From Halogranum rubrum (GTDB taxonomy: Archaea; Halobacteriota; Halobacteria; Halobacteriales; Haloferacaceae), in contig NZ_FOTC01000001.1 in the NCBI RefSeq assembly GCF_900114455.1, positions 769,058 to 833,057 of the forward strand: a stretch of 64,000 nt of DNA, written 5' to 3'. Position 1 is the stretch's first letter. Each line of letters starts with the position of its first letter. Shown here one piece after another: positions 1 through 64,000 of the stretch. The translations under genes and the position numbers were made by a program. Under the pieces are notes generated by a model, which saw nothing but the letters and a program-made list of their open reading frames with translations, was not told the DNA's origin and did no database searches.

Positions 1-102
1 TATTCGCCGAAATCGCGAGGAAGCGACGGATTCCGAAAGCTTCAACTAGCAATCGGCGGTAGAGTGGAGTGCGCTCAGACGGGGCGTGAATGCAAGCACA
101 CC

Positions 103-177
103 GGGTTGGTGGTCTAGTCAGGTTATGACACCTCCTTGACATGGAGGAGGCCGGCAGTTCAAATCTGCCCCAACCCA
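103..177 (+). tRNA. tRNA-Val (GAC anticodon), copy 1
   Basis: A 75-nt cloverleaf can be drawn. The acceptor stem GGGTTGG pairs with CCAACCC, the anticodon arm CTCC-TTGACAT-GGAG gives anticodon GAC, and the T arm reads GGCAGTTCAAATCTGCC. The discriminator base is A and CCA is not encoded. An identical copy starts 39 nt downstream. Confidence 0.97.
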
Positions 178-216
178 CTGGCTTCTCTCCGAACCGTCGA
201 GCGATGGACGCACATC

Positions 217-291
217 GGGTTGGTGGTCTAGTCAGGTTATGACACCTCCTTGACATGGAGGAGGCCGGCAGTTCAAATCTGCCCCAACCCA
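217..291 (+). tRNA. tRNA-Val (GAC anticodon), copy 2
   Basis: This 75-nt gene is identical to the copy at 103-177, with the same GAC anticodon loop and acceptor stem. The tandem pair is separated by a 39-nt spacer and could be transcribed together. A degenerate copy of the 3' end follows at about 418-440. Confidence 0.97.
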
Positions 292-627
292 CTACATTTT
301 CGCGACGAACTTCCCGGCGAGCACCTCGTGTGCTCGCCACTCGTGAGTCGCGTGAATTCGTCCCGTTGGGAAGGTTTGAGCTCGGGAGTGAAAGGAGCGC
401 AGCAACTGGAACGACCACAGTTCAGATCTGCTCCAGCTCGCTTCTAACGGACGCGACAGTGACGAGCGGTGCGCAAGTCGCTTGCGACCTCGACACTGAA
501 GGAGATGGTCGAGGCTGACTGTAGAATCTACCATACCGGTTGTTCGGAATGTTCGTTCGAGGGGCATACGCGCCACATCTGGTCCGTCAGCAGCGTTAAT
601 TGACTGTGACGCCTACTGTTGTAGGTT
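292..627. other. Intergenic stretch after tRNA-Val pair
   Basis: Short reading frames here lack haloarchaeal protein character and are not called. The only structure I see is the tRNA-derived module at 365-441. The rest holds the upstream region of the gene starting at 628. Confidence 0.5.
365..441 (+). repeat. tRNA-Val-derived inverted/direct 3'-end module
   Basis: Positions 365-382 resemble the reverse complement of the tRNA-Val T arm and 3' end (GTTGGGAAGGTTTGAGCT). Positions 418-440 resemble the forward 3' end (CAGTTCAGATCTGCTCC at the start), with 5 mismatches in 23 against the genuine tRNA. The same layout, inverted T-arm, about 40 nt of spacer, then forward T-arm, is seen twice after the tRNA-Gly pair at 42421-42641. 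It could be a decayed attachment site or an undescribed tRNA-linked hairpin. Confidence 0.5.
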
Positions 628-855
628 ATGATCAACCACATACGACGTACGAACAGAGTGACACGTGTCGAGTACGGCCTCATGCTCATCTTCGGGACGC
701 TGTGTATCGCTGCCGCATTCGCGCCGCTCGAAGAGTCTATGCGTATCGCAACCGTCGGTACCCTCTTCGGGTTTACTGCTGGGCTGTGGGTGTCACACCT
801 CGTGCAAGTACTCCAGCGCGCTGCTGAGACGGCGAAAGCGGACGTTGTGGGGTGA
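628..855 (+). CDS. Small two-helix membrane protein, unknown function
   Basis: I do not recognise this 75-residue protein. Two hydrophobic stretches, roughly residues 17-32 and 40-58, flank a short loop, so it is probably an integral membrane hairpin with a basic N terminus. The stop is 3 nt before the start of the next gene at 859, and both have membrane segments, which suggests one transcript and perhaps a complex. The start ATG at 628 gives the only reading that keeps a basic amphipathic N terminus before the first helix. No catalytic or metal motif is visible. Confidence 0.55.
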   Translation: MINHIRRTNRVTRVEYGLMLIFGTLCIAAAFAPLEESMRIATVGTLFGFTAGLWVSHLVQVLQRAAETAKADVVG

Positions 856-858
856 CTG

Positions 859-1812
859 ATGAGCCAGCCAGAGCAACTCACAGACCAGCCTGAACGTACC
901 GCCGACGTGGAGGCCAGAGCGACTTTCCTCGACCGTATCGAGTTCCTTACCGGGGAGGACCCCACCGTGGGGTCGTTCCTCCTCGTCGTCGGAATCGTGA
1001 CCTGCGTGTTCATCGCTCTGTTTCAATTCACGCTTCCGACCCCAGTTGCGTACCTGCTTACCGCCGGTGTACTCTTCGTCACCGTCCTCAGCGCGATCGT
1101 GGCATCGCTCCTCGATAGTTTCGGTTACTTCAGTCAGCCAATCACAACCGACACTGCGGAGTCAGACAGTCATAAGCCGAGAGGTAGACCGTGGGTTCCC
1201 ACAAAGAGAGTCTCAGCACCACTGCCGCCGTTGGTCAACTTCGACGCCGAACTCCGAGCGTACGCCGATATGTACGGGGGGAACCTCCCGAACGAGTTCG
1301 ATTCGTTCATCACCGACTACCTCCGGTTGAAGACGAATACGACGAACCGTGCCACCATCGCGAGCGACCTCCGAGCCGACCTGAACCCAATTGGGACTCT
1401 CTTCGAAGCAGGTTCCGAGGGAGAACGCCTCTACGAAGACATCTCTCAACGACTCTTCCGCTACATCAGTAACAAGAGTGGTCACATCACCGTAGACCGA
1501 GTCGCGTTCTACGACGAGGGTGGCATCGAAACCGACGTCAAGACCATCAGAAACGGCCTCGCTCGCGTAGAGCTCGCAGTCACCAACCAAGGTGAACCCG
1601 CCGAAGTCGAGATTACTGTCGAACTGTACGATAGAAACGGTGTCGCCATCTCTAGTCGTACCTGTGCTGCGGGTATCGTCAGCGCCGGTGCCACAAAGGT
1701 ACTCAACACTGAGGTCTTCGTCCCTTCGGATACCGAACGCGAGGGCACGACTATCCGTATCTCGGATCCACGGCAGGCTGCTACGGACGTCAAACTTCGC
1801 GGTGAGATGTGA
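859..1812 (+). CDS. Membrane-anchored protein with soluble C-terminal domain, unknown
   Basis: This 317-residue protein is not recognised. An acidic N-terminal segment of about 40 residues is followed by two hydrophobic segments near residues 40-85. A soluble region follows, with a helical middle (about 130-210) and a C-terminal part (about 215-317) rich in alternating V/E/T strands, as in an Ig-like or beta-sandwich fold. It starts 3 nt after the small membrane protein at 628-855 and is probably co-transcribed with it. No enzymatic motif is seen. Confidence 0.7.
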   Translation: MSQPEQLTDQPERTADVEARATFLDRIEFLTGEDPTVGSFLLVVGIVTCVFIALFQFTLPTPVAYLLTAGVLFVTVLSAIVASLLDSFGYFSQPITTDTAESDSHKPRGRPWVPTKRVSAPLPPLVNFDAELRAYADMYGGNLPNEFDSFITDYLRLKTNTTNRATIASDLRADLNPIGTLFEAGSEGERLYEDISQRLFRYISNKSGHITVDRVAFYDEGGIETDVKTIRNGLARVELAVTNQGEPAEVEITVELYDRNGVAISSRTCAAGIVSAGATKVLNTEVFVPSDTEREGTTIRISDPRQAATDVKLRGEM

Positions 1813-2587
1813 GGATCGAAACGCAGTAACGATGGTCTTGCTCGACGGCGACTCGGAGTGAGCGCCACGTCGAGTACGGACGTTGGTCATCCGCCTTCAC
1901 TCCGAGGAGCGAGACAGACGACCACATCCGGCACGAAACGCCGACCGGACAGCCACACCCGGAGCGGGTGTGGCCGAATCGATGGTGGCATTCCGGTGCA
2001 GCTCACGCAATACACGTGAGCAACGGGAGAGAGACGGTTCTCGTACTTCAATCTTCACGTCGTAATATCCGTCAGGAGAGACTCCTCACGCTATTGAAAG
2101 CGCACGAACGACCGTCTCAGGACGGCCGTTCCGCGCCGGAATGCCACCGGTCGCCTGTATTCGCTCCGGGTCAAGAAACGAGCAGTCAACCGGGATTAAT
2201 GGTAGGGCGGGCAGCGGTATGCCTCTCTTGGTTCGGTGTTGCAGACACTTACATACCCACTACGTTTTGACCGTCGAACCGGGCGTCAGAGCGGGAGAGA
2301 GTTCAGTTCGATGCGAGCAAGCCGACGACGGCATCCTGCAGGTCGAACGTGCCGCTTTCAGGGTAGTTGACCCGGTCGAACAGGTAGGTGGCCTGGGTGT
2401 CGTCGACGGGCGTGTCGTCGCCGACGGATGCGTACGAGCCGTCGAGCTGTTTCTCCTACGACGTTCGCGAGACGATGTACGGAGGGTGACCACCATTTCG
2501 TCACTGGGATGCGAAGACGGCAAGCGAAAATCGACCGCTGTGGCACGAACTTTCAAGAGTCCACGCAGAGTAGGGGAACGTTGTGCT
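1813..2587. other. 775-bp gene-poor stretch with hairpin
   Basis: No intact gene is supported here. A perfect 8-bp stem CCACACCC/GGGTGTGG with a 5-nt loop lies at 1953-1973. It has no T-tract, so it may or may not act as a terminator for the operon ending at 1812. A minus-strand coding scrap is listed separately at 2303-2455. The frame open upstream of 2588 on the plus strand lacks protein-like composition and is not part of the CBS gene. Confidence 0.5.
2303..2455 (-). pseudogene. C-terminal scrap of an unidentified protein
   Basis: The minus strand reads 50 acidic, protein-like codons ending in a natural stop at 2303. Phrases such as VGDDTPVDDTQATYLFDRV and TFDLQDAVVGLLASN are typical of haloarchaeal coding. 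There is no start codon, and an in-frame TAG lies at 2456-2458 with further stops upstream, so this looks like the remaining 3' end of a deleted gene. The family is not recognised. Confidence 0.4.
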
Positions 2588-3730
2588 ATGAATATTACTG
2601 ATATCGCGATTCCGGAGTACGTCGAGGTCGAGTCCGACGAACGTCTCGGAAAGATTCGCTCTATCTTCGAGCGGGAGAACCCGAAGGGAATCATCGTCGT
2701 CGAGGACGGGGAGTACGCTGGCGTCATCGGTGAGAAACAGCTCATTCAGTCGCACATCGACGACGACACGAAGGCAGCGGCGCTGATGAAGTCCGCACCG
2801 AAGGTCGACCGGAACGAGGACGTCCGGGAGGTCGCACGGATGCTCGTCGAGGGCGACACCAAAATTGCCCCGGTCTACGAGGGCGAGAAACTCTGGGGAA
2901 CCGTCACGGGCGACGCTATCCTCGAAGCCGTCATCGACAACCTCGACGCGCTGACCGTCGACCAGATCTACACCGACGACATCATCACCGTCACCGAAGA
3001 GGACCGCATCGGCAAGGCCATCAACCGTCTTCGCGAACACGGTATCTCTCGCCTCCCCGTCGTCAACGAGAACGGAAAACTCACGGGCGTGCTGACGACT
3101 CACGACATCGTCGACTTCGTGACTCGGCGGATGAACCGCCAAGGCAAGGGCGACCGCCGCGGCGACATCGACCGGATGCTCGACCTACCGGTCTACGACC
3201 TGATGACCAGTCCCGTCTTCACGACGAACCCCGGCGAATCCGTCGACGACGCCGTCGCGAAGATGTTCGAGCGCGACGTCGCCGGTCTCGTCGTCACTCC
3301 GACGGACAGCGACGCCGAGGTCATCGGCGTGCTGACCAAGACCGACGTGCTACGCGCGCTGACCTACACCGAAGAAGAGCAGATGGACGTGCAGGTGACG
3401 AACATCGGCCTCCTCGATACGATGTCGCGAGAGTCGCTCGTCCAGTCTATCACCGAAGTGGTGGACAAGTACCAGGAGATGCAGGTTCACCACGCGCACG
3501 TGCGCTTCCACGAACACAAAGAGAAACTCCGCGGCACTCCGCTCATCCAGTCGCAGGTACGCCTCCGAACCAGTCACGGTCAGGTGGCCGGTTCGGGTGA
3601 GGGCTACGGCGCAGAACACGCCTTCCGCGTCGCCCTCGACAAACTCGAACGCAACGTCCTGGAGATGAAAGGGCTCAACGCCGACGAAGAGTACCGCGGG
3701 CAACTGCTCCGCAAACTCGGCGAACTGTAG
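2588..3730 (+). CDS. Four-CBS-domain protein with C-terminal HPF-like domain
   Basis: This 380-residue protein has four CBS motifs, at about residues 1-55, 66-118, 125-180 and 204-260. Such tandem CBS pairs usually bind adenine nucleotides. The C-terminal part (about 265-362) has the pattern of a short alpha/beta RNA-binding fold ending in an AxxxALDKLERN helix. That recalls ribosome hibernation and Y-type proteins, though this is inference from pattern. ATG 2588 is chosen because it starts the first CBS motif (MNITDIAIPE) and because upstream in-frame sequence is not protein-like. It is a single gene with no operon partner, and a cytoplasmic sensor is likely. Confidence 0.85.
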   Translation: MNITDIAIPEYVEVESDERLGKIRSIFERENPKGIIVVEDGEYAGVIGEKQLIQSHIDDDTKAAALMKSAPKVDRNEDVREVARMLVEGDTKIAPVYEGEKLWGTVTGDAILEAVIDNLDALTVDQIYTDDIITVTEEDRIGKAINRLREHGISRLPVVNENGKLTGVLTTHDIVDFVTRRMNRQGKGDRRGDIDRMLDLPVYDLMTSPVFTTNPGESVDDAVAKMFERDVAGLVVTPTDSDAEVIGVLTKTDVLRALTYTEEEQMDVQVTNIGLLDTMSRESLVQSITEVVDKYQEMQVHHAHVRFHEHKEKLRGTPLIQSQVRLRTSHGQVAGSGEGYGAEHAFRVALDKLERNVLEMKGLNADEEYRGQLLRKLGEL

Positions 3731-3797
3731 CCGTCGCTCTCGGTTCTCGGCCCTTCGAACCGCCACGACTATCTCACTTTTCAGGTCGACCGACTCG

Positions 3798-3887
3798 TCA
3801 GCGACGCCCTCTTCTCGTCAACGCGTACGCGAGGACGGTCATCAAGAGACCGAACGCGCCGACTCCGGCACCGGCTATCGTCGTCGG
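3798..3887 (-). pseudogene. Possible remnant of a C-terminal membrane anchor
   Basis: The minus strand encodes 29 codons reading TIAGAGVGAFGLLMTVLAYA followed by LTRRGRR and a stop. This is a hydrophobic helix plus basic cluster, the form of a haloarchaeal surface-protein C terminus. An in-frame stop lies directly upstream and there is no start codon, so it can only be a remnant. The rest of 3731-4092 shows nothing else that I can support. Confidence 0.3.
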
Positions 3888-4092
3888 TCAGTCGTCCATT
3901 ACTCGCATGTGTGGTAGTCGACCAAGGCATCTGATCGAATGAACTGTGGTCTACAAGAGAATAGACGAGTAGAGACGTTCGAACACACCGACCGAGAACC
4001 GTCTAGCATACAGTGTGGTACAGTGTACTCACTGCCCGAACGGTAGCAAATTTGGAGAACGTAGAAGGTGGCCGTCTCGCCGACGCCGCGAG

Positions 4093-4794
4093 TCAGAAGC
4101 CGTCGGTGCCGGTCATCCCACCGTCCGTAATCTTGAACGTCACCGACTCACCGGCGGCTTTCGCGCGGTGCTTCTCTAACGTCGCTCGGCGGTTTCCGCC
4201 GCGAAACCGGTCCAGTCGGAGCACCGCGCCGGTCCAGTGTTCGAGCGTGTGTCCACCGAGTGCGCGGGTCATATCGCTGTCGGGGTCCGAGTAGACCTGG
4301 TTCGTGAGGACGACGGCCAAGTCGTGTTTCCGCGCCAGCGACAGCAGGTGTGTCACCTGCCGGGCCACCCGGCGCAGGGACTCGCCGTCGTCACCGCCGC
4401 CACCGGTGCGTTCGAGTCGGTAGAACCCCGTCGCGCTGTCGAGGACGATGAGGTCTGCGCGTTCGGCGAACTCGGTGACGTCGCGGACGGCCTCCTCCTG
4501 TTCTTCGAAGTCGTACACTTCGGTGATGATGAGTCGCGACGTTATCTCCTCGAATTCGGTTGCGTCGTCGGTGCGCGTCTCGACGAGTTGGCGGAAGCGG
4601 TCGAGCGAGAGTCCTTCGCTGTCGATGTAGACGGCAGTTCCACCGGACGCGGCGACGTCGACGGCCGCCGCCAACGCGAGGTTGGTCTTCCCCGCCGCTG
4701 GCGGGCCGTACACCTGCGTCACGGTACCGCGCTCGAACCCACCGTCGAGGAGGTCGTCGAGCGGCGCACACCCGGTAGAGACAGACTCGCTCAC
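4093..4794 (-). CDS. radB: RadB recombinase paralog
   Basis: RadB is the short archaeal RecA/RadA paralog that assists homologous recombination by acting on RadA filaments. The protein is 233 residues from GTG 4794. A Walker A loop GPPAAGKT lies near residues 30-37 and a Walker B strand LIVLDSATG in the middle. It lacks the N-terminal helix-hairpin-helix domain of RadA, as RadB does. The GTG at 4794 (VSESVSTGCAPLDDLL) is preferred over ATG 4866, whose extra 24 residues are basic and atypical. Promoter-like TTTTTG sequence lies just upstream of 4794. It is divergent from the RuvC-like gene at 4884. Confidence 0.93.
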   Translation of the reverse strand: MSESVSTGCAPLDDLLDGGFERGTVTQVYGPPAAGKTNLALAAAVDVAASGGTAVYIDSEGLSLDRFRQLVETRTDDATEFEEITSRLIITEVYDFEEQEEAVRDVTEFAERADLIVLDSATGFYRLERTGGGGDDGESLRRVARQVTHLLSLARKHDLAVVLTNQVYSDPDSDMTRALGGHTLEHWTGAVLRLDRFRGGNRRATLEKHRAKAAGESVTFKITDGGMTGTDGF

Positions 4795-4883
4795 GGCCGA
4801 AGTTGGCGCGTTCTCCGCAAAAAGCCCTCGGTCGTCCGCTCGGTCCCCGACACGCTTTTTCTCCACCCCGGCGAACGTCGCTC

Positions 4884-5651
4884 GTGATTGTCGTCGCCAC
4901 CGATGACTTCGAACTCTACCACGAGGCCGTGGGCGAACTACGTGAACGCGGTGTCTCGTTCACGACGGTTCGACCCGACGAGGACCTCCCCGACGGAACT
5001 CGTGTCGTCATCACCGCGCCGACGGACGAACTCGAACCGAGCGACGACGACGGGAGACCCGTCCACGTCGTCGTCGACGCCGACGACGCCCGCCACGGTG
5101 TCGAAGAGGCACTCGCTGCACTCCGAAGTGACGAGGGACGAACGGTCGTCGGTGTCGACCCGGGTCCGCGTCCCGGTATCGCCGTCCTCGTCGGTGAGGT
5201 AGTCGTCGCCGCGTTTCACGTCCCACTGGCCGACGCCGTCGATGTGATTCACCGTGAAGTCGAAGACACGCCGGACGCACTCGTCCGCGTCGGCGACGGC
5301 GACCGACTCCAGAGCGCGAAACTCATCAACGACCTCACGGACGTGCGCGTCGAGATGGTCGACGAGACGGGGACGACGCCCTACCTCGGTACCGGCGCAC
5401 GAGGGATGGGAGACGTACTAGCCGCGGTCAACATCGCTCGACTGGAGGGCGAAGCCGTCGAGAACAGAGAGATCGAACCGACGCCGGGCGAACTTCAGCG
5501 CATCAAAAACGAGTCGCGAGCGCAGTCGGTGGACAACCGGACCATCGACGAGACGCTCGCTCGCCGCGTCGCCTCGGGCGAACTCACAATCGACGAGGCG
5601 CTGGAAGTCCACCGAAACGGGCAGACTCAGTCCGACGAAACCGAAGAGTAG
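4884..5651 (+). CDS. RNase H/RuvC-fold protein, putative nuclease
   Basis: The 255-residue protein starts at GTG 4884 (VIVVATDDFE). Residues 87-102 read TVVGVDPGPRPGIAVL, the first strand of RuvC/YqgF-type RNase H folds with acidic D92. A VGDGDR strand follows near 136-141. A GTGARGMGDVLAAVNIA helix near 169-185 places D177 where these enzymes carry the last metal ligand. The N-terminal 85 residues look like a small alpha/beta domain and the C-terminal 65 like charged helices. Divergence from radB, with an 89-nt gap, suggests a role in DNA recombination or repair. The fold is inferred from motifs and activity is unknown. Its stop is 2 nt from that of larC on the other strand. Confidence 0.75.
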   Translation: MIVVATDDFELYHEAVGELRERGVSFTTVRPDEDLPDGTRVVITAPTDELEPSDDDGRPVHVVVDADDARHGVEEALAALRSDEGRTVVGVDPGPRPGIAVLVGEVVVAAFHVPLADAVDVIHREVEDTPDALVRVGDGDRLQSAKLINDLTDVRVEMVDETGTTPYLGTGARGMGDVLAAVNIARLEGEAVENREIEPTPGELQRIKNESRAQSVDNRTIDETLARRVASGELTIDEALEVHRNGQTQSDETEE

Positions 5652-5653
5652 AG

Positions 5654-6991
5654 CTACTCCGTCGTCCGAACCGCTTCGACCGCCCGTCGCATCACTTCTC
5701 GAACCGAGAGGTCCGTCTCGAGGGCGACGGTGAGAGCGTCGTCGTACTCGGCGCTGTAGTCGTAGACGTCGCCTGCGGCGTCGCTGGCGACTTTGACCGC
5801 GACGTCGTACTCTTTGCCTCCAATATCGAGTGTCGCCGTCTCGAACGACCGGGAGGCGACCCACCGGTGGCCTGCACCGTGTTCCCGGACACCGAGCGTC
5901 CCCGTCTCCTCGGCCAGCGTGCGAGCGACTCGTTCGGCGTCTTCGGGTTTGACGATGACCTTCACGAGATGGCCGGGGCGGGCCTTCTTCATCGTCGCCG
6001 GGAGGATAGAGACGTCGCGAGCGCCGACGGCGGTCAAGGTCTCCTGCAGACTGCCGAGCACCTCCGGCGGCGTGTCGTCGAGATTCGTCTCCAAGACGGT
6101 TATCTCGTCGCGAGTCAGTCCGCCACCGCCGTCGCCGACGAGTGCGCGGAGGACGTTCGGGTGGTCGGGGAACGTGTAGCCACCGGCACCGTAGCCCGAA
6201 CTGTCGAGTTCGAGCGTCGGGAGACTGTCGACACCCTCGGCGAAGTGCGCGAGGATGGCCGCCCCGGTGGGGGTGAGGAGTTCGGCCTCGACGGGGCCCC
6301 CTTTCAGCGACCAGTCGGCACGCTTGGCGATTTCGACGACGGCGGGCGTCGGTACGGGGTAGACGCCGTGGGCGATGTCGACGTCGCCGCCGCCCGTCGA
6401 GAGCGGCGTCGTCACGACGCGGTCGACGCCGAGGTCCGCGAGGAGGAGACAGACGCCGACGACGTCGGCGATAGCGTCATCCGCACCGACTTCGTGAAAG
6501 TGGGTGTCGTCTAATTCGGTGCCGTGAACCGACGCCTCGGCCTCGCCGAGAATCTCGAAGACGGCGAGTGCGTCGCGTTCGACGTCGGCCGGGAGGTCCA
6601 TCTCGCCGACGAGTTCGACGACTTCGCGGTAGGTGCGGTGCGGGCCGTGGCCTTCGGCGTGTGTGTGGTCGTGCTCGTGTTGGTGGTGTTCGCGGTGTTC
6701 GTATTGGTGTTCGTCGGACTCGTGACTGTGGTCGTAGCCCTCGCCGTGAGCGTGTTCGTGACCGTTCTCCTCGGGGTCGCTGTCGCCGTGGTCACCAACT
6801 GTCTCAGTCAGCAGAACGTCGACTGTCGTCGCGAGAATCCCGTTCTTCTCGGTCGTCCCGACCTCGTAGCGAACGTTGAGTGCGTTCTCGACTGGAGAGA
6901 GCGAAGCGGGGTCGGCACCGGCCGCGACGAGTGCGGCGAGAAGCATGTCGCCGCTGGCACCCATCCGGCCGTCGAAGGCGAGTGTGCGCAT
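5654..6991 (-). CDS. larC: LarC-like nickel insertion protein
   Basis: LarC is a CTP-dependent cyclometallase that inserts nickel into the pyridinium dithiocarboxylate cofactor of lactate racemase-type enzymes. The 445-residue sequence begins MRTLAFDGRMGASGDMLLAAL, the signature N terminus of the family. It has FHEVGADDAIADVVG and LETNLDDTPPEVLG motifs further on. A His/Glu/Asp-rich insert at about residues 77-120 probably binds metal. Unlike some bacterial larC genes, this one is a single frame with no programmed shift. No larA, larB or larE is nearby, so the client enzyme lies elsewhere or differs. Confidence 0.92.
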   Translation of the reverse strand: MRTLAFDGRMGASGDMLLAALVAAGADPASLSPVENALNVRYEVGTTEKNGILATTVDVLLTETVGDHGDSDPEENGHEHAHGEGYDHSHESDEHQYEHREHHQHEHDHTHAEGHGPHRTYREVVELVGEMDLPADVERDALAVFEILGEAEASVHGTELDDTHFHEVGADDAIADVVGVCLLLADLGVDRVVTTPLSTGGGDVDIAHGVYPVPTPAVVEIAKRADWSLKGGPVEAELLTPTGAAILAHFAEGVDSLPTLELDSSGYGAGGYTFPDHPNVLRALVGDGGGGLTRDEITVLETNLDDTPPEVLGSLQETLTAVGARDVSILPATMKKARPGHLVKVIVKPEDAERVARTLAEETGTLGVREHGAGHRWVASRSFETATLDIGGKEYDVAVKVASDAAGDVYDYSAEYDDALTVALETDLSVREVMRRAVEAVRTTE

Positions 6992-7191
6992 ACCGAAGCA
7001 GTCGGACGCAAGGACAAAAGCGTCTCCGTCCGGCGGCGGGGAGAGGTCGCTTTCGTCTGCCGAACCCGGTAGGGATTTGTACGACCCAAACGTATGTGCT
7101 AACAGATGACATACATGCGATCGAAAATGGGAGGCAGCAAAGCACTTAACCGGTGCCGAGGCGGAGGAGAACGTATCCCTGCAAGTGAATC

Positions 7192-9417
7192 ATGAACGAA
7201 GTTCAACTCGAAGTGGCGAAGGCGTACCCGAACGACTCGGGTCGTGGCATCGCCCGTCTTGACCCGGATACCCTGCTTCATCTGAAGCTCTCTCCCGGAG
7301 ATATCATCGAAATCGAAGGTGCAGAGACTACCGCAGCGAAGGTGTGGCGTGCAGACCGGCAAGACTGGAACACCGATACGGTTCGTATCGACGGCTTCAC
7401 CCGCCAGAACGCCGACGTCGGCATCGGCGAACGAGTGACGATTCGGAAAGCCGAGGCCAAGAAGGCCGAGACGCTCGTCCTCGCCCCGCCGGAAGAGGCG
7501 AGCGTCCAGTTCGGTTCCGACGCCGCCGGGATGGTCAAGCGGCAGATTCTCAAACGGCCCGTCGTCGAACGCGACATCGTCCCCGTGATGTCGAGTACCA
7601 ACCACCCATTCATGCGGTCGCCCGGTCAGGCGATTCCGCTCATTGCCGTCGAAACCGACCCCGAAGGCGTCGTCCTCGTCACCGAGGACACCGAAGTCGA
7701 ACTCCGCGAGGAGCCGATTTCGGGCTTCGAGAAGGCCAGCGGTGGTATCTCCTACGAGGACATCGGTGGTCTCCAAGGCGAGATTCAGCGCGTCCGCGAG
7801 ATGGTCGAGTTGCCGATGAAGCATCCACAGATCTTCAAGAAACTCGGCATCGAGCCACCACAGGGTGTGCTCCTCCACGGGCCGCCGGGGACCGGGAAGA
7901 CCCTCTTGGCGAAGGCTGTCGCCAACGAGACGTCGGCGAGTTTCTTCTCTATCGCCGGCCCGGAGATTATCTCGAAGTACTACGGTGAGTCCGAACAGCA
8001 ACTGCGCGAAATCTTCGAAGACGCCAAAGAGGAGTCGCCGGCGATTATCTTCATCGACGAACTCGACTCCATCGCACCCAAGCGTGAGGACGTCACGGGT
8101 GAGGTCGAACGCCGTGTCGTCGCTCAGTTGTTGACGATGATGGACGGTCTGGAGACCAGAGGCCAAGTCATCGTCATCGCGGCGACCAACCGTGTCGACT
8201 CCGTCGACCCGGCGCTTCGCCGCCCGGGTCGATTCGACCGCGAAATCGAAATCGGCGTCCCGGACGAAGTCGGCCGCAAGGAGATTCTGCAGGTCCACAC
8301 CCGCGGGATGCCCCTCTCGGACGACGTCTCGCTCGACTACCTCGCCGACGAGACTCACGGCTTCGTCGGTGCCGACATCGAGAGCCTCTCGAAGGAAGCG
8401 GCGATGAAGGCGCTCCGACGCTACCTGCCCGAAATCGACCTCGACGAGGACGACATCCCGCCGAGTCTCATCGACCGGATGATCGTCAAGCGCGAGGACT
8501 TCAACGGGGCACTCGGCGAAGTCGAACCCAGCGCGATGCGCGAGGTGCTCGTCGAACTACCGAAGATGTCGTGGGACGACGTCGGTGGCCTCGAAGACGC
8601 CAAACAGCGGGTCAAAGAGAGCATCGAGTGGCCGCTCACCTCCCGTGAGAAGTTCTCGCGGATGGGCATCGAACCACCGGCGGGTGTCCTCCTCTACGGG
8701 CCGCCCGGCACGGGGAAGACGCTCATGGCGAAAGCCGTCGCCAACGAGACGAAGGCCAACTTCATCTCCGTTCGTGGGCCGCAGCTACTCTCGAAGTGGG
8801 TGGGTGAGTCCGAGAAGGCGATTCGACAGACCTTCCGCAAGGCGCGGCAGGTGTCGCCGTGTATCATCTTCTTCGACGAACTCGACAGCCTCGCGCCCAG
8901 TCGGGGTCAGGAGATGGGCAACAACGTCTCCGAGCGCGTCGTCAACCAACTGCTGACGGAACTCGACGGCCTCGAAGAGCGTGGCGAAGTGATGGTCATC
9001 GGCGCGACGAATCGACCAGATATGATCGACCCGGCGCTCATCCGCTCGGGACGGTTCGACCGTCTCGTGATGATTGGCTCGCCGGGCGAGGAAGGCCGCG
9101 AGCAGATTCTCGACATCCACACCGAAGGGATGCCGCTCGCACCGGATGTCAGCCTCCGCGAAATCGCCGAAATCACCGAGGGCTACGTCGGGTCCGACCT
9201 CGAATCCATCGCCCGTGAGGCGGCCATCGAAGCCCTTCGCGAGGACAGCGACGCCCAAGAAGTCGAGATGCGTCACTTCCGCAAGGCGATGGAGTCGGTT
9301 CGCCCGACCATCTCCGAAGACCTGCTCAGTTACTACGAGAAGATGGAAGAGCAGTTCAAGGGTGGCGGCCGCGAGCAGTTCACCGAACACCGCGACGGTC
9401 GTATCGGGTTCCAGTAG
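7192..9417 (+). CDS. cdc48: Cdc48/VAT-type AAA+ ATPase
   Basis: This 741-residue homolog of Cdc48/p97/VAT unfolds proteins, often feeding the proteasome. It has a double-psi-barrel N domain (about 5-85), a second N subdomain (about 105-165) and two AAA modules. The first has Walker A GPPGTGKT at 230-237 and Walker [10 protein letters not shown] at about 285-293. The second has Walker A at 503-510 and Walker [10 protein letters not shown] at about 558-566. Arginine-finger segments (RRPGRFDRE and RSGRFDRL) are intact in both. The gene stands alone, with a T-rich terminator after it. Confidence 0.97.
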
Positions 9418-9428
9418 TCACCGTCTCG

Positions 9429-9443
9429 TCTCTCTCTTTTTAT
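9429..9443 (+). terminator. T-rich terminator after cdc48
   Basis: A pyrimidine run with five consecutive T at 9437-9441 begins 12 nt after the cdc48 stop. Short T tracts without a strong hairpin are the usual archaeal terminator. Confidence 0.6.
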
Positions 9444-9528
9444 CGTCTCTCGAACGTTGTGAAGTCCGTTACACGAGTCGCTCTCGGAGTGGTGTCGACA
9501 GCTAACAGAGACGTGAGAGGAGTGAATC

Positions 9529-10695
9529 TCACTCGGCCGTCGTACTGTCGGCCGCACTGCTGGCTGCTGTAGCCTCGTCGACCGGAACCATCACGTCGGT
9601 GATTTGCGGGAGGGACGTTTTCGTCTTTCCGAGCCAGTGGTACGTCGTCTGATACTGGAAGCCGACGACGTCGAAGAGCGCCTCGACTTTATGGCGGTCG
9701 TCTGGGTCGACCTTGACGAGGTGACAGACTGGTTGGCCCGGGAGTACCATCGGGTTGGCGAGGACCCCTGCGAGGAAGCCGGTGAACGGAGCAGTGACGA
9801 CGTGCTCTTCGGTTCCGAAGTGGTTCGACACGGTACAGATGGTCTCTCCCTCGTCGACGATAGGATAAGGCCCGAACTGCCACTCGACGAGGCCGCCGTC
9901 GTCGGCACGAATCCACGTCTTCTCGCTGGATGACGAGATGACCTTCGACCACGTCTGTTCTTTCGGCGTGACGGTCGGTAGCATACCGTAGCTGGCCATG
10001 ACGTTCTCGATACCGGCCAGTGCGTTCTCTCCGAGGAGGGGTTGGAAGCGGTGTGCTTCGCCCATCTCGACGGTGATGGTGGGGATACCGTCCTCGCTCG
10101 CCACCCGTCGAAGCATTCCGGACGCACCCTCACTAGACATGAACAACGCCGACCCGAACGCTCGGGCGAGACGGTCGACGGCTGGGTCGTCCATGTTGGC
10201 TCGGACGTGGTACGTCGTCATTCGGTTTCGCGTCGACGTGTGGAAGTCGATTCCCATGTCACACTTACTGAGGAATCTCTCGTAGAGCACGTGAGCCATG
10301 CGCTGTGCGTCGTTTCCGTTCGGCTTGCCGGGAAACGCCCGGTTCATGTCGAGGTCGTATCCCGGAATGTATCGCTGTTGGGCGACGTAACCGGGAACGT
10401 TCACCACGTGGATGCAGACGAGCGTCCCGTGGATGTCCGTCGGCTCGTACCGCTTTACGACCTGCTGGATGACGTTTACCCCGTTGAGTTCGTCACCGTG
10501 GACTGCGGCAGTCACGAAGAGTCGGGGACCGGCGTGGTCGCCGTTGATGACCGTCACCGGAACCTCGACTGGGTGGCCGAGGTAGCTCTCTCCCACCTTG
10601 TACATGAAGTGACGCTTCTCACCCGGTTGTACCTCGGCGTCGTACCGGAAGGGTCGAGGTGTGGTGTATTCGTGGTCGGTGTCTGTGGAACTCAT
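9529..10695 (-). CDS. Succinylglutamate desuccinylase/aspartoacylase family zinc deacylase
   Basis: This 388-residue protein belongs to the M14-like AstE/AspA group of zinc amidohydrolases. AAVHGDELNGVNVIQ, near residue 65, supplies the HxxE zinc ligands. DMNRAFPG and MGIDFHTST supply the arginine and histidine of the active site, and TVEMGEAHRF contributes the catalytic glutamate. The C-terminal third (about 270-365) resembles the barrel found in this subfamily. The substrate cannot be told from sequence. In haloarchaea such genes are usually called deacylases of unknown substrate. It stands alone on the minus strand. Confidence 0.88.
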   Translation of the reverse strand: MSSTDTDHEYTTPRPFRYDAEVQPGEKRHFMYKVGESYLGHPVEVPVTVINGDHAGPRLFVTAAVHGDELNGVNVIQQVVKRYEPTDIHGTLVCIHVVNVPGYVAQQRYIPGYDLDMNRAFPGKPNGNDAQRMAHVLYERFLSKCDMGIDFHTSTRNRMTTYHVRANMDDPAVDRLARAFGSALFMSSEGASGMLRRVASEDGIPTITVEMGEAHRFQPLLGENALAGIENVMASYGMLPTVTPKEQTWSKVISSSSEKTWIRADDGGLVEWQFGPYPIVDEGETICTVSNHFGTEEHVVTAPFTGFLAGVLANPMVLPGQPVCHLVKVDPDDRHKVEALFDVVGFQYQTTYHWLGKTKTSLPQITDVMVPVDEATAASSAADSTTAE

Positions 10696-11069
10696 AGCAC
10701 CCTTTCTAGAACGTCGATTCAGCGGATAATCGTTGGTCGTGGCCGACGAGACTGTGCCGAGTGAAAGAGCGTCCAGTTTCGGAGACGTGTCTCTCTGTCT
10801 GCCCGACTATCTTCGGAGACCTGCTCAGCAACTCCGAGAAGGGAGCAGGTCGACCCGGAGGGGTCGCTCCAACAGTTCACGACTGCCGTGACGACCGAAC
10901 CACCTCGGGTTCCAGTGGGCTTGGAGGCCAACCACTCAGACACTCACCTCACGTGGCCGTCGAAGCGTGGATGCGCAGATACACAGACCCACAGATACGC
11001 AAACGCCTTCGCCATCCGCTGTCTGTCGAAACGCGACGATTTATCTACGTAATCTTTGATTGGTTCGGT
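10696..11069. other. Intergenic region without a supported gene
   Basis: The plus-strand frame open from 10761 has no haloarchaeal coding character before 11070 and is not included in the following gene. A TATA-like TTATCTACG at 11041-11049 fits a leaderless start at 11070. I see nothing else here. Confidence 0.5.
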
Positions 11070-11504
11070 ATGCATGCTCGTCGTCCGCTGATCCTCGCGA
11101 GCGTCGTCCTCGGCGTGCTCATCGGGTCGCTCTCCGCTATCGGGCAGACACTCCCCGTGCTGGCAGGGCAACCCGGCATGGCCGGTTCCGTCACCGCCGG
11201 TGTCTCGATTGTGATGTTCCTACTCTCGCCCGTTTCGGTGTTCGCCATCGGTTACTGGATTGGCAACCGCACTGACGTGCCGAGCAACTATCCCCGAATC
11301 AGCCTCCTGATGGGTCTCTTCGGTGGCTGTGGCTCTTTCGTTGGCTACGTCGCAGTGCTGTTCGGCGTCGCCCCAGGCGTAGCTACACAGCTACCAGTCC
11401 TGCTGAGCGGCGTCTACAGCGCGGTGGTTCGCGTCGTCGACTTCGGTGTGACGGGACTCGCCGGTGCAGCGGTCGCACACTTCAGGCGAGTCGAGCAACC
11501 GTAA
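11070..11504 (+). CDS. Four-helix membrane protein, unknown function
   Basis: The 144-residue product is almost entirely hydrophobic. Four likely transmembrane helices lie at about residues 5-27, 36-58, 75-97 and 104-130, separated by short polar loops. ATG 11070 is chosen because it lies right before the first helix and about 25 nt after a TATA-like box at 11041-11049. The upstream in-frame extension is not protein-like. It is convergent with phoU and has no evident operon partner. No transporter signature is recognised. Confidence 0.7.
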   Translation: MHARRPLILASVVLGVLIGSLSAIGQTLPVLAGQPGMAGSVTAGVSIVMFLLSPVSVFAIGYWIGNRTDVPSNYPRISLLMGLFGGCGSFVGYVAVLFGVAPGVATQLPVLLSGVYSAVVRVVDFGVTGLAGAAVAHFRRVEQP

Positions 11505-11540
11505 GCCGCTTCGGCGACGGAAAACGCAGAGAAGAGACGA

Positions 11541-12215
11541 CTAGTAGAGCAGTTCGTCGTTGTTCTCGATCATGTAGAGCGTCCGCGCGGCGATGTTGAC
11601 CGTGTGGTCGCCGACGCGTTCGATGTCGCGGATGGTGAGGAGGAGTCGCGAGACCTCACGCATCACCGACTCGGCGTTGGTGTCTTCGTCGAGTGGGTCG
11701 CTTTCGAGGAGGTCACGGACGACGAGTTCGCTCGCTGCCTCACACATCGCGTCGAGGTCGTCGTCGCTGTCGGCGATGTCGTGACAGTGTTCGGCGTCTT
11801 CACTACTGTAGGCGTTCATGGACTGTTCGAGCATGTCGAGCGTCGTCTCGCCGAGTCGCTGGATGTCGACGTCGGGGAAGACGTCTTTCTCGGCCTCCAT
11901 CGCGTAGCCACCGAGGTTCGTCGCGAGGTCGGCGATGCGTTCGAGGTCGGTGATGATCTTGAACGACGCCGCGATGAACCGGAGGTCGCCAGCGACGGGT
12001 TGCTGGAGCGCCAAGAGGTCGATACAGTCCTGTTCGAGGTCGAGATACATCCGGTTGATCTCACCGTCTCCCTCGATGACCTCTTCGGCGAGTCGTGCGT
12101 CTTTCTGTTCGAGTGCGTCGAGGCCTTTCCGAAGGCGCTCACCGACGATTTCGCCCATGTAGAGGACGTCTTCGCGAAGGTTTTCTAACCGCTCTTGATA
12201 TGCGAGGCGTGCCAT
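11541..12215 (-). CDS. phoU: PhoU phosphate regulator
   Basis: PhoU couples the Pst phosphate transporter to regulation. The 224-residue protein has the two helical PhoU repeats, with metal-binding-type motifs: DLERIADLATN in the first (about 90-100) and DIERVGDHTVNIA in the second (about 197-209). It is the last gene of the pst block, 142 nt after pstB, and has its own TATA-like box at 12241-12248. It can therefore be expressed separately from the transporter. Confidence 0.95.
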   Translation of the reverse strand: MARLAYQERLENLREDVLYMGEIVGERLRKGLDALEQKDARLAEEVIEGDGEINRMYLDLEQDCIDLLALQQPVAGDLRFIAASFKIITDLERIADLATNLGGYAMEAEKDVFPDVDIQRLGETTLDMLEQSMNAYSSEDAEHCHDIADSDDDLDAMCEAASELVVRDLLESDPLDEDTNAESVMREVSRLLLTIRDIERVGDHTVNIAARTLYMIENNDELLY

Positions 12216-12240
12216 GGACGGTAGTTGAGTCGCGTGACTG

Positions 12241-12248
12241 TTAAATAT
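12241..12248 (-). promoter_or_regulatory. TATA-like box for phoU
   Basis: Minus-strand ATATTTAA is centred about 29 nt upstream of the phoU ATG (12215), the spacing expected for a leaderless haloarchaeal transcript. Confidence 0.6.
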
Positions 12249-12357
12249 GCTGTGTCATACATAGACAACAATAGTTCGTGGAGAACGCCACGCATTCGGT
12301 CGACTGTGAGGAGACAGCAGTCGCTCTCGACTCTGAAAAGCGAGAGAACGAGCGTGG

Positions 12358-13236
12358 TTATCCGAACTTGCCGGTGATGTAGTCTTCGACCCGTTGACTC
12401 TCGGGGTTCTCGAAGATCTTCTGGGTGTCGTCGAACTCGACGAGTTCCCCACCGGTCAGGAAGACGGCCGTCTTATCGGAGATACGGGCCGCCTGCTGCA
12501 TGTTGTGCGTGACGATGACGACGGTGTACTCCTCTGCGAGGTCGGCGATGAGGTCTTCGACCTGCGAGGTCGCGACCGGGTCGAGTGCCGACGCCGGTTC
12601 GTCCATCAGGAGCACTTCGGGGTCCGGCGCGATGGCGCGAGCGATACAGAGACGCTGCTGTTGGCCACCGGAGAGGTCCGTCCCGGACTCGTCGAGACGG
12701 TCTTTGACCTCGTCCCAGAGTGCAGCGCTCTTCAGCGCGTCTTCGACGCGCTGGTCCATGTTGTCGGTCTTCCCCTGCAGGCGCAGACCGTAGGCGACGT
12801 TGTCGTAGATGCTCTTCGGGAACGGGTTGGGGTGTTGGAACACCATCCCGATGCGGCGGCGGAGTGCCACTGGGTCGACGTCCGAGTCGTAGACGTTCTT
12901 CCCGTTGAAGAGCAGTTCGCCCTCGATTCGGGCGGCGTCGACGAGGTCGTTCATCCGGTTGATACACCGGAGGAACGTCGACTTCCCACAGCCCGACGGA
13001 CCGATCATGGCCGTCACCTGTTTCTTGGGAATCCGCATGTCGATGTCGTTGAGCGCCTGGTCGTCGTTGTACCAGACGTTGACGTTCCGTGCTTCGATGA
13101 CGGTGTTTGCACTCGTGACGGACCCGCGGCCACTCGACTCGTCTAACCCGCCGCGACCCGGGTCCGTGTCGATGAGCTGGTCAGATTCGGTGTTGGTTGT
13201 CTCCGGGTCGCTCGTGGTCATGTTCTCTTGACTCAT
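12358..13236 (-). CDS. pstB: Phosphate ABC transporter ATPase PstB
   Basis: PstB powers high-affinity phosphate import at the cytoplasmic membrane. The 292-residue protein has an acidic 45-residue N-terminal extension, then a standard ATPase. It shows Walker [10 protein letters not shown] at 79-87, the signature [14 protein letters not shown] and Walker [17 protein letters not shown] 13236 follows the pstA stop by 3 nt, and an alternative ATG lies five codons in. It is third from the end of the pst run and clearly operonic with pstA. Confidence 0.97.
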
Positions 13237-13239
13237 GGT

Positions 13240-14838
13240 TTAACTCTCGTTCTGATATTTGTTGCGCACGAGGATTGCCACGGAGTTCATCGTGAGCAAC
13301 ACGATGAGCAGCGTGACGACACCCGCGGCGACGACACCGTACCGGAAGGCATCACTTGGTTGGGACGACCAGGCGTAAATCTGGAGCGGCATCACGGTGA
13401 CGCTGTCGAAGTAGCCCGTCGGGGGAGCGAACGTCGTCGTCGCCGCCCCAATCATCAGCAGGGGAGCCGTCTCACCGATTGCACGCCCCAGCGCGAGAAT
13501 CGTCCCCGTCAGGATACCGGGGAGAGACTGCGGCAAGACGACGTTCCGAATCGTCTGCCAGCGCGTCGCGCCCATCCCGTAGGACGCCTGTCGAAGCTCG
13601 TTCGGCACCGACCGAATCGCCTCCTGTGAGGAGATGATGACGATGGGCAGGATGAGCAGCGACAGCGTGATAGACGCCACGAGGACGATACCGAGGCCCA
13701 GACCGAGCCCGTTGATGAAGAGCGCCAGTCCGAGCAGTCCGTACACGACGGAGGGAACGCCCGCGAGGTTCGAGATGTTCACCTGGATGAGACGCGTAAT
13801 CTTTCCGAGGAGACCGGAACTAGCCGCGTACTCTTCGAGGTAGATGGACGTCGCGACGCCCAGTGCGAGCGTCATGATGGCGACGTTCGTGATGACGAAC
13901 ACCGACCCGACGATGGCCGGGAACAGTCCGGCCTCCTCGGCGCTGAGCTGTGACGGCGGGTTCGTGAAGTACGACCACGTCACCCAACTCTCGGGCTGGG
14001 CGACGGCCACCTGCTGGACGACGAACGCACCGAGTAACATCCCACCGAAGATGACGACTGGCATCAGGAGACCGGCCACCCCGTCGTGTCCCGTCCGTAC
14101 CACGCGGGCGACGTACGCGAGGGTCGGCGCACCGACGAAGAGGCCGAGCAACAGCGTGACGTCGCTGTTGAGTCCGGTGAGAGCTGGGCCGGCAAGCGCG
14201 GCGGCGACGGCGATGGCGAGCGTACCGACGGCCGTCGCGACGGCCGCATCTCGTCCGTCGCGATTCAGTGCACGCGACCCGAGGAGTGCGGCGACGGGAA
14301 CGCCGAGCGTCCAGAGGTAGATGATCCACTTCTGGGGGAACGTCGCCAGCGGCCCCTTCAGGAACACGCCGAGCATCGACCCGACCGCGAAGACGATGGG
14401 CGTGAGGAGGTTGGCCTGTTGCCACTCTTTCATCCGACCGTAGATGAACACCAGTGCCGCCGGGAGCACGCCGACGGTGTAGACGAGCAGCCACTGCTGT
14501 GCGTCGAAGATGATAAAGAGGATGGAGAGAGCGAGCGTCGCTGCCAGTCCACCCAGGAGATACAGGAGACTCGTTCCGCCGACGGTTCCGACTGCGCGGT
14601 TCTTCACGCCGTAGCCGACGAAGCCGAGCGTCGGAACCACGAGCGTGACGAAGTAGATGAGGAACCACAGCGGGTCGGCCGCTTCGAGGCCGAACGCGTC
14701 GACGGCGACGTAGACGAGTAGCGCGGCCAGCGAGAGGATTCCGAGCAGCGACGCGCCGAGCGACAGATACTCGAAGAGGATTCCTTTGAGTTGGCTTACC
14801 TCGCCGAAGTCGGTGTCAGATTGTGTTTCGGCTGCCAT
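13240..14838 (-). CDS. pstA: Phosphate ABC transporter permease PstA, N-terminally extended
   Basis: The 532-residue protein carries a normal PstA permease in its last roughly 220 residues, including the EAA-type loop (EAIRSVPNELRQASYGMGAT) that docks PstB. The first 250 or so residues add about seven hydrophobic segments not found in bacterial PstA, which is near 290 residues. ATG 14838 is chosen over 14877. It lies 1 nt after the pstC stop, and a GGAGGAG ribosome site sits inside the pstC 3' end. The extra membrane domain may be haloarchaeal and its role is unknown. Confidence 0.94.
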   Translation of the reverse strand: MAAETQSDTDFGEVSQLKGILFEYLSLGASLLGILSLAALLVYVAVDAFGLEAADPLWFLIYFVTLVVPTLGFVGYGVKNRAVGTVGGTSLLYLLGGLAATLALSILFIIFDAQQWLLVYTVGVLPAALVFIYGRMKEWQQANLLTPIVFAVGSMLGVFLKGPLATFPQKWIIYLWTLGVPVAALLGSRALNRDGRDAAVATAVGTLAIAVAAALAGPALTGLNSDVTLLLGLFVGAPTLAYVARVVRTGHDGVAGLLMPVVIFGGMLLGAFVVQQVAVAQPESWVTWSYFTNPPSQLSAEEAGLFPAIVGSVFVITNVAIMTLALGVATSIYLEEYAASSGLLGKITRLIQVNISNLAGVPSVVYGLLGLALFINGLGLGLGIVLVASITLSLLILPIVIISSQEAIRSVPNELRQASYGMGATRWQTIRNVVLPQSLPGILTGTILALGRAIGETAPLLMIGAATTTFAPPTGYFDSVTVMPLQIYAWSSQPSDAFRYGVVAAGVVTLLIVLLTMNSVAILVRNKYQNES

Positions 14839-14839
14839 C

Positions 14840-15775
14840 TCAGTACTCCTCCCGGTAGCGGCTTGCGATTCGGTCACTGACGATGTTCATGACGAGCGTG
14901 ATGACGAACAGTACCAGTCCGACGGCGAAGACGGCGTCGTAGGCGGCCGACCCCCCCGAGAGTTCGCCGTTGATGGTGTTGACCATCTGTGCGGTCATCG
15001 AGGAGTACGGACGGAGGAACAACTCACCGGGGTGTAGCGAACTCGGCAATCCCGGTTTGCTCCCCATCGCCAGCGTGACGGCCATCGTCTCACCGATTGC
15101 GCGCGAGAGCGCGAGGATGAACGACGAGGCGATACCGGAGATGGCCGCCGGGACGACGATGCGCGTCGAGACGTTGAACTTCGTCGCGCCGAGTCCGTAG
15201 CCGGCCTGCCGAAGTGAGTCCGGAACGGCACTCATAGCGTCCTCACTGATCGATGCGACCATCGGGATGATCATGATGCCGACGACGATAGACGCCGACA
15301 GCGCGTTGAACGTACTGATCGAGGGGAAGAGCGTCGCTTCGAGGAACGGCGTGATGTAGACGATGGCGAAGTACCCGTAGACGACCGTGGGGACGCCTGC
15401 GAGTATCTCCAGCATCGGCTTCAGCACCGACCGCATCTGTTTCGACGCGTACTCGCTGAGGTAGATGGCCGTCAGCAAGCCGAGCGGCATGGCGATGAGT
15501 GCCGACCCGAACGTCACGATGAGCGTCCCGTAGACGAGCGGGAGGACGCCGAAGCTGTTCGAGAGTACCGACCACTGGGTACCCGTGAGGAACTCTACGA
15601 TTGAGTAACTCCCGAAGAACGACAGGGCATCGCCGAGCAGTGCGACGATGATGCCGACCGTCGTCACGACGGAGAGCGCAGCGCACGCGAAGAACACGAC
15701 GTGGTACAGCGTCTCGCGTGTCTGCTGCATGCCTCTGTTACCCGTCAAATCCGGGGGCTGGGACTGTTCTGTCAT
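14840..15775 (-). CDS. pstC: Phosphate ABC transporter permease PstC
   Basis: PstC is the partner permease of PstA. The 311-residue protein has about six transmembrane helices, an EDAMSAVPDSLRQAGYGLGAT coupling loop and the RAIGETMAVTLAMG helix typical of PstC. It starts 98 nt after the pstS stop and ends 1 nt before the pstA start, with the pstA ribosome site in its last codons. Confidence 0.96.
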   Translation of the reverse strand: MTEQSQPPDLTGNRGMQQTRETLYHVVFFACAALSVVTTVGIIVALLGDALSFFGSYSIVEFLTGTQWSVLSNSFGVLPLVYGTLIVTFGSALIAMPLGLLTAIYLSEYASKQMRSVLKPMLEILAGVPTVVYGYFAIVYITPFLEATLFPSISTFNALSASIVVGIMIIPMVASISEDAMSAVPDSLRQAGYGLGATKFNVSTRIVVPAAISGIASSFILALSRAIGETMAVTLAMGSKPGLPSSLHPGELFLRPYSSMTAQMVNTINGELSGGSAAYDAVFAVGLVLFVITLVMNIVSDRIASRYREEY

Positions 15776-15873
15776 GGTGTGGTATGAATGAGAGGTGATT
15801 GAGTGCCGCTTCGTGTCACATCCGGAGTTCTATATTGAAGGACAAAAACGACCGGATTTGTCCCGACCGCTCC

Positions 15874-16923
15874 TTACTGTGCGCTCGAGATGGCTTCTTC
15901 GAGCTTCGACATCATCTGCTTCTTCTCTTCTTCGCTGTTCGGGACGTAGCCGATCGTGTCCGCGACGAGCGATCTGTCGGTGGACTTCTCGACGAAGAAC
16001 TTCGCGAACTCCGCGATATGCTCCTCTGCGAGAGCAGATTTCGCGGGATAGGTGAACAGCGGACGGGCGAGCGGCGTGTACTTCCCGGTCTTGGCGTTCT
16101 CCAGCGTCGGCGCGATGCAACCGTCGCCGTTGTCGATTTTGAGCGCCTTGACCCGATCTTTGTTCTTCGAGTAGTAGGCGAAGCCGAAGTAGCCGATGGC
16201 GTACTCCGACCCGGAGACACCTTGGATGATGGTGTTGTCGTCCTCGGTCGCTTGGTAGTCGTCGGTGTGTCCGGCTTCTTCGCCCATGACTTCGGTGAGA
16301 TAGTCGAAGGTTCCGGAGGTTTCGGCCGCACCGTAACGCTCGATCTCCTCGTCCGGGAACTCCTCACGGACGTCGCTCCACTTCTCGACGGAGTCGCCGC
16401 CGAAGATCATCGAAATCTCTTCGACGGTCAGACAGTCGACGAAGTCGTTCTCGGGGTTGACGGCGATGGTGAGCGCGTCGGTTGCGACTTTGAGTTCGAC
16501 CGGTTCGACGTTGTTGTTGCCGCACATCTGCGTCTCCTCTTCTTTGATGGGTCGCGACGCGTTGTTGAACGAGGTTTGACCCTTACAGAAGAAGTTGTTG
16601 AAGCCGCCACCGGACCCGGTGGAACGGACGTTGATTTTGACGTCGGGGTGCTCTTCGCGGAACAGCTCTGAGACGGCCGTTGCGAGCGGGTAGACCGTCG
16701 AGGAACCGGAGATTTCGATGGTTCCCGAGAGGCTTCCGCTGCTTCCGCCGTCCTCGCTCGTCCCCTCGGACGTTCCGTTGGAGCCGCCACTGGAGCCACC
16801 GTCGCCGGAGCCGCCGTTACTCGACTCGCCCGTACAACCAGCGATGCCAATCGTCCCGATGGCACCGGATGTCATGAGGAACTTACGCCGGGATACAGCG
16901 TCCTGCAGCGTCTTACGCGTCAT
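15874..16923 (-). CDS. pstS: Phosphate-binding lipoprotein PstS
   Basis: PstS captures phosphate outside the cell for PstCAB. The 349-residue precursor has a twin-arginine motif SRRKFLM near residues 11-17 and a lipobox IAGC with Cys30. It is therefore exported folded by Tat and probably lipid anchored. A low-complexity Gly/Ser linker follows. The binding domain has the GSSTVYPL phosphate loop and GSGGG motif. ATG 16923 is used. The preceding codon is GTG, and the TATA-like box at 16947-16954 is about 27 nt upstream. It is the first gene of the pst operon. Confidence 0.96.
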   Translation of the reverse strand: MTRKTLQDAVSRRKFLMTSGAIGTIGIAGCTGESSNGGSGDGGSSGGSNGTSEGTSEDGGSSGSLSGTIEISGSSTVYPLATAVSELFREEHPDVKINVRSTGSGGGFNNFFCKGQTSFNNASRPIKEEETQMCGNNNVEPVELKVATDALTIAVNPENDFVDCLTVEEISMIFGGDSVEKWSDVREEFPDEEIERYGAAETSGTFDYLTEVMGEEAGHTDDYQATEDDNTIIQGVSGSEYAIGYFGFAYYSKNKDRVKALKIDNGDGCIAPTLENAKTGKYTPLARPLFTYPAKSALAEEHIAEFAKFFVEKSTDRSLVADTIGYVPNSEEEKKQMMSKLEEAISSAQ

Positions 16924-16946
16924 CACTTTGTTCGTGCCGAGAAGTG

Positions 16947-16954
16947 AATAAATA
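16947..16954 (-). promoter_or_regulatory. TATA-like box of the pst operon
   Basis: On the minus strand the box reads TATTTATT, centred about 27 nt upstream of the pstS ATG, consistent with leaderless transcription. Confidence 0.65.
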
Positions 16955-16969
16955 CCCTGCTATGACAAC

Positions 16970-16983
16970 TATATAGATATGGG
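16970..16983 (+). promoter_or_regulatory. 14-bp shared motif, pst side
   Basis: TATATAGATATGGG lies about 20 bp upstream of the pstS TATA-like box. The same motif with one change is found at 17189-17202, next to the promoter of the divergent AbrB-PhoU gene. It is a candidate phosphate-response operator. Confidence 0.5.
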
Positions 16984-17188
16984 TATGCGAACTTTTCTCT
17001 GTTATTGCGTTCTCACAGACATACCAGCAGAGACCCATGGGTATTCTCGAAACCCCCTGTTGTCGGAGTCTCGACCATCGTCGGCAGTGTGTGCGCTTTC
17101 ACCTCGACGAGAATCTCTACGCAGATGTCTAGCACTGAGCGACGAAGATACAGATTGACGCCACGTCGACGAACTTTCGACGAACCCG

Positions 17189-17202
17189 TATATAGAGATG
17201 GG
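17189..17202 (+). promoter_or_regulatory. 14-bp shared motif, regulator side
   Basis: TATATAGAGATGGG matches the motif at 16970-16983 in 13 of 14 positions. It ends 3 bp before the TATA-like box at 17206-17212, the place of a BRE or activator site for the gene at 17237. Confidence 0.5.
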
Positions 17203-17205
17203 CAG

Positions 17206-17212
17206 ATTTATT
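17206..17212 (+). promoter_or_regulatory. TATA-like box for the AbrB-PhoU regulator
   Basis: ATTTATT is 25-31 nt before the ATG at 17237, fitting a leaderless start. Confidence 0.6.
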
Positions 17213-17236
17213 GTGTGGTCTGCACCAACGATTCAC

Positions 17237-18238
17237 ATGGTCGAGACACGAAAGGTGCAGGTCACGGGCGGGTCGACGTATACAGTGTCGATTCCCAAAG
17301 ACTGGGCGACCGAAAACGGCGTCAGCGCAGGAAGTGAAGTCGAGTTCTATCCGGAGGGCGACTCGCTCTTTCTCACGCCCCGAACCGACGAGGAACGGAC
17401 CGAAGGCACGCTCGATATCTCGAACCTGCAGGGCGATGAACTCACGCGCGCGGTGATGACGATGTACGTCAGTGGGTTCGACATCATCGCCCTGGAGAAC
17501 TCCCGTATCACCAACGACCAGCGCCGAACTATTCGACAGGCGACGCAGGGACTCGTCGGCCTCGAAGTGCTCGAAGAGACCCGAGACCGAGTCGTCATCC
17601 GCGACTTGCTGGACTCCTCGGAACTCTCGATTCACAACGCCGTCACCCGCATGCGTCTCATCGCCCTGTCGATGCTCGAAGACGCCATCGTCGCCCTGGA
17701 GGAGAACGACAACGACATGGCCCGCGACGTCATCCAGCGCGACGACGACGTCGACCGCCTCTGGATGGTCGTCTCGCGTATCTTCCGGGCGACCCTCCGC
17801 ACCCCCAAAGCCGCCGAGGAACTCGGCCTTCCCCGGGAAATCTGCTTCGACTACCACTCCAGCGCCCGCCAGTTGGAGCGTATCGGCGACCACGCGACCA
17901 AGATTGCCCACCTCACGCTCGAACTCGAAGAACCCGTCCCCGACACTGTCATCCAGGCACTCGCCGAACTCCACGAGGACGCCGTCTCCGTCATCGACGG
18001 CGGGATGGACGCACTGTTCACCGACGACAGCGTCGAAGCGACGAGACTCGCCAACGAGGCCCGCGAAGCAGTCCAAGAGATAGACGAACACGCCCGCGCC
18101 ATCGACGAACTCCTGCGTGACCTCGACCCCGCCCGCGCCCAGATGCTCGGTCTCATCGTCGACTCCGTCTCCCGAAGCGCCGACTACGGCGGCAACATCG
18201 CCGAGACGGCCCTCCAGAAGGCCGCGCCGACACCCTGA
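17237..18238 (+). CDS. AbrB-domain PhoU-family phosphate regulator
   Basis: The 333-residue protein joins an N-terminal SpoVT/AbrB-type DNA-binding domain (about 1-48, KVQVTGGSTYTVSIPKDWA) to two helical PhoU repeats (about 110-330, with ERIGDHATKIAHL). Fusions of this type are thought to regulate phosphate uptake genes in haloarchaea. ATG 17237 is preferred to 17198 because it starts the AbrB fold and sits properly behind the TATA-like box. The gene is divergent from pstS, and the shared 14-bp motif is a plausible binding site for it. Confidence 0.93.
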   Translation: MVETRKVQVTGGSTYTVSIPKDWATENGVSAGSEVEFYPEGDSLFLTPRTDEERTEGTLDISNLQGDELTRAVMTMYVSGFDIIALENSRITNDQRRTIRQATQGLVGLEVLEETRDRVVIRDLLDSSELSIHNAVTRMRLIALSMLEDAIVALEENDNDMARDVIQRDDDVDRLWMVVSRIFRATLRTPKAAEELGLPREICFDYHSSARQLERIGDHATKIAHLTLELEEPVPDTVIQALAELHEDAVSVIDGGMDALFTDDSVEATRLANEAREAVQEIDEHARAIDELLRDLDPARAQMLGLIVDSVSRSADYGGNIAETALQKAAPTP

Positions 18239-18253
18239 GCCGTTTTATCGCTC

Positions 18254-18784
18254 TCAGTGCTCGTCTGCGACGACGGCGAACCGCTCGACGACCGTCGCCA
18301 CGTCGGCCGGAAGCGACGTGAACCAACCGACTTCGTCGACGTCGTCGTCCGTCGCTCGGAGTGTGCCGTCGAGATAGTCCGCCTCGAAGAACGCGCCCAA
18401 CGAGTGAATCGTCTCGTCGCGTTCGGCGGCGACCCATCGTTGGTGGTGAAGCACTCGGAGACCGACCACCGAACACTCGACGCCAGTCTCCTCTCGAGCC
18501 TCTCTGACCGCCGTCTCGGCGAACGTCTCACCGTCCTCCCATCCACCGCCGGGAACGCCCCACTCGCCGGTGTCGGCCCGGCGCTGGAGCAAGAGATTCC
18601 CCTCGGCGACGACGAACGCCGCTCCACCGTGGAGATAGCCGTCGGATGCCACCCGGGCCATGTCGTCGAACCGTTCGCGAGAAATCTCGAACGTCTCTTC
18701 GAAGACGGGAGCGGCGGCGTACTCCTCGTGTAGCGCTCGCCGGTGTGCGTCGACCTGTCGTCTCGTCTCCCGTGTCAGTGACAT
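18254..18784 (-). CDS. Nudix hydrolase
   Basis: The 176-residue protein carries a complete Nudix box, G-x5-E-x7-REAREETGV, in the segment [20 protein letters not shown] at about residues 82-101. This binds Mg and hydrolyses a nucleoside-diphosphate-linked substrate. A 60-residue helical N terminus precedes the Nudix fold. The substrate is not readable from sequence. It is convergent with the AbrB-PhoU gene and divergent from the ZIP gene. Confidence 0.9.
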
Positions 18785-18867
18785 CGGCGCGAACTGATGT
18801 CTCCTACGTAGATGACGCTGGTGGTCGCATCGACAATACTATTAACCTCAGAAAGAGTTTTAATAAC

Positions 18868-19731
18868 ATGACGCACAACGACCATACCGACGGCGCTCGG
18901 AACTTCCTCGACGGGTCGACCGTCGGTATCGTGAGCCTCGTCGTCTTGCTCGCGCTCTCGGCGGTGGTGATTCGAGCAGGTGTGTGGGACCTGCTCATCA
19001 TCTCGTGGGCCGCGTTCGTCGCCATGGCCGGTGCGGGTTTTCTCGCGACGTACACGCGACGTGACCACGCCGAGACGCTCGTCTGGGGATACGGACTCGC
19101 CAGTGGGGCGATGATTACGAGTGCCGCCGTCTTCCTCGTGCCGCAAGCTATCGGCGTCTCGGGCGGGACGCCTCAGTACGGCGGGTTCGGTATCGCGCTC
19201 GGACTCATCGTCGGGTTCGGGTCGCACACCGTCGGCCACCGACTCGCCCACATGGACTTGCCGCTCGACAGGACCGTCGCCGAACTCACCGCCCACGCTC
19301 TCTCGGCGGGTGCTATCATCGGCCTCATCTACGGCAACATGGACGTGGGGCTGACGCTCGGACTCGCTATCGTCTCGCACAAGGGTCCCGCAGGCTACGC
19401 CGCCGCCGACAGACTGGCCCGAAACGGCCGAGGCTGGAGCGTCCTGCTCCTCCCGGCGGCCGGTGTCGGCATCGCGGCCATCCTCTCCAGTCTCGTCGCC
19501 ATCCCGGCGTCCGGCGCGATTCGTGGTATCGTCTTTGGGTTCGCGGCGGGCGTGTTCCTCCACGTCGCGATGGATTTCCTCCCGCGGTGTGAAATCGGCA
19601 GCGAGATTCACGACGTGTTGAAAGTCGAAGGCGACGCCCACCACCTCCTCGACAGACTCCGGATGCACGCCGTCGCGAGCACCGCTCTCGGTGGGTTCGT
19701 CGTCTTCGTCGCGTGGGCCGTCCTCGTCTGA
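18868..19731 (+). CDS. ZIP-family metal transporter
   Basis: The 287-residue membrane protein has about eight hydrophobic helices. GLAIVSHKGPAGYAAADRL, near residues 165-184, matches the ZIP helix IV motif, with HKGPAG in place of the more common HNxPEG. Other histidines occur in GSHTVGHRLAHMD and in HVAMDFLPR. It probably imports a divalent cation such as zinc. ATG 18868 is chosen because a TATA-like ATTAACC lies about 25 nt upstream. The frame upstream of 18868 is antisense to the Nudix gene and not real. Confidence 0.82.
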   Translation: MTHNDHTDGARNFLDGSTVGIVSLVVLLALSAVVIRAGVWDLLIISWAAFVAMAGAGFLATYTRRDHAETLVWGYGLASGAMITSAAVFLVPQAIGVSGGTPQYGGFGIALGLIVGFGSHTVGHRLAHMDLPLDRTVAELTAHALSAGAIIGLIYGNMDVGLTLGLAIVSHKGPAGYAAADRLARNGRGWSVLLLPAAGVGIAAILSSLVAIPASGAIRGIVFGFAAGVFLHVAMDFLPRCEIGSEIHDVLKVEGDAHHLLDRLRMHAVASTALGGFVVFVAWAVLV

Positions 19732-19735
19732 CTCT

Positions 19736-21064
19736 CTACTCTTCGCCGAAGTATCCCCACGCGTGGAGTCTGTCGCCGTCGCCGTCGACCCACCGCTCGC
19801 CGATGTCGTCGCGGTAGTACTTGTTCGGGAGGACGACGTTGTCGACTCGTTCGTAGGCCTGTTCTTGCGCTTCTCGCATCGTCAGACCCATCCCGGTGAC
19901 GACGAGGACGACACCGGAACTCCCGGCGACGCGCCACTGTCCACCCTCGCACTTGACGTCCTCGATGTGGACACCCTCCGGTGCGTTCGCCAACTGATCT
20001 CTCTCGGTCCACTCGGTCGGTCGATGGCTCTCGAAGCCGATGGCGGCGTTCTCGGCGAACTCGGAGAACGTCTGTTCGTCGGTGAACGGGAACGGTGGCA
20101 GACAGACGCGAACGGCGATTTGGAACCCTTCGTGAACACTGAGTTCGGGAGACTCACCGCGGGCGATGCGGTGGAAGAAGTCGCCGATGGGCGTCTGCAT
20201 CGACTCTTCCATGAGGAAGATGGTCGGATAGCCGAACCGTGGCGTGAACTCCAACGGGTAGATTCCCTCGCCGTTGACGATGCAGTTCAGGTCCATGTAA
20301 CCGACGTAGCCCTCCTCGGCCAGTCGGGGTTCGAGTCTCTTTAGCGTCCGCCGGAAGAGTCGGTTTGGACCGGTCCACGTCATGCTCGTCCCCATCTCGC
20401 CCGTCGCCGGGCCGACGTTCCCCGGGAACAGACGCTTGTGCTCGAAGTTCACGCAGACCGGGGTGAGAAACTCCGACCCGTTGAAGAACGCGCCGATGGC
20501 GATTTCGACGCCGTCGGCGCGCTTCTGGAGTTCGAACCGCTCTATCTTGTCGCCCCACGACTTCTTGTAGGACTGGAGGATGCGGATGGTGTCGGCACCG
20601 TCGTCTTCCTCGCCGACGAAGACGAGGCGCTTGACGTTCTGGACCTGTCCACTGGGCTTGATGACGTACGGGTCAGGGTTGTCGCGGATGAACTGGACCG
20701 CCTCGTCGAAGTCGCGGAACTCGCGGTGCGGGAGCGTCTCGATACCCATCTCTTGTAACTCTCGCTGGCCGAAGTTCCGGTCGTCTTCCAACCGGTCGGT
20801 GTAGGCCGTGCCGCCGACGACGTGGTGCCCCTCCTCACGGAGTCGCTCGGCGTGCGTGCCCATCCCGAAGATGTCGTCGAAGACGATGGTGTCGGCCCAC
20901 TCGACGTGGGCCTCCCAGTCGTCGACTTTCTCGACGAACCCGTTGGCTATCTCGCGTTCTGCCTCGTTCTCGATGAAGTACCGGACGTCGTGGCCTTCGG
21001 CCTTCGTGCGCCACGCGACGTCGCCCACCAGACCGTCGATGGAGACGTAGAGAAATCGTGCCAT
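19736..21064 (-). CDS. ATP-grasp protein related to PurD
   Basis: The 442-residue protein has the ATP-grasp layout. It shows a central VIKPSG strand (about 142-147), RFELQKRADGVEIAIGAFFNG (biotin carboxylase/PurD-like) and YMDLNCIVNG with EFTPRFGYPT (metal-binding acid residues near 275). It resembles phosphoribosylamine-glycine ligase in the C-terminal half, but the N terminus lacks the usual PurD GxGGRExA start. The exact ligase reaction is therefore uncertain. ATG 21064 is the first codon giving a beta-strand start. It ends 4 nt from the ZIP gene on the opposite strand. Confidence 0.8.
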   Translation of the reverse strand: MARFLYVSIDGLVGDVAWRTKAEGHDVRYFIENEAEREIANGFVEKVDDWEAHVEWADTIVFDDIFGMGTHAERLREEGHHVVGGTAYTDRLEDDRNFGQRELQEMGIETLPHREFRDFDEAVQFIRDNPDPYVIKPSGQVQNVKRLVFVGEEDDGADTIRILQSYKKSWGDKIERFELQKRADGVEIAIGAFFNGSEFLTPVCVNFEHKRLFPGNVGPATGEMGTSMTWTGPNRLFRRTLKRLEPRLAEEGYVGYMDLNCIVNGEGIYPLEFTPRFGYPTIFLMEESMQTPIGDFFHRIARGESPELSVHEGFQIAVRVCLPPFPFTDEQTFSEFAENAAIGFESHRPTEWTERDQLANAPEGVHIEDVKCEGGQWRVAGSSGVVLVVTGMGLTMREAQEQAYERVDNVVLPNKYYRDDIGERWVDGDGDRLHAWGYFGEE

Positions 21065-21111
21065 ACTGCATGGGCGGCCAGCGAGCGGATAAACGCTCGG
21101 GTGAGTAAGTT

Positions 21112-21555
21112 CTATTCGCCGTACAGTCGACGGAGTTGAAACGTGATGCCCGCGCCGACGACGAGGAGGACGGCGAGATTGAACACCATCGAGAACAGCG
21201 GACGGTACTCTCGGGTCACCCAGACGCTGATGGCCTGCGTCGCGCTGAAGTAGAACTGGAGCGCGGCGATGAACGCCAGCAGACACAGTCCGGCGAGAAG
21301 TGCGTAGTTGACGTACGTCCGCATGTCGCGGGTCGACTCGGTCGACCGGTTCGACGACGTGACTGTGCTTCCGCCGTCGGTGCTCGCCGTGTCGGTCGTG
21401 TTCGTCGCGTCTGTCGTCGTTGTCGCGTCCGTCGCGCTCGTCGCGTCTATCTCGTTCGTCATGTCTCTGAGGTCTCCCGGGGTCGTCGTGCGTTTCGAGT
21501 CTCGTTCGGTCGCTTCGCCTTCGCCTGCGTCGACGTCTCGCCCCGGGTCACTCAT
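21112..21555 (-). CDS. Small membrane protein with Thr/Asp-rich N terminus
   Basis: I do not recognise this 147-residue protein. The first 75 residues are low-complexity Asp/Thr/Ala, like extracellular or spacer regions. Two transmembrane helices follow, at about 85-105 and 120-140, and it ends in RRLYGE. ATG 21555 overlaps the stop of the gene at 21552-22583 by four bases (ATGA), so translation is coupled. It probably works with that exported protein. Confidence 0.7.
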   Translation of the reverse strand: MSDPGRDVDAGEGEATERDSKRTTTPGDLRDMTNEIDATSATDATTTTDATNTTDTASTDGGSTVTSSNRSTESTRDMRTYVNYALLAGLCLLAFIAALQFYFSATQAISVWVTREYRPLFSMVFNLAVLLVVGAGITFQLRRLYGE

Positions 21556-22583
21556 CGCGACCACCACCGGGCGAGGAGGACACTCACGAGGAGTGTGACG
21601 ACGGCGAGGACGGCGGTGACGACACCGAACCCAGGCGACGTACCCTCTGACGTCGTCCGGGTGGATTCACCACGGTCACCCGAGTCGCTGCCGTCGCTTC
21701 CCGAACCAGACTCGAAGTCTTCGACGCGGAACTCCACGTCTTCGACGGACTCGTTCACCTGAATCCGTCGCTGTGGGTCGAGGTTCGCCACGCTTCGGGC
21801 GGTGTCGACCATCACACCGTCTTTCCACAGGATGGCGTCGACGTAGTAGTTGTAGTTCGAGGGGACGGTCAACTCCGTCTCGGCAGTCGCCGTCCGACCG
21901 GGACGGATAGTGCCGACGTCGACAGTCTGTCTGCCGGCGACGATGTTCGACTCGGCCTGTCGCAACAGGAGTGTCACCTGCAAATTCTCGGAGGGGTCGT
22001 CGCCACGGTTCGTCAGCGACGCGCCGAGCGAGAGGGCGGTTCGGTCGTTCGACGCGTCGGCAACCGAGACGGAGACTGCTGGCAAGACGTCCGAGTCCGA
22101 GAACCCGACGCTCGTCTGTGCGTAAGCAGGGGTGAGCGCATCGAGACCCTGGACCGTCGTCGTGCCGGAGTCGACGCGTTCGGTGTCGCGGAAGACGACC
22201 GTCTCGATGCGGTAACCACCCTCGCGGCGGACGGTCAGGTTCGTCTCGACGACCCGTTCGCCGTCTCTCGTGAGATTACCGACGTCGACCGTCTCTGTCG
22301 TCTCGACGAGGCCGGACTCGGTGTCGACGGCGCGGAAGCGTACGGTCACGTTGTCTGCGGGGTTGCCGTAGTGTCTGAGGCGCGTCTCGACGTGGAGCGT
22401 CGCAGTCTGCCCGTCGACGTCGCTCGGAGCGAGCGCCAAATCGTCAGCCAGTGTGACCCGTCCCGGTGGGAGCGGACCGTCGTCGGTCGGGTCGGCGAGG
22501 ACGCCGGGGACGACGGCGGCGACGAGGAGGGCGACCACGACGACGCCGACGGCGGTCGCCGTCAGTGCTGTCTCGCGGTTCAT
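21552..22583 (-). CDS. Exported protein with PGF-CTERM-type tail
   Basis: The 343-residue protein has an N-terminal hydrophobic signal (about 8-30) and a long beta-rich ectodomain with two similar halves, each with a VTVRFR/LQVTLLLR-type strand and a VDVGNL or VDVGTI strand. An acidic Ser/Gly/Asp linker follows. The C-terminal signature SPGFGVVTAVLAVVTLLVSV plus basic end is the form processed by archaeosortase in haloarchaea. It is likely a surface protein attached by lipid. The family is not recognised by name. It overlaps the next gene by ATGA. Confidence 0.8.
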   Translation of the reverse strand: MNRETALTATAVGVVVVALLVAAVVPGVLADPTDDGPLPPGRVTLADDLALAPSDVDGQTATLHVETRLRHYGNPADNVTVRFRAVDTESGLVETTETVDVGNLTRDGERVVETNLTVRREGGYRIETVVFRDTERVDSGTTTVQGLDALTPAYAQTSVGFSDSDVLPAVSVSVADASNDRTALSLGASLTNRGDDPSENLQVTLLLRQAESNIVAGRQTVDVGTIRPGRTATAETELTVPSNYNYYVDAILWKDGVMVDTARSVANLDPQRRIQVNESVEDVEFRVEDFESGSGSDGSDSGDRGESTRTTSEGTSPGFGVVTAVLAVVTLLVSVLLARWWSR

Positions 22584-22656
22584 GTCATAGATGGGACGAG
22601 TCTGTGACAAATACTTTGTGGAGTAGTTTATGTATCTTCGCCACGCGCAAGGACGT

Positions 22657-23058
22657 ATGACAACGTTCGTCCTGGCAACGAACTCCGTCCACACCAGCGC
22701 ACTGCTCTGTGACTACCTCGACGACCGACTCCAAGCCGGTGATACGGTCTACGCCGTCAACTCACAGCGCGGCGGCGACGACACCTCCGCAGCGGAGATT
22801 CGCGACGGTGAAGACGCACTGAACGCCGTCACCGCGCGACTCTCGGGCGTCGCCGACGTCGAGACACACCAGTTCGTCCGCGAGAACAGTCCCGCCGAAG
22901 ACGTCGTCGGCTACGCAGAAGAGGTCGACGCCGACGAACTCGTCATCGGTGTGCGAAAGCGGAATCCGACGTCGAAAGTCGTCTTCGGCAGCGTCGCACA
23001 GGACATCCTCCTGACGGCGAACCGCCCGATGGTGGTCGTCCCGCAGGAAGATGTCTGA
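22657..23058 (+). CDS. UspA-family universal stress protein
   Basis: The 133-residue single-domain protein has the Usp fold: strand 1 FVLATNSV, and a C-terminal DELVIGVRKRNPTSKVVFGS followed by VVVPQ. The ATP-type G-x2-G-x9-G-S motif is only partly kept, since a K replaces the second G. ATG 22657 is supported by a TATA-like GTTTATGTAT at 22626-22635. It is a cytoplasmic stress-linked protein, divergent from the exported protein. Confidence 0.85.
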   Translation: MTTFVLATNSVHTSALLCDYLDDRLQAGDTVYAVNSQRGGDDTSAAEIRDGEDALNAVTARLSGVADVETHQFVRENSPAEDVVGYAEEVDADELVIGVRKRNPTSKVVFGSVAQDILLTANRPMVVVPQEDV

Positions 23059-23082
23059 GGTGTAGAGAACGCGCTCCGGTAG

Positions 23083-24315
23083 TTACGCGTCGTCGAGCAC
23101 CTTGTCCGCGAGCGACGGGACGAACGTCCCGATGTCGGTGACCATCCCGATGGCTTGCGAACTCCCGCGGTCGAGCAGTTGTGTGACCGTCGCGGGGTTG
23201 ATGTCGACGCAGACCACCTTCGTCGTCGACGAGAGACAGTTGCCGACGGCGACAGAGTGTAAGAGCGTCGAGAGCATCAGCACCATATCCGCCTCGTGAG
23301 CCTGTTCGCGAATCGCGTTCTGTGCCTCGACGGCGTCGGTGATGGTGTCCGGTAGCGGGCCGTCGTCGCGGATAGACCCCGCGAGCACGTACGGCACGTC
23401 GTTCTGGATACACTCGTACATCACACCCGAGGTGATGAGGCCGTCGTCGACGGCCTCGGCGATACCGCCCGCGCGGATGACCTCGCTGATGGTGTAGATG
23501 TGGTGTTTGTGGCCCTTCCGCGGGTGCTCCATCGTCTCCATATCCATCCCGAGCGACGTCCCGTACAGGCCGCGTTCGATGTCGTGCGTGGCGAACCCGT
23601 TGCCCGCCGAAATCATGTCGATGTAACCCTCACGAACGAGACGTGCTAAGTCGTCGCCCGCACCAGCGTGGATGAGCGCGGGTCCGGCGACGACGAGCAC
23701 CTTTCCCCCATCCTCTTTGGTCTTCGTGAGTGCATCTGCGACCTGCCGGATGAGCGATTCGGACGGACGCTCCGAGGAGACACCACCCTGCATGAAGCCG
23801 AACGGACCGGAACTGTCGCGGGGGCGTTCCGGCGGGTCGACGCGGATACCGGCCTCGTCGGTGACGACGAGGTCGCCCTCGTCGATGGCGTTGAGTACCT
23901 TCGTGTACGCACGCGTCCCCGATTCAGTCTCTTCGATTACGATGGCGCAGTCCATCTCGATGTTCTCGACGTCGAGCCACGCGCCACCATGTCGGACCTG
24001 CGTCGGGTGGTTCGTCGTCGAATAGAACCCCGTCGGCACGACTTGGTCTGCCGGCGCAGCCACCAGTTTGGCGTCGACAGGGTCGGTGAGGTTCGCGCCG
24101 AGTTGGTGGAGTTCGTGGACGATCTCTTTGAGCGTCCCCTCGTCGTCCGCGAAGACATCCATTCGGCAGTAGGTCTCTTCTTCTTTGTGGACCCCGACGT
24201 CGAACTGCTCGACGTTGAAGTTTCCACCGAGGTCCATCACGGTCCCCATCACTTGCTGCAACATCCCGGAGTCGATGATGTGACCCTCAAGTTCGACGGT
24301 TCGAGAGTGCGTCAT
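23083..24315 (-). CDS. TIGR00300-type protein, putative ornithine cyclodeaminase
   Basis: The 410-residue protein matches the archaeal LOR/SDH family. The N-terminal domain (about 1-170) carries MTHSRTVELEGHIIDSGMLQQ and a TNHPTQVR segment. The C-terminal domain (about 180-400) is an NAD-binding fold with KVLVVAGPALIHAGAG. Family members in methanogens convert ornithine to proline. The same role here is inferred from family, not shown. It stands alone between UspA and the SCP2-like exported protein. Confidence 0.8.
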   Translation of the reverse strand: MTHSRTVELEGHIIDSGMLQQVMGTVMDLGGNFNVEQFDVGVHKEEETYCRMDVFADDEGTLKEIVHELHQLGANLTDPVDAKLVAAPADQVVPTGFYSTTNHPTQVRHGGAWLDVENIEMDCAIVIEETESGTRAYTKVLNAIDEGDLVVTDEAGIRVDPPERPRDSSGPFGFMQGGVSSERPSESLIRQVADALTKTKEDGGKVLVVAGPALIHAGAGDDLARLVREGYIDMISAGNGFATHDIERGLYGTSLGMDMETMEHPRKGHKHHIYTISEVIRAGGIAEAVDDGLITSGVMYECIQNDVPYVLAGSIRDDGPLPDTITDAVEAQNAIREQAHEADMVLMLSTLLHSVAVGNCLSSTTKVVCVDINPATVTQLLDRGSSQAIGMVTDIGTFVPSLADKVLDDA

Positions 24316-24400
24316 TGCCGAGACGAGGAGGGTACAGCGTATGAGGGTTGTGGACTCGTCGAAGAATGCGACAGCTAGTCGTCGTTCGGAACGGACCGAC

Positions 24401-24895
24401 TCAGAGCAGGAAGCCTTTCACGAGGTTGATGACGGTCCACTTGATCTGCTCGACGACTTCGCCGGGCTCTCCCTTGATGACGATGTCGTTGGACTCGACG
24501 GCCGACCGGAACGCCGCCGCCGGGTTGTCGGCACTCGCGATGCGGTCGATGGTCGCCCGACTCATCGTCATCTTGCGTACCGCGTCGGGGTCGGTGCCCT
24601 GCTGGACGTCGGTGATACGGTGGTCGCCGTCCATGTAGATGGTGTACGTCGCCCGCTCGTCGCCGTCGGTGACGTAGACGTTCGTCGCTCCGGCGAGGCT
24701 GACCGGGCCGAGGTCGACGCTGTCGGCGTTAGCGTTGTAGTCGTCGACCATCGACTCCATAGACTCGAAGAGGTCGACGCCCCACTCGGGGTTCGTCTGT
24801 GCGCCGTTCTGTGCGGTGACACTCCCGACGCCACCGACGAGAAGGAGGAGAACGAGTGCAAGCGACGTGAAACCTGACCGGGAAATCGAAGTCAT
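24401..24895 (-). CDS. Exported SCP2-like protein
   Basis: The 164-residue product starts with a typical signal peptide (MTSISRSGFTSLALVLLLLV, cleavage likely after VTAQ). The mature part of about 130 residues ends with an MTMSRATIDRI...NPAAAFRSAVESNDIVIKG pattern, which resembles the lipid-binding SCP2 fold. This is inference, since sequence identity is low. ATG 24895 is chosen over 24916 because the strong TATATTTATA box is about 30 nt upstream. No operon partner is visible. Confidence 0.65.
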   Translation of the reverse strand: MTSISRSGFTSLALVLLLLVGGVGSVTAQNGAQTNPEWGVDLFESMESMVDDYNANADSVDLGPVSLAGATNVYVTDGDERATYTIYMDGDHRITDVQQGTDPDAVRKMTMSRATIDRIASADNPAAAFRSAVESNDIVIKGEPGEVVEQIKWTVINLVKGFLL

Positions 24896-24920
24896 GGAAG
24901 TACTGTACGGCCGCAAGAAC

Positions 24921-24930
24921 TATAAATATA
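24921..24930 (-). promoter_or_regulatory. TATA box of the SCP2-like gene
   Basis: The minus strand reads TATATTTATA, centred about 30 nt before the ATG at 24895. It is the clearest TATA element of this region. Confidence 0.7.
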
Positions 24931-24998
24931 TACGAAAGTCTGCTCCGCAGAGTTGTCAACTATAGATAGGAAGAGCGAGAAGGAGAACGGGCCGAGTG

Positions 24999-25949
24999 CT
25001 ACAGATTCGCGTCGAGGAACGCCAACTGATGGCTCAGACACTCCTCGAACTGGTCGTCGATGTAGCCGAAGTGGTCCGATTGGAGTCGGAGGTACGTCAC
25101 GTCCGGGACGCTGTCGGCGACGGACTCGATAGTCGACAGCGAGACGACGTCGTCGTCGGTTCCGCCGACGAGAAGCGTCGGACACCGAATGTCCTCGGCC
25201 GTCGTCGCCGGTCGATAGCCGGGGAGTGCGAGCAGTGACCGGGCAGGACACTCGTTGTCCCAGTCGCTGCCGGTCGGGACGAGGTCGAAGACGCCCGCCT
25301 TCGCTCCGGGTTGGTTGATGACGGCGAACTCGTCCGGATCGCCGACGATGGGGACGGTGTACGGCCCGAGGACGAGCGACTGGATTTTGTCGCGGAGACC
25401 GAGCGCTACCGCCTTGAGCGAGTACTTGATGCCGTTGCTCTTGAGCGCCGCTCGCCCGTCGACGAAGGGGGCGATGGCGACGACGGCGCTGATACGCGGG
25501 TCTTCGGCGGCGACACTCAACGCGTGGCCGCCGGCGAACGAGTAGCCCCAGAGGACGACGGTCGACCCGTCGACGTCGTCGAAGTCACGGGCGGCAGCGA
25601 CGGCTTCACGCCAGTCGGCCACCTGCCGACTCGGACTGACGAGGTTCCGTGGTTCACCCTCGCTGTCGCCGAAGTGTCGGTAGTCGAAGAGTAAGACGGC
25701 GTAGCCGTGTTCGGCGAGTCGTTCGGCGACGAGTGGGTAGCCGAACGTCCGCTCGGCACCGAAGCCGGGAGCCATGACGACGATCGGTGGGTTCTCCGGT
25801 CTGTCCGGCCGGTAGAGCCATCCGACACACTCCTCGCCGTCGCTGTCGAACCGGACGCGAACCTTCGAGAAGGACTCACGAGAGGGGCGTCGCGGCGACA
25901 CGTCGTCTGTGTCTTCTGCATCGTCGACGAGACTCCGTGTGTGACTCAT
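24999..25949 (-). CDS. Alpha/beta hydrolase
   Basis: The 316-residue protein has the hydrolase core. The oxyanion region is VVMAPGFG and the nucleophile elbow is LWGYSFAGGHAL with GYSFAG, where Ser is catalytic. VGGTDDDVVSL is near the acid residue and SDHFGYIDDQF carries the histidine. A 40-residue acidic N terminus precedes the fold. The substrate is unknown. ATG 25949 overlaps the stop of the 25946-26320 gene by ATGA, so the two are translated together. Confidence 0.88.
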   Translation of the reverse strand: MSHTRSLVDDAEDTDDVSPRRPSRESFSKVRVRFDSDGEECVGWLYRPDRPENPPIVVMAPGFGAERTFGYPLVAERLAEHGYAVLLFDYRHFGDSEGEPRNLVSPSRQVADWREAVAAARDFDDVDGSTVVLWGYSFAGGHALSVAAEDPRISAVVAIAPFVDGRAALKSNGIKYSLKAVALGLRDKIQSLVLGPYTVPIVGDPDEFAVINQPGAKAGVFDLVPTGSDWDNECPARSLLALPGYRPATTAEDIRCPTLLVGGTDDDVVSLSTIESVADSVPDVTYLRLQSDHFGYIDDQFEECLSHQLAFLDANL

Positions 25950-26320
25950 GCGGACTCCTCCACGGTGTCGGCCGTCTCGGTCGGTTCTGACAGCGTCGAC
26001 AGGACGTGCTCCGAGAAGTCCTCTTCGCTCAGCCGATAGCCGAGTAGTCCCTCGAACCACTCGGGTTCGGCACGCCACGTCCCCTGTACGTCGTCGTCGG
26101 CACGGACGACGGTTGCCTCGATAGGCACCGGGTCCCAGCGACCGTCCTCTGCCAGGTCGATGAACACGTTGAGCGCGCGGCCCATCTCCATGTGGTGGAC
26201 GCTGTCGCCGGGGAAGGCGGTCATATAGACGAGGTCGACTGTCTCGCCGCGGTCGACTCGCTCGACACTGATTCCGTTGCTCCGGAGTTCGGCTTCCAAC
26301 CCCGTTATGTCGTCTGTCAT
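25946..26320 (-). CDS. Small conserved acidic protein, unknown
   Basis: The 124-residue acidic protein is not recognised. It has an alpha/beta look: MTDDITGLEAELRSNGI helix, VYMTAFPGDSVHHMEMGRAL, then VPIEATVVRADDDVQGTWR strands and a helical C terminus. It overlaps the hydrolase by ATGA and is probably its operon partner or accessory. A pure shadow is unlikely because the codon pattern and the coupling both point to translation. Confidence 0.7.
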   Translation of the reverse strand: MTDDITGLEAELRSNGISVERVDRGETVDLVYMTAFPGDSVHHMEMGRALNVFIDLAEDGRWDPVPIEATVVRADDDVQGTWRAEPEWFEGLLGYRLSEEDFSEHVLSTLSEPTETADTVEESA

Positions 26321-26449
26321 ACCATCCGGTACACTCGCCGGGGGCTAAACCCTTACCGCGGACGACACCGACATCGCGATGCGAGTGCAGATGGAAGATG
26401 GCAACTGAAGGACACGTGTGAAGAACGAATCGAGGTGGTAGTCGACCAG

Positions 26450-26650
26450 TTACTGAACGGCGTCGAGCGCGACGGTGTGCCGATAGTCCATCGTAAGCCA
26501 TCGTGTCGTCAGTTCTTCGTCGGCGGTGCCTTCGAATATCGTCACCTCTGTCGGCGTCTCGTCGTCGTCGTAGCGGTAGGTTAACTCGAACTCGGGAAGT
26601 TCGTCGAGTACAGCACTGTCAGTCGTCTCTGCACGGTCGGTAACACTCAT
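26450..26650 (-). CDS. Small haloarchaeal protein, unknown
   Basis: The 66-residue acidic protein (ELPEFELTYRYDDDETPTEV, then FEGTADEELTTRWLTMDYRH) looks like one of the small conserved haloarchaeal DUF proteins, possibly the DUF7511 type. That name is from memory and uncertain. Its ATG overlaps the stop of a 44-codon upstream ORF (26647-26781) by ATGA, suggesting coupled translation from a shared transcript. Confidence 0.65.
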   Translation of the reverse strand: MSVTDRAETTDSAVLDELPEFELTYRYDDDETPTEVTIFEGTADEELTTRWLTMDYRHTVALDAVQ

Positions 26651-26781
26651 CGTAGACCAAAGGGAGCGGCAGACGGACGGACACGCCGAGCCGTCGAGCG
26701 GACCCCGGTACGAGACTGCATCGTCGCACGGGTCGAGTCCTGCTGTGTCGTCACGTCGAATCCATCCATCGAGTCAATCAT
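26647..26781 (-). CDS. 44-residue leaderless small protein or uORF
   Basis: The frame runs from ATG 26781 to a TGA that overlaps the start of the next gene by four bases. It encodes a basic, Ser/Thr/Arg-rich peptide beginning MIDSMDGFDVTTQQD. A strong TATA box at 26807-26815 is about 30 nt upstream of this ATG, so transcription should start at or near it. Coding composition is weak, so it may serve as a translated leader for the downstream gene rather than as a functional protein. Confidence 0.45.
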   Translation of the reverse strand: MIDSMDGFDVTTQQDSTRATMQSRTGVRSTARRVRPSAAPFGLR

Positions 26782-26806
26782 CCTATCTGTCTCTTTCTCA
26801 CGAGTG

Positions 26807-26815
26807 TATAAAATA
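26807..26815 (-). promoter_or_regulatory. TATA box for the 26781/26650 gene pair
   Basis: The minus strand reads TATTTTATA, centred about 30 nt before ATG 26781, in an otherwise GC-rich region. There is no gene on the plus strand that would use it. Confidence 0.6.
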
Positions 26816-26906
26816 GTATGCTACCAGCTATCACGACTGAGAATAGGTGTCACGTAGTGAGACGCGGCAAACGTAGTCGAGCGCCTGCGGCAGACGGACC
26901 GACCGC

Positions 26907-27104
26907 TCAGAAGTCGTGTTCGACTACCGGTTTCGACGCCTTCTGGATGATTATCTTGTTGTCCCGCACTCGCACGAACACCTCTTCGCCGACGTCCATC
27001 CCGGCGACGGTGAGTTCGTCGTCGTGGAGATTGATCGTAACGTTACGATATTTGCCGTCGCCATCTTTCGTACCTGTCGGAGAGAGCGTCTTTCGTCTGA
27101 CCAT
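26907..27104 (-). CDS. Small AbrB-like swapped-hairpin protein
   Basis: The 65-residue protein has the beta pattern RNVTINLHDDELTVAGMDVG followed by EEVFVRVRDNKIIIQKA. This is the single swapped-hairpin AbrB/SpoVT fold seen in haloarchaeal DNA-binding proteins and antitoxins. ATG 27104 is preferred to 27152, since the extra residues are not conserved-looking and a TATA-like GTAAAAC lies about 20-25 nt upstream. No toxin gene is adjacent, so a regulatory role is more likely than an antitoxin role. Confidence 0.7.
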   Translation of the reverse strand: MVRRKTLSPTGTKDGDGKYRNVTINLHDDELTVAGMDVGEEVFVRVRDNKIIIQKASKPVVEHDF

Positions 27105-27389
27105 CGGAGTGTTCCGCACGACAGTTTTACAGCGAGTCCTCGTCGTCGACACGAAACGACCACGGAGACCACAGTCGCTGACTGCGTGGGCTATGAGTCG
27201 TCAGACGGTCTACTACCTATACCGTTCCGCTTTATCGAGCAAGGAGACTAAATAGGGGCGGCAACTCTTCCGGCTAGACCGGATGCGGTCCGAGAGATTC
27301 TGACATCTGGTAGTTTCGACGGAGCGGTCGTTGGTGAGTGACGCCTCTCGTCGGGAGGTCGTGTGAAAACGGAACGTCTGTGTAAAAAG

Positions 27390-28865
27390 TTAGTTGCCGC
27401 CACCGCCGAACATCTGGCGCATCATCGGATGCATCTCCATGAGTTGCTCTTCTGCGATCTCCTCGTACAGCTTGTACGTGATGGAGACCGTCAGCAGCAA
27501 CCCGGTTCCGGAGACGGCACCGATGGTACCGAGCATGTTCGCCGCGACAGCGAGGACACCGACGAGCGCGCCGCCGATGACCGTCACCTGCGGGATGTAG
27601 CGCTCCATGACCTTCTCTATGACCTGTGGATTCCGACGGAAGCCGGGAATCTGCATCCCGGAGTTCTGAATCTGGCGGGCGGTCGCTTCGGGACCCATCC
27701 CCGTCGTCTCGACCCAGAACACGGCGAAGATGGCACCGCCGATGACCATGAACGTCAGGTCGATACCGACGCGGATGAGCACCTGCCACGCTTCGGCCGT
27801 CGTCTGTGCGGTCCACCACATCCAGTCACCGGGCGACTGGATGGGCGCGAAGTAGTAGAACAGCCCGCCGGTCGGGTTGCCGTTCTGACCGTACGTGCCG
27901 AGCCACGCGGGCATGTTCTCCAGTTGGCTCGCGAGGATGCGTCCGAGGAACTGGATGTTCGCCTGCAGCGCGCGGACGAGGATCATCGGCAGGACGGACG
28001 CGTAGATGAGCTTCACGGGGAAGCGACCACGAGCGCCCTTCACGCGAGCGTGGCTGAGCGGAATCTCCACGCGCACCGACTCGGCGTAGACGACGACGGC
28101 GAAGATGAGCACCGTCGTGACGAGCGCGAGCAGTTGTCCGGGACCCATGAACAGCGCCTGAATCCCCTCGGCGGTGAGCAGCGAGGGCATCTCGACGCTT
28201 CCGGTGAGGATACCGAACCACGTCGGGAAGAACCCGGAGACGTTACCGAGCCCCTGCCACGCGAACAGCCCGGCGACGAGCTGTTGGCTCACACCGGCGA
28301 TGATGAACAGCCCGATACCGGAGCCGACGCCCCACTTGCTCACGATTTCGTCCATGAAGAGGATGAGAATCGCACCCATCGCAATCTGGGCGAAGATGAG
28401 CGACTGGACGCCGAACGTCCCACCGGGGAGTGTGTTCGCGAGCTGCTGGCTCGCGGGCAGGAAGTTGCTGGCGAAGACCATCGGAATCCCCGTCAGACAG
28501 ATCATGACGAGCACCAGCACCTTCTGGAGGCCTTGGTACAGGATCTGGTCTCGGGGGTCGTTGGTGTCGAGTCCGAGGAGGTCTGCCCCACCGAGCAACT
28601 GCAAGACAATGCTCGCCGTGACGATGGGACCGATTCCTAACTGAAGAATCGAACCCTGCGATCCGGCGAGAATCGATCTGAACTGTCCGTAGAAGTCACC
28701 AGTCTCGGTTCCGAGTCCGAACAGGGTGACGTTCGTCAGGAAGAAATACAGCACGAGGATTCCCGCTGTCCAGCCGAGTTTCCGTCTGAAGGGAACGTGA
28801 CCCTCCGGACGGACGACTGACGGCATGCGCGTCAGCACTGGTTCAGCGGCTTCTTTCCATCCCAT
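27390..28865 (-). CDS. secY: Preprotein translocase subunit SecY
   Basis: SecY forms the membrane channel for protein export. The 491-residue protein has about ten transmembrane helices and begins MGWKEAAEPVLTRMPSVVRP, the archaeal SecY N terminus with the FRRKLGW cytoplasmic segment. The plug and TM2 regions are present. It follows uL15, as in other archaeal spc operons, but with a 196-nt gap. That gap has AT-richer CTAAAAGG-type elements and could hold its own promoter. Confidence 0.97.
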   Translation of the reverse strand: MGWKEAAEPVLTRMPSVVRPEGHVPFRRKLGWTAGILVLYFFLTNVTLFGLGTETGDFYGQFRSILAGSQGSILQLGIGPIVTASIVLQLLGGADLLGLDTNDPRDQILYQGLQKVLVLVMICLTGIPMVFASNFLPASQQLANTLPGGTFGVQSLIFAQIAMGAILILFMDEIVSKWGVGSGIGLFIIAGVSQQLVAGLFAWQGLGNVSGFFPTWFGILTGSVEMPSLLTAEGIQALFMGPGQLLALVTTVLIFAVVVYAESVRVEIPLSHARVKGARGRFPVKLIYASVLPMILVRALQANIQFLGRILASQLENMPAWLGTYGQNGNPTGGLFYYFAPIQSPGDWMWWTAQTTAEAWQVLIRVGIDLTFMVIGGAIFAVFWVETTGMGPEATARQIQNSGMQIPGFRRNPQVIEKVMERYIPQVTVIGGALVGVLAVAANMLGTIGAVSGTGLLLTVSITYKLYEEIAEEQLMEMHPMMRQMFGGGGN

Positions 28866-29061
28866 ATACGGATATACTCATCACCATGGTTTGTAGGTGC
28901 TTCGCTTTAGCGCCTTTTAGGCGGCCGAACGTGGCGACGACGCGAAAGAAGAACAAACCGCTGACACGTCTCTATGGCGGCTGACGAGCGTGCTCACGGC
29001 TTAATCTTCGAAAAAGCAGAAAGTGTGCGAAACGATATCGTTCGGCGTGAGACGAGACGAC

Positions 29062-29550
29062 TTACTCGTCGTCTTCGGCGTCGGCCTCGTCGGCCTCGGC
29101 CTCTTCTTCGGCACGCTCCGAGAGGTCGGCACTGCCGCCGGCCTCTTCGATGAGTTCGACCGCACCTGCGGTGAACGCGTCGGCGACGACGTGCAGTTCC
29201 TGACGGACCTGCCCGCTGCCGAGCACCTTCACGGCGTCGGCCTCGTAACCGTCCTCGACGAGGTCACGTGCGTCGACGTGGTAGGCGTCGCCGTCCTTCT
29301 CGGCGAGGCCGTCTGCGGCGAGCAGTGCGGCGTCTTCGTCGATCTTCTGGACGGTGACTTCGAGGACGGTCGTCTGTGCGTCCTCGGGTCGCTTGAAGCC
29401 GTACTTGCCGAGCGGTTCGTAGTTGTGGAACTCGTGTTTGGCGCGGCCGGCGCGGCCACGGCCACCACGGTGACCGGCACCGCGCCGGTTCTTGTGGGTA
29501 CCGCCGCCGTGCGTGCGGGAGCCACGCTGACGTCGTTTCTTGTTCGTCAT
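29062..29550 (-). CDS. rpl15: Ribosomal protein uL15
   Basis: The 162-residue protein of the large subunit begins MTNKKRRQRGSRTHGGGTHK, the typical archaeal L15 start with a glycine-rich RNA-binding tail. The C-terminal 40 residues are acidic. Its ATG overlaps the uL30 stop (TAATG), so translation is coupled. It is the last ribosomal protein gene of the spc block. Confidence 0.96.
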   Translation of the reverse strand: MTNKKRRQRGSRTHGGGTHKNRRGAGHRGGRGRAGRAKHEFHNYEPLGKYGFKRPEDAQTTVLEVTVQKIDEDAALLAADGLAEKDGDAYHVDARDLVEDGYEADAVKVLGSGQVRQELHVVADAFTAGAVELIEEAGGSADLSERAEEEAEADEADAEDDE

Positions 29551-30014
29551 TATCGCATCGCCTCCAGGAGTTCGTCGATTCCTTCAGAGGTGTGCTTACC
29601 GAGTTGGCCGCCTTCCTTCGTCGGGTGCTTGATGCCGTCGTGGCCGCCACGTGGCGGGTGGAGACGGAGCACCGGCGAGAGACCCTGCTCTTTGAGCGTG
29701 GTCTCTTCGTCGACGAGTGCTTCGGCGAGTGCGCCGAAGTCGTCGTAGTCGGCGTTCTCCGAAAGCCACTCCTCGTCGACGTCTTCCTTGCCCTGGAAGG
29801 GCTCGGCGCGCTTGACGAGGAGCGTCTCGACGACGTCGACGCTGGGTTCGCCGTAGGCGACCCAGTCGTTGACCTTCGTCACCATACCACGGTACGTGTC
29901 CGTCCACGGGACGAGCGTACAGTGGTTGACGCGGTGGAGGTTGAGCATACCGAGCGTGTCGCGCACGTCGGCGCTCTGGTCGACCTCACCACGGATCTGA
30001 ACGACTGCCTTCAT
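29550..30014 (-). CDS. rpl30: Ribosomal protein uL30
   Basis: The 154-residue archaeal L30 has a [21 protein letters not shown] terminus and the RLHPPRGGHDGIKHPTKEGG segment near residue 118. It binds 5S/23S rRNA contacts. It overlaps uS5 by one base and uL15 by one base. Confidence 0.96.
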   Translation of the reverse strand: MKAVVQIRGEVDQSADVRDTLGMLNLHRVNHCTLVPWTDTYRGMVTKVNDWVAYGEPSVDVVETLLVKRAEPFQGKEDVDEEWLSENADYDDFGALAEALVDEETTLKEQGLSPVLRLHPPRGGHDGIKHPTKEGGQLGKHTSEGIDELLEAMR

Positions 30015-30664
30015 CAGTCGCTCACCTCACGCTGCTTCTCGCGGGCGCGCTGTGGCGTCCGCGACTGCGACGCGTTCTGGAGTGCGTTGTAGGTCGCCTT
30101 CGCGAGGTTGACCGTCGTCCGGGTGTTGCCGTCGGACTTCGTCCAGGCGTCCTGCACGCCGGCGAGTTCGAGGATCTTCCGGACGGTCTCTGCGGCGGCG
30201 AGACCGAGGCCCATCGGGGCCGGGATGATCTCGACGGTGACCGAACCGGCCTTACCGTTTGCCTTCCGGGTCAGCGAGTGAGTACCGCCGGGGCGGTCCT
30301 CCCACGAACCCGAGCCACGGTCGACCTTGATGATGTTCAGCTTCGCCACTTCGATGGCCTTCTGGATAGCGCCACCGACCTGGTCGTCGCGTGCTTCCGC
30401 GTAGCCGAGGTAGCCGTCGCGGTTTCCGACTGCACAGACGCAGCGGAACTTGACACGCCGACCGGAGTCGGTCATACGCTGGACCATGTTGATGTCGAGC
30501 ACTTCGTCGTCCAGTCCACCGAGGAGCTGGTCGATGATCTCCGGTTCCTTGAGGGGAAGACCGGATTCGAGTGCTTGGTCCATCGAGCTGATATCGCCGT
30601 TCTGTACCTTGCGGCCGAGTCGTGTGCGCGGTTCCCAGCCGTCGTTGTTGTTTCGTCTGCTCAT
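30014..30664 (-). CDS. rps5: Ribosomal protein uS5
   Basis: The 216-residue small-subunit protein has the double-stranded-RNA-binding S5 domain ([20 protein letters not shown] near 70-90) and the C-terminal S5 fold ([20 protein letters not shown]). It maintains decoding accuracy. ATG 30664 overlaps the uL18 stop by ATGA. Confidence 0.96.
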
Positions 30665-31215
30665 GCGTCCTCCTGAAGTCGCTCGAGTACTTCGTCGAAG
30701 TGCTCGGGCAGGTCAGCGGCGTCGAAGTCCCCACTGTAGAGCGGCTCGTCGAGCTGCTCTGCGTACTCGGCGATGTGCTCGCCGCGGTTACGCGACCAGT
30801 CTGCCAGCACGCTCTCGTTGTGCGGGACGTCGAGCCCTGCGTCGATTGCTCCTTCCTGTACTGCGAACACCTTGTTGCCGGGCGTCGCCGTGTTCAGACC
30901 GATGTCGAGGACCGCTTCCTCGAGACCAGCGTCCAGCGCGCGCTTGCCGGCGAGGTAGCCTGTCAGGTACGCGCTCGGGAGGTTGCCCGTCGGGGCTTCC
31001 CAACCGTGCTCTGCGAGGTCCTCGCTGGAAGCGGCGGCGTGGATTTCGTCACCCTGCGGTCCGGGGGTAGCCAGCTGCGCCCTGATGTGCTTGTTGCTCA
31101 CGCGAGCAACGAGGCGGGGCTTGCCCGATTTCAACAGGCGCAACCTCTGGTGGTAATCCGTTCGGACCTCACGGCGGCGCCGCATCGGCACCTTGTATCG
31201 TGGTCCAGTTGCCAT
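30661..31215 (-). CDS. rpl18: Ribosomal protein uL18
   Basis: The 184-residue protein binds 5S rRNA. It begins [20 protein letters not shown] and has the [15 protein letters not shown] strand near 38-52. It begins 1 nt after the eL19 stop and overlaps uS5. Confidence 0.96.
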
Positions 31216-31677
31216 TTAGTTGTCCTCCAGTTCGATGTCGTAGTTGTTCTGGATGAACGCCTCGAGACGGTCGACGCTGTCGAACTCGCCACCGCTCGCC
31301 TTGTTGTAGAGCGTGCGGTACTGCGTTCGGTTCAGCGGACCGTCGTCGCGGAGTTCCTTCAGTCGGCGTCGCTGTGCGCGAATCCGACTGACCCATTCGT
31401 CCTTCGAGTTGCGCCGACCGCCCTTCTTCCCTTTGCGGGAGCCCGGGCCCTTACGGTGGCCGTACGCGCGCTTGTCTGCTCGCTCTCGAGCGCGGCCGTG
31501 GGAGTTGCCCTTGGCCTCTTTGGCACTGATGGTGCCCTGCTCGATGAGTTCGCGGATGTCCTCACGCGTGATGGCGTCGGCGATCTCGCTCTGTGCTTCG
31601 GGGTCGAACCAGACGCGGCTCTTGCCGACGTCGAGTTCGTCCGCAGCGAGTCGCTTCTGTGCTCTCAGGTTGCTCAT
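31216..31677 (-). CDS. rpl19e: Ribosomal protein eL19
   Basis: The 153-residue protein has the eL19 N-terminal [20 protein letters not shown] and the basic [16 protein letters not shown] centre, which lies on 23S rRNA. It is an archaeal/eukaryotic protein absent from bacteria. It overlaps the eL32 stop by ATGA. Confidence 0.97.
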
Positions 31678-32384
31678 TCGTCAACCTCCACTTCGACGTA
31701 GGTCGGGTTGAGGACGCGAATCTCTCGGTCCTCGGCGACCTCTTCGATCTGCTCGCGCTTGCGACCGCCAACCTTGCTGGCGATGCGGACAGCCTGGGTG
31801 TCACCGTCGACGCCTTCGAGGTCGTCGACGTTGTTCACGTAGACTTCCTCGAAGCCGCTCGGGTGCAGCCCACGAGCACGCTTGGGCGTGCGGTAGCCGG
31901 CCTCGACCATCGGGCCCTTGCCCTTGATACCACGGCGCTGCTTCGAGAGGTTGCCGCGGGGCTTACGCCACGAGGTCGGGGTGCGCTTCTTCTTGTGGTA
32001 GTCCTGCCGGTTGAACTGCGGCATGCCCTCGCGGTGCTTCTGTGCGAGCGCACGCGCCGTGTCGTCGTCGAGCTGGGGCTTCTTGTCCGCGTGACCGCGG
32101 GGGCGAAGCTCCGTCTCGACGTCGTCTTCCGGCTCTTCCTCGGCTTCGGTCTCGTCTTCGACCTCTGCCTCGGTCTCTTCTTCCTCTTTGACTTCGAGGC
32201 CACCGACGTCGGCCTTGATACGAGCGGCGAGGGCGTTACCGATACCTTCGACCTCGGCCAGTTCCGACTGGCTCGCGGCCTTCACGTCCTCGACCGTCTC
32301 GTAGCCGGCCGCACGCAGTGCCTCGGCCTTCGAGGGACCGACACCACTGATGTCTTCGAGTTCCTGAATGTCGTCTTCAGCCAT
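31674..32384 (-). CDS. rpl32e: Ribosomal protein eL32 with N-terminal HhH extension
   Basis: The 236-residue protein carries the eL32 domain in its C-terminal 140 residues ([20 protein letters not shown]). Before it is a helix-hairpin-helix domain at about 8-60 ([20 protein letters not shown]) and an acidic linker to about residue 95. Archaeal eL32 is usually near 130 residues, so the extension is an added HhH module, as known in haloarchaea. It starts 1 nt before the uL6 stop. Confidence 0.95.
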
Positions 32385-32921
32385 TTAGGCACCTCCTGCG
32401 GTGGGTTTCTCTACGATGTAGACGCCGTCTTGGAAGACACGAGTGTCTTTGTCCGAGACGCGCGTCAGCTGTTCGATATCGGCGGCGGTCTGGCCGACGT
32501 CCTCCTTGTTCGGACCGGAGAGCGTCAGTTCCTCGCCGTCGACCTGTACTTGTGTGTCGCCGCGAACTTGCGCGCGTCGCGGCGCCTTCTCGCCGAGGAA
32601 GTTCGAGATGACGACTTCGTCGCCCTCGACTTTGACCTGCATCGGGAAGTGAGCGTAGAAGACTTCCATCTTGTACTCCCACCCGTCGGTGACGCCGTGA
32701 ATCATATTCGTGATATGACTCTCGAACGTTCCGATGGTGGCGTTCGTCTTCGCCTTCTCGTTGTCGGCGGTGATGACGACGTGGTCGTCTTCGACGGCCA
32801 CCGAAACCGCGGGGTACCAGAGGCGTCGCGTGACGCTTCCGTTCGGTCCCTCCACGGTCAGGTCGAGGTGGTCGACCTCGGCCGAGACGTCTTCTGGGAT
32901 TTCGATTTCGACTCGACTCAT
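32385..32921 (-). CDS. rpl6: Ribosomal protein uL6
   Basis: The 178-residue protein has two L6 domains. ATG 32921 (MSRVEIEIPEDVSAEVDHLD) is chosen over 32951, whose first 10 residues run across the uS8 junction. It lies 1 nt after the uS8 stop. It helps form the factor-binding site near helix 97. Confidence 0.96.
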   Translation of the reverse strand: MSRVEIEIPEDVSAEVDHLDLTVEGPNGSVTRRLWYPAVSVAVEDDHVVITADNEKAKTNATIGTFESHITNMIHGVTDGWEYKMEVFYAHFPMQVKVEGDEVVISNFLGEKAPRRAQVRGDTQVQVDGEELTLSGPNKEDVGQTAADIEQLTRVSDKDTRVFQDGVYIVEKPTAGGA

Positions 32922-32922
32922 G

Positions 32923-33315
32923 TTAGTAGACGTATGCGATGACTTGGCCACCGATGCCCTGTTCGCGGGCGTCGTAGTGGCTCATGACGCCGTGGCTCGT
33001 CGTGACGATGAGTGTCCCGTAGTCACGGGCGGGGAGGAACCGCTTCTCCCACTTTTCGAACTCACCTGCACCCGCGGAGTAGCGGGGCTTGACGGCACCA
33101 CATTCGTTGATAGCGCCTTTCAGTTCAACCTCGAATCGACCGGATTTGCCGTCGTCGACGAACTCGAAGCCGTCGACGTACCCGCGGTCGTAGAAGACCT
33201 CGAGGACGGAACCGATCATGTTCGAGGCGGGCTCAACCGTGTGCGACAGATGCCCAACACTCTCGGCGTTGTCCACACCGGAGAGGGCGTTGCTGAGTGG
33301 GTCGTTGCCTGCCAT
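32923..33315 (-). CDS. rps8: Ribosomal protein uS8
   Basis: The 130-residue protein begins [20 protein letters not shown] and has the C-terminal [20 protein letters not shown] region that binds 16S rRNA. ATG 33315 is chosen over 33375 because the upstream part overlaps the uS14 gene and is not S8. It sits 2 nt after uS14. Confidence 0.96.
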
Positions 33316-33317
33316 TG

Positions 33318-33494
33318 TTATCGATACTTCTTGAAGCCCATGCTGCGAGCGACCTCGCGGAAGCACTGCCGGCACAGGTTGATGTCGTACTTGCCGACGA
33401 GGCCCTGTTTACGGCCACATCGACGGCACTCGTTCTCCTGCCCCGTGCGGCGCGTCGCGTGCTCGCCCGTGGGTGTACTTTCGGTTTCGCTCAT
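33318..33494 (-). CDS. rps14: Ribosomal protein uS14, zinc-binding short form
   Basis: Reading the minus strand between uL5 and uS8 gives a 58-residue protein that begins [21 protein letters not shown] zinc ribbon is formed by Cys23, Cys26, Cys41 and Cys44 (ECRRCG and LCRQC), and it ends FKKYR. It overlaps the uL5 stop by ATGA and ends 2 nt before uS8. It is easily missed because of its length. Confidence 0.97.
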
Positions 33495-34015
33495 TCTGAG
33501 ACCTCAACGTCGAACGTCTGCTCGAGGAACGCGATTGCGTCCTCGGGCGTCAGGCGGTGGCTCGACGGAATCGAGCGCGTCACCTTGTCACGCTTGTTGA
33601 TACGGTAGCCGGGACGGACCATGTTGACCGTGACGTCCAGCCCGAAGATACCGATCTGCGGGTCGTACTCCTGACTCGGGAAGTCGGTGTGCTCCTCGAC
33701 ACCGAAGCTGAAGTTGCCGTTCTCGTCGAACTGCTTCGACTTCAGGTCGGTGATCGGCAGTGCCGTCTCGAGGAACTCGTGGGCGGCCTCGTCGCGAAGG
33801 GTGACCTTCGCGCCGACAGGCGTCCCACGGCGGACACCGAAGTCCTGGCCAGCGCGACCGGACTGCGTCCGGACGCTCTGTTGACCCGTGATCGCTTCGA
33901 GGATGTCCTCGGCTTTCGCGAGGGGGCGACCACCTTCGCCGACGCCCATGTGGACGACGACTTTCTCGATACGCGGCTGGCGCATCGCGTGGAACTCGCC
34001 TTCACTCTCGCTCAT
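33491..34015 (-). CDS. rpl5: Ribosomal protein uL5
   Basis: The 174-residue protein binds 5S rRNA. Recognised parts are [20 protein letters not shown] near 11-30 and [20 protein letters not shown] near the C terminus. It overlaps eS4 and uS14 by ATGA at both ends. Confidence 0.97.
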
Positions 34016-34743
34016 TCGTCATCACCCGTCGTGGTGACGGCGTCCTCGTCGTCACCGGTGAAGTTCTCGTCGATGACGACGACGTAGTCTTCGACCGTCT
34101 CGAACTCGCCGTCGTCCTGCTCGACGCGGACCGTGTTCGGGCCGCTCCCAGCAGTGACGGTGATCTCGGCGAGCGTGCCGATTTCGCCGGCGTGGCTGCC
34201 GGCGATGGCGGTCACGAGTGCACCCTCTTCGTAGGCGAAGTGGGCGACGATCTCTTTGGACTCGTTGTCGACGACGACCGAGTCGTTGGTGCCGTACTCG
34301 CTGCCCTCTTCGACGCGGACGTTCGTCCCGTCGTGCAGCTGCAGCTGGAAGGCACCGCCAGAGACCTGACGCTTGCCCGCGATCTTACCGAGACGGCTCG
34401 CTGCCGAGTCGGCGTCGATGGGGGTGAGCGCGAGGCGGCCACCCTCGTCGGGGAAGACGCGGTAGTACTCGTCACGCTGCGTGAACGCGAGGATGTCGAA
34501 CATCCCGATGGGTCGGCGGTGGTCGACGGACTTGTGTCCGTTGACGAGCACCGTACCCTCGTTCAGTGCGTAACGCGCTTCTTTCACGGAGTCGACGTAG
34601 CCGAGCACGTCGCGCAGGACGATGACGAGCGGAACGCCCGCTTCGCCGTGCGGTCCAGCACCGGCTTTGATGGTAAACGTCGATTCCTTTCGCTCGATCG
34701 GCCAAGAGTTCGGAACCGAGAGTCGCTTCTGGTGGTTACTCAT
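34012..34743 (-). CDS. rps4e: Ribosomal protein eS4
   Basis: The 243-residue archaeal/eukaryotic protein begins [20 protein letters not shown]. It contains an S4-type RNA-binding domain (about 40-100, [20 protein letters not shown]) and a KOW motif near 178-200. The C terminus is acidic. It is placed between uL24 and uL5, as in other archaea, and overlaps both by ATGA. Confidence 0.97.
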
Positions 34744-35096
34744 TCGTTACCCTCCTCGAGACGCGCCTCTCGGCGGTCGTCTTCCAGGTCGAGTTCGACG
34801 ACTCGAACGTTCGAGGCGTCGAGCGGCCGCGGCGTATCCTCGCCGTCGGCCTTGGCGACGGTGACGTCCTCGACGTGGATGACCTCGCTCTTGAGGTCGA
34901 CCTTGAGGACTTCACCTTCCGTCCCTGCGTAGTCACCGCGGAGCACCTCGACGGTGTCTCCGACGTTGACTCGGACGTTTCGCTGGCCGTACTCCTCGCG
35001 GAGGTCACCGGACAGCGTCGCACGAACCTGCTTCTGCCGCTCGTGGAGCGGTGCGTCTCGCTTCTGGGTTCGCTGTTTGCGTGGTTGTCGGCTCAT
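34740..35096 (-). CDS. rpl24: Ribosomal protein uL24
   Basis: The 118-residue protein begins [24 protein letters not shown] motif ([20 protein letters not shown]) is at about 46-65. It is an early assembly protein of the large subunit. It follows the uL14 stop by 1 nt. Confidence 0.97.
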
Positions 35097-35097
35097 A

Positions 35098-35496
35098 CTA
35101 TACGATCATAGTTGCCGTGCTTGCGATGCTCCCGAAGCGCTCGGCGACTTCACGCGCGATAGGACCCTTGATTTCGGTCCCACGAGGCTCTTCCATCTCG
35201 TCGATGATGACGGCGGCGTTGTCCTCGAACTTCAGGCGCGTTCCGTCGGGTCGCCGAATGGGCTTGCGCTGACGGACCACGACGGCCTCCAGCACCTGAC
35301 GCCGCATCTCCGGCGTCCCCTTGGTGACCGAGACGGTCACCTTGTCGGCGATTCCCGCTTTGGGGTGTCGATTCTTCGTTCCGGAGTAGCCCGAGACGCT
35401 GATAACCTTCAGCTGTCGGGCTCCGGTGTTGTCCGCACACGTGATGAGGGAGCCTTTCTCCAGGCCCTGCGTGACGTCAGCCTTCAGTGCTTCCAT
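35098..35496 (-). CDS. rpl14: Ribosomal protein uL14
   Basis: The 132-residue protein shows [20 protein letters not shown] near 18-37 and [20 protein letters not shown] near the C terminus. It lies at the subunit interface. TAATG overlap with uS17 gives coupled translation. Confidence 0.97.
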
Positions 35497-35828
35497 CAGG
35501 CATCACCCTCACCGGTGAGCGTTGCGACGACCACGTGCGACTTCGTCTTCGAGAGTGGTCGTGTTTCTGCGATACGAACCGTGTCGCCTTCCTGAAGATC
35601 CATGCACGGGGGTGCGTGGGCAGGAACGCGACTACGCCGCTTCATGTAGCGGTCGTACTTGGGAACGCGAACGTCGTACTCGCGTTCAACAACGACGGTT
35701 TTGTCCATGTCTGTGGAGGCAACGGTGCCCTCGAGTGTCTGGCCGCGCACGGAAAGAGTTCCGTGGAACGGGCAGTTCACGTCGGAGCATGCTTCCTCCG
35801 GTTCTGGTACGTTCAATCCTAACGCCAT
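35496..35828 (-). CDS. rps17: Ribosomal protein uS17
   Basis: The 110-residue protein has the OB-fold strand [20 protein letters not shown] near 31-50 and [19 protein letters not shown]. It binds 16S rRNA. Its ATG is 10 nt inside the 3' end of the rnp1 gene. Confidence 0.97.
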
Positions 35829-36319
35829 TTCGAATCACCTGCGTTCTCGGTGCGGTGGGCGGGTCGTGAGAGCAGTTGTGCGCCATCCACCGTAACGTAG
35901 ACCACGTCCTCGCAGTCACCGGTACGTGACGGAGTTCGTCCGTCTCCGTCCGGCGAGCCCTTCCGGGTCGAACCAGACTGACCGGGTAATACCCCGGCAG
36001 TTTCCGACTCCCGTTTGAACGTGGACCCTGAGGCCTTGCGGCGCCCAGCGGCTTCATCTGTACGCGACCGATTCATCGACGGCGACGGATAGCCGCCGTC
36101 GGTGAACTCCGGCTCACCCGCGGTGAGCGCGAATTCGAGAGTCGCCCCTCGCTTCGGCACCTGACGAACCCGGTCCCCGTCATCGATATGCAGCGTCTGC
36201 ATGGTCTCGATGACGACACGGCCGGCGATCCCGACGAGGTCGGGGTTGCCGGCGTCGACGACCCGCACCGAGAGGCCGTTGAGTTCGTGTCGTGTGAGGG
36301 TTTCGGGTGTCAGTGCCAT
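35819..36319 (-). CDS. rnp1: RNase P protein component 1 (Rpp29) with insertion
   Basis: Rpp29/Pop4 supports the RNase P RNA in tRNA 5' maturation. The 166-residue protein has the Sm-like barrel start ([20 protein letters not shown] near 12-31, TMQTLHIDD near 39) and a last strand [18 protein letters not shown] (139-156). Residues about 72-135 form a polar Ser/Arg/Gly-rich insertion between the barrel strands. It is embedded between uL29 and uS17, as in other archaea. It overlaps uS17 by 10 nt. Confidence 0.92.
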
Positions 36320-36328
36320 CGTGAATGA

Positions 36329-36535
36329 TTACTCGTCGTCGCTCTCTTCGTGCTGGATCGTCTTGATCCGTGCGATCGTCTTCTTGAGTTCCTTGACGCG
36401 ACCGGGGTTATCCGGTGCACCACCCGCGGCCTGGACGGCCTTGGTGTTGAGCAGTTCGGTCTCGAGCTCTTCGAGCTCTGCCTCACGCTCTGCGGGCGTC
36501 ATGTCGCGGATCTCGTCGGGGTAGAGGATAGCCAT
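36329..36535 (-). CDS. rpl29: Ribosomal protein uL29
   Basis: The 68-residue protein has [20 protein letters not shown] near 12-31 and a [13 protein letters not shown] helix, a coiled two-helix fold at the exit tunnel. It overlaps uS3 by one base. Confidence 0.96.
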
Positions 36536-37464
36536 TAGTTATCCTCCTCCTCGTCTTCGTCGGCTTCCATCTCGGCGACGAGGTCGGCAGCTTCCTGTTC
36601 GACCTCTTCGTCGAGTTCGTCGAGCTCTTCTTCGACGTCTTCGTCGTCGTCGTCGACGTCGCCCGTGGCGACCGGCTCTTCGTCGGTCTCCTCGACGACC
36701 TCTTCGACGACTTCCTCGTCGATTGCGGCTTCGGGGTCCTCTGCGGCACCCTCGTCGGGCACTTCGTCTGCGTCTTCGTCGACGTCCGGAATCTTCTCGT
36801 CTTCCGGCTCTTCGAGGAGGCCTTCGACGCCCTCGTCCGCTTCGATCTGTTCGACGGCTTCGACTTCGGCGTCCTCTGCGATGGCGAAGTCGTCCGGAAG
36901 CTGTGCTCCCGGCGGGATGATCTTCACCGTGACACCGATGGTGCCGAGCTTCATGACGGCGACGCCTTGACCCTCGTCGACGACGGTGTCGGCGGGTTCG
37001 CCGTTGTGCTTGATGTAGCCGCGGTTGAACTTCTCGATACGCGAACGGGCACCGGTGACCTTCCCCGCGAGGACGATTTCGGCGCCGAGTGCGCCGGCGT
37101 CCATGATGCGGTCGATGGTCGTGTGACCCGCTTTACGGAAGTACCAGCCACGCTCGAGTGCGTTGGCCAGTCGGTCCGCGACGATTCGCGCGTTGAGGTC
37201 GGGTTCGTCGACTTCCTGCACGTCGATCTGTGGGTCGTCGAGGTTGAACCGTTCCTGCAGTTCGCGCGTGATCTTGCGGATGTTCTTCCCGCCCTTGCCG
37301 ATGACCATACCGGGCTTCTCGGCTTTCAGGACGATCTGAGTTCCCATCGGGGTCTTGGCGACGTCCATGCCGCCGTAGCCCGCTCGACCGAGTTCGTCTG
37401 CGAAGAACTCGTCGATCTGGGACTTCTGCAGTCCGTCTTCGATGAATTGGTGTTCGTCTGCCAT
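36535..37464 (-). CDS. rps3: Ribosomal protein uS3 with long acidic tail
   Basis: The 309-residue protein holds a KH domain with VIGKGGKNI at about 54-62 and the S3 C-terminal domain to about residue 190. The following 120 residues are about half Asp/Glu with repeats such as [14 protein letters not shown] and [15 protein letters not shown]. The tail is extreme even for haloarchaea. uS3 lines the mRNA entry site. Confidence 0.95.
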
Positions 37465-37922
37465 TATTCAGACTCCTCGATGATGAGTTCGACGTCACAG
37501 ATCGGCGTGTTCCACGGGTCGGCACGACCCATGGCGCGGGGCTTGCGACCCATTCGCTCGCCGGTCTTGTGTGCTGCGACGTGCATGATTGTCATGGCCT
37601 CGCCGTCGAAGCCCTGCTCGGTCGCGTTGTTGCGAACGTTTTCGAGCAGTTTGAGGAAGTCCTTGCTGGCCTTGTTCGGGTAGCGACCCGCGTCCCATCC
37701 GTCGATGTCGGAACGGTGTCCGACACCGGAGTTGTGCTGCTTGAACGGGACGGAGCGCTCGCCGTCGACGACGGCGTGCAGGTACTCCTCGGCATCGGCG
37801 ACGGTCATGCCCTTGATCTCGCGGGCGATGGCCTTGCTGTGCTTGATACTGATGGGCCGATCTCGGAGCATACCTTTGGCCGTGGTCTCCGGGTCGGCCT
37901 CGACGCTGTAGTTGATACCCAT
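37464..37922 (-). CDS. rpl22: Ribosomal protein uL22
   Basis: The 152-residue protein begins [20 protein letters not shown] and has [20 protein letters not shown], the tunnel-lining hairpin. It starts 3 nt after uS19 and overlaps uS3 by one base. Confidence 0.96.
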
Positions 37923-37925
37923 GGC

Positions 37926-38348
37926 TTACTTGAGTGGCACGAACTTCGAGGACCGGGTCGCGCCGATACCGGCCTGGCCGTGGGTGACCGAGTTTCGGGT
38001 GAGCTGGAACTCGCCAAGGTAGTGGCCGATCATCTCGGGCTGAATCTTGACGCGTTCGAACTCCTGTCCGGTGTAGACGGCGAAGGTCAGGCCGACGAAC
38101 GAGGGAAGAATCGGCATGTCACGCAGGTGCGTGCGCACCGGGTTGTTTGCCGTCTCCTCCTCGGACTTGTCGCGGACCTTCTCGAGCAGTTTCTCGTGCT
38201 CGACGCCGAGTCCTCGTTTGATAGTTCGCCGCATCCGCGCGGGGAGCAGTTCTGCGACCTCGTCAAGCTCCATATCCTGCAGCTCGTCGAGCGTGTGACC
38301 GCGGTAGGTGAACTCACCTTCACGGCCGGTTCGGTATTCCGAGCTCAT
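37926..38348 (-). CDS. rps19: Ribosomal protein uS19
   Basis: The 140-residue protein begins [20 protein letters not shown]. Near 79-101 it has the [20 protein letters not shown] core. It contacts the A-site finger. TAATG-like single-base overlap with uL2. Confidence 0.96.
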
Positions 38349-39079
38349 TATTTGTTCCCTGCCTTACCGCCTCGACCGGTGCGCTTCGATGCGATGTCAC
38401 CGACCTTGCGGCCTGGGGGTGCGTTTCGCGAGACGGACTTCGGCTTGCCGGGGTGCTGGCGGCCGCCGCCACCGAACGGGTGGTCGACGGCGTTCATCGC
38501 CACACCACGGACGCGAGGCCACTTCGTCCCACGGGCCTTCATCTTGTGATGTTTGTTTCCTGCCTTGACGAACGGCTTTTCGGTGCGGCCACCGCCGGCC
38601 ACGACACCGATGGTCGCGCGGCAGTCGGGGTTGAGCCGCTTGACCTGGCCACTCGGCAGCTTGACGACCGCGACGTGGCGGTCGTGGCTGAGAAGCTGTG
38701 CGGAGACGCCCGAGGAACGGGCGAACTTGCCGCCGTCACCGGGCTGACGCTCGACGTTGCAGACGGGAACCCCTTCCGGGATTTCCGAGAGCGGGAGCGT
38801 GTTCCCGGGTTTGATCTCTGCTGTGACACCGACCTGGATGGTCTCGCCGACGGTCACACCCTCGGGGATGAGGATGAGCCGCTGGTCACCGTCGTCGAAC
38901 TCGACGGCGGCGATGGGTGCGCTCCGTGCCGGGTCGTGCTCGATGTCGACGACCGTACCGGAGACGGTGTCTTCTTCTTCGGACTTCTTGTGCGATAGTT
39001 CGGCCTTGTAGCGGTGCGACGGTGCCCGGAAGGTGGGCGTACCGCGACCACGACGCTGACCTTGAATGCGACGTCCCAT
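38348..39079 (-). CDS. rpl2: Ribosomal protein uL2
   Basis: The 243-residue protein begins [20 protein letters not shown]. It has the [20 protein letters not shown] motif near the peptidyl-transferase centre, with the conserved histidine. Confidence 0.97.
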
Positions 39080-39082
39080 AGA

Positions 39083-39334
39083 TTAGAACACCCCGATTCG
39101 CGAGGCGACTTCCTGTGCGTCGTCGTCCTCGCCCAGCGTGACGGTTGCTTTCTTCTTCCCCTTCGGAGTGACCTGTGTGTTGACCTTCTGGACGGCCACT
39201 TCGTAGCGGGATTCGATCTCGTCGACGATTTCGCCCTTGTGCGCGTCGATGTGGACGATGAACTGGAGCTTGTTGTCGAAGTCCATCTGGTTCATCGCCT
39301 TCTCGGTCACGAGGGGATGCTCGATGACGCTCAT
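39083..39334 (-). CDS. rpl23: Ribosomal protein uL23
   Basis: The 83-residue protein begins MSVIEHPLVTEKAMNQMDFD and has VDEIESRYEVAVQKVNTQVT in the middle. It is the docking site for SRP at the exit tunnel. It overlaps uL4 by ATGA. Confidence 0.96.
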   Translation of the reverse strand: MSVIEHPLVTEKAMNQMDFDNKLQFIVHIDAHKGEIVDEIESRYEVAVQKVNTQVTPKGKKKATVTLGEDDDAQEVASRIGVF

Positions 39335-40077
39335 CGGTCAGCCACCTCTTCGAGTGCGCTCTCGGTGAAGATCGTCAGGCGACCGGCGTGCGTACCGGGC
39401 GCGAGGTCCTCTGCGCTGACGTCCGCCGCCGTGGCGACGTCGGCACCGGCGAGGTTCCGCGCTGCGCGCGACGGTTTCTCGCTGGTGACGAACAGGATCG
39501 ACTTGGGTCGCTTGTACTTGCGACCACGCGTCTTCCCGCGGCCAGCCTTGACCTTCTTGTTCTCGTCGGATCGCTCGACGTCGGCGTAGACGCCGAGCGT
39601 CTGGAGCAGGTCGACGACTTCCTGCGTCTTCAGCAGGTCTTCGAAGTCGTCGGAGACGACGAGCGGCAGTTCGAGGTCGTCGTCGAACTGGTGTCCGCGT
39701 TCGCTGACGAGTTCGGGGTTCGCCGTCGCGGCGAGTGCCGAGCGGACAGCGAGTTTGCGCTCCTTGTCGTTGATCTTCTTGCCCAGTTCCTTCTCGACCT
39801 TCGGCGGGTGTGCCTTGCGCCCGCTGACTGCGTGCGGGACACGTCGGGCGACACCGTTCTCACGTGGGTCGTGCGACATCCCGCGGCCGCTACCGAGCGA
39901 CTCGGCGGGGGTTCGCATCCCAGCGAGTTTGTCTGCACCGTAGGCCTGTTTCCGGTTTGCCTGTGCGGCGAGCACGGCGCGCTTGATGAGGTCCGGACGG
40001 TAGTGCGTCTCGAAGACCTCGGGCAGCTCAAGCGTGCCAGCGTCGTCGCCGTTCAGGTCACGAATTGTTGCCTGCAT
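39331..40077 (-). CDS. rpl4: Ribosomal protein uL4
   Basis: The 248-residue protein begins MQATIRDLNGDDAGTLELPE. The SGRKAHPPKVEKELGKKIND segment near residues 85-104 is the internal loop of archaeal L4. It lines the exit tunnel. It overlaps uL23. Confidence 0.96.
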   Translation of the reverse strand: MQATIRDLNGDDAGTLELPEVFETHYRPDLIKRAVLAAQANRKQAYGADKLAGMRTPAESLGSGRGMSHDPRENGVARRVPHAVSGRKAHPPKVEKELGKKINDKERKLAVRSALAATANPELVSERGHQFDDDLELPLVVSDDFEDLLKTQEVVDLLQTLGVYADVERSDENKKVKAGRGKTRGRKYKRPKSILFVTSEKPSRAARNLAGADVATAADVSAEDLAPGTHAGRLTIFTESALEEVADR

Positions 40078-40080
40078 GAT

Positions 40081-41097
40081 TTATCCCTGGTTCGATGCGG
40101 TTGAAACGTAGCGCACCTCGGGGTCGAGGCGCGGCTGGTCGTTCGGTCGGACTGCCGGGCGGAAGCGGATGAGCCGCTTGTTCGGGCCCGGAAGCGACCC
40201 TTTGATCAGCGCGTAGTTGCCGGTGACTTCGCCGTAGTTGACGAAGCCGCCGTCGACGGAGGCGTCGTCGCCTTCGCCGACGTCGATGAGGCGCTTGTTG
40301 AGTTCCGTCCGCTGGTGGTAGCCCATCTGACCCTGCTGCGGAACCGTCGAGCGAACGCGGCTCGGGTTCCACGGGCCGAGGTTACCGATGCGACGCCGCC
40401 ATCCCTGGCGGGCGTGCTTCCCCTTCCGCTTCTGGACGCCCCAGCGTTTGACGGGACCCTGGGTCCCTTTCCCTTTCGTGACACCGCTCACGTCGAGGTA
40501 CTCGCCGGGACGGAACACGTCGTCCATCGAGTGTTCGCCGCCTGCCTCGACGAGTTCGAGTGCGTAGTCCGCACGCTCGTCGAGAGAACCGCCACCGACG
40601 CGAGTCTCCATCACGTCGGGCTTCTTCTTCGGGACGTTCTTGAGTGCACTCGGGACGGTGTGGGTGATCATCCGCAGATCGTCCACTTTGCCGTCGTCGA
40701 GGAGTGCACGCAGTTCGTCTGCGTCCTCGTCGAAGGTACTCTCCGCCGGGAGGTCGAGGGTCCGGTCGAGTTCCTCGTGGAACTCGGTGGTCCAAACCTC
40801 GGTCACCGGCTTCTTACCGTACGCCGTGTCTTTGTAGGCTCGCAGAGCGACCGCCCGCATCGGGGGCGTCTCGACGACCGTGACGGGAACCGACTCCTCC
40901 ATTCCCTCTCGCGGGGAGTTGGATTCGTCGTTCACCATCACGACGTGGGTCATGCCGGCCTTGTAACCGGCGAAGCCCTGCAGCGCAGGCGAGCCCTCAT
41001 CGTCCGGCCAAGACCGGATACGAGGGACTTCACTCGCCGCGCGCTTGCGCGGGCCGAAGCCCATTGAACCTTTTCGTGGTCTGCTTGGTTGTGGCAT
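40081..41097 (-). CDS. rpl3: Ribosomal protein uL3
   Basis: The 338-residue protein begins MPQPSRPRKGSMGFGPRKRA. The VKRWGVQKRKGKHARQGWRR loop near 215-235 reaches the peptidyl-transferase region. It starts 4 nt after the SPOUT methylase gene, so both share a transcript. Confidence 0.97.
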   Translation of the reverse strand: MPQPSRPRKGSMGFGPRKRAASEVPRIRSWPDDEGSPALQGFAGYKAGMTHVVMVNDESNSPREGMEESVPVTVVETPPMRAVALRAYKDTAYGKKPVTEVWTTEFHEELDRTLDLPAESTFDEDADELRALLDDGKVDDLRMITHTVPSALKNVPKKKPDVMETRVGGGSLDERADYALELVEAGGEHSMDDVFRPGEYLDVSGVTKGKGTQGPVKRWGVQKRKGKHARQGWRRRIGNLGPWNPSRVRSTVPQQGQMGYHQRTELNKRLIDVGEGDDASVDGGFVNYGEVTGNYALIKGSLPGPNKRLIRFRPAVRPNDQPRLDPEVRYVSTASNQG

Positions 41098-41101
41098 TGT
41101 T

Positions 41102-41950
41102 TCACTCCGTGAGTGTCAGGCAGGCGAGTGAGGCGAACATCGCTTCTTCCGTTCGCACCACCTCGCTGCCCTGTCGCGGAATCGTATTTAGCCAGAGGTC
41201 GAACCCGCTGTCGGGTCCGACGCTCGCCCCACCGGTACTGGTGGGGAGGTCCTCGACGGCGATGTCGAGGATGTCCGGAAGCCCTCGTCCGGGGGATCCG
41301 AAGACGACGGTCATCCCGTCGTCGAGACGCCCGACGAGCGACGACAGTCGCGAGACGGAGAGCTTCTCTCCGTGGCGCGACGTCGCGATGCGTACGCCGG
41401 CGTCGTCCCGGGTGAGCGCTTCGGCGAGGTCCGTGCGTTCGACGACGTACCCCGACGGGGCTTCGTCGACGATTCGCGCGCGGACCGGTTCTCGCGAAGA
41501 GATCCTGACGGTGACGCGCTCTCCCTCGCCCACCGACATTCCGTCGGGGGTGATGAGGGAGATCGGGTGTTGCATTCCGCAATTGACCCGGACGCGGCCT
41601 TCAGGTCCGACCTCGGTCACGATTCCCTGTGTTAACGACCCCGAACCGTCTGATTCGGAGCCGGTCTGTGGGGAGACGCGCAGGGGCGGGAGTACACCCA
41701 CGTACTCGAGTTCGTCGCGAACGTCCCAGGCCTCCTGACGGAGGTAGGGGGGCGTCACGGCGTATTCGAGTACGGTGGTGACGAACTCACCACCCCAGCG
41801 GCTCTCGCCTTCCCGGTCGGGGAAGACGACGAGTCTGTCCGCCCGGAACACCGTCGCCGCGCGGGCGACGTAGCCGAGCTTGCGAGTTGCCTCGCGTTTG
41901 TCCTCGGCTTCCCGGACGAGTGAAGACGGCACGCATATGGTCTGCGTCAT
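41102..41950 (-). CDS. SPOUT-family RNA methyltransferase (putative)
   Basis: The 282-residue protein begins MTQTICVPSSLVREAEDKRE. It has the trefoil-knot pattern with VVFGSPGRGLPDIL near residues 218-231 and NTIPRQGSEVVRTEEAMFAS near the C terminus, which form the SAM pocket. An inserted OB-like domain (about 95-170) is typical of the archaeal DUF171 group. ATG 41950 is taken over 42004 by sequence fit. It precedes uL3 by 4 nt, so it heads the ribosomal operon and may act on rRNA. Confidence 0.82.
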   Translation of the reverse strand: MTQTICVPSSLVREAEDKREATRKLGYVARAATVFRADRLVVFPDREGESRWGGEFVTTVLEYAVTPPYLRQEAWDVRDELEYVGVLPPLRVSPQTGSESDGSGSLTQGIVTEVGPEGRVRVNCGMQHPISLITPDGMSVGEGERVTVRISSREPVRARIVDEAPSGYVVERTDLAEALTRDDAGVRIATSRHGEKLSVSRLSSLVGRLDDGMTVVFGSPGRGLPDILDIAVEDLPTSTGGASVGPDSGFDLWLNTIPRQGSEVVRTEEAMFASLACLTLTE

Positions 41951-42186
41951 GGCCGTCTTTTGGCGTCTCGCCACTAGACTGTAGCGATTGTACCGGAGCC
42001 TCACCTAAAAGAGTAGCGAATGTAATTCGCACTTGTGAGGCCGTCACATGCGCGTTCGTAGGGGTTTCGTGTGACAGACTCTCGTGCGATGAACCCGCAC
42101 GTCGGCGGTCGATTCTAGGTGATTTCGGAACCCTTAATAAGTAATCTCCAGTTAGGATTAGTTGTAGCACGACGCGGTACGGACGT

Positions 42187-42257
42187 GCACTGATAGTGTA
42201 GTGGTATCACGTGACCTTGCCATGGTCACAACCTGGGTTCAAATCCCAGTCAGTGCA
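42187..42257 (+). tRNA. tRNA-Gly (GCC anticodon), copy 1
   Basis: A 71-nt cloverleaf has acceptor GCACTGA/TCAGTGC and anticodon arm GTGACC-TTGCCAT-GGTCAC, giving GCC. The discriminator base is A. An identical copy starts 18 nt after its end. Confidence 0.97.
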
Positions 42258-42275
42258 CTCCAACACCGCTTGCTC

Positions 42276-42346
42276 GCACTGATAGTGTAGTGGTATCACG
42301 TGACCTTGCCATGGTCACAACCTGGGTTCAAATCCCAGTCAGTGCA
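42276..42346 (+). tRNA. tRNA-Gly (GCC anticodon), copy 2
   Basis: This 71-nt gene is identical to the copy at 42187-42257. Two tRNA-derived modules follow it at 42421-42491 and 42567-42641. Confidence 0.97.
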
Positions 42347-42420
42347 TTTTCCTGATTCTAACGCACAAGCGGCGCGTCTCGTCGCGCCGAAACTTCGTGA
42401 ATCAGTGAAAATCTCGACGC

Positions 42421-42491
42421 TGGGATTTGAATCAGGGAACGTCGCGAGCGCAGCGAGCAGAGTGACCGTGGTTCAAATCCCAGTCAGTGCA
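42421..42491 (+). repeat. tRNA-Gly-derived module 1 (inverted T-arm plus 3' end)
   Basis: The left arm TGGGATTTGAA at 42421-42431 is the reverse complement of TTCAAATCCCA at 42472-42482, a perfect 11-bp inverted pair. From 42470 to 42491 the sequence equals the 3' end of the tRNA-Gly gene over 22 nt, T arm through discriminator. The 40 nt between contain GAGCGCAGCGAGCAG. The 74 nt between the tRNA and the module hold nothing recognised. Confidence 0.75.
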
Positions 42492-42566
42492 CTTCTCCGA
42501 ATTTCACACACCGAGCAGCGCGTCTTGGCGCGCTGCGACGTGCTAATGCGGTGTGTGCGGTACGCT

Positions 42567-42641
42567 GGGATTTGAATCAGGGAGGTCGCAGTCTCGCGAA
42601 CGTCAGTGAGCGAGGAAGCGTCCGACCGTGGTTCAAATCCC
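42567..42641 (+). repeat. tRNA-Gly-derived module 2
   Basis: The left arm GGGATTTGAA at 42567-42576 pairs with TTCAAATCCC at 42632-42641, and the left arm is followed by TCAGGGA as in module 1. The internal spacer is longer and the 3' match ends after the T arm. The module is thus a more decayed copy. Nothing further is seen before the gene at 42766. Confidence 0.7.
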
Positions 42642-42765
42642 GTTAGTATCGGTGACTTCTCCGCAGTGACGTCGTTACCAGTTTGTCCCCCGCGCACGCG
42701 ACGCGCGACGCACGCGCAAAGGTCGTAACGCAACCACTTTCGGCGACGACGACGCAAACTCGCCA

Positions 42766-43236
42766 ATGGACTCACAGGCTGTCGCCGACGATTTGCTGTA
42801 CTTCGAGGACCTCGATTCCGACGCCGTCTGGACGTTCGGCGAGGAGACACTGACTCGTGAGGCAATCGTCGACTTCGCCGAGCAGTACGACCCACAACCG
42901 TTCCACGTCGACGACGAGGCTGCCGAGCGGTCGATGTTCGGCGAACTCGTCGCCAGCGGTCTGCACACGTATTGCGTCTGCAACGGGATGGCGACGCGGG
43001 CGTTTTTCCAGGAGGTGGCGTTCCTCTGCGGCCGCGGCCTCGACGACTTCCGGTGGCACCGACCCGTCTACCCCGGAGACACCCTCTCGGGGTGGGTCGA
43101 ACTCGGCGAGATGCGTGTCTCGGAGTCGACTCCAGAGCGAGGCTACGTCGACGTCCACATCACCGGCGTCAACCAACACGACGAGACGGTAATCTCGTGG
43201 ACGGCCTTGGCGCTCGTCGCGCGAAGAGAGGACTGA
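42766..43236 (+). CDS. MaoC-like hydratase
   Basis: The 156-residue hot-dog-fold protein has the (R)-hydratase motif YDPQPFHVD with Asp42 and His47 as the catalytic pair, and a matching SGLHTYCV helix. It likely hydrates enoyl-CoA-type thioesters, or is a structural relative. ATG 42766 fits. It stands alone, convergent with the gene at 43253. Confidence 0.88.
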   Translation: MDSQAVADDLLYFEDLDSDAVWTFGEETLTREAIVDFAEQYDPQPFHVDDEAAERSMFGELVASGLHTYCVCNGMATRAFFQEVAFLCGRGLDDFRWHRPVYPGDTLSGWVELGEMRVSESTPERGYVDVHITGVNQHDETVISWTALALVARRED

Positions 43237-43252
43237 ACAGAACCAGTTCCAG

Positions 43253-43555
43253 TTACTCGTCGCCGACGCCGTCCGCCGCCTCGGGTTCGATGCCGAGCGA
43301 GAGCGTCTCGGCCGTCTCGATGCGGACGACCCCGTCGAGTTCACAGAGGTCGTCGACAGCGGGTTGGGGAAGCACTACGAGATGAGCGGAGAACCCGAGG
43401 TCACGGTCGACGGAGCCATCGAGGTCGGTGACCGTCGCCGCGAGTTCGTCGAGTCGGTCGTCGTCGTCGAGTTCGACCACGAGCGAGACGGACTCGCCCG
43501 CCACTGGGTCTTCACGAATCCGTCGGACGGGATGCGAGAGATACAGGTCGGACAT
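43253..43555 (-). CDS. Small conserved protein, unknown
   Basis: The 100-residue acidic protein is not recognised. It has the pattern of a short alpha/beta fold: SVSLVVELDDDDRLDELAAT, an AHLVVLPQPAVDDLCEL middle and a GVVRIETAETLSL strand. It may be co-transcribed with the YihY gene, 52 nt upstream on the same strand. Confidence 0.65.
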   Translation of the reverse strand: MSDLYLSHPVRRIREDPVAGESVSLVVELDDDDRLDELAATVTDLDGSVDRDLGFSAHLVVLPQPAVDDLCELDGVVRIETAETLSLGIEPEAADGVGDE

Positions 43556-43607
43556 ACCGAAGAGTGCCCGCCGAGCGGCAAAAGTGCGCTGTCTTCGACG
43601 GAGCGGG

Positions 43608-44681
43608 TCAGTCCGTGGCGTCGTTCGTCGCCTGTTCGCCGGACTGGTCGATGTCGCGGGGCGACCATCGGAGTTCCAAGCCCACCGTTCCGTCGACGAA
43701 GCCCAGTCGTGAGGACTCGGTGTCCGTCTCGTAGCGTTGTGGGGACGGGAGCGTCACCGACCTGCCTCCGACGGAGATGACCACCTCCTCGTCTCGGTCG
43801 AGCAGTCGTTTCAACTCCGTGAGCGAGGCGACGACTTCCTGTCGCGTCGGGCGGTCTCGCTTGTCGGATGGCCTGATACCGCCGATGACGGGTTCGATGT
43901 TGACGTCGGCACTGCGGTTCGAGAGGACGGCGTTGACGACGGCACCGAGGAGGATGACGAGGCCACTGAAGTAGAGCCACGTCAAGAGGACGAGGATACC
44001 GCCGACGACGCTCTTGTCGCCGCTCTGTGAGTAGATGTTGAACAACGTCTCGAAGGTGACGAGTCCGACGGCGGCGAAGGCAGTTCCGGGCAGCACCTCG
44101 GCGACACTCACGTCGGTGTCGGGGAAGATGTAGTACATCGGAAAGAACGTGACCGAGAGACCGACGACGAGGAGGAGTCGAGAGAGCACCCACACGAGGA
44201 TGCCGTCGTTGCCGACGGGGAGGACCGACTGGACGACGATGGCGGTGACGATGGCGATGCCGAAGGTGACGAGGACGATGACGCCGTCGGAGAGTTGGTC
44301 GCCGAGGGTGTTGGCCGTCTCCGTCTCGTAGATGTCCGAGAACGCGGTGTCGAGGCCGCGGAAGATACGGAGCGTCCCCCAGACGAGCACGAGTCCACCG
44401 ACGATGGTCAACCCCGTCGACCCCCCGGCGGTTTGGAGTTCGTCGAGGAGCAACTGCTGAGCGCCCGGTGTCAACACCGCCTCGATGAGGGCGATAAAGC
44501 CGTCTTCGAGCGAGCGGTTGCCGACGGCGGAAATCGCCGCCAAGACGAGCAAGAGAAGCGGTAAAAGCGAGATGAACGCGTGGTAGGCGATACTACCGGC
44601 GAGGAACGTGACTTTCTCGACACGAATCTCCGTGACGATGGCACGCCCCACGGTCAGCCCACGCTCGATACGAGAATCCAT
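43608..44681 (-). CDS. YihY/BrkB-family membrane protein
   Basis: The 357-residue protein has six transmembrane helices, with the YihY pattern FLAGSIAYHAFISLLPLLLL near 27-46, WGTLRIFRGLDTAFSDIYE and LTWLYFSGLVILLGAVVNAV. The C-terminal 100 residues are soluble. The role is unclear, sometimes called inner-membrane transporter-like and formerly misnamed RNase BN. ATG 44681 (MDSRIERGLTVGRAIV) is chosen because it directly precedes the first helix. A second family member lies at 60842. Confidence 0.88.
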   Translation of the reverse strand: MDSRIERGLTVGRAIVTEIRVEKVTFLAGSIAYHAFISLLPLLLLVLAAISAVGNRSLEDGFIALIEAVLTPGAQQLLLDELQTAGGSTGLTIVGGLVLVWGTLRIFRGLDTAFSDIYETETANTLGDQLSDGVIVLVTFGIAIVTAIVVQSVLPVGNDGILVWVLSRLLLVVGLSVTFFPMYYIFPDTDVSVAEVLPGTAFAAVGLVTFETLFNIYSQSGDKSVVGGILVLLTWLYFSGLVILLGAVVNAVLSNRSADVNIEPVIGGIRPSDKRDRPTRQEVVASLTELKRLLDRDEEVVISVGGRSVTLPSPQRYETDTESSRLGFVDGTVGLELRWSPRDIDQSGEQATNDATD

Positions 44682-44768
44682 TGAACGAGAGGTAACACGG
44701 CTGACGAGAAAAGCGTGCGGGAGCAACCGACCCGGACAGTTAGGTTGTCCGAGAGCGAGAGAAGAGAC

Positions 44769-45095
44769 ATGACAGTCATCGCACTCTTGAGTGTCGCACC
44801 GGTCGTCGAAGGCAGTATGTCGGGCGAAGTCGCCAAGGCAGTGGCCGCACTCGACGACTTCGACGTCTCCTACGAGACGAACCCGATGGGGACGGTCATC
44901 GAAGCAGACGACGTCGACACCTTGCTCTCGGCCGTCGCAGCGGCGCACAAAGCCGTCGACGGCGACCGGGTCAGTACGTTCCTGAAGATAGACGACAAGC
45001 GAACGGTCGACCAGACGGCTCGTGACAAAGTCGACGCCGTCGAGTCACATCTTGGCCGGGAAGCGAAGCGGGAACGAGAGTCTCTCAGTGAGTAA
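44769..45095 (+). CDS. MTH1187-family thiamine-binding protein
   Basis: The 108-residue COG0011-type protein begins MTVIALLSVAPVVEGSMSGE and has NPMGTVIEADDVDTLLSAV. Members bind thiamine pyrimidine or similar ligands in tetramers. Its ATG is 87 nt from the divergent YihY start. It overlaps the HTH-10 regulator at 45085 by 11 nt, tail to tail. Confidence 0.87.
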   Translation: MTVIALLSVAPVVEGSMSGEVAKAVAALDDFDVSYETNPMGTVIEADDVDTLLSAVAAAHKAVDGDRVSTFLKIDDKRTVDQTARDKVDAVESHLGREAKRERESLSE

Positions 45096-45738
45096 ATCGT
45101 GAGCCGTCTTCGATGACTTGCATGAGGACCTTCGCCGTCCCGCGACGGAGGCGCTCCGACATGGCCTGTTGGGAGATGCCGACGTCGGCGGCGAGTTCGG
45201 CGAGCGTCACCTCGCGAGGAATCGAGTAGTACCCGCGCCCGATTGCGAGGCGGAGTGCCTCGTGCTGTTCGTCGGTGAGGTTGAACGCGGACTCCGCGAC
45301 GCGGTTGGTGAGTTCCGAGATACGACGGACGTCGAACGAGATGTCTTCGTCCACACATCGCTCGCGGAACTTCGTCGCGTGCGCTCGCGTCGGAAACAGC
45401 AGTTGAAAGCTCCACGGGTTGCTCCCGTAGCCTTCGAGGACGGTGGCGTCCGACGCCGAGAGTGCCGAGACGAATCCACCCATCGTTTCCCAGTACACGC
45501 GGTACAGCCGACGGTCCTCGACGGCGGCGACTAGTTCGAGTCGGTCGACCGTCTCGTGGGCTCTCACCGACGATTCGAACGTGTCGAAGTCTGCTGTCGT
45601 CGCCCAAAAGTACGGGATGATTCCGTCACCAATCGGGACGACCTGTTCGAGTTCGATGTGGCTCTCGGGAACCGACTCGGTCGCTTGCCCGATTTCGAGG
45701 CTTTTTATCGGGACGTCGAGTTCGACCAGAATCGCCAT
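45085..45738 (-). CDS. HTH-10 (Bat-type) transcription regulator 1
   Basis: The 217-residue haloarchaeal regulator has an N-terminal sensor half (MAILVELDVPIKSLEIGQAT, VVPIGDGIIPYFWA). The C-terminal HTH-10 domain has LTDEQHEALRLAIGRGYYSI near 155 and VTLAELAADVGISQQAMSER as the recognition helices. The effector is unknown. ATG 45738 is chosen. A close paralog is at 45951. Confidence 0.92.
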   Translation of the reverse strand: MAILVELDVPIKSLEIGQATESVPESHIELEQVVPIGDGIIPYFWATTADFDTFESSVRAHETVDRLELVAAVEDRRLYRVYWETMGGFVSALSASDATVLEGYGSNPWSFQLLFPTRAHATKFRERCVDEDISFDVRRISELTNRVAESAFNLTDEQHEALRLAIGRGYYSIPREVTLAELAADVGISQQAMSERLRRGTAKVLMQVIEDGSRFTH

Positions 45739-45950
45739 CGTTAGTGGGAATACAAACCGGTGACTATTCGAAACTCGTCGATGCGAGCAAAGGGGATAGA
45801 CCAAAGACTAGGACATCTCACGGTTACCTAGTCAATGACGAGCGAGCCATAGAAAGATTCCCTTCGATGTCGAAGGACGTATTTGGGTGCATGCAGGTTC
45901 GTTCTTCGATGCCGAACGTGTTTATTAATCGTCGGTTCTGTCGCGCGTCG

Positions 45951-46589
45951 TCACGATTCGACCATCGTCTCGCGAACGAGCGTGCCGAGTCCCCGTCGCA
46001 ACCGCTGGGAGAACGCGTTGTCACTGATGTCGAACTGTGCTGCGAGTTCGCTCACGGTCGTTCCACGGGGGACGTCGAAGTAGCCCTGTTCGTAAGCGAC
46101 GACGATTGCTTCGTGTTGCTCGTCGGTGAGTGCATCGCCACCGTCGGGATACTGCGGGTTGTAGAGCTGACGGAGGATGATAGGGATGTTCTCGGATTCA
46201 CAGCAGTCACGGAACGTCGACAGCGCATCGTGACTGGGGAACTGAATTCGGAAATCCCACCCTTCGCCGACGTTCTCGGCTTCGAGGACCTTGGCGTTCG
46301 TGTCGATGAGGGGGTGGATGAGTCCGTTGACTTCGCGGTTCCAGATGACCTTGAACAGCTTTCGCTGACCGTCTTCGGCGAGGAACTCGACGTGTTCTGT
46401 GAGTGGCGACTCTCGGAGGATAGCCTCTATCTCTTCGGGGTCACCCTCCGAGACCCAGAACAGTGGGATGATAGAGTTCTCTATGGGAACCAGCTGTTCG
46501 AGTTCGATTCTGACGCCCGGAAGCTGCTCCAGTAGCCGACCGAGTTCGAACGCGCTTGCCGGGACGGTGATGTCGACGATGGGAATCAT
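45951..46589 (-). CDS. HTH-10 (Bat-type) transcription regulator 2
   Basis: The 212-residue paralog of the 45085 gene has the same layout: MIPIVDITVPASAFELGRLL, then LTDEQHEAIVVAYEQGYFDV and SELAAQFDISDNAFSQRLRR. Sensor halves share LEQ(L/V)VPI motifs, so they are likely to derive from a local duplication and to bind related signals. Confidence 0.92.
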   Translation of the reverse strand: MIPIVDITVPASAFELGRLLEQLPGVRIELEQLVPIENSIIPLFWVSEGDPEEIEAILRESPLTEHVEFLAEDGQRKLFKVIWNREVNGLIHPLIDTNAKVLEAENVGEGWDFRIQFPSHDALSTFRDCCESENIPIILRQLYNPQYPDGGDALTDEQHEAIVVAYEQGYFDVPRGTTVSELAAQFDISDNAFSQRLRRGLGTLVRETMVES

Positions 46590-46714
46590 CAGGAAGCTCT
46601 AGGATGAGCTATAGTTTGGTGGGAGAGGACAAAGAGCCGTCTACTCTGTGAACGGTCGTCGTGGCGGCTCGCCGACTGACAAACCCTAAGGGCGAAACCG
46701 CCGAATCCGACAGT

Positions 46715-47647
46715 ATGGACAGCATCAACCGGATGGCTATCGAACTCGTCGACGAGGCAATCGACTTCGCCGACGAGCTCAACATCGCGGCGTACGAACT
46801 CGACTCGGAGGCGACGGTACTCGACTTCGGTGTCGAAGCCGACGGTGGTATGGAAGCGGGACTGCTCCTCGCAGAGATTCAGACGGCCGGACTGGCGACG
46901 GTACAGACCCGGATGGACGAACTCGGCGGCGCACCGCTCCCCTACGTCGAACTGTCGACGGACCACCCCGGAATCGCACTGCTCGGCTCGCAGAAAGCCG
47001 GCTGGGAGTTGGAGTTCGAGCACTTCGAGGGACTCGGGAGCGGTCCGGCCCGCGCACTCGTCGGCCAAGAGACCGACTTCGAGCGACTCGGCTACTACGA
47101 CGAGTTCGACCTGACCGTCCTCGCCGTCGAGAGCGTCACGCTCCCAGACGACGAGGTTGCAGAACACGTCGCCGACCTCGCGGGCGTCAACCCCTCGGCC
47201 GTCTTCCTCCCGACGTTCCCCGTCGGCAGTATGGTCGGCAGTGTCACCACGGCGGCCCGCGCCGCGGAACTCGCCGTCTTCCGACTGATGGAACTCGGGT
47301 ACGACCCCTTGGACGTCGTCTCCGCTTCCGCGAGCGCTCCCGTCGCCCCCGTCAGCTACGACGAGGGCGTCGCCATGGGCCGAACGAACGACGCGCTCGC
47401 CTACGCTGGGCAGGTCTATCTGCACGTCCGCGAGGATTTCGACCGCTTCGACGAAGTCGTCTCGACGGCCGCCGACGAGTACGGCACGCGGTTCTACGAC
47501 ATCTTCGAGGACGCCGACTGGGACTTCTACGACGTGCCGGAGACGGTGTTCGCCCCCGCACAGGTCACCATCGACGTCGCCAACGGTCCGACGTACGTCC
47601 ACGGCGAGACGGACGAGGCCCTCGTCGCCGACTCGTTCGGTCTGTGA
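46715..47647 (+). CDS. mch: Methenyltetrahydromethanopterin cyclohydrolase-like protein
   Basis: The 310-residue protein has the Mch family layout, with MAIELVDEAIDFADELNIAA near the N terminus and FPVGSMVGSVTTAARAAELA near 170-190. Mch converts methenyl to formyl tetrahydromethanopterin in methanogens. In haloarchaea it may use a folate-type carrier, which is inference. ATG 46715 is chosen over 46661. Its stop overlaps the GTG of the next gene by 4 nt. Confidence 0.88.
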   Translation: MDSINRMAIELVDEAIDFADELNIAAYELDSEATVLDFGVEADGGMEAGLLLAEIQTAGLATVQTRMDELGGAPLPYVELSTDHPGIALLGSQKAGWELEFEHFEGLGSGPARALVGQETDFERLGYYDEFDLTVLAVESVTLPDDEVAEHVADLAGVNPSAVFLPTFPVGSMVGSVTTAARAAELAVFRLMELGYDPLDVVSASASAPVAPVSYDEGVAMGRTNDALAYAGQVYLHVREDFDRFDEVVSTAADEYGTRFYDIFEDADWDFYDVPETVFAPAQVTIDVANGPTYVHGETDEALVADSFGL

Positions 47648-48177
47648 GGTTCAAACTCGTCCCCGCCGCGCCGGCCGACCTCTCGTTCGTCGCGGACGCG
47701 CAGCGCGCCGTGCCGCTGGTTCCGGGGTCGGAGGACGACTGCTGTGCGCGACTGATGCGCCGACTGGACCTCCCCAGCAGAGACGTCGCCCGGACGTGGC
47801 TCACCTTCCTTCGGGCGCTCGAACTCGTCGAGGAGACGCCGTCGGGGTTCAAACGACGACGTGTCGACCCGACCGACTCCCACCTCCGCGAAGCGTTTCG
47901 GCGGCGGGTGTTCGGTGCCGAAGAGGTGTTAGCGGCGCTCGGTGAGGCGGACGGACCGCTCACCGCCGAGGAGGCGTTCGAGCAGTTCCGAGAGCGCGTT
48001 CCGGTCTGGGAGCACCACAAGAACCCCCAGACGTGGGAGGAGCTGTGGACTGAGCGAGTCGGCGACCTGCTCGAGTGGCTAGTGCTTCTGGACCTCGCGG
48101 AGCAGGTCGAAGAAACCGAAGAAGTCCAAGATGTCGACGGAGTCAGCGGCGGCTTTCGTCCGTCTCAGTCCCGGTAG
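47644..48177 (+). CDS. Conserved protein coupled to Mch, unknown
   Basis: The 177-residue protein starts with GTG 47644 inside the last codon of the mch gene. An N-terminal winged-helix-like part (about 40-90, DVARTWLTFLRALELVEETP) and a C-terminal charged helical region suggest a DNA- or protein-binding accessory. It is not recognised by name. Its 3' end overlaps the GTPase gene on the other strand by 13 nt. Confidence 0.75.
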   Translation: MRFKLVPAAPADLSFVADAQRAVPLVPGSEDDCCARLMRRLDLPSRDVARTWLTFLRALELVEETPSGFKRRRVDPTDSHLREAFRRRVFGAEEVLAALGEADGPLTAEEAFEQFRERVPVWEHHKNPQTWEELWTERVGDLLEWLVLLDLAEQVEETEEVQDVDGVSGGFRPSQSR

Positions 48178-49775
48178 ACCTTCGTCACGGTCCCGACACC
48201 TTTGCTCTGGCCCTCGCGGAAGACGAAGCGTTGGCCTTCCTCGACACAGTACGGACGGAACTTGAACTCGACGCGAGCGTGGCCCGTATCGCCAGGGAGG
48301 AGTTGCCCACCTTCCGGGTAGAAGACGGCCGCCTCGCTGACGGTTTCGAGGTGGATGACGGGTTCGTAGCCCGCCCCGATTCGGGTCGGATGGTTGAGCA
48401 CCATCACGTCTGCCTCGAACGATTTGGCTGCGATTGGCTCCATCTCGGGGTCGACGAGTACCATCCCGCGGTCTATCTCGTGTTCTTTGACGCCTTTGAG
48501 TGCGATGCCGACGATTCGCCCGGCTTTCGCCCTGTCGACGCGGTGGTAGTGCATCTCGATGGAGCGGACTTCCACCTCTCTGAACTGGCCGTCGGCCATC
48601 GGTCCGAGCAGGAGGGTGTCGCCCGCTTCGACGCTTCCGGCGGTGACTGTCCCCGACGCGACGGCACCGACACCAGTCACGCTGTAGGTGCGGTCGATGT
48701 ACATCCGGAACTGGCCGCCCTCGGCGCTGGTCTTCGGTAGACGCTCGAACAACTGGTCGAGTGTGTCGAGTCCCTGCATCGTGACGGCGCTCGTCTGGAC
48801 GATTGGCACGACCGACGAACTGATCTCCTCGACGGCGGCGTCGACGCCGTGACGTTCGACGAGCAGCGGCGTCTTCCCCACGTCGCGGAGCAGTCGTTCG
48901 ACCTCGCGTTCGACCTCGGAGATTCGCTCCTCGCTCACGGCGTCGACTTTCGTCAGCGCGACGACGGTCGGCAACTCGGTCGCCAAGAGGATACCGAGAT
49001 GTTCGCGAGTCGTCCGCGTCGGACCGTCGTCGGCGGCGACGACGAGCAGACCGTAGTCGAGTTTCTGGCCGACGAGTCCCCGGATGGTCGTCCGGAGCCA
49101 CGGTTCGTGGCCGACGGTGTCGACGAACGAGACGAGACGGTCCGCCGTCTCGACGACTCTCGCTCGGTCGGTACGGCGGTGCGGGTTGTCCATGTGGACC
49201 GGACCGTCCTCGTCGAAGCCGTAGACGGCGTAGGAGAGGTCCGCCGAGAGGCCGCGCTCGACTTCGTGCGGTTGTACGTCCAGGAACCCGCGAGTGCCGC
49301 CGTTACCGTCGTCGGCCTGTCCGGTGACGAGCGACCCGACGAGCGTGCTCTTGCCGTGGTCGACGTGACCGGCGGTGCCGACGATGATGTGGTTGTCGTC
49401 GGATTCGAGGTACGCACCTTCACGGACGGTGGCGATGCCGACGAGTCCGCGTTCGCCAGCGTCGCCGACGCCCCACGTCTCGACGGTGTCGATGTGGGCA
49501 CCGGCTTCCTCGGCGAGGAGCGAGAGTACGTCCATCGTCTCGGAGAAGGCAGCAGGCGAGATACCGGCGATGCCGCCGTCGTCGGTGACACCGACCACGT
49601 AGGTCGCTTCGCCGTCGCCGGACAGTACACGGTGTCGCAGTTGGGCGGCGAGGCTCTCCATTCTGCCGTCGGCGAGGTGGAGGTCACGAGAGAGACGTTC
49701 TTTGAACTCGATGTTCCCGCCTTCCTCTTCGCCGCGTTCGAGGGCCTCGTTCAGAACGGCCCGGTCCGCGCTCAT
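48165..49775 (-). CDS. GTPBP1-type translational GTPase
   Basis: The 536-residue protein has G1 GTAGHVDHGKST (near 133-144), G3 DTVGHEPW and G4 TKVD, followed by EF-Tu-type beta-barrel domains (RTYSVTGVGAVASGTVTAG, then the HARVEFKFRPYCVEEGQRFV strand). GTPBP1-like factors are involved in mRNA or ribosome quality control in eukaryotes. The archaeal role is not settled. The N-terminal 130 residues form an extra domain. It is a single gene with a TATA-like GCTATATG upstream. Confidence 0.9.
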   Translation of the reverse strand: MSADRAVLNEALERGEEEGGNIEFKERLSRDLHLADGRMESLAAQLRHRVLSGDGEATYVVGVTDDGGIAGISPAAFSETMDVLSLLAEEAGAHIDTVETWGVGDAGERGLVGIATVREGAYLESDDNHIIVGTAGHVDHGKSTLVGSLVTGQADDGNGGTRGFLDVQPHEVERGLSADLSYAVYGFDEDGPVHMDNPHRRTDRARVVETADRLVSFVDTVGHEPWLRTTIRGLVGQKLDYGLLVVAADDGPTRTTREHLGILLATELPTVVALTKVDAVSEERISEVEREVERLLRDVGKTPLLVERHGVDAAVEEISSSVVPIVQTSAVTMQGLDTLDQLFERLPKTSAEGGQFRMYIDRTYSVTGVGAVASGTVTAGSVEAGDTLLLGPMADGQFREVEVRSIEMHYHRVDRAKAGRIVGIALKGVKEHEIDRGMVLVDPEMEPIAAKSFEADVMVLNHPTRIGAGYEPVIHLETVSEAAVFYPEGGQLLPGDTGHARVEFKFRPYCVEEGQRFVFREGQSKGVGTVTKVYRD

Positions 49776-49934
49776 GGCCGGGGATAGGCAACCCCTTCAT
49801 ATAGCCCTTTTCGTGTTGTGGGTACCCATACCACAATAGTGCTCCAGAGCGTATTCAACCCTCACCGACTCGTAGACGGTCGATTCGACTGAGACTGGGC
49901 CACGTCGAGAAACCGAACACACCGAGAACGGGCG

Positions 49935-50447
49935 TCAGTCGGTCAGCGTCTCGTACGCCTGATTGACACGCTTGAACGCCTCTTCGCTCCCGTTTTCGGT
50001 GTCGGGATGTACCTCCTTGACCTTCGAGCGGTAGGCTCGTTTGACCTCGTCGGCCGTCGCGCTGGCGTCCACTCCGAGTGTTCGGTACGCTTCCGCCCGA
50101 GAGGGGCCGCTACGCGCACTCGGTGCACGGTCGGTTCGACCGGTTCCACCCGCTCGTGCTCCGCTCGCCGTCGCGCGCCGGTAGTTCTCGCGGACGTTCT
50201 CTCGTCGGGCACCCGCGCCGAACCCGCCGAATCGCTCCCGTTCGCGTGGGTCGCCCCGTTGGACGCGGCGTCGGCTCCGACTCTTGAGGCGACCGCTAGC
50301 TTGGAACCACATGAAGTACGCCGTCGCTCCGAACGGCAGGGAGAGTGCGATGAGGAACGGCTGGTAGACGAGTCCGAGCACCGCCACGAGCACGGTTATC
50401 CCTGCGAACACCGAGGCGAGCGCCATCACGAGCTGGTCGCGGTCCAC
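49935..50447 (-). CDS. Membrane-anchored J-domain protein
   Basis: The 170-residue protein has two N-terminal transmembrane segments (about 7-45), an Arg/Gly-rich linker and a C-terminal J domain (about 112-170, AYRTLGVDASATADEVKRAY with the HPD motif in VHPDTENG). It may recruit DnaK at the membrane. The family is DnaJ-like. It is divergent from the zinc-finger gene at 50536. Confidence 0.85.
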   Translation of the reverse strand: MDRDQLVMALASVFAGITVLVAVLGLVYQPFLIALSLPFGATAYFMWFQASGRLKSRSRRRVQRGDPRERERFGGFGAGARRENVRENYRRATASGARAGGTGRTDRAPSARSGPSRAEAYRTLGVDASATADEVKRAYRSKVKEVHPDTENGSEEAFKRVNQAYETLTD

Positions 50448-50535
50448 ATCGTCGCTATGGAGTCAACGATTGTAAGACTCTCGTCGACGGCGCGTCGGCC
50501 TCAGCGCTCAAGGGTCTGAGTCTCGAAGCCCCGGT

Positions 50536-50754
50536 ATGAGTCTCAGTGGCCTCTGTCAAGTGTGTGAATCCACGACTGCCGAACACAGCTGCGACCAGTG
50601 TGGAACGCAGGTGTGTGACGAGCATTTCGACCAGATGCGAGGCGTCTGTGTCCGCTGTGCCACCGAACTGGAGCAGGACGGCGTCGGTGTCGACCCCGAC
50701 AGGCCCACCGGAACGGGCCACGACGACACCGGTCCCGGCACAGAAATGCGGTGA
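50536..50754 (+). CDS. Small zinc-finger protein (HIT/B-box type)
   Basis: The 72-residue protein has three Cys pairs, CQVC, CDQC and CVRC, with CDEHF between, a cross-brace zinc layout. Such small zinc proteins are frequent in haloarchaea and are thought to mediate protein contacts. The C-terminal 30 residues are polar. It is a single gene. Confidence 0.75.
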   Translation: MSLSGLCQVCESTTAEHSCDQCGTQVCDEHFDQMRGVCVRCATELEQDGVGVDPDRPTGTGHDDTGPGTEMR

Positions 50755-50815
50755 TTGCTGGTGCGTGATAGCACGCAACACTAACGCTATCTCTCCCGGA
50801 CACGTACCGTAACTG

Positions 50816-50953
50816 ATGAACACGACGACCAGCGTACACGACTCGACACACACCGGAGAGAACGTTCTCCATCGCTGTGACGCGTGCGGACGGGAGTTCC
50901 GAACGCTCGCCGCGCTCGACGACCACGTCAACTCGGTCGGACTGGTCTACTGA
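50816..50953 (+). CDS. 45-residue C2H2-like zinc finger
   Basis: The 45-residue protein reads a single finger: CDACGREF, RTLAALDDH and then NSVGLVY to the end. C-x2-C and the first His are present, but the last His of a classic finger is missing, since the protein ends 8 residues after His37. It lies next to the 50536 zinc-finger gene and 9 nt before the pyrF stop on the other strand. Confidence 0.7.
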   Translation: MNTTTSVHDSTHTGENVLHRCDACGREFRTLAALDDHVNSVGLVY

Positions 50954-50962
50954 CCGCTCGCC

Positions 50963-51766
50963 TCACCGAAACTGGTTCAGTCGACGCTTGAGGCGACGGG
51001 CCGCGTCGCCCGCCGCCTTGTCGAACGCCTCGCCCTCGCCAGCGAAGATGATGCCGCGCGAGGAGTTGACGAGACCAACACCCTCGGCGAGACCGAACTC
51101 GACGGCCGCCTCGGCGTCGCCACCCTGTGCGCCGACACCGGGGACGAGAAACGGTAGGTGCGGGACCTGTTCGCGAATCGCTTCGAGTTCGTCGGGTGCA
51201 GTCGCGCCGACGACGAGTCCGACGTTGCCGTGTTGGTTCCAGAGGTCTGCGAGTGCCGCCACTCGCTCGTAGACTCGCTCGCCCGAGGCGAGTTCGAGGT
51301 CTTGCAGGTCCTCTCCACCGGGGTTCGAGGTTCGACAGAGGACAAACACGCCCTTACCGGCCCGGTCGATGAACGGTTGCAACGAGTCGCGGCCCATGTA
51401 GGGGTTGACCGTGATGGCGTCGACGTGGTCGAGCAGTTTGGCGTACTGTCGCGTCGTGTTGCCGATGTCGGCGCGCTTGGCGTCGAGGAGGACGGGCACG
51501 TCCTTCCCGTGTGCGTAGGCGATGGTCTCCCGGAGCGACCGCCAGCCGTCGGCGTCCTCGTAGAACGCCGCGTTCGGCTTGTAGCAGGCGGCGTGTTCGT
51601 GGGTTGCGTCGATGATGCGGCGGTTGAACGCCCACTGCGGGAGGTCTTTGTCTTGCAGATGTTCGGGGATGCGCTTCGGGTCGGCGTCGAGACCGACGGA
51701 GACGACGCTGTCGACACGCTCGATGCGCTCGCCGAGACGCTCGAAGAAGTTCACGTTCGCGGCCAT
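50963..51766 (-). CDS. pyrF: Orotidine 5'-phosphate decarboxylase
   Basis: PyrF makes UMP from OMP, the last step of de novo pyrimidine synthesis. The 267-residue protein has the active-site DAKRAD at 95-100, with Asp95, Lys97 and Asp100, and TSNPGGEDLQ and PGVGAQGGD near the phosphate site. The length and layout are of the longer type 2 group. It is alone, without other pyr genes in the window. Confidence 0.96.
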   Translation of the reverse strand: MAANVNFFERLGERIERVDSVVSVGLDADPKRIPEHLQDKDLPQWAFNRRIIDATHEHAACYKPNAAFYEDADGWRSLRETIAYAHGKDVPVLLDAKRADIGNTTRQYAKLLDHVDAITVNPYMGRDSLQPFIDRAGKGVFVLCRTSNPGGEDLQDLELASGERVYERVAALADLWNQHGNVGLVVGATAPDELEAIREQVPHLPFLVPGVGAQGGDAEAAVEFGLAEGVGLVNSSRGIIFAGEGEAFDKAAGDAARRLKRRLNQFR

Positions 51767-51918
51767 TTACCGAGGACTCTCGGTCGGGGAGACTAAGTGT
51801 TCTCCTTTCGCGCGTCTGGCGTCCTCCGAACCCCTACTCACCCACGCCACGCGGCCAAATTCACACTGCGGCGAAAACTTAATCAAGATTGTCTGTCTTT
51901 TCAGTCAAAGCGGACTGA

Positions 51919-53430
51919 ATGTTCGAATCTACTGCGGGAGTCGTAGTCGTGATAGAGCGTGAGCGTGAGAGCGCCGCAGAGGCCCTCACAGAGCTGGCAG
52001 ACGACGCCCGTGTCGAGTCGGTGTCGGAGTCGTCGGCGTTCGCCACATTCGTCGAATCGAGCGACGAGGCTGTCGACTGTGTCGTCGTCGGGGACGGGAC
52101 GACGGCCCTCTCGACAGTCGTCGACGACGTTCGAGACGTCGCTGCCGACGTCCCACTCGTCGCCTTTCGACCAGCCACGACCACACCGCCGGGTGCCGCT
52201 CTCGACGCGGGAGTGACGGACGTCGTTCCGTCAGACGGGCCGGACGCGACGCGACTCCTCGTTCGACGTGTCGAGCGCGAAGTCTCCCACCGCCGTCGCG
52301 AGCGTGAACACGCGGAGACGGCGAACCTGCTCGATACGCTGTTCGAGCAGATACCCCTCCATCTGTACGTCAAAGACACCGACGGGCGACACCTTCGAGT
52401 CAGTCGCGCGTACACCGACGACCCCGAGCAGTACGTCGGCAAGACGGACGTCGAACTGGCCGGGAGCGAGGAGAGTCGACAGACCTACGCCGACGACATG
52501 CGCGTCATCGAGGAGAACGAACCGATTCTGTACAAACGTGAGCCCCTCGTCAGAGAAGTCGGTGACCGGTTCTCGGTCGACGACTTACAGCGCCACTACA
52601 GTGAGACGCGACCGGACGTGGAGGCGCTGAACGGGGAGACGGTAGACGACGAGCGGTACGAGGGTTGGGTACTCACTTCGAAGGTTCCGTGGCGAGACGT
52701 CGACGGCGACGTCGTCGGACTCATCGGCGTCACTATCGACGTGAGCCAACAGGAGGCCTATCGACGACTCCTCGAACGGCAGAACACCCGGTTGGAGGAG
52801 TTCGCGAGCGTCGTCGCACACGACATCAGGAACCCGCTGAACGTCGCGGCGGGATACATCGAGTTGACGCGAGAGACCGGCAACCTCGACCATCTCCAGC
52901 GTGTCGTCGCCGCGCACGGACGAATCGCCGACCTCGTCGACGACGTCCTGACGCTGGCGCGTGGCGGAAACGACATCAAACAGGTCTCTCTCGTCTCGCT
53001 CGACGCACTCGTCACAGAAGCGTGGGAGACGGTCGATTCCGAGACGCAGGCGGCGACGCTCAGTATAGACGGCCCGCTGGGTTCGATACGTGCCGACAAG
53101 ACACGGATGCTGGCACTCTTGGAGAACCTGTTTTCGAACGCAGTCGAGCACGGTGTGAGAGACACCGCAGCGACGACTGGCGACGCACACGTCAACGTTC
53201 GCGTAGGCCGCCTTCCGAACGGTTTCTACGTCGAGGACGACGGACCGGGGATTCCCGACGACGTCCGTGAGCGACTGTTCGAGCAAGGGGTGACCACCAC
53301 TCCCGACGGGACGGGATTCGGACTCGCAATCGTCCAACGCGTCGCCGAGGCACACGGGTGGGACGTCGACGTCGTCGACGCCACCGACGGAGCGACTACC
53401 TCGGGTGCACGGTTCGAGATTCGAGAGTGA
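51919..53430 (+). CDS. PAS-domain sensor histidine kinase
   Basis: The 503-residue soluble kinase has a divergent receiver-like N domain (about 1-130, lacking the usual phosphoacceptor pocket) and a PAS domain (about 140-280, LFEQIPLHLYVKDTDGRHL). It then has HisKA with His301 (VVAHDIRNPLNVAAGYI) and HATPase (LLENLFSNAVEHG; GLAIVQRVAEAHGW). No signal peptide or membrane segment is seen. A TATA-like AACTTAAT lies about 40 nt upstream. No response regulator is adjacent. Confidence 0.92.
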   Translation: MFESTAGVVVVIERERESAAEALTELADDARVESVSESSAFATFVESSDEAVDCVVVGDGTTALSTVVDDVRDVAADVPLVAFRPATTTPPGAALDAGVTDVVPSDGPDATRLLVRRVEREVSHRRREREHAETANLLDTLFEQIPLHLYVKDTDGRHLRVSRAYTDDPEQYVGKTDVELAGSEESRQTYADDMRVIEENEPILYKREPLVREVGDRFSVDDLQRHYSETRPDVEALNGETVDDERYEGWVLTSKVPWRDVDGDVVGLIGVTIDVSQQEAYRRLLERQNTRLEEFASVVAHDIRNPLNVAAGYIELTRETGNLDHLQRVVAAHGRIADLVDDVLTLARGGNDIKQVSLVSLDALVTEAWETVDSETQAATLSIDGPLGSIRADKTRMLALLENLFSNAVEHGVRDTAATTGDAHVNVRVGRLPNGFYVEDDGPGIPDDVRERLFEQGVTTTPDGTGFGLAIVQRVAEAHGWDVDVVDATDGATTSGARFEIRE

Positions 53431-53460
53431 GCCGTTCGGTCACTCGGTCGCTTGGTCGTC

Positions 53461-54717
53461 TCAGGCCGACTGTTCTCTCTGTCGTTGTACGGGGCGTTCC
53501 CACACCCAGACAGCGCCCGCGCCGACGAGGAGCACGACACCGAAGACGGCGAGTGCACCCGTCGGGTCGGCCACGTCGGCGGCGACGCCACCGGCCAACT
53601 CGAACGGGATGACTGCCAGCGAGTAGACCATCGACGCCGCCGACAGTACTGTCGCCCGACCCACCGACTCGACGCGGTCGTTGACGTACTGATTGCCGAG
53701 CGTCACCGACGCGGTGTTGACCGCGCGGGCGACGAAGAACACCGGGACAGCGAGCAGTGGCGCGACCCACAGTGTCGCAAAGAGGACGCCGACGACGACG
53801 GGGACGACGGTGAACCATCTGGCGACTCCGATACGCTCCTCGATGACGCCCGTGTTGTAGCTCACGAGTGCAGCGACCAGCGTGAATCCGCTGTAGACGA
53901 GACCCACGGCCGTCCGACTGGACGATTCGGGGACGCCGAGGCGGAGCGCCGTCACCTGTGCGACGGGTTGGTCGAAGATGTACGTCATCTGGAGGACGCC
54001 GAACAGGAGCGCGAAGTAGAGGACGAACGCTCGAAGCGGTGGCCGGGCGAGTTGCGTACGAATCACGCGAACCGCCGTGGCGACGGTGTAGGTCTCTGCT
54101 TCCGCCTCTGGCTCCCGGTTCCCGTGCTCTGAGACGGTCAAGAGGATAGGGATGCCGAGTGCCGTCACCGCCGCCGTCGCGAAGAACGGGAGACGGAAGT
54201 CGATATCTGCCAGTGCCCCACCCAGCGGTGCAGTGACTGCACCCATCGCGAGACCGATAGCCGTCGCTCGCCCCCGAATCGTGGCGAAGTCTCCGGTCTG
54301 GCTCCGCTCGCCCAAGAGGTCGTAGAGCCACGCGTCGTCGCTTCCCGACCGGAACGTCTGGCCGACGGCCCACGTCCCGTAGACGACGGCGAACTCGGGG
54401 AACGTCGTCGACAGCCCCATCCCGACCGTCGAGAGCGCGATAATCGTCGTGCCGAGGAGCATCCCGTTGCGCCGACCCAGTCGGTCACCGACGTAGCCGG
54501 TCGGAACCTCGCTGACGACGAGCGCGACCCACCAGATGCTGTTGAGCGCGCCGACTTCGGTGAACGAGAGCCCCTGCGCTCGGACGAAGAGAATCCAGAT
54601 GGCGGCGGTGAAACTCGCGTAGGTCGTCGCCGTGTAGGCGTAGTACGTCAGCAGTGGGAGACGAGAGGCCGAAGAGAGTGTCGAGAGACGGCGCATCAGT
54701 TCGTACCGGAGCGTCAC
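53461..54717 (-). CDS. MFS transporter
   Basis: The 418-residue protein has twelve probable transmembrane helices and the MFS loop GYVGDRLGRRNGMLLGTTII near 74-93. It resembles drug exporters. It starts at GTG 54717 or ATG 54696. A perfect 7-bp palindrome lies 21-40 nt before the GTG. It is divergent from the winged-helix regulator at 54810. Confidence 0.87.
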   Translation of the reverse strand: MTLRYELMRRLSTLSSASRLPLLTYYAYTATTYASFTAAIWILFVRAQGLSFTEVGALNSIWWVALVVSEVPTGYVGDRLGRRNGMLLGTTIIALSTVGMGLSTTFPEFAVVYGTWAVGQTFRSGSDDAWLYDLLGERSQTGDFATIRGRATAIGLAMGAVTAPLGGALADIDFRLPFFATAAVTALGIPILLTVSEHGNREPEAEAETYTVATAVRVIRTQLARPPLRAFVLYFALLFGVLQMTYIFDQPVAQVTALRLGVPESSSRTAVGLVYSGFTLVAALVSYNTGVIEERIGVARWFTVVPVVVGVLFATLWVAPLLAVPVFFVARAVNTASVTLGNQYVNDRVESVGRATVLSAASMVYSLAVIPFELAGGVAADVADPTGALAVFGVVLLVGAGAVWVWERPVQRQREQSA

Positions 54718-54737
54718 CGTGGGAGCACAAAGCCTCT

Positions 54738-54757
54738 TCCTGAAGCGAATTTCAGGA
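54738..54757. promoter_or_regulatory. 7-bp inverted repeat, candidate operator
   Basis: TCCTGAA at 54738-54744 and TTCAGGA at 54751-54757 form a perfect inverted pair with a 6-bp spacer, on the putative core promoter of the MFS gene. The divergent regulator at 54810 is the most likely protein to bind it. Confidence 0.5.
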
Positions 54758-54809
54758 CCGAGTCACCCCGACGGAACGATTTAGTCACTCGACACAGAAC
54801 CACCGAGTC

Positions 54810-55706
54810 ATGAGTCATCCGGCCGAGAGCGACCTACAGGACGCCCCGACCGAGCAGTCGAATCTCGCACCGGCGGACGCGTTCGCCCTCCTCGGCAACG
54901 ACACCCGCATCGAGATTCTGCAGGCGCTCCTCGACGCCGGCGGCGACGACACTCCCGTCGCCTTCTCGGACCTCTATGCCCGCGTCGACATCGACGACAG
55001 CGCCCACTTCAACTACCACCTCAAGAAACTCACCGACCACTTCGTCCGCAAGACCGACGACGGCTATCTCTTCCAGTACCCCGGTCGGAAAGTCGTCCGC
55101 GCCGTCTTCGCCGGGACGTTCACCGACCACGCCGAGTTAGACCCCTTCGACGCACCGGGGTCGTGTTACGACTGTGGCGGCGACCTCCAGGCGTGGTACG
55201 CCGCCGAACATCTCACCGTCGAGTGTGTCGACTGCAGTCGGACGCATCTGAGTTACTCGTTCCCGCCAGGTGGCCTCGACGACCGAACGCCCGACGAACT
55301 GCTCGACGCCTTCCACCACCACGTCCGACACCACTACTGTCTCGCCGCCGACGGCGTCTGTCCGGAGTGTATGGGGAAGATGGAGACGACACTCGCTCGC
55401 GACTGTGAACTGCCGGGACTGGAGATTCGTGTCGACCACGTCTGTCAGCGCTGTCGGACCCACCTTTACTCCGCGGTGGGCGTGAACCTGCTGGACAACG
55501 CCGACGTGTTGACCTTCCACGCCAACCGCGGCGTCGACCTGAGTACGTGTCCGTTCTGGACGTTCGACTGGTGTGTCAGCGACCGGCGGACGACGATTCT
55601 GTCCGAGGACCCGCTTCGCGTCCGTCTCGACATCCCCTGTGAGGGGGACATCCTCTCGGTGACGCTCGACGACACGCTCACCGTCCTCGACGTCGAGTCC
55701 CCCTAA
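54810..55706 (+). CDS. Winged-helix regulator with zinc-ribbon C terminus
   Basis: The 298-residue protein begins with an ArsR-type winged helix (about 20-95, LLGNDTRIEILQALLDAGG and SAHFNYHLKKLTDHFV). This is followed by two zinc-ribbon-like pairs, CYDCG/CVDC near 115-135 and CPECM/CQRC near 185-218, and a beta-rich end. It belongs to the DUF7351-type haloarchaeal regulators. A TATA-like GATTTAG lies about 29 nt upstream. It is divergent from the MFS gene and may control it. Confidence 0.85.
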   Translation: MSHPAESDLQDAPTEQSNLAPADAFALLGNDTRIEILQALLDAGGDDTPVAFSDLYARVDIDDSAHFNYHLKKLTDHFVRKTDDGYLFQYPGRKVVRAVFAGTFTDHAELDPFDAPGSCYDCGGDLQAWYAAEHLTVECVDCSRTHLSYSFPPGGLDDRTPDELLDAFHHHVRHHYCLAADGVCPECMGKMETTLARDCELPGLEIRVDHVCQRCRTHLYSAVGVNLLDNADVLTFHANRGVDLSTCPFWTFDWCVSDRRTTILSEDPLRVRLDIPCEGDILSVTLDDTLTVLDVESP

Positions 55707-55808
55707 CGGCGGAAACACCTACCTTTCTCCCCCGAGAATCCGGGAACATGAGAAGTCGGGTTACGAAGTCAAACTCCCCGCTGGTGTGCTGTCAGAGGTG
55801 GGAGTGAC

Positions 55809-56618
55809 GTGTCGGAAGACGCCAACAGCGAGTCGGGCGTACAGTCGCAGGCCCAGTCGCACGACATCCTCGACACGCAAATCGAGGAGGGGCTGAACGA
55901 ACTGAACCGCGAGTCTGCCGGGCTCTTTCTCTCGGCACTCTCCGCGGGGTTAGATATCGGATTCGGGCCGCTGCTCATCGCCGTCGTGGTGACGGTCTCG
56001 ACGGGGGAACTCTCTCCACCGACGATGGAACTGCTGATGGCGAGCGCGTACTCGTTGGGGTTCCTGTTCGTCATCCTCGGACAGACCGAACTGTTCACCG
56101 AACACACGACGCTCGCTGTTCTCCCGGTGCTCGACAAACAGGCCTCGGTCGTCGACCTCGGACGACTGTGGGGACTGGTCTACGGCGGCAACATCGTCGG
56201 CGGGACCCTCTTTGCGGTCTTCGTGATTCCCATCTCCATCTCGCTCGGTATCGCAGAACCAAGTGCGTTCGGGGAAGTTGCCACGAAACTGACAGACCAC
56301 GACGCCTTCACCCTCTTCGGCGCGGGCATCCTCGCGGGCTGGCTGATGGGACTGCTTTCGTGGCTCGTCACCGCAGCGAGCGACACCATCAGCACCGTGG
56401 CGGTCATCTTCATCGTCACAGGAGCCATCGGCTTCATGCATCTCCCGCACAGCATCGCCGGTAACGTCGAGGTACTCGGTGGCTTCCTCGCCACGAACGA
56501 AGTGACGCTGGCCGACTACGGCCGCTTCCTCGTCACTTCGACGGCCGGAAACGTCGTCGGTGGGACAGTGTTCGTCGCCCTGTTGAAGTATGGCCACGTC
56601 GTCCGAGGTGGCAGCTAA
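55809..56618 (+). CDS. Formate/nitrite transporter (FNT) family channel
   Basis: The 269-residue protein starts at GTG 55809 and has six transmembrane helices with FNT signatures: ILGQTELFTEHTTLAVLPVL near 95-115, LMGLLSWLVTAASDTISTVA near 180-200 and TSTAGNVVGGTVFVALLKYG near the C terminus. It carries a small monovalent anion, with formate, nitrite and hydrosulfide all possible. It lies 102 nt after the regulator at 54810. Confidence 0.9.
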   Translation: MSEDANSESGVQSQAQSHDILDTQIEEGLNELNRESAGLFLSALSAGLDIGFGPLLIAVVVTVSTGELSPPTMELLMASAYSLGFLFVILGQTELFTEHTTLAVLPVLDKQASVVDLGRLWGLVYGGNIVGGTLFAVFVIPISISLGIAEPSAFGEVATKLTDHDAFTLFGAGILAGWLMGLLSWLVTAASDTISTVAVIFIVTGAIGFMHLPHSIAGNVEVLGGFLATNEVTLADYGRFLVTSTAGNVVGGTVFVALLKYGHVVRGGS

Positions 56619-56630
56619 CCTCGCATCTGT

Positions 56631-58208
56631 CTACTTCTTTCGACCGTCGTAGACGACGTCGCCGTCGACGACGGTCAACGCGACGCCGATGTCAGAAATC
56701 GACTCCTCGTGGTCCCACGGTGAGCGGTCGAGTGCGACGAAGTCCGCTCGCTTTCCGACCTCGATAGTACCCAATCGCTCCTCGTCGAACCCGGCGTAGG
56801 CCGCGCCGAGCGTGTACGCCCGAAGGGCCTCGGTCACGCCGAGTTGCTGGCTCTCGTCGGGCGCGTTGACGGCGTGGTGAATCCCGAGGAGGGGGTCCAG
56901 CGGCATACAGTCGCTGCCGAACGCGAGCGGTGCTCCGGCGTCGAGGAGGGCCGGATACTGATTCGTCTCTGTCCGGCGGTCCCCGAGACGGGAGTCGTAG
57001 AGGCCGTCTTCGCCGGCCCACTTCAGGAAGTTCGGTTGGACGGACGCGACGACACCGAGTTCCCCGAAGCGCTCGATAGCCTCGTCGCTGGCGAGTTCGA
57101 CGTGTTCGACGCGGTGTCGTGATTCGCCGGGGGTGTCACAGTCTTCGTACGCGTCCAGCACGGCGTCGATGGCCTCGTCGCCGATGGCGTGGGCCGTCAC
57201 CTGAAAGCCTGCCTCGTCGGCACGTGAGACGATGTCACCCAACTCGTCGGGGTCGACGACCCACTGGCCCGTCTCGTCCTCGTCGTCGGCGTAGGGTTCC
57301 GAGAGTTTCGCCGTCCGACCGCCGAAACTACCGTCGGTGTAGGACTTGATGGCTCCCGTCTTGACGAACTCGCTCCCGTAGTTCGTCCGCTCGCCCGTCT
57401 CGACGAGGGCGTCGAGGTGGTCCGCCCAGTAGTTGATGCGGACCCGAATCGAGAGCTCTCCGGCCATGTCGAGCGTGCGGTAGACCTCTGGTGCGCGGGA
57501 CTTCCGGACCATGTCGTGGATGCCGGTAACGCCGCGTTCGTTGGCGTACTGTTGGGCCGCCCGAACCAGTTTCTCGGCTTGCTCGGCGTCCGGTTCGATG
57601 GCTTCGTACACCGGGTCGACCGCCTCCTCGACGACGACGCCGGTCGGGTCGCCGTCCTGGCGGTGGACGTCCTCGGCGGGCATCTCGTCGACGAGTCGGT
57701 CCAGTGCGACGCCGTTGAGGGAGGCGACGTGCATGTCCTCGCGGAAGGCGACGACCGGTCGAGTGTCGCTGACGCTGTCGAGGTCCTCCCGAGTGAGATA
57801 GCGTGACTCGTCCCACGTACTCTCGTCGTAGCCGAAGCCGAGCACCCACGCTTCCGCCTCCTCGGTCGCGTTACCTGTCTCGTCGCTCGTGCTGTTCGTC
57901 TCGTCGGCACGCGCCCGAAGTCGGTCGAGTGCGTCGTCGGGGCTGTCGGCCTTCGAGAGGTCGGCGTGGACGAGGTAGCGTCCCGTCGCCGTCAGATGCG
58001 TGTGAGCGTCGATGAACCCCGGCAGGAGCACTCGCCCGTCGAGGTCGACGGTTCGCGTGCCGACGCCTTCGAGGAACCGAACCTCGTACTCGGGGCCGAC
58101 GCGGACGATTCGCCCGTCGCGGACGGCGACTGCCTCGTGGGTCTCGTCGGAGTCGGTGAGCGTGTGGACCTCCGCGTTGGTGAGGAGGAGGTCTGCGGCC
58201 AGTGTCAT
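56631..58208 (-). CDS. Amidohydrolase family protein (YtcJ-like)
   Basis: The 525-residue protein has the amidohydrolase metal ligands DAHTHLT (near 69-75), SYTDGSFGGR, TAHAIGD, HRVEHVEL and GSDCMPLDP. The lid region holds WADHLDALVETG. YtcJ-like members act on cyclic or N-acyl substrates, with no specific substrate known here. ATG 58208 (MTLAADLLLTNAEVHTLT) is the real start. The frame above it belongs to the antisense of the HMG-CoA reductase gene. Confidence 0.9.
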   Translation of the reverse strand: MTLAADLLLTNAEVHTLTDSDETHEAVAVRDGRIVRVGPEYEVRFLEGVGTRTVDLDGRVLLPGFIDAHTHLTATGRYLVHADLSKADSPDDALDRLRARADETNSTSDETGNATEEAEAWVLGFGYDESTWDESRYLTREDLDSVSDTRPVVAFREDMHVASLNGVALDRLVDEMPAEDVHRQDGDPTGVVVEEAVDPVYEAIEPDAEQAEKLVRAAQQYANERGVTGIHDMVRKSRAPEVYRTLDMAGELSIRVRINYWADHLDALVETGERTNYGSEFVKTGAIKSYTDGSFGGRTAKLSEPYADDEDETGQWVVDPDELGDIVSRADEAGFQVTAHAIGDEAIDAVLDAYEDCDTPGESRHRVEHVELASDEAIERFGELGVVASVQPNFLKWAGEDGLYDSRLGDRRTETNQYPALLDAGAPLAFGSDCMPLDPLLGIHHAVNAPDESQQLGVTEALRAYTLGAAYAGFDEERLGTIEVGKRADFVALDRSPWDHEESISDIGVALTVVDGDVVYDGRKK

Positions 58209-58298
58209 ACTCTCGCAGGGTACGGGAGAGGCAAAAGCGGTTCGGGAAGGGGCCACAGAACCGACAGTCCTTAGCAAGCGCCGCGACGACGAGTCGGT

Positions 58299-59519
58299 AT
58301 GAGCGGCACGAGCGACCCAAAAGACCTCGCGGCGAAGGTCGAGAGCGGCGACCTGCGCTTTCACGAACTCGAAGAGCACGCCGACGCCGACACCGCGGCG
58401 GCGGCCAGACGCCTCCTCGTCGAAGAACAGTCCGGTGCCAGCCTCGACACCGTCGGTGACTACGGCTTCCCCGCCGAGCAGGCGGACTCGGCCATCGAGA
58501 ACATGATCGGCGCGATTCAGGTACCGTTGGGCGTCGTCGGCCCCGTCGAGGTGAACGGCGCGGCCACCTCGGGTGAGACGTACCTGCCGCTGGCGACGAC
58601 GGAGGGGGCCCTCCTCGCCAGCGTCAACCGTGGCTGTTCGGTCATCGACCGAGCGGGCGGCGCGACGGCGCGCGTCACGAAGTCCGGGATGACTCGCGCG
58701 CCGGTCTTCCGCGTCGCCGACGTCGCCGAAGCAGAGGCACTCGTCTCGTGGGTCCGCGACAACGAAGCGATGCTGAAGGAGGCGGCCGAGGAGACGACGA
58801 ACCACGGCGAACTCCTGGACGTGACGCCGTACGTCGTCGGCGACAACGTCTATCTGCGGTTCCGCTACGACACGAAAGACGCGATGGGGATGAACATGGC
58901 CACAATCGCCACCCGCGCGGCCGCCGACGTCGTCGAAGCAGAGACGGCCGCCTCGCTCGTCGCGCTCTCGGGGAACCTCTGTTCGGACAAGAAACCCGCC
59001 GCCATCAACGCCGTCGAGGGGCGCGGTCGGAGCGTCACGGCCGACGTGCTGATTCCGCGCGACGTCGTCGAGGAGCGACTCCACACGACGCCGGAGGCCA
59101 TCGCCGAAATCAACACCCGAAAGAACCTCGTCGGAAGCGCGAAAGCCGGCGGGTTGGGGTTCAACGCCCACGTCGCCAACGTCGTCGCCGCGATGTTCCT
59201 CGCGACGGGGCAGGACGCCGCACAGGTCGTCGAAGGGTCGAACGCCATCACGACGGCCGAGGTGAAGGACGGAAATCTCTACTTCTCCGTCTCACTTGCC
59301 AGCCTCGAAGTCGGCACCGTCGGCGGCGGCACGAAACTGCCGACGCAGGCCGAAGGACTCGACATCCTCGGCGTCCGCGGCGGCGGCGACCCGGCAGGTG
59401 CGAACGCCGACGCACTGGCCGAGTGCATCGCTACCGGCGCACTCGCCGGTGAACTCTCTCTGCTCGCCGCCCTCGGGTCGCGACATCTCTCCAGCGCTCA
59501 CGAGAGTCTAGGCCGGTAG
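58299..59519 (+). CDS. hmgA: HMG-CoA reductase, class I
   Basis: The 406-residue protein makes mevalonate for isoprenoid lipids, which in archaea is essential. Motifs are ENMIGAIQVPLGVVGPV near 67, DTKDAMGMNMAT near 190-201, VGGGTKLPTQ and catalytic His401 in SSAHESLGR. This is the target of mevinolin (lovastatin), used as a selection marker in haloarchaeal genetics. It is a single gene, divergent from the amidohydrolase. Confidence 0.97.
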   Translation: MSGTSDPKDLAAKVESGDLRFHELEEHADADTAAAARRLLVEEQSGASLDTVGDYGFPAEQADSAIENMIGAIQVPLGVVGPVEVNGAATSGETYLPLATTEGALLASVNRGCSVIDRAGGATARVTKSGMTRAPVFRVADVAEAEALVSWVRDNEAMLKEAAEETTNHGELLDVTPYVVGDNVYLRFRYDTKDAMGMNMATIATRAAADVVEAETAASLVALSGNLCSDKKPAAINAVEGRGRSVTADVLIPRDVVEERLHTTPEAIAEINTRKNLVGSAKAGGLGFNAHVANVVAAMFLATGQDAAQVVEGSNAITTAEVKDGNLYFSVSLASLEVGTVGGGTKLPTQAEGLDILGVRGGGDPAGANADALAECIATGALAGELSLLAALGSRHLSSAHESLGR

Positions 59520-59578
59520 AGTCGTTCCCCACGCTCACTTCAGACAACACTTTTACCCACGCCGTCGGTAGCCGAAAT

Positions 59579-59923
59579 ATGGACTTCGAAACCCTCCGTC
59601 CGTACCTCCTCTGGTACACTGGAGTGGGTGGCGTCGTCACCGCAGCGGTGTTGTACGGATTGGCGACGCTCGTCGACGTCGACGTCGGACTCGTCGCAAC
59701 CGTCCTCTTTCTCGGGTCGCTCGTCGTCGTCTCGATGCTTCTGACCGTCTCCGACCAAGGAATCGAGAGCGCGGCCCACGGCGCGGAGGTCGGGTTCGGG
59801 TCGTCGAACCCGATGGACTTTCAACCGGATTCACTTCCGGTACCGAATCGCCTCGGAGTCGTCTGCTACTTCGTCGGTTTGACCGTCGTCGGTGGGGCGA
59901 CTGTGGCGTTTCTGCTCGCCTGA
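59579..59923 (+). CDS. Small membrane protein, unknown
   Basis: The 114-residue protein has three probable transmembrane helices (about 10-30, 36-56 and 92-112) and a short polar loop. It is not recognised. ATG 59579 follows a TATA-like CTTTTAC about 25 nt upstream. No operon partner is seen. Confidence 0.65.
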   Translation: MDFETLRPYLLWYTGVGGVVTAAVLYGLATLVDVDVGLVATVLFLGSLVVVSMLLTVSDQGIESAAHGAEVGFGSSNPMDFQPDSLPVPNRLGVVCYFVGLTVVGGATVAFLLA

Positions 59924-60029
59924 GTGACGCTCTACTTCCGGCGCACACGCGTGGCTCGATTTTAATTCTCACACACTCGAACTGTAAAATGCGCTCGTCG
60001 GTGAGCACCGGCGGGCGTACCCACTCGCT

Positions 60030-60161
60030 ATGTCCTGCAACCAGCCAGATTCGCCCGACGTGACCGAATCGTCCGCGTATCAGTGGCTTCGCCTACTCAA
60101 GGTGGCACTCGGCGTGCTCGTGTCGTTGCTGACGGCACTGAAGTTGCTCGGCGTGCTCTGA
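60030..60161 (+). CDS. 43-residue single-helix membrane peptide
   Basis: The 43-residue frame has a polar N terminus of about 18 residues (MSCNQPDSPDVTESSAYQW) and one hydrophobic helix (LLKVALGVLVSLLTALKLLG). The 106 bases between the previous gene and it include a TATTTT-like, AT-richer stretch. It could be a real small membrane protein. Evidence is limited to the helix and the open frame. Confidence 0.4.
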   Translation: MSCNQPDSPDVTESSAYQWLRLLKVALGVLVSLLTALKLLGVL

Positions 60162-60186
60162 CGGCGGCGTCAGCGCACTCTGAGAG

Positions 60187-60723
60187 TCAGAGTAGCCGAT
60201 ACCGGCCGCGACTCTCGCTGGCCTCGCCACGCTGTGTCAGTTTTTTCAGGAGGTCTCGCGCCGCCTCGGCCGGAACACCGCGGTCAGTCGCGTAGTCGAG
60301 TACCTCTCTCTCCGTCGGTCGCTCCTGCTCCCGGAGGGCGTCAGTGACGACGTCGCGTCTGCTCTTCGAGCCTCGAGAAGAGACGTCGCCTGCGGCCTCG
60401 GCGTCGTCGATAGTGGCCGTGTCGAACCCCGAGCGTTCGAGATACTCTCGGTCGCCGACGCCGACATCGGCGTCCTCCAACTGGCGCTCCATCTCGGCGA
60501 CGGAGTCGACTTTCTGGAAAGCCTCGTTTGCGCCCTGTTTCCCCGCGAGGAGGGCAGCGCGGGCCTGTCGTGCCTCGGCGTGGTCGTCGGACTCGAAGAA
60601 CCGCCGGAGCTTCCGCGTCTGATGGGTCTTTCCGCATCGAGAGCAGTTCGCCGTCTGTGCCGTGTCTGCGTCCGAGAGGAGCCAGAGGTTGCTGCAGTTG
60701 TTGCATCCGACGACCGCGTACAT
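60187..60723 (-). CDS. Zinc-ribbon/winged-helix protein (DUF5817-type)
   Basis: The 178-residue protein has an N-terminal zinc ribbon CNNC...CSRC near 8-33 (VGCNNCSNLWLLSDADTAQT), a Arg/Ala-rich helical middle and a C-terminal winged-helix-like part (DVVTDALREQERPTEREVLD, LLKKLTQRGEASESRGRYRL). The combination is typical of DUF5817 haloarchaeal proteins, from memory. A nucleic-acid-binding role is likely. Confidence 0.75.
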   Translation of the reverse strand: MYAVVGCNNCSNLWLLSDADTAQTANCSRCGKTHQTRKLRRFFESDDHAEARQARAALLAGKQGANEAFQKVDSVAEMERQLEDADVGVGDREYLERSGFDTATIDDAEAAGDVSSRGSKSRRDVVTDALREQERPTEREVLDYATDRGVPAEAARDLLKKLTQRGEASESRGRYRLL

Positions 60724-60841
60724 ACCTCACTGTTCGTCGTCCGTGCCTTTGAACCTCCGGCCCACGCCGTCGAACCCGTCGGTTTCTCGGCAACAACTGT
60801 CTTGAGGCTGATAGCCGAACCGATGGACGAGGAATATAGTT

Positions 60842-61621
60842 GTGAGTCTGATACAGACCGGTCGGTCGGTCGTCGACGTGGTTCGAAAACGAGACGTGAC
60901 GCTCATGGCCGCAGGGGTAGCACACTATGCGCTCGCTTCTCTCCTGCCGATTCTCGTCCTCTCCGTGGCGCTGGCGACGTACTTCGGCGGCGAAGCACTC
61001 GTCGACACGATTATCCAGCGGTTGGGGGACGTCCTCTCAGAGAGCGGACAGACGGTACTCCGGCGGGCACTGTCGGGGAGCACCGGTCGCGTCGGGGCGA
61101 GTGTGATCAGTCTGCTCTTGACGCTCTGGAGCGGACTCAAGGTCTTTCGAGGCCTCTCGGTCGCCTTCTCGGAGGTGTACGGTGAACACACGTCGCCCTC
61201 GCTGCTCGAACAGGTCCGCGACGGACTGCTCGTCATGGCGCTCGTCGTCGTCGCCTTCGCACTCATGGTCGCCGTCGGCGTCGTTATTACCTACGTCGAC
61301 CTCCCGTTCGGCTATCCGCGACTCGCGGGTGCACTCGTCTTGCTCGTGACGCTCGTGGTCGTCTTCATCCCCTTCTACTACGTCCTGCCACCGGTGTCGG
61401 TGGACGTCAGAGAGATACTCCCCGGGACGGTGTTCGCCGCCGTCGGAATGATTCTCCTGCAGGTAACGTTCCTAGTCTACACGCAGGGAGCGAGCAAGTA
61501 CGCGGCGTACGGTTTTCTCGGCGCTATCCTTCTCTTCGTGACGTGGCTCTACTTCGGGTCGATACTCATGCTCGTCGGCGGAGTCATCAACGCGGTGCTC
61601 AACCGCCGAACTGTCGTGTGA
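60842..61621 (+). CDS. YihY/BrkB-family membrane protein 2
   Basis: The 259-residue protein starts at GTG 60842 (VSLIQTGRSVVDVVRKRDVT). It has six transmembrane helices and the YihY pattern LMAAGVAHYALASLLPILVL and VTWLYFGSILMLVGGVINAV. It is a shorter paralog of the 43608-44681 gene, without the soluble C-terminal domain. It precedes the convergent Tat-exported protein by 15 nt. Confidence 0.85.
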   Translation: MSLIQTGRSVVDVVRKRDVTLMAAGVAHYALASLLPILVLSVALATYFGGEALVDTIIQRLGDVLSESGQTVLRRALSGSTGRVGASVISLLLTLWSGLKVFRGLSVAFSEVYGEHTSPSLLEQVRDGLLVMALVVVAFALMVAVGVVITYVDLPFGYPRLAGALVLLVTLVVVFIPFYYVLPPVSVDVREILPGTVFAAVGMILLQVTFLVYTQGASKYAAYGFLGAILLFVTWLYFGSILMLVGGVINAVLNRRTVV

Positions 61622-61636
61622 GTGGTTGGGAGGCGA

Positions 61637-62263
61637 CTAGCCGTCGAGTTCGGCGGCCGTCGTCTCCTCACCGTCGAGGACCAGGACGATGTCGTCTTCG
61701 CTGCCCTCGGTTATCTCGAAGTTGTTCATTCGCCCGCTGTAGTGGTAGGTGTCGTCCAGCGTCGACACCTGTCCTTCGACCGAGTGGAGGCGAACGGTGT
61801 CGGTGTCTTCGAGGTCCGAGGCCCAGACCGACCCGCTGACCGCGAACTCGAAGCGCGTCACTGGCCCCGTCCCGCGAACTTCGAGGACGTGCGTCTCCTC
61901 TTCGGTGACGGCTACCTCTTCGCCGTCGAGGGTGACACGGATGTCGTCGGCGCTCCCCATCGTGACGGTGAACGAGTCGAGTTCACCCGTGAAGGTGTAG
62001 ACGTCGTCCTGCGTCGAGACCTGTCCCTCGACGGCGTAGCCGTAGATGGTGTCGGTCGACTCGAGGTCGGACCCCCAAACCTCGCTACTCGCTTCGAACT
62101 CGAAGCGCGTCACCGGACCGGTTCCTTCGACGACGAGTTCACGCTCGTCTCCATCACTGGCCGCACTGACGGCACCCGTAGTTCCTCCCACTACAGTGGC
62201 AGCAGAGAGTCCTTTCAACAGTGCTCGCCGCGAGACATATCGTGAAGACGATGATTCTTCCAT
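61637..62263 (-). CDS. Tat-exported protein with two tandem repeats
   Basis: The 208-residue protein begins with a twin-arginine signal (SRRALLKGLSAATVVGG near 11-27) and is exported folded. Residues 42-117 and 126-201 are two copies of the same beta-rich module, sharing GTGPVTRFEF, SEVWGSDLE/SGSVWASDLE, VEGQVST and DDI..VLDGEE. The mature protein is acidic. Its function is unknown. It has no C-terminal anchor, so it is secreted or periplasm-like. Confidence 0.8.
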   Translation of the reverse strand: MEESSSSRYVSRRALLKGLSAATVVGGTTGAVSAASDGDERELVVEGTGPVTRFEFEASSEVWGSDLESTDTIYGYAVEGQVSTQDDVYTFTGELDSFTVTMGSADDIRVTLDGEEVAVTEEETHVLEVRGTGPVTRFEFAVSGSVWASDLEDTDTVRLHSVEGQVSTLDDTYHYSGRMNNFEITEGSEDDIVLVLDGEETTAAELDG

Positions 62264-62506
62264 ACTTGGATGTAACGGGGGATGGTGTTTATTATGAAGA
62301 AGATAAGTAGGGAGAGACAGTCACTTTCTTATCTATAACTGATTGGATTTGTCTAAACAACGTTATCGATACAGTATAACAGAACCATGGTTTTCAGGCG
62401 GCTCAGAACCGTGAAAAATATGTTCTGCATTCCCATAACTACCTACTAAGGTATGATTTTTGTCTATACGCTTATGTGTCAGAAACTCATTTGAAAGAAC
62501 AGCGCG
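62264..62506. other. AT-rich upstream region of the PRTase-HAD gene
   Basis: This 243-bp stretch is clearly richer in A and T than its neighbours, with runs such as TTATCTATAACTGATTGG and CGTTATCGATACAGTATAAC. It probably holds the promoters of the two divergent genes at 62263 and 62507. No reading frame here is convincing. The composition suggests recently acquired DNA. Confidence 0.5.
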
Positions 62507-63526
62507 ATGAGATACCGAAGTCAGGTCGAACTGAACGAAGGGTGCAAGCGTTTGGCCAGAGAGGTGTGTAACACGTACGACCTCGTCGTGGGTATTCCTC
62601 GAAGTGGTATCCAACCGGCCAGTCTCCTCTCACTGTATCTCGACCTCCCCCTCTCGGACGTCGAGGGGTTAACGGAACGACGCATAATGCAGACTGGAAA
62701 ACGCTACGACGGTAACGTCGACTTCGAAGAGATTCGACGCGTGCTCGTCGTCGACGACAGTGTCAACTCGGGTCGCCAGATGCGAGAGACCAAAGCCCGC
62801 ATCGAGGAGATGAACCTCGCTGACATCAATGTCGACTACGCGGCCGTCTTCGTCACTCCGACTGGAGTGAAGTTCGTCGACTACTGGTGGGAAGTCGTCG
62901 ACATGCCACGGGTCTTCGAGTGGAACATCCTTCATCACCCGAAACTTCGAAACTTCTGTGTCGACATCGACGGCGTCCTCTGCCGGGACCCATTTCCGGA
63001 AGAGAACGACGATGGCGCGAGATATCGGACGTTCCTGGAAACCGTCGACCCGGAGTACGTGCCGACGAAGCGAATCGGCTGGTTGGTGACGTGCCGCTTG
63101 GAGAAGTACCGCGAAGAGACCGAAGCGTGGCTTCAGAAACACGGTATCGAGTACGACCATCTGGTGATGATGGACCTCCCCGACAAGGAGACGCGCCACG
63201 AGTTGAGTAACCGAAGCGAGTACAAAGCGGCCGTGTACGAGGACACCGGCGCAGAGTTGTTCATCGAGAGTTCGGCGAAGCAGGCGACGGAGATTGCACG
63301 TCTGACCGGCCAACTCGTCTACTGCATCGAGACGAACGGGATGGTCGACGCCACCACCGAGTACACCAAAGTGCCTACCGAGACATACTACTCCGTCGGG
63401 CAACGAATCGCCCACTATCTCGGACGGTTTTCGCGAAACCCGGTCGGGTTCGCTCACCTCGCGATTCAGTATCTCACGACGACGGTACGGAGCAGATTCG
63501 CGCTGTTCGCCGACGAACTCGATTGA
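62507..63526 (+). CDS. Phosphoribosyltransferase-HAD fusion protein
   Basis: The 339-residue protein joins a type I phosphoribosyltransferase (about 1-140) to a HAD-like domain (about 150-250). The PRPP motif is VLVVDDSVNSGRQ at 79-91 and the PPi loop is GIPRSGIQPASLL at 29-41. HAD motif I is FCVDIDGVLCRDP at 150-162. The C-terminal 80 residues are helical. Such fusions occur near surface-glycan genes, where they may supply nucleotide sugars, but no glycan genes are in this window. It is not a canonical orotate PRTase. Confidence 0.8.
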   Translation: MRYRSQVELNEGCKRLAREVCNTYDLVVGIPRSGIQPASLLSLYLDLPLSDVEGLTERRIMQTGKRYDGNVDFEEIRRVLVVDDSVNSGRQMRETKARIEEMNLADINVDYAAVFVTPTGVKFVDYWWEVVDMPRVFEWNILHHPKLRNFCVDIDGVLCRDPFPEENDDGARYRTFLETVDPEYVPTKRIGWLVTCRLEKYREETEAWLQKHGIEYDHLVMMDLPDKETRHELSNRSEYKAAVYEDTGAELFIESSAKQATEIARLTGQLVYCIETNGMVDATTEYTKVPTETYYSVGQRIAHYLGRFSRNPVGFAHLAIQYLTTTVRSRFALFADELD

Positions 63527-63631
63527 GTCGATTGAGTCGACTGAGCCGATTAGTTCGACAGATTTGGCTGCGTTGACCGATCCCCCTGGCCGGGGGATAC
63601 GTTGATTACGTAGAGTAGGGAACTTCGTCAC

Positions 63632-63976
63632 ATGGAGAGAGTTCCACTCGACGCAGTCGAATCGACAGAGGCAGTGCCCGGCGTCCATCTCGCACAGCTT
63701 GCTGCCGGTGAACAGATGAGCGTCCAGCACTTCCACATCGAGGCTGGCGAAGACGTCCCAGTCCACAGCCACCACCACGAGCAGACGGGCTACATCGTCG
63801 AAGGTGAACTGACGTTCCTCGTCGGCGACGACGGCGAGGAAGTCGTCGTCGGACCCGGTGACTCCTACGCTATCGCCGCCGACGAAGTCCACGGTGCGGA
63901 GAATCGCGGCGACGTCGACGTGAAGGGTGTCGACATCTTCAGTCCGCCACGAACGAATCCTGACTGGCAGGAGTAA
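63632..63976 (+). CDS. Cupin-domain protein
   Basis: The 114-residue single cupin has motif 1 PVHSHHHEQTGYIVEGEL (His45, His47, His49 and Glu50 region) and motif 2 PGDSYAIAADEVHGAEN (His87), which bind a metal. The activity is unknown. A TATA-like TGATTACG is about 25 nt upstream of ATG 63632. The remaining 24 bases of the window hold nothing. Confidence 0.87.
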   Translation: MERVPLDAVESTEAVPGVHLAQLAAGEQMSVQHFHIEAGEDVPVHSHHHEQTGYIVEGELTFLVGDDGEEVVVGPGDSYAIAADEVHGAENRGDVDVKGVDIFSPPRTNPDWQE

Positions 63977-64000
63977 CGTCTCTTCGGACAGTAGGCGGTC

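Follow-up and report, generated by a model that had tools for sequence, protein, structure and literature searches.

RtT-like repeats carrying tRNA tails lie behind haloarchaeal tRNA genes

Behind a pair of tRNA-Gly(GCC) genes in Halogranum rubrum lie short copies of the tRNA 3′ end, each preceded by a segment of the T-arm in inverted orientation, and the locus raises the question of what kind of element combines the two. Here we describe the locus within the 64,000-nt stretch of DNA that was analysed (the window; contig NZ_FOTC01000001.1, positions 769,058 to 833,057) and compare it with other tRNA loci of the same genome and of other archaea. To our knowledge, such an arrangement is otherwise known from only one E. 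coli tRNA operon, which carries the RtT repeats.

Repeat units behind the tRNA genes of Halogranum rubrum

The bodies of the two tRNA-Gly(GCC) genes are identical over 71 nt (Table 1), and an earlier note on this DNA had described two modules behind them, each pairing an inverted with a forward piece of the T-arm. ARAGORN and a repeat search place the genes and these pieces where the note had them. The inverted arm of module 1 (CTGGGATTTGAATCAGGG, 42420-42437) is 89% complementary to its forward arm (CCGTGGTTCAAATCCCAG, 42466-42483). An identical inverted arm in module 2 (42565-42582) has a forward arm at 42626-42641 as its partner. Module 1 also keeps, as had been claimed, 22 exact nucleotides of the tRNA 3′ end, GGTTCAAATCCCAGTCAGTGCA, which are tRNA positions 52-73; in module 2 only GGTTCAAATCCC (42630-42641) is intact and is followed by a degraded acceptor strand. 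The view of each module as a single 70-nt hairpin has to be revised, as both are the right halves of larger units that occur in arrays. The plan they share starts with a trailer hairpin (H1), continues with a segment complementary to the host T-arm (the anti-T arm) and an inner hairpin that varies, and closes with the copied 3′ end of the tRNA, including its acceptor tail. Compared with dinucleotide shuffles, both modules have much more stable folds (z -5.2 for module 1 and -6.4 for module 2), a check that the note had proposed, and the same holds for the stretches that include H1 (z -4.7 for 42350-42496 and -7.5 for 42496-42645). In two other genomes of the genus the orthologous tRNA pair is followed by a single unit, which resembles unit 1 in one of them (G002) and unit 2 in the other (G001).

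Table 1. Coordinates of tRNA genes, repeat units and the integrated element
Feature	Position	Strand	Basis
tRNA-Gly(GCC) copy 1	42187..42258	+	ARAGORN; RF00005, 66.2 bits
tRNA-Gly(GCC) copy 2, origin of the duplicated tail	42276..42346	+	ARAGORN
Unit 1, H1 trailer hairpin	42347..42412	+	Predicted folds of 42350-42496 and of tRNA plus unit
Unit 1, anti-T arm, complementary to the T-loop and T-stem 3′ strand	42420..42434	+	Inverted repeats; covariation with host tRNA
Unit 1, inner hairpin, type A flanks CAGGGA...GACCGT, GA-rich centre	42435..42469	+	Fold; pair counts of the type A family
Unit 1, tail copy GGTTCAAATCCCAGTCAGTGCA, tRNA-Gly positions 52-73	42470..42491	+	Direct repeat; copy boundaries in 178 units
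Unit 2, H1, second type	42492..42564	+	Fold of 42496-42645
Unit 2, anti-T arm	42565..42579	+	Inverted repeats
Unit 2, inner hairpin, longer type A	42580..42629	+	Fold; relative in genome G001
Unit 2, tail copy, partly decayed	42630..42650	+	Sequence
Decayed unit behind the tandem tRNA-Val(GAC) pair	293..440	+	Left arm 13/14 pairs with its own tail copy
tRNA-Val unit parts	H1 ~298-358; anti-T arm ~366-380; tail copy 419-440	+	
Integrated element (L335; also L241)	contig C14 112600-120400		
Tyrosine integrase of the integrated element	L335:6354-7559		

Elsewhere in this genome, at least 26 of 51 tRNA genes have a tail copy within 400 nt downstream (at least 14 of 18 nt matching), a count that leaves out the 17 tRNAs of a plasmid-like cluster on contig C13; the only upstream tail copies are neighbouring tRNA genes. 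A handful more tRNAs keep parts of units, such as the fragments at tRNA-Ala and tRNA-Tyr. None of the 17 tRNAs of the contig C13 cluster is followed by a tail copy; the cluster (159600-165500, L204) is dense, has divergent T-arms, and is possibly plasmid- or virus-borne. Among the matches to the hairpin model listed for this genome, nine of ten lie within 400 nt downstream of a tRNA and on its strand, and the tenth is displaced from its tRNA by an integrated element. At another locus (L216, contig C8 620400-625300) two tRNA-Ala(GGC) genes lie 2.7 kb apart, and the upstream gene retains an anti-T arm with no tail copy within 400 nt downstream.

Distribution and limits of the units among haloarchaea

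The pattern GGGATTTGAAYCA-N12..42-GGTTCAAATCCC matches 22 of 60 related genomes and none with the reversed control, and 25 of the 28 places found adjoin a detected tRNA, the tRNAs being of ten amino-acid kinds. In 24 of them pattern and tRNA share strand and orientation, and the tRNA is 35-160 nt upstream; at the remaining place (L023) both arms fit the pattern, and the unit reads in the orientation of the tRNA, on the opposite strand. Past the T-arm, matches to this strict pattern nearly always run into the adjoining tRNA's own tail. The earlier note had proposed to check whether modules sit behind tRNA genes whose isoacceptor T-arm they carry, and this is borne out, for the acceptor tail as well. 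Nearly all tRNA kinds are represented, with units directly downstream and in tRNA orientation, and unit ends typically agree with the tail of their own tRNA at 20-23 of 22-23 nt.

A looser hairpin pattern was found in 193 of 295 genomes of the order, representing 66 of 79 genera (reversed control, 0), and a version with a TTCGA T-loop in 109 of 195 genomes (control, 1), with a minority of its matches in coding or other sequence. The covariance model of the core hairpin matched 40 of 247 genomes across the phylum, all 40 within the order (45 of its genomes listed). A named collection yielded 110 matching stretches, and among the matches listed the titles are all of haloarchaeal or archaeal assemblies. 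Tail copies lie behind 18 of 28 tRNAs in a haloarchaeon of another family; a non-haloarchaeon from the same phylum has 31 tRNAs and no tail copy behind any of them. The carriers include some named species of Haloferax and Halorubrum. The note had allowed for random decay should the inverted arm be absent beside tRNAs elsewhere or the copies be confined to this strain without a conserved structure, and the search of haloarchaeal genomes clearly speaks against this.

Some loci show other arrangements. At L041 (contig C51 of genome G030) a unit lies without a detected upstream tRNA, and an acceptor-tail copy alone precedes its H1; the locus looks as though an integrated element had parted the unit from tRNA-Arg. 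A further unit type, at L226 (tRNA-Arg TCT) and L031, has an arm complementary to the acceptor tail, not to the T-loop, and its loop motif is on the opposite strand.

The limits of the tail copy are sharp. Over 178 tRNA-proximal copies, identity with the tRNA is 0.12 at position 51, 0.93 at 52 and 1.00 at 53, and at the other end it is 0.95 at 73 and ~0.5-0.6 at 74-76, then falls to background; the copies were picked by similarity at 54-73, so that only the drops outside that span are informative. The copy thus extends from about position 52 to the discriminator base at 73, across isoacceptors. tRNase Z cuts at the mature tRNA 3′ end, and from its limit at position 73 the unit ends at this same point.

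Covariation, strand bias and turnover of the arrays

Each arm is adapted to its own tRNA. Among 130 units, arm-tail pairing exceeds all 500 shuffles at T-stem positions 63, 64 and 65, and the signal fades from position 66 onward. Unusual T-stems are matched by unusual arms, as at Arg(GCG), Tyr, Met, His and Ser(CGA), and in a test confined to the H. rubrum genome, 18 of 20 arms matched their own tRNA better than they matched the other tRNAs on average (p 0.0002). A previous ungapped best-window swap test with the units of this genome gave little contrast, since TTCRA is common to all tRNAs and genuine tRNA genes nearby had been counted in, and it was replaced by position-specific and cleaned tests. 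The inner hairpin covaries as well: across 44 type A hairpins, pairing is kept in 96% of cells, and double-change cells number 49 versus 11.2 in shuffled data, most of them in the inner stem, which the search pattern leaves unconstrained. We also considered whether arm pairing reaches into the acceptor stem and rejected this, gapped folding being not above shuffled flanks.

The changes are biased toward one strand. Substitutions giving G-U on the tRNA-sense strand occupy 281 of 1355 possible cells, compared with 98 of 1529 for A-C, a difference of ~3-fold per opportunity that is still ~2-fold when position 53 is dropped (151 versus 98); tandem G-A hairpins number 92 on the sense strand versus 4 on the other. 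At 13 Halorubrum tRNA-Leu(CAA) loci, H1, arm, inner hairpin and tail are about as conserved as the tRNA body, and the 5′ flank has diverged; H1 at these loci shows compensatory changes. A direct search of 40 genomes belonging to one genus recovered the tRNA-Leu(CAA) unit in 21. Covariation together with the wobble and G-A strand bias therefore argues that the sense-strand structure is selected. From these sequence comparisons the selected structure is most likely RNA, and the strand bias, which fits RNA and single-stranded DNA alike, does not separate the two. The inverted half, which the note had set apart from ordinary integrase scars, is indeed conserved and covaries with the host tRNA.

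Folding predictions also connect the unit with the body of the tRNA. When a tRNA is folded together with its unit at equilibrium, its 5′ acceptor strand is predicted to prefer the copied acceptor strand in 12 of 15 cases, with H2, the second hairpin of the unit, stacked where the T-arm would be. The predicted pairing of the 5′ acceptor strand with the copy is already high in the intact sequence, averaging 0.75 (n=15), and scrambling the anti-T arm does not raise it. Insulation of the tRNA by H2 through sequestering of the copied tail is unsupported in this calculation, the pairing being independent of the anti-T arm, with the caveat that equilibrium folding ignores co-transcriptional order. 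Substitutions in the copied acceptor strand that keep pairing with the tRNA 5′ strand number 43, against a uniform expectation of 26.7, and transition bias could account for this excess.

Within arrays, the tRNA-proximal copy resembles the tRNA more than the last copy does in 37 cases versus 2, with 25 ties; arrays are not all independent, a problem that is lessened by counting isoacceptors, which gives 19 versus 0. This polarity in tail decay suggests that units are added next to the tRNA or that the nearest copy is corrected most often, and one or the other seems to be taking place. Turnover is clearest at tRNA-Lys(UUU), where arrays in 30 genomes of one genus have 0 to 6 recognisable copies, and 30 units from 18 genomes are built from 7 H1 types and 10 H2 types in 19 combinations that switch at the anti-T sequence. 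Overall, H1 types are locus-specific, with 3 of 38 multi-member clusters spanning isoacceptors, and H2 inner types recur at up to 15 isoacceptors. Because turnover is so quick, a specific regulatory role for any single tRNA-Lys(UUU) unit is doubtful. The earlier note had offered a mobile hairpin or a structured RNA; both parts stand, with a structure under selection and units gained, lost and shuffled, and it is their opposition that does not.

One tRNA-Lys(UUU) array, in genome G139 (L229, L244), has four identical units in a row, past which lie a unit with a tRNA-Arg-like tail (GTCGCGCCCG) and then a hairpin ending in a Lys tail. A possible origin of the Arg-like tail within this array is transfer of a unit between tRNA loci.

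Known tRNA-tail repeats and rival explanations

The closest parallel is E. coli tyrT/tyrV, where the last 19 nt of the tRNA are identical at every repeat copy and GGGGAAGGAT precedes each copy, complementary to the tail's AUCCUUCCCC, and closes a branched fold. The RtT model, RF00391, finds four matches there (133-138 bits), rttR of the rttR/tpr region is annotated as ncRNA, and older literature describes a free RtT RNA released in E. coli. The haloarchaeal units likewise form tandem direct repeats behind a tRNA gene, each with the tRNA 3′ end, and in each the tail copy is closed by a complementary arm into a stable fold. However, the closing arm corresponds to positions 59-68 in E. coli and 52-65 in the haloarchaeal units, and the two sets of repeats share no sequence or covariance match: RF00391 finds nothing in 41900-42800 of the window at E<=5 or in haloarchaeal loci L229, L232, L191 and L271 at E<=1, and in the haloarchaeal loci tested the tRNA alone scores above the Rfam threshold. 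The E. coli case examined is one operon with one tRNA, whereas the haloarchaeal units occur at most tRNA kinds and, unlike RtT, have an extra locus-specific hairpin, shared inner-hairpin types and heterogeneous arrays. As judged from sequence, we regard the units as RtT-like in architecture, do not assign them to the RtT family, and suggest that they represent a new, tRNA-wide variant of the RtT plan. The word "undescribed" in the earlier note is thus too strong for the architecture, whose plan the tyrT/tyrV repeats share; we found no description of the haloarchaeal units in the open-licence literature on tRNA genes, 3′ ends and mobile repeats.

We think it fairly probable that the units are RtT-like tRNA-tail repeats that are cotranscribed with the tRNA, folded, and released as a small RNA. 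The unit would probably be transcribed along with the upstream tRNA, and T-rich stretches directly after some tRNAs may stop transcription ahead of it. The sense strand would fold into H1 and H2, with H2 presenting the copied T-loop and T-stem and then the 3′ acceptor strand to the discriminator base. Pairing in H2 would end with the T-stem and leave the copied acceptor strand free, and this strand may either pair with the tRNA 5′ acceptor strand or be cut by tRNase Z. Release of the unit could then yield a small RNA whose 3′ end is tRNA-like, as with RtT RNA in E. coli. At the DNA level, we predict that most gains take place beside the tRNA and that the repeated T-arm sequence is where units are lost, amplified and recombined.

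Two other groups of haloarchaeal elements resemble the units in part. The t-elements of Haloferax volcanii are tRNA-like structures upstream of 5S rRNA that serve in 5S rRNA processing by tRNase Z (Holzle 2008 and 2012, cited in PMC4326828). The units similarly offer a T-arm/acceptor-like element where tRNase Z could cut, but what they copy is limited to the 3′ part of the tRNA next to them, capped by a hairpin. In the work by Holzle et al. in 2012, tRNase Z reportedly failed to cleave other tRNA-like elements of Haloferax in vitro, which counts against the processing proposed for the units. Haloarchaeal small mobile repeats, MITEs and PATEs are short, non-coding and palindrome-rich (PMC3119063), as are the units, which are also repeated; the units, however, are tied to tRNA genes and not scattered over the genome.

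Much of the array behaviour would also suit DNA cassettes comparable to integron cassettes or to CRISPR/casposon insertions, in which the T-arm is the target, the anti-T/T hairpin is a sense-strand recombination site, and a putative recombinase inserts units next to the tRNA and duplicates its tail. The strong polarity of decay (37:2), the heterogeneous arrays in which each unit has the tail of the same tRNA, the 19 combinations of H1 and H2 types switching at the anti-T sequence, the inner types common to up to 15 isoacceptors, and the Arg-like tail inside a Lys array all speak for such a system. Like attC, the unit is an imperfect hairpin with a conserved outer stem, a variable middle and strand-specific folding, and like integron arrays, those described here have a fixed adjoining site, the newest-looking unit proximal, and parts that are mixed and matched. 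The structure of the units covaries and is strand-biased. The arrays differ from those of integrons in that the units are ~70-160 nt and made of hairpins, and the outer stem tracks the neighbouring tRNA. Covariation of the whole T-stem and the tails maintained at the 13 Halorubrum tRNA-Leu(CAA) loci both suggest selection on a product and not on a recombination site alone; the polarity could equally arise by gene conversion between the tRNA and its nearest copy, and the strand bias cannot tell RNA from single-stranded DNA. We consider the cassette explanation unlikely.

Integrases that target tRNA genes classically leave behind direct copies of tRNA 3′ ends, and the units resemble att duplications in carrying such a copy downstream on the same strand. 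Integrases of this kind are common in Halobacteria (PMC8371274), and in H. rubrum tRNA-Lys(CTT) is separated from its displaced unit by a real integrated element, ~7.3 kb long, that encodes a tyrosine integrase (PF00589, PF02899) along with methyladenine glycosylase-like and HFX_2341/Csa3-like proteins. Yet the units are very unlikely to be scars of plasmids or viruses that integrated at tRNA 3′ ends and later lost their middles, an explanation that is largely refuted. In the real element the att copy begins at ~position 59 and the repeat unit lies outside, whereas the unit copies have limits of ~52-73 whatever the tRNA; a typical unit has no intervening element, and the 178 proximal copies do not show the integrase-set limits, with an element or remnant between tRNA and copy, that mark an attachment scar. 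Scars also leave the inverted anti-T arm, the arm covariation and the repeated unit types unexplained. A viral origin of the units was rejected, the searches of viral contigs giving 0 and 1 matches; on the single matching contig the unit follows a host-type tRNA, tRNA-Glu, and the att copy of another tRNA begins in the anticodon loop.

The hairpins might instead be transcription terminators or trailer stabilisers whose T-arm copies are by-products of trailer duplication: they are stable and sit directly behind tRNA genes, H1 is locus-specific like an ordinary trailer, and transcription in Haloferax volcanii can be ended by a hairpin (PMC7237163). A terminator needs neither a T-arm complement nor a conserved copy of the acceptor strand that runs to the discriminator base, about half of the tRNAs have no units, and up to six tail copies lie behind one tRNA; a scan of bacterial type found no terminator-like site on the tRNA strand at the tRNA-Gly locus. 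We regard this role as quite improbable. Neutral tandem duplications in decay would account for the decay of distal units and for loci such as tRNA-Ala and tRNA-Tyr of this genome that are fragments, but covariation, sense-strand bias, tRNA-like conservation at the 13 Halorubrum loci, and units in most sampled genera of the order refute neutral decay as a general account and make it exceedingly improbable.

It is also conceivable, although we think it improbable in its entirety, that halobacterial tRNA genes are the fixed sites of a directional cassette system, in which a putative recombinase recognises the T-arm and its folded inverted copy, inserts fresh structured units beside the tRNA with the tRNA 3′ end restored, and shuffles parts among loci, and in which units are kept because their RNA is processed as a tRNA tail. 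If this were true, every tRNA gene would carry its own evolving array.

RtT repeats had looked like an oddity of one operon, and the same plan is now found at about half of the tRNA genes of two haloarchaeal genomes, with the pairing arm adapted to each tRNA, which makes tRNA-tail repeats a general kind of element. The arrays are a clear case of non-coding arrays with a proximal-new, distal-old order and combinatorial exchange, and they offer many natural variants for working out what tRNA-tail repeats do. The Haloferax and Halorubrum carriers are tractable hosts in which to ask whether tRNA transcripts also give rise to a further structured RNA or to a different 3′ end for the tRNA.
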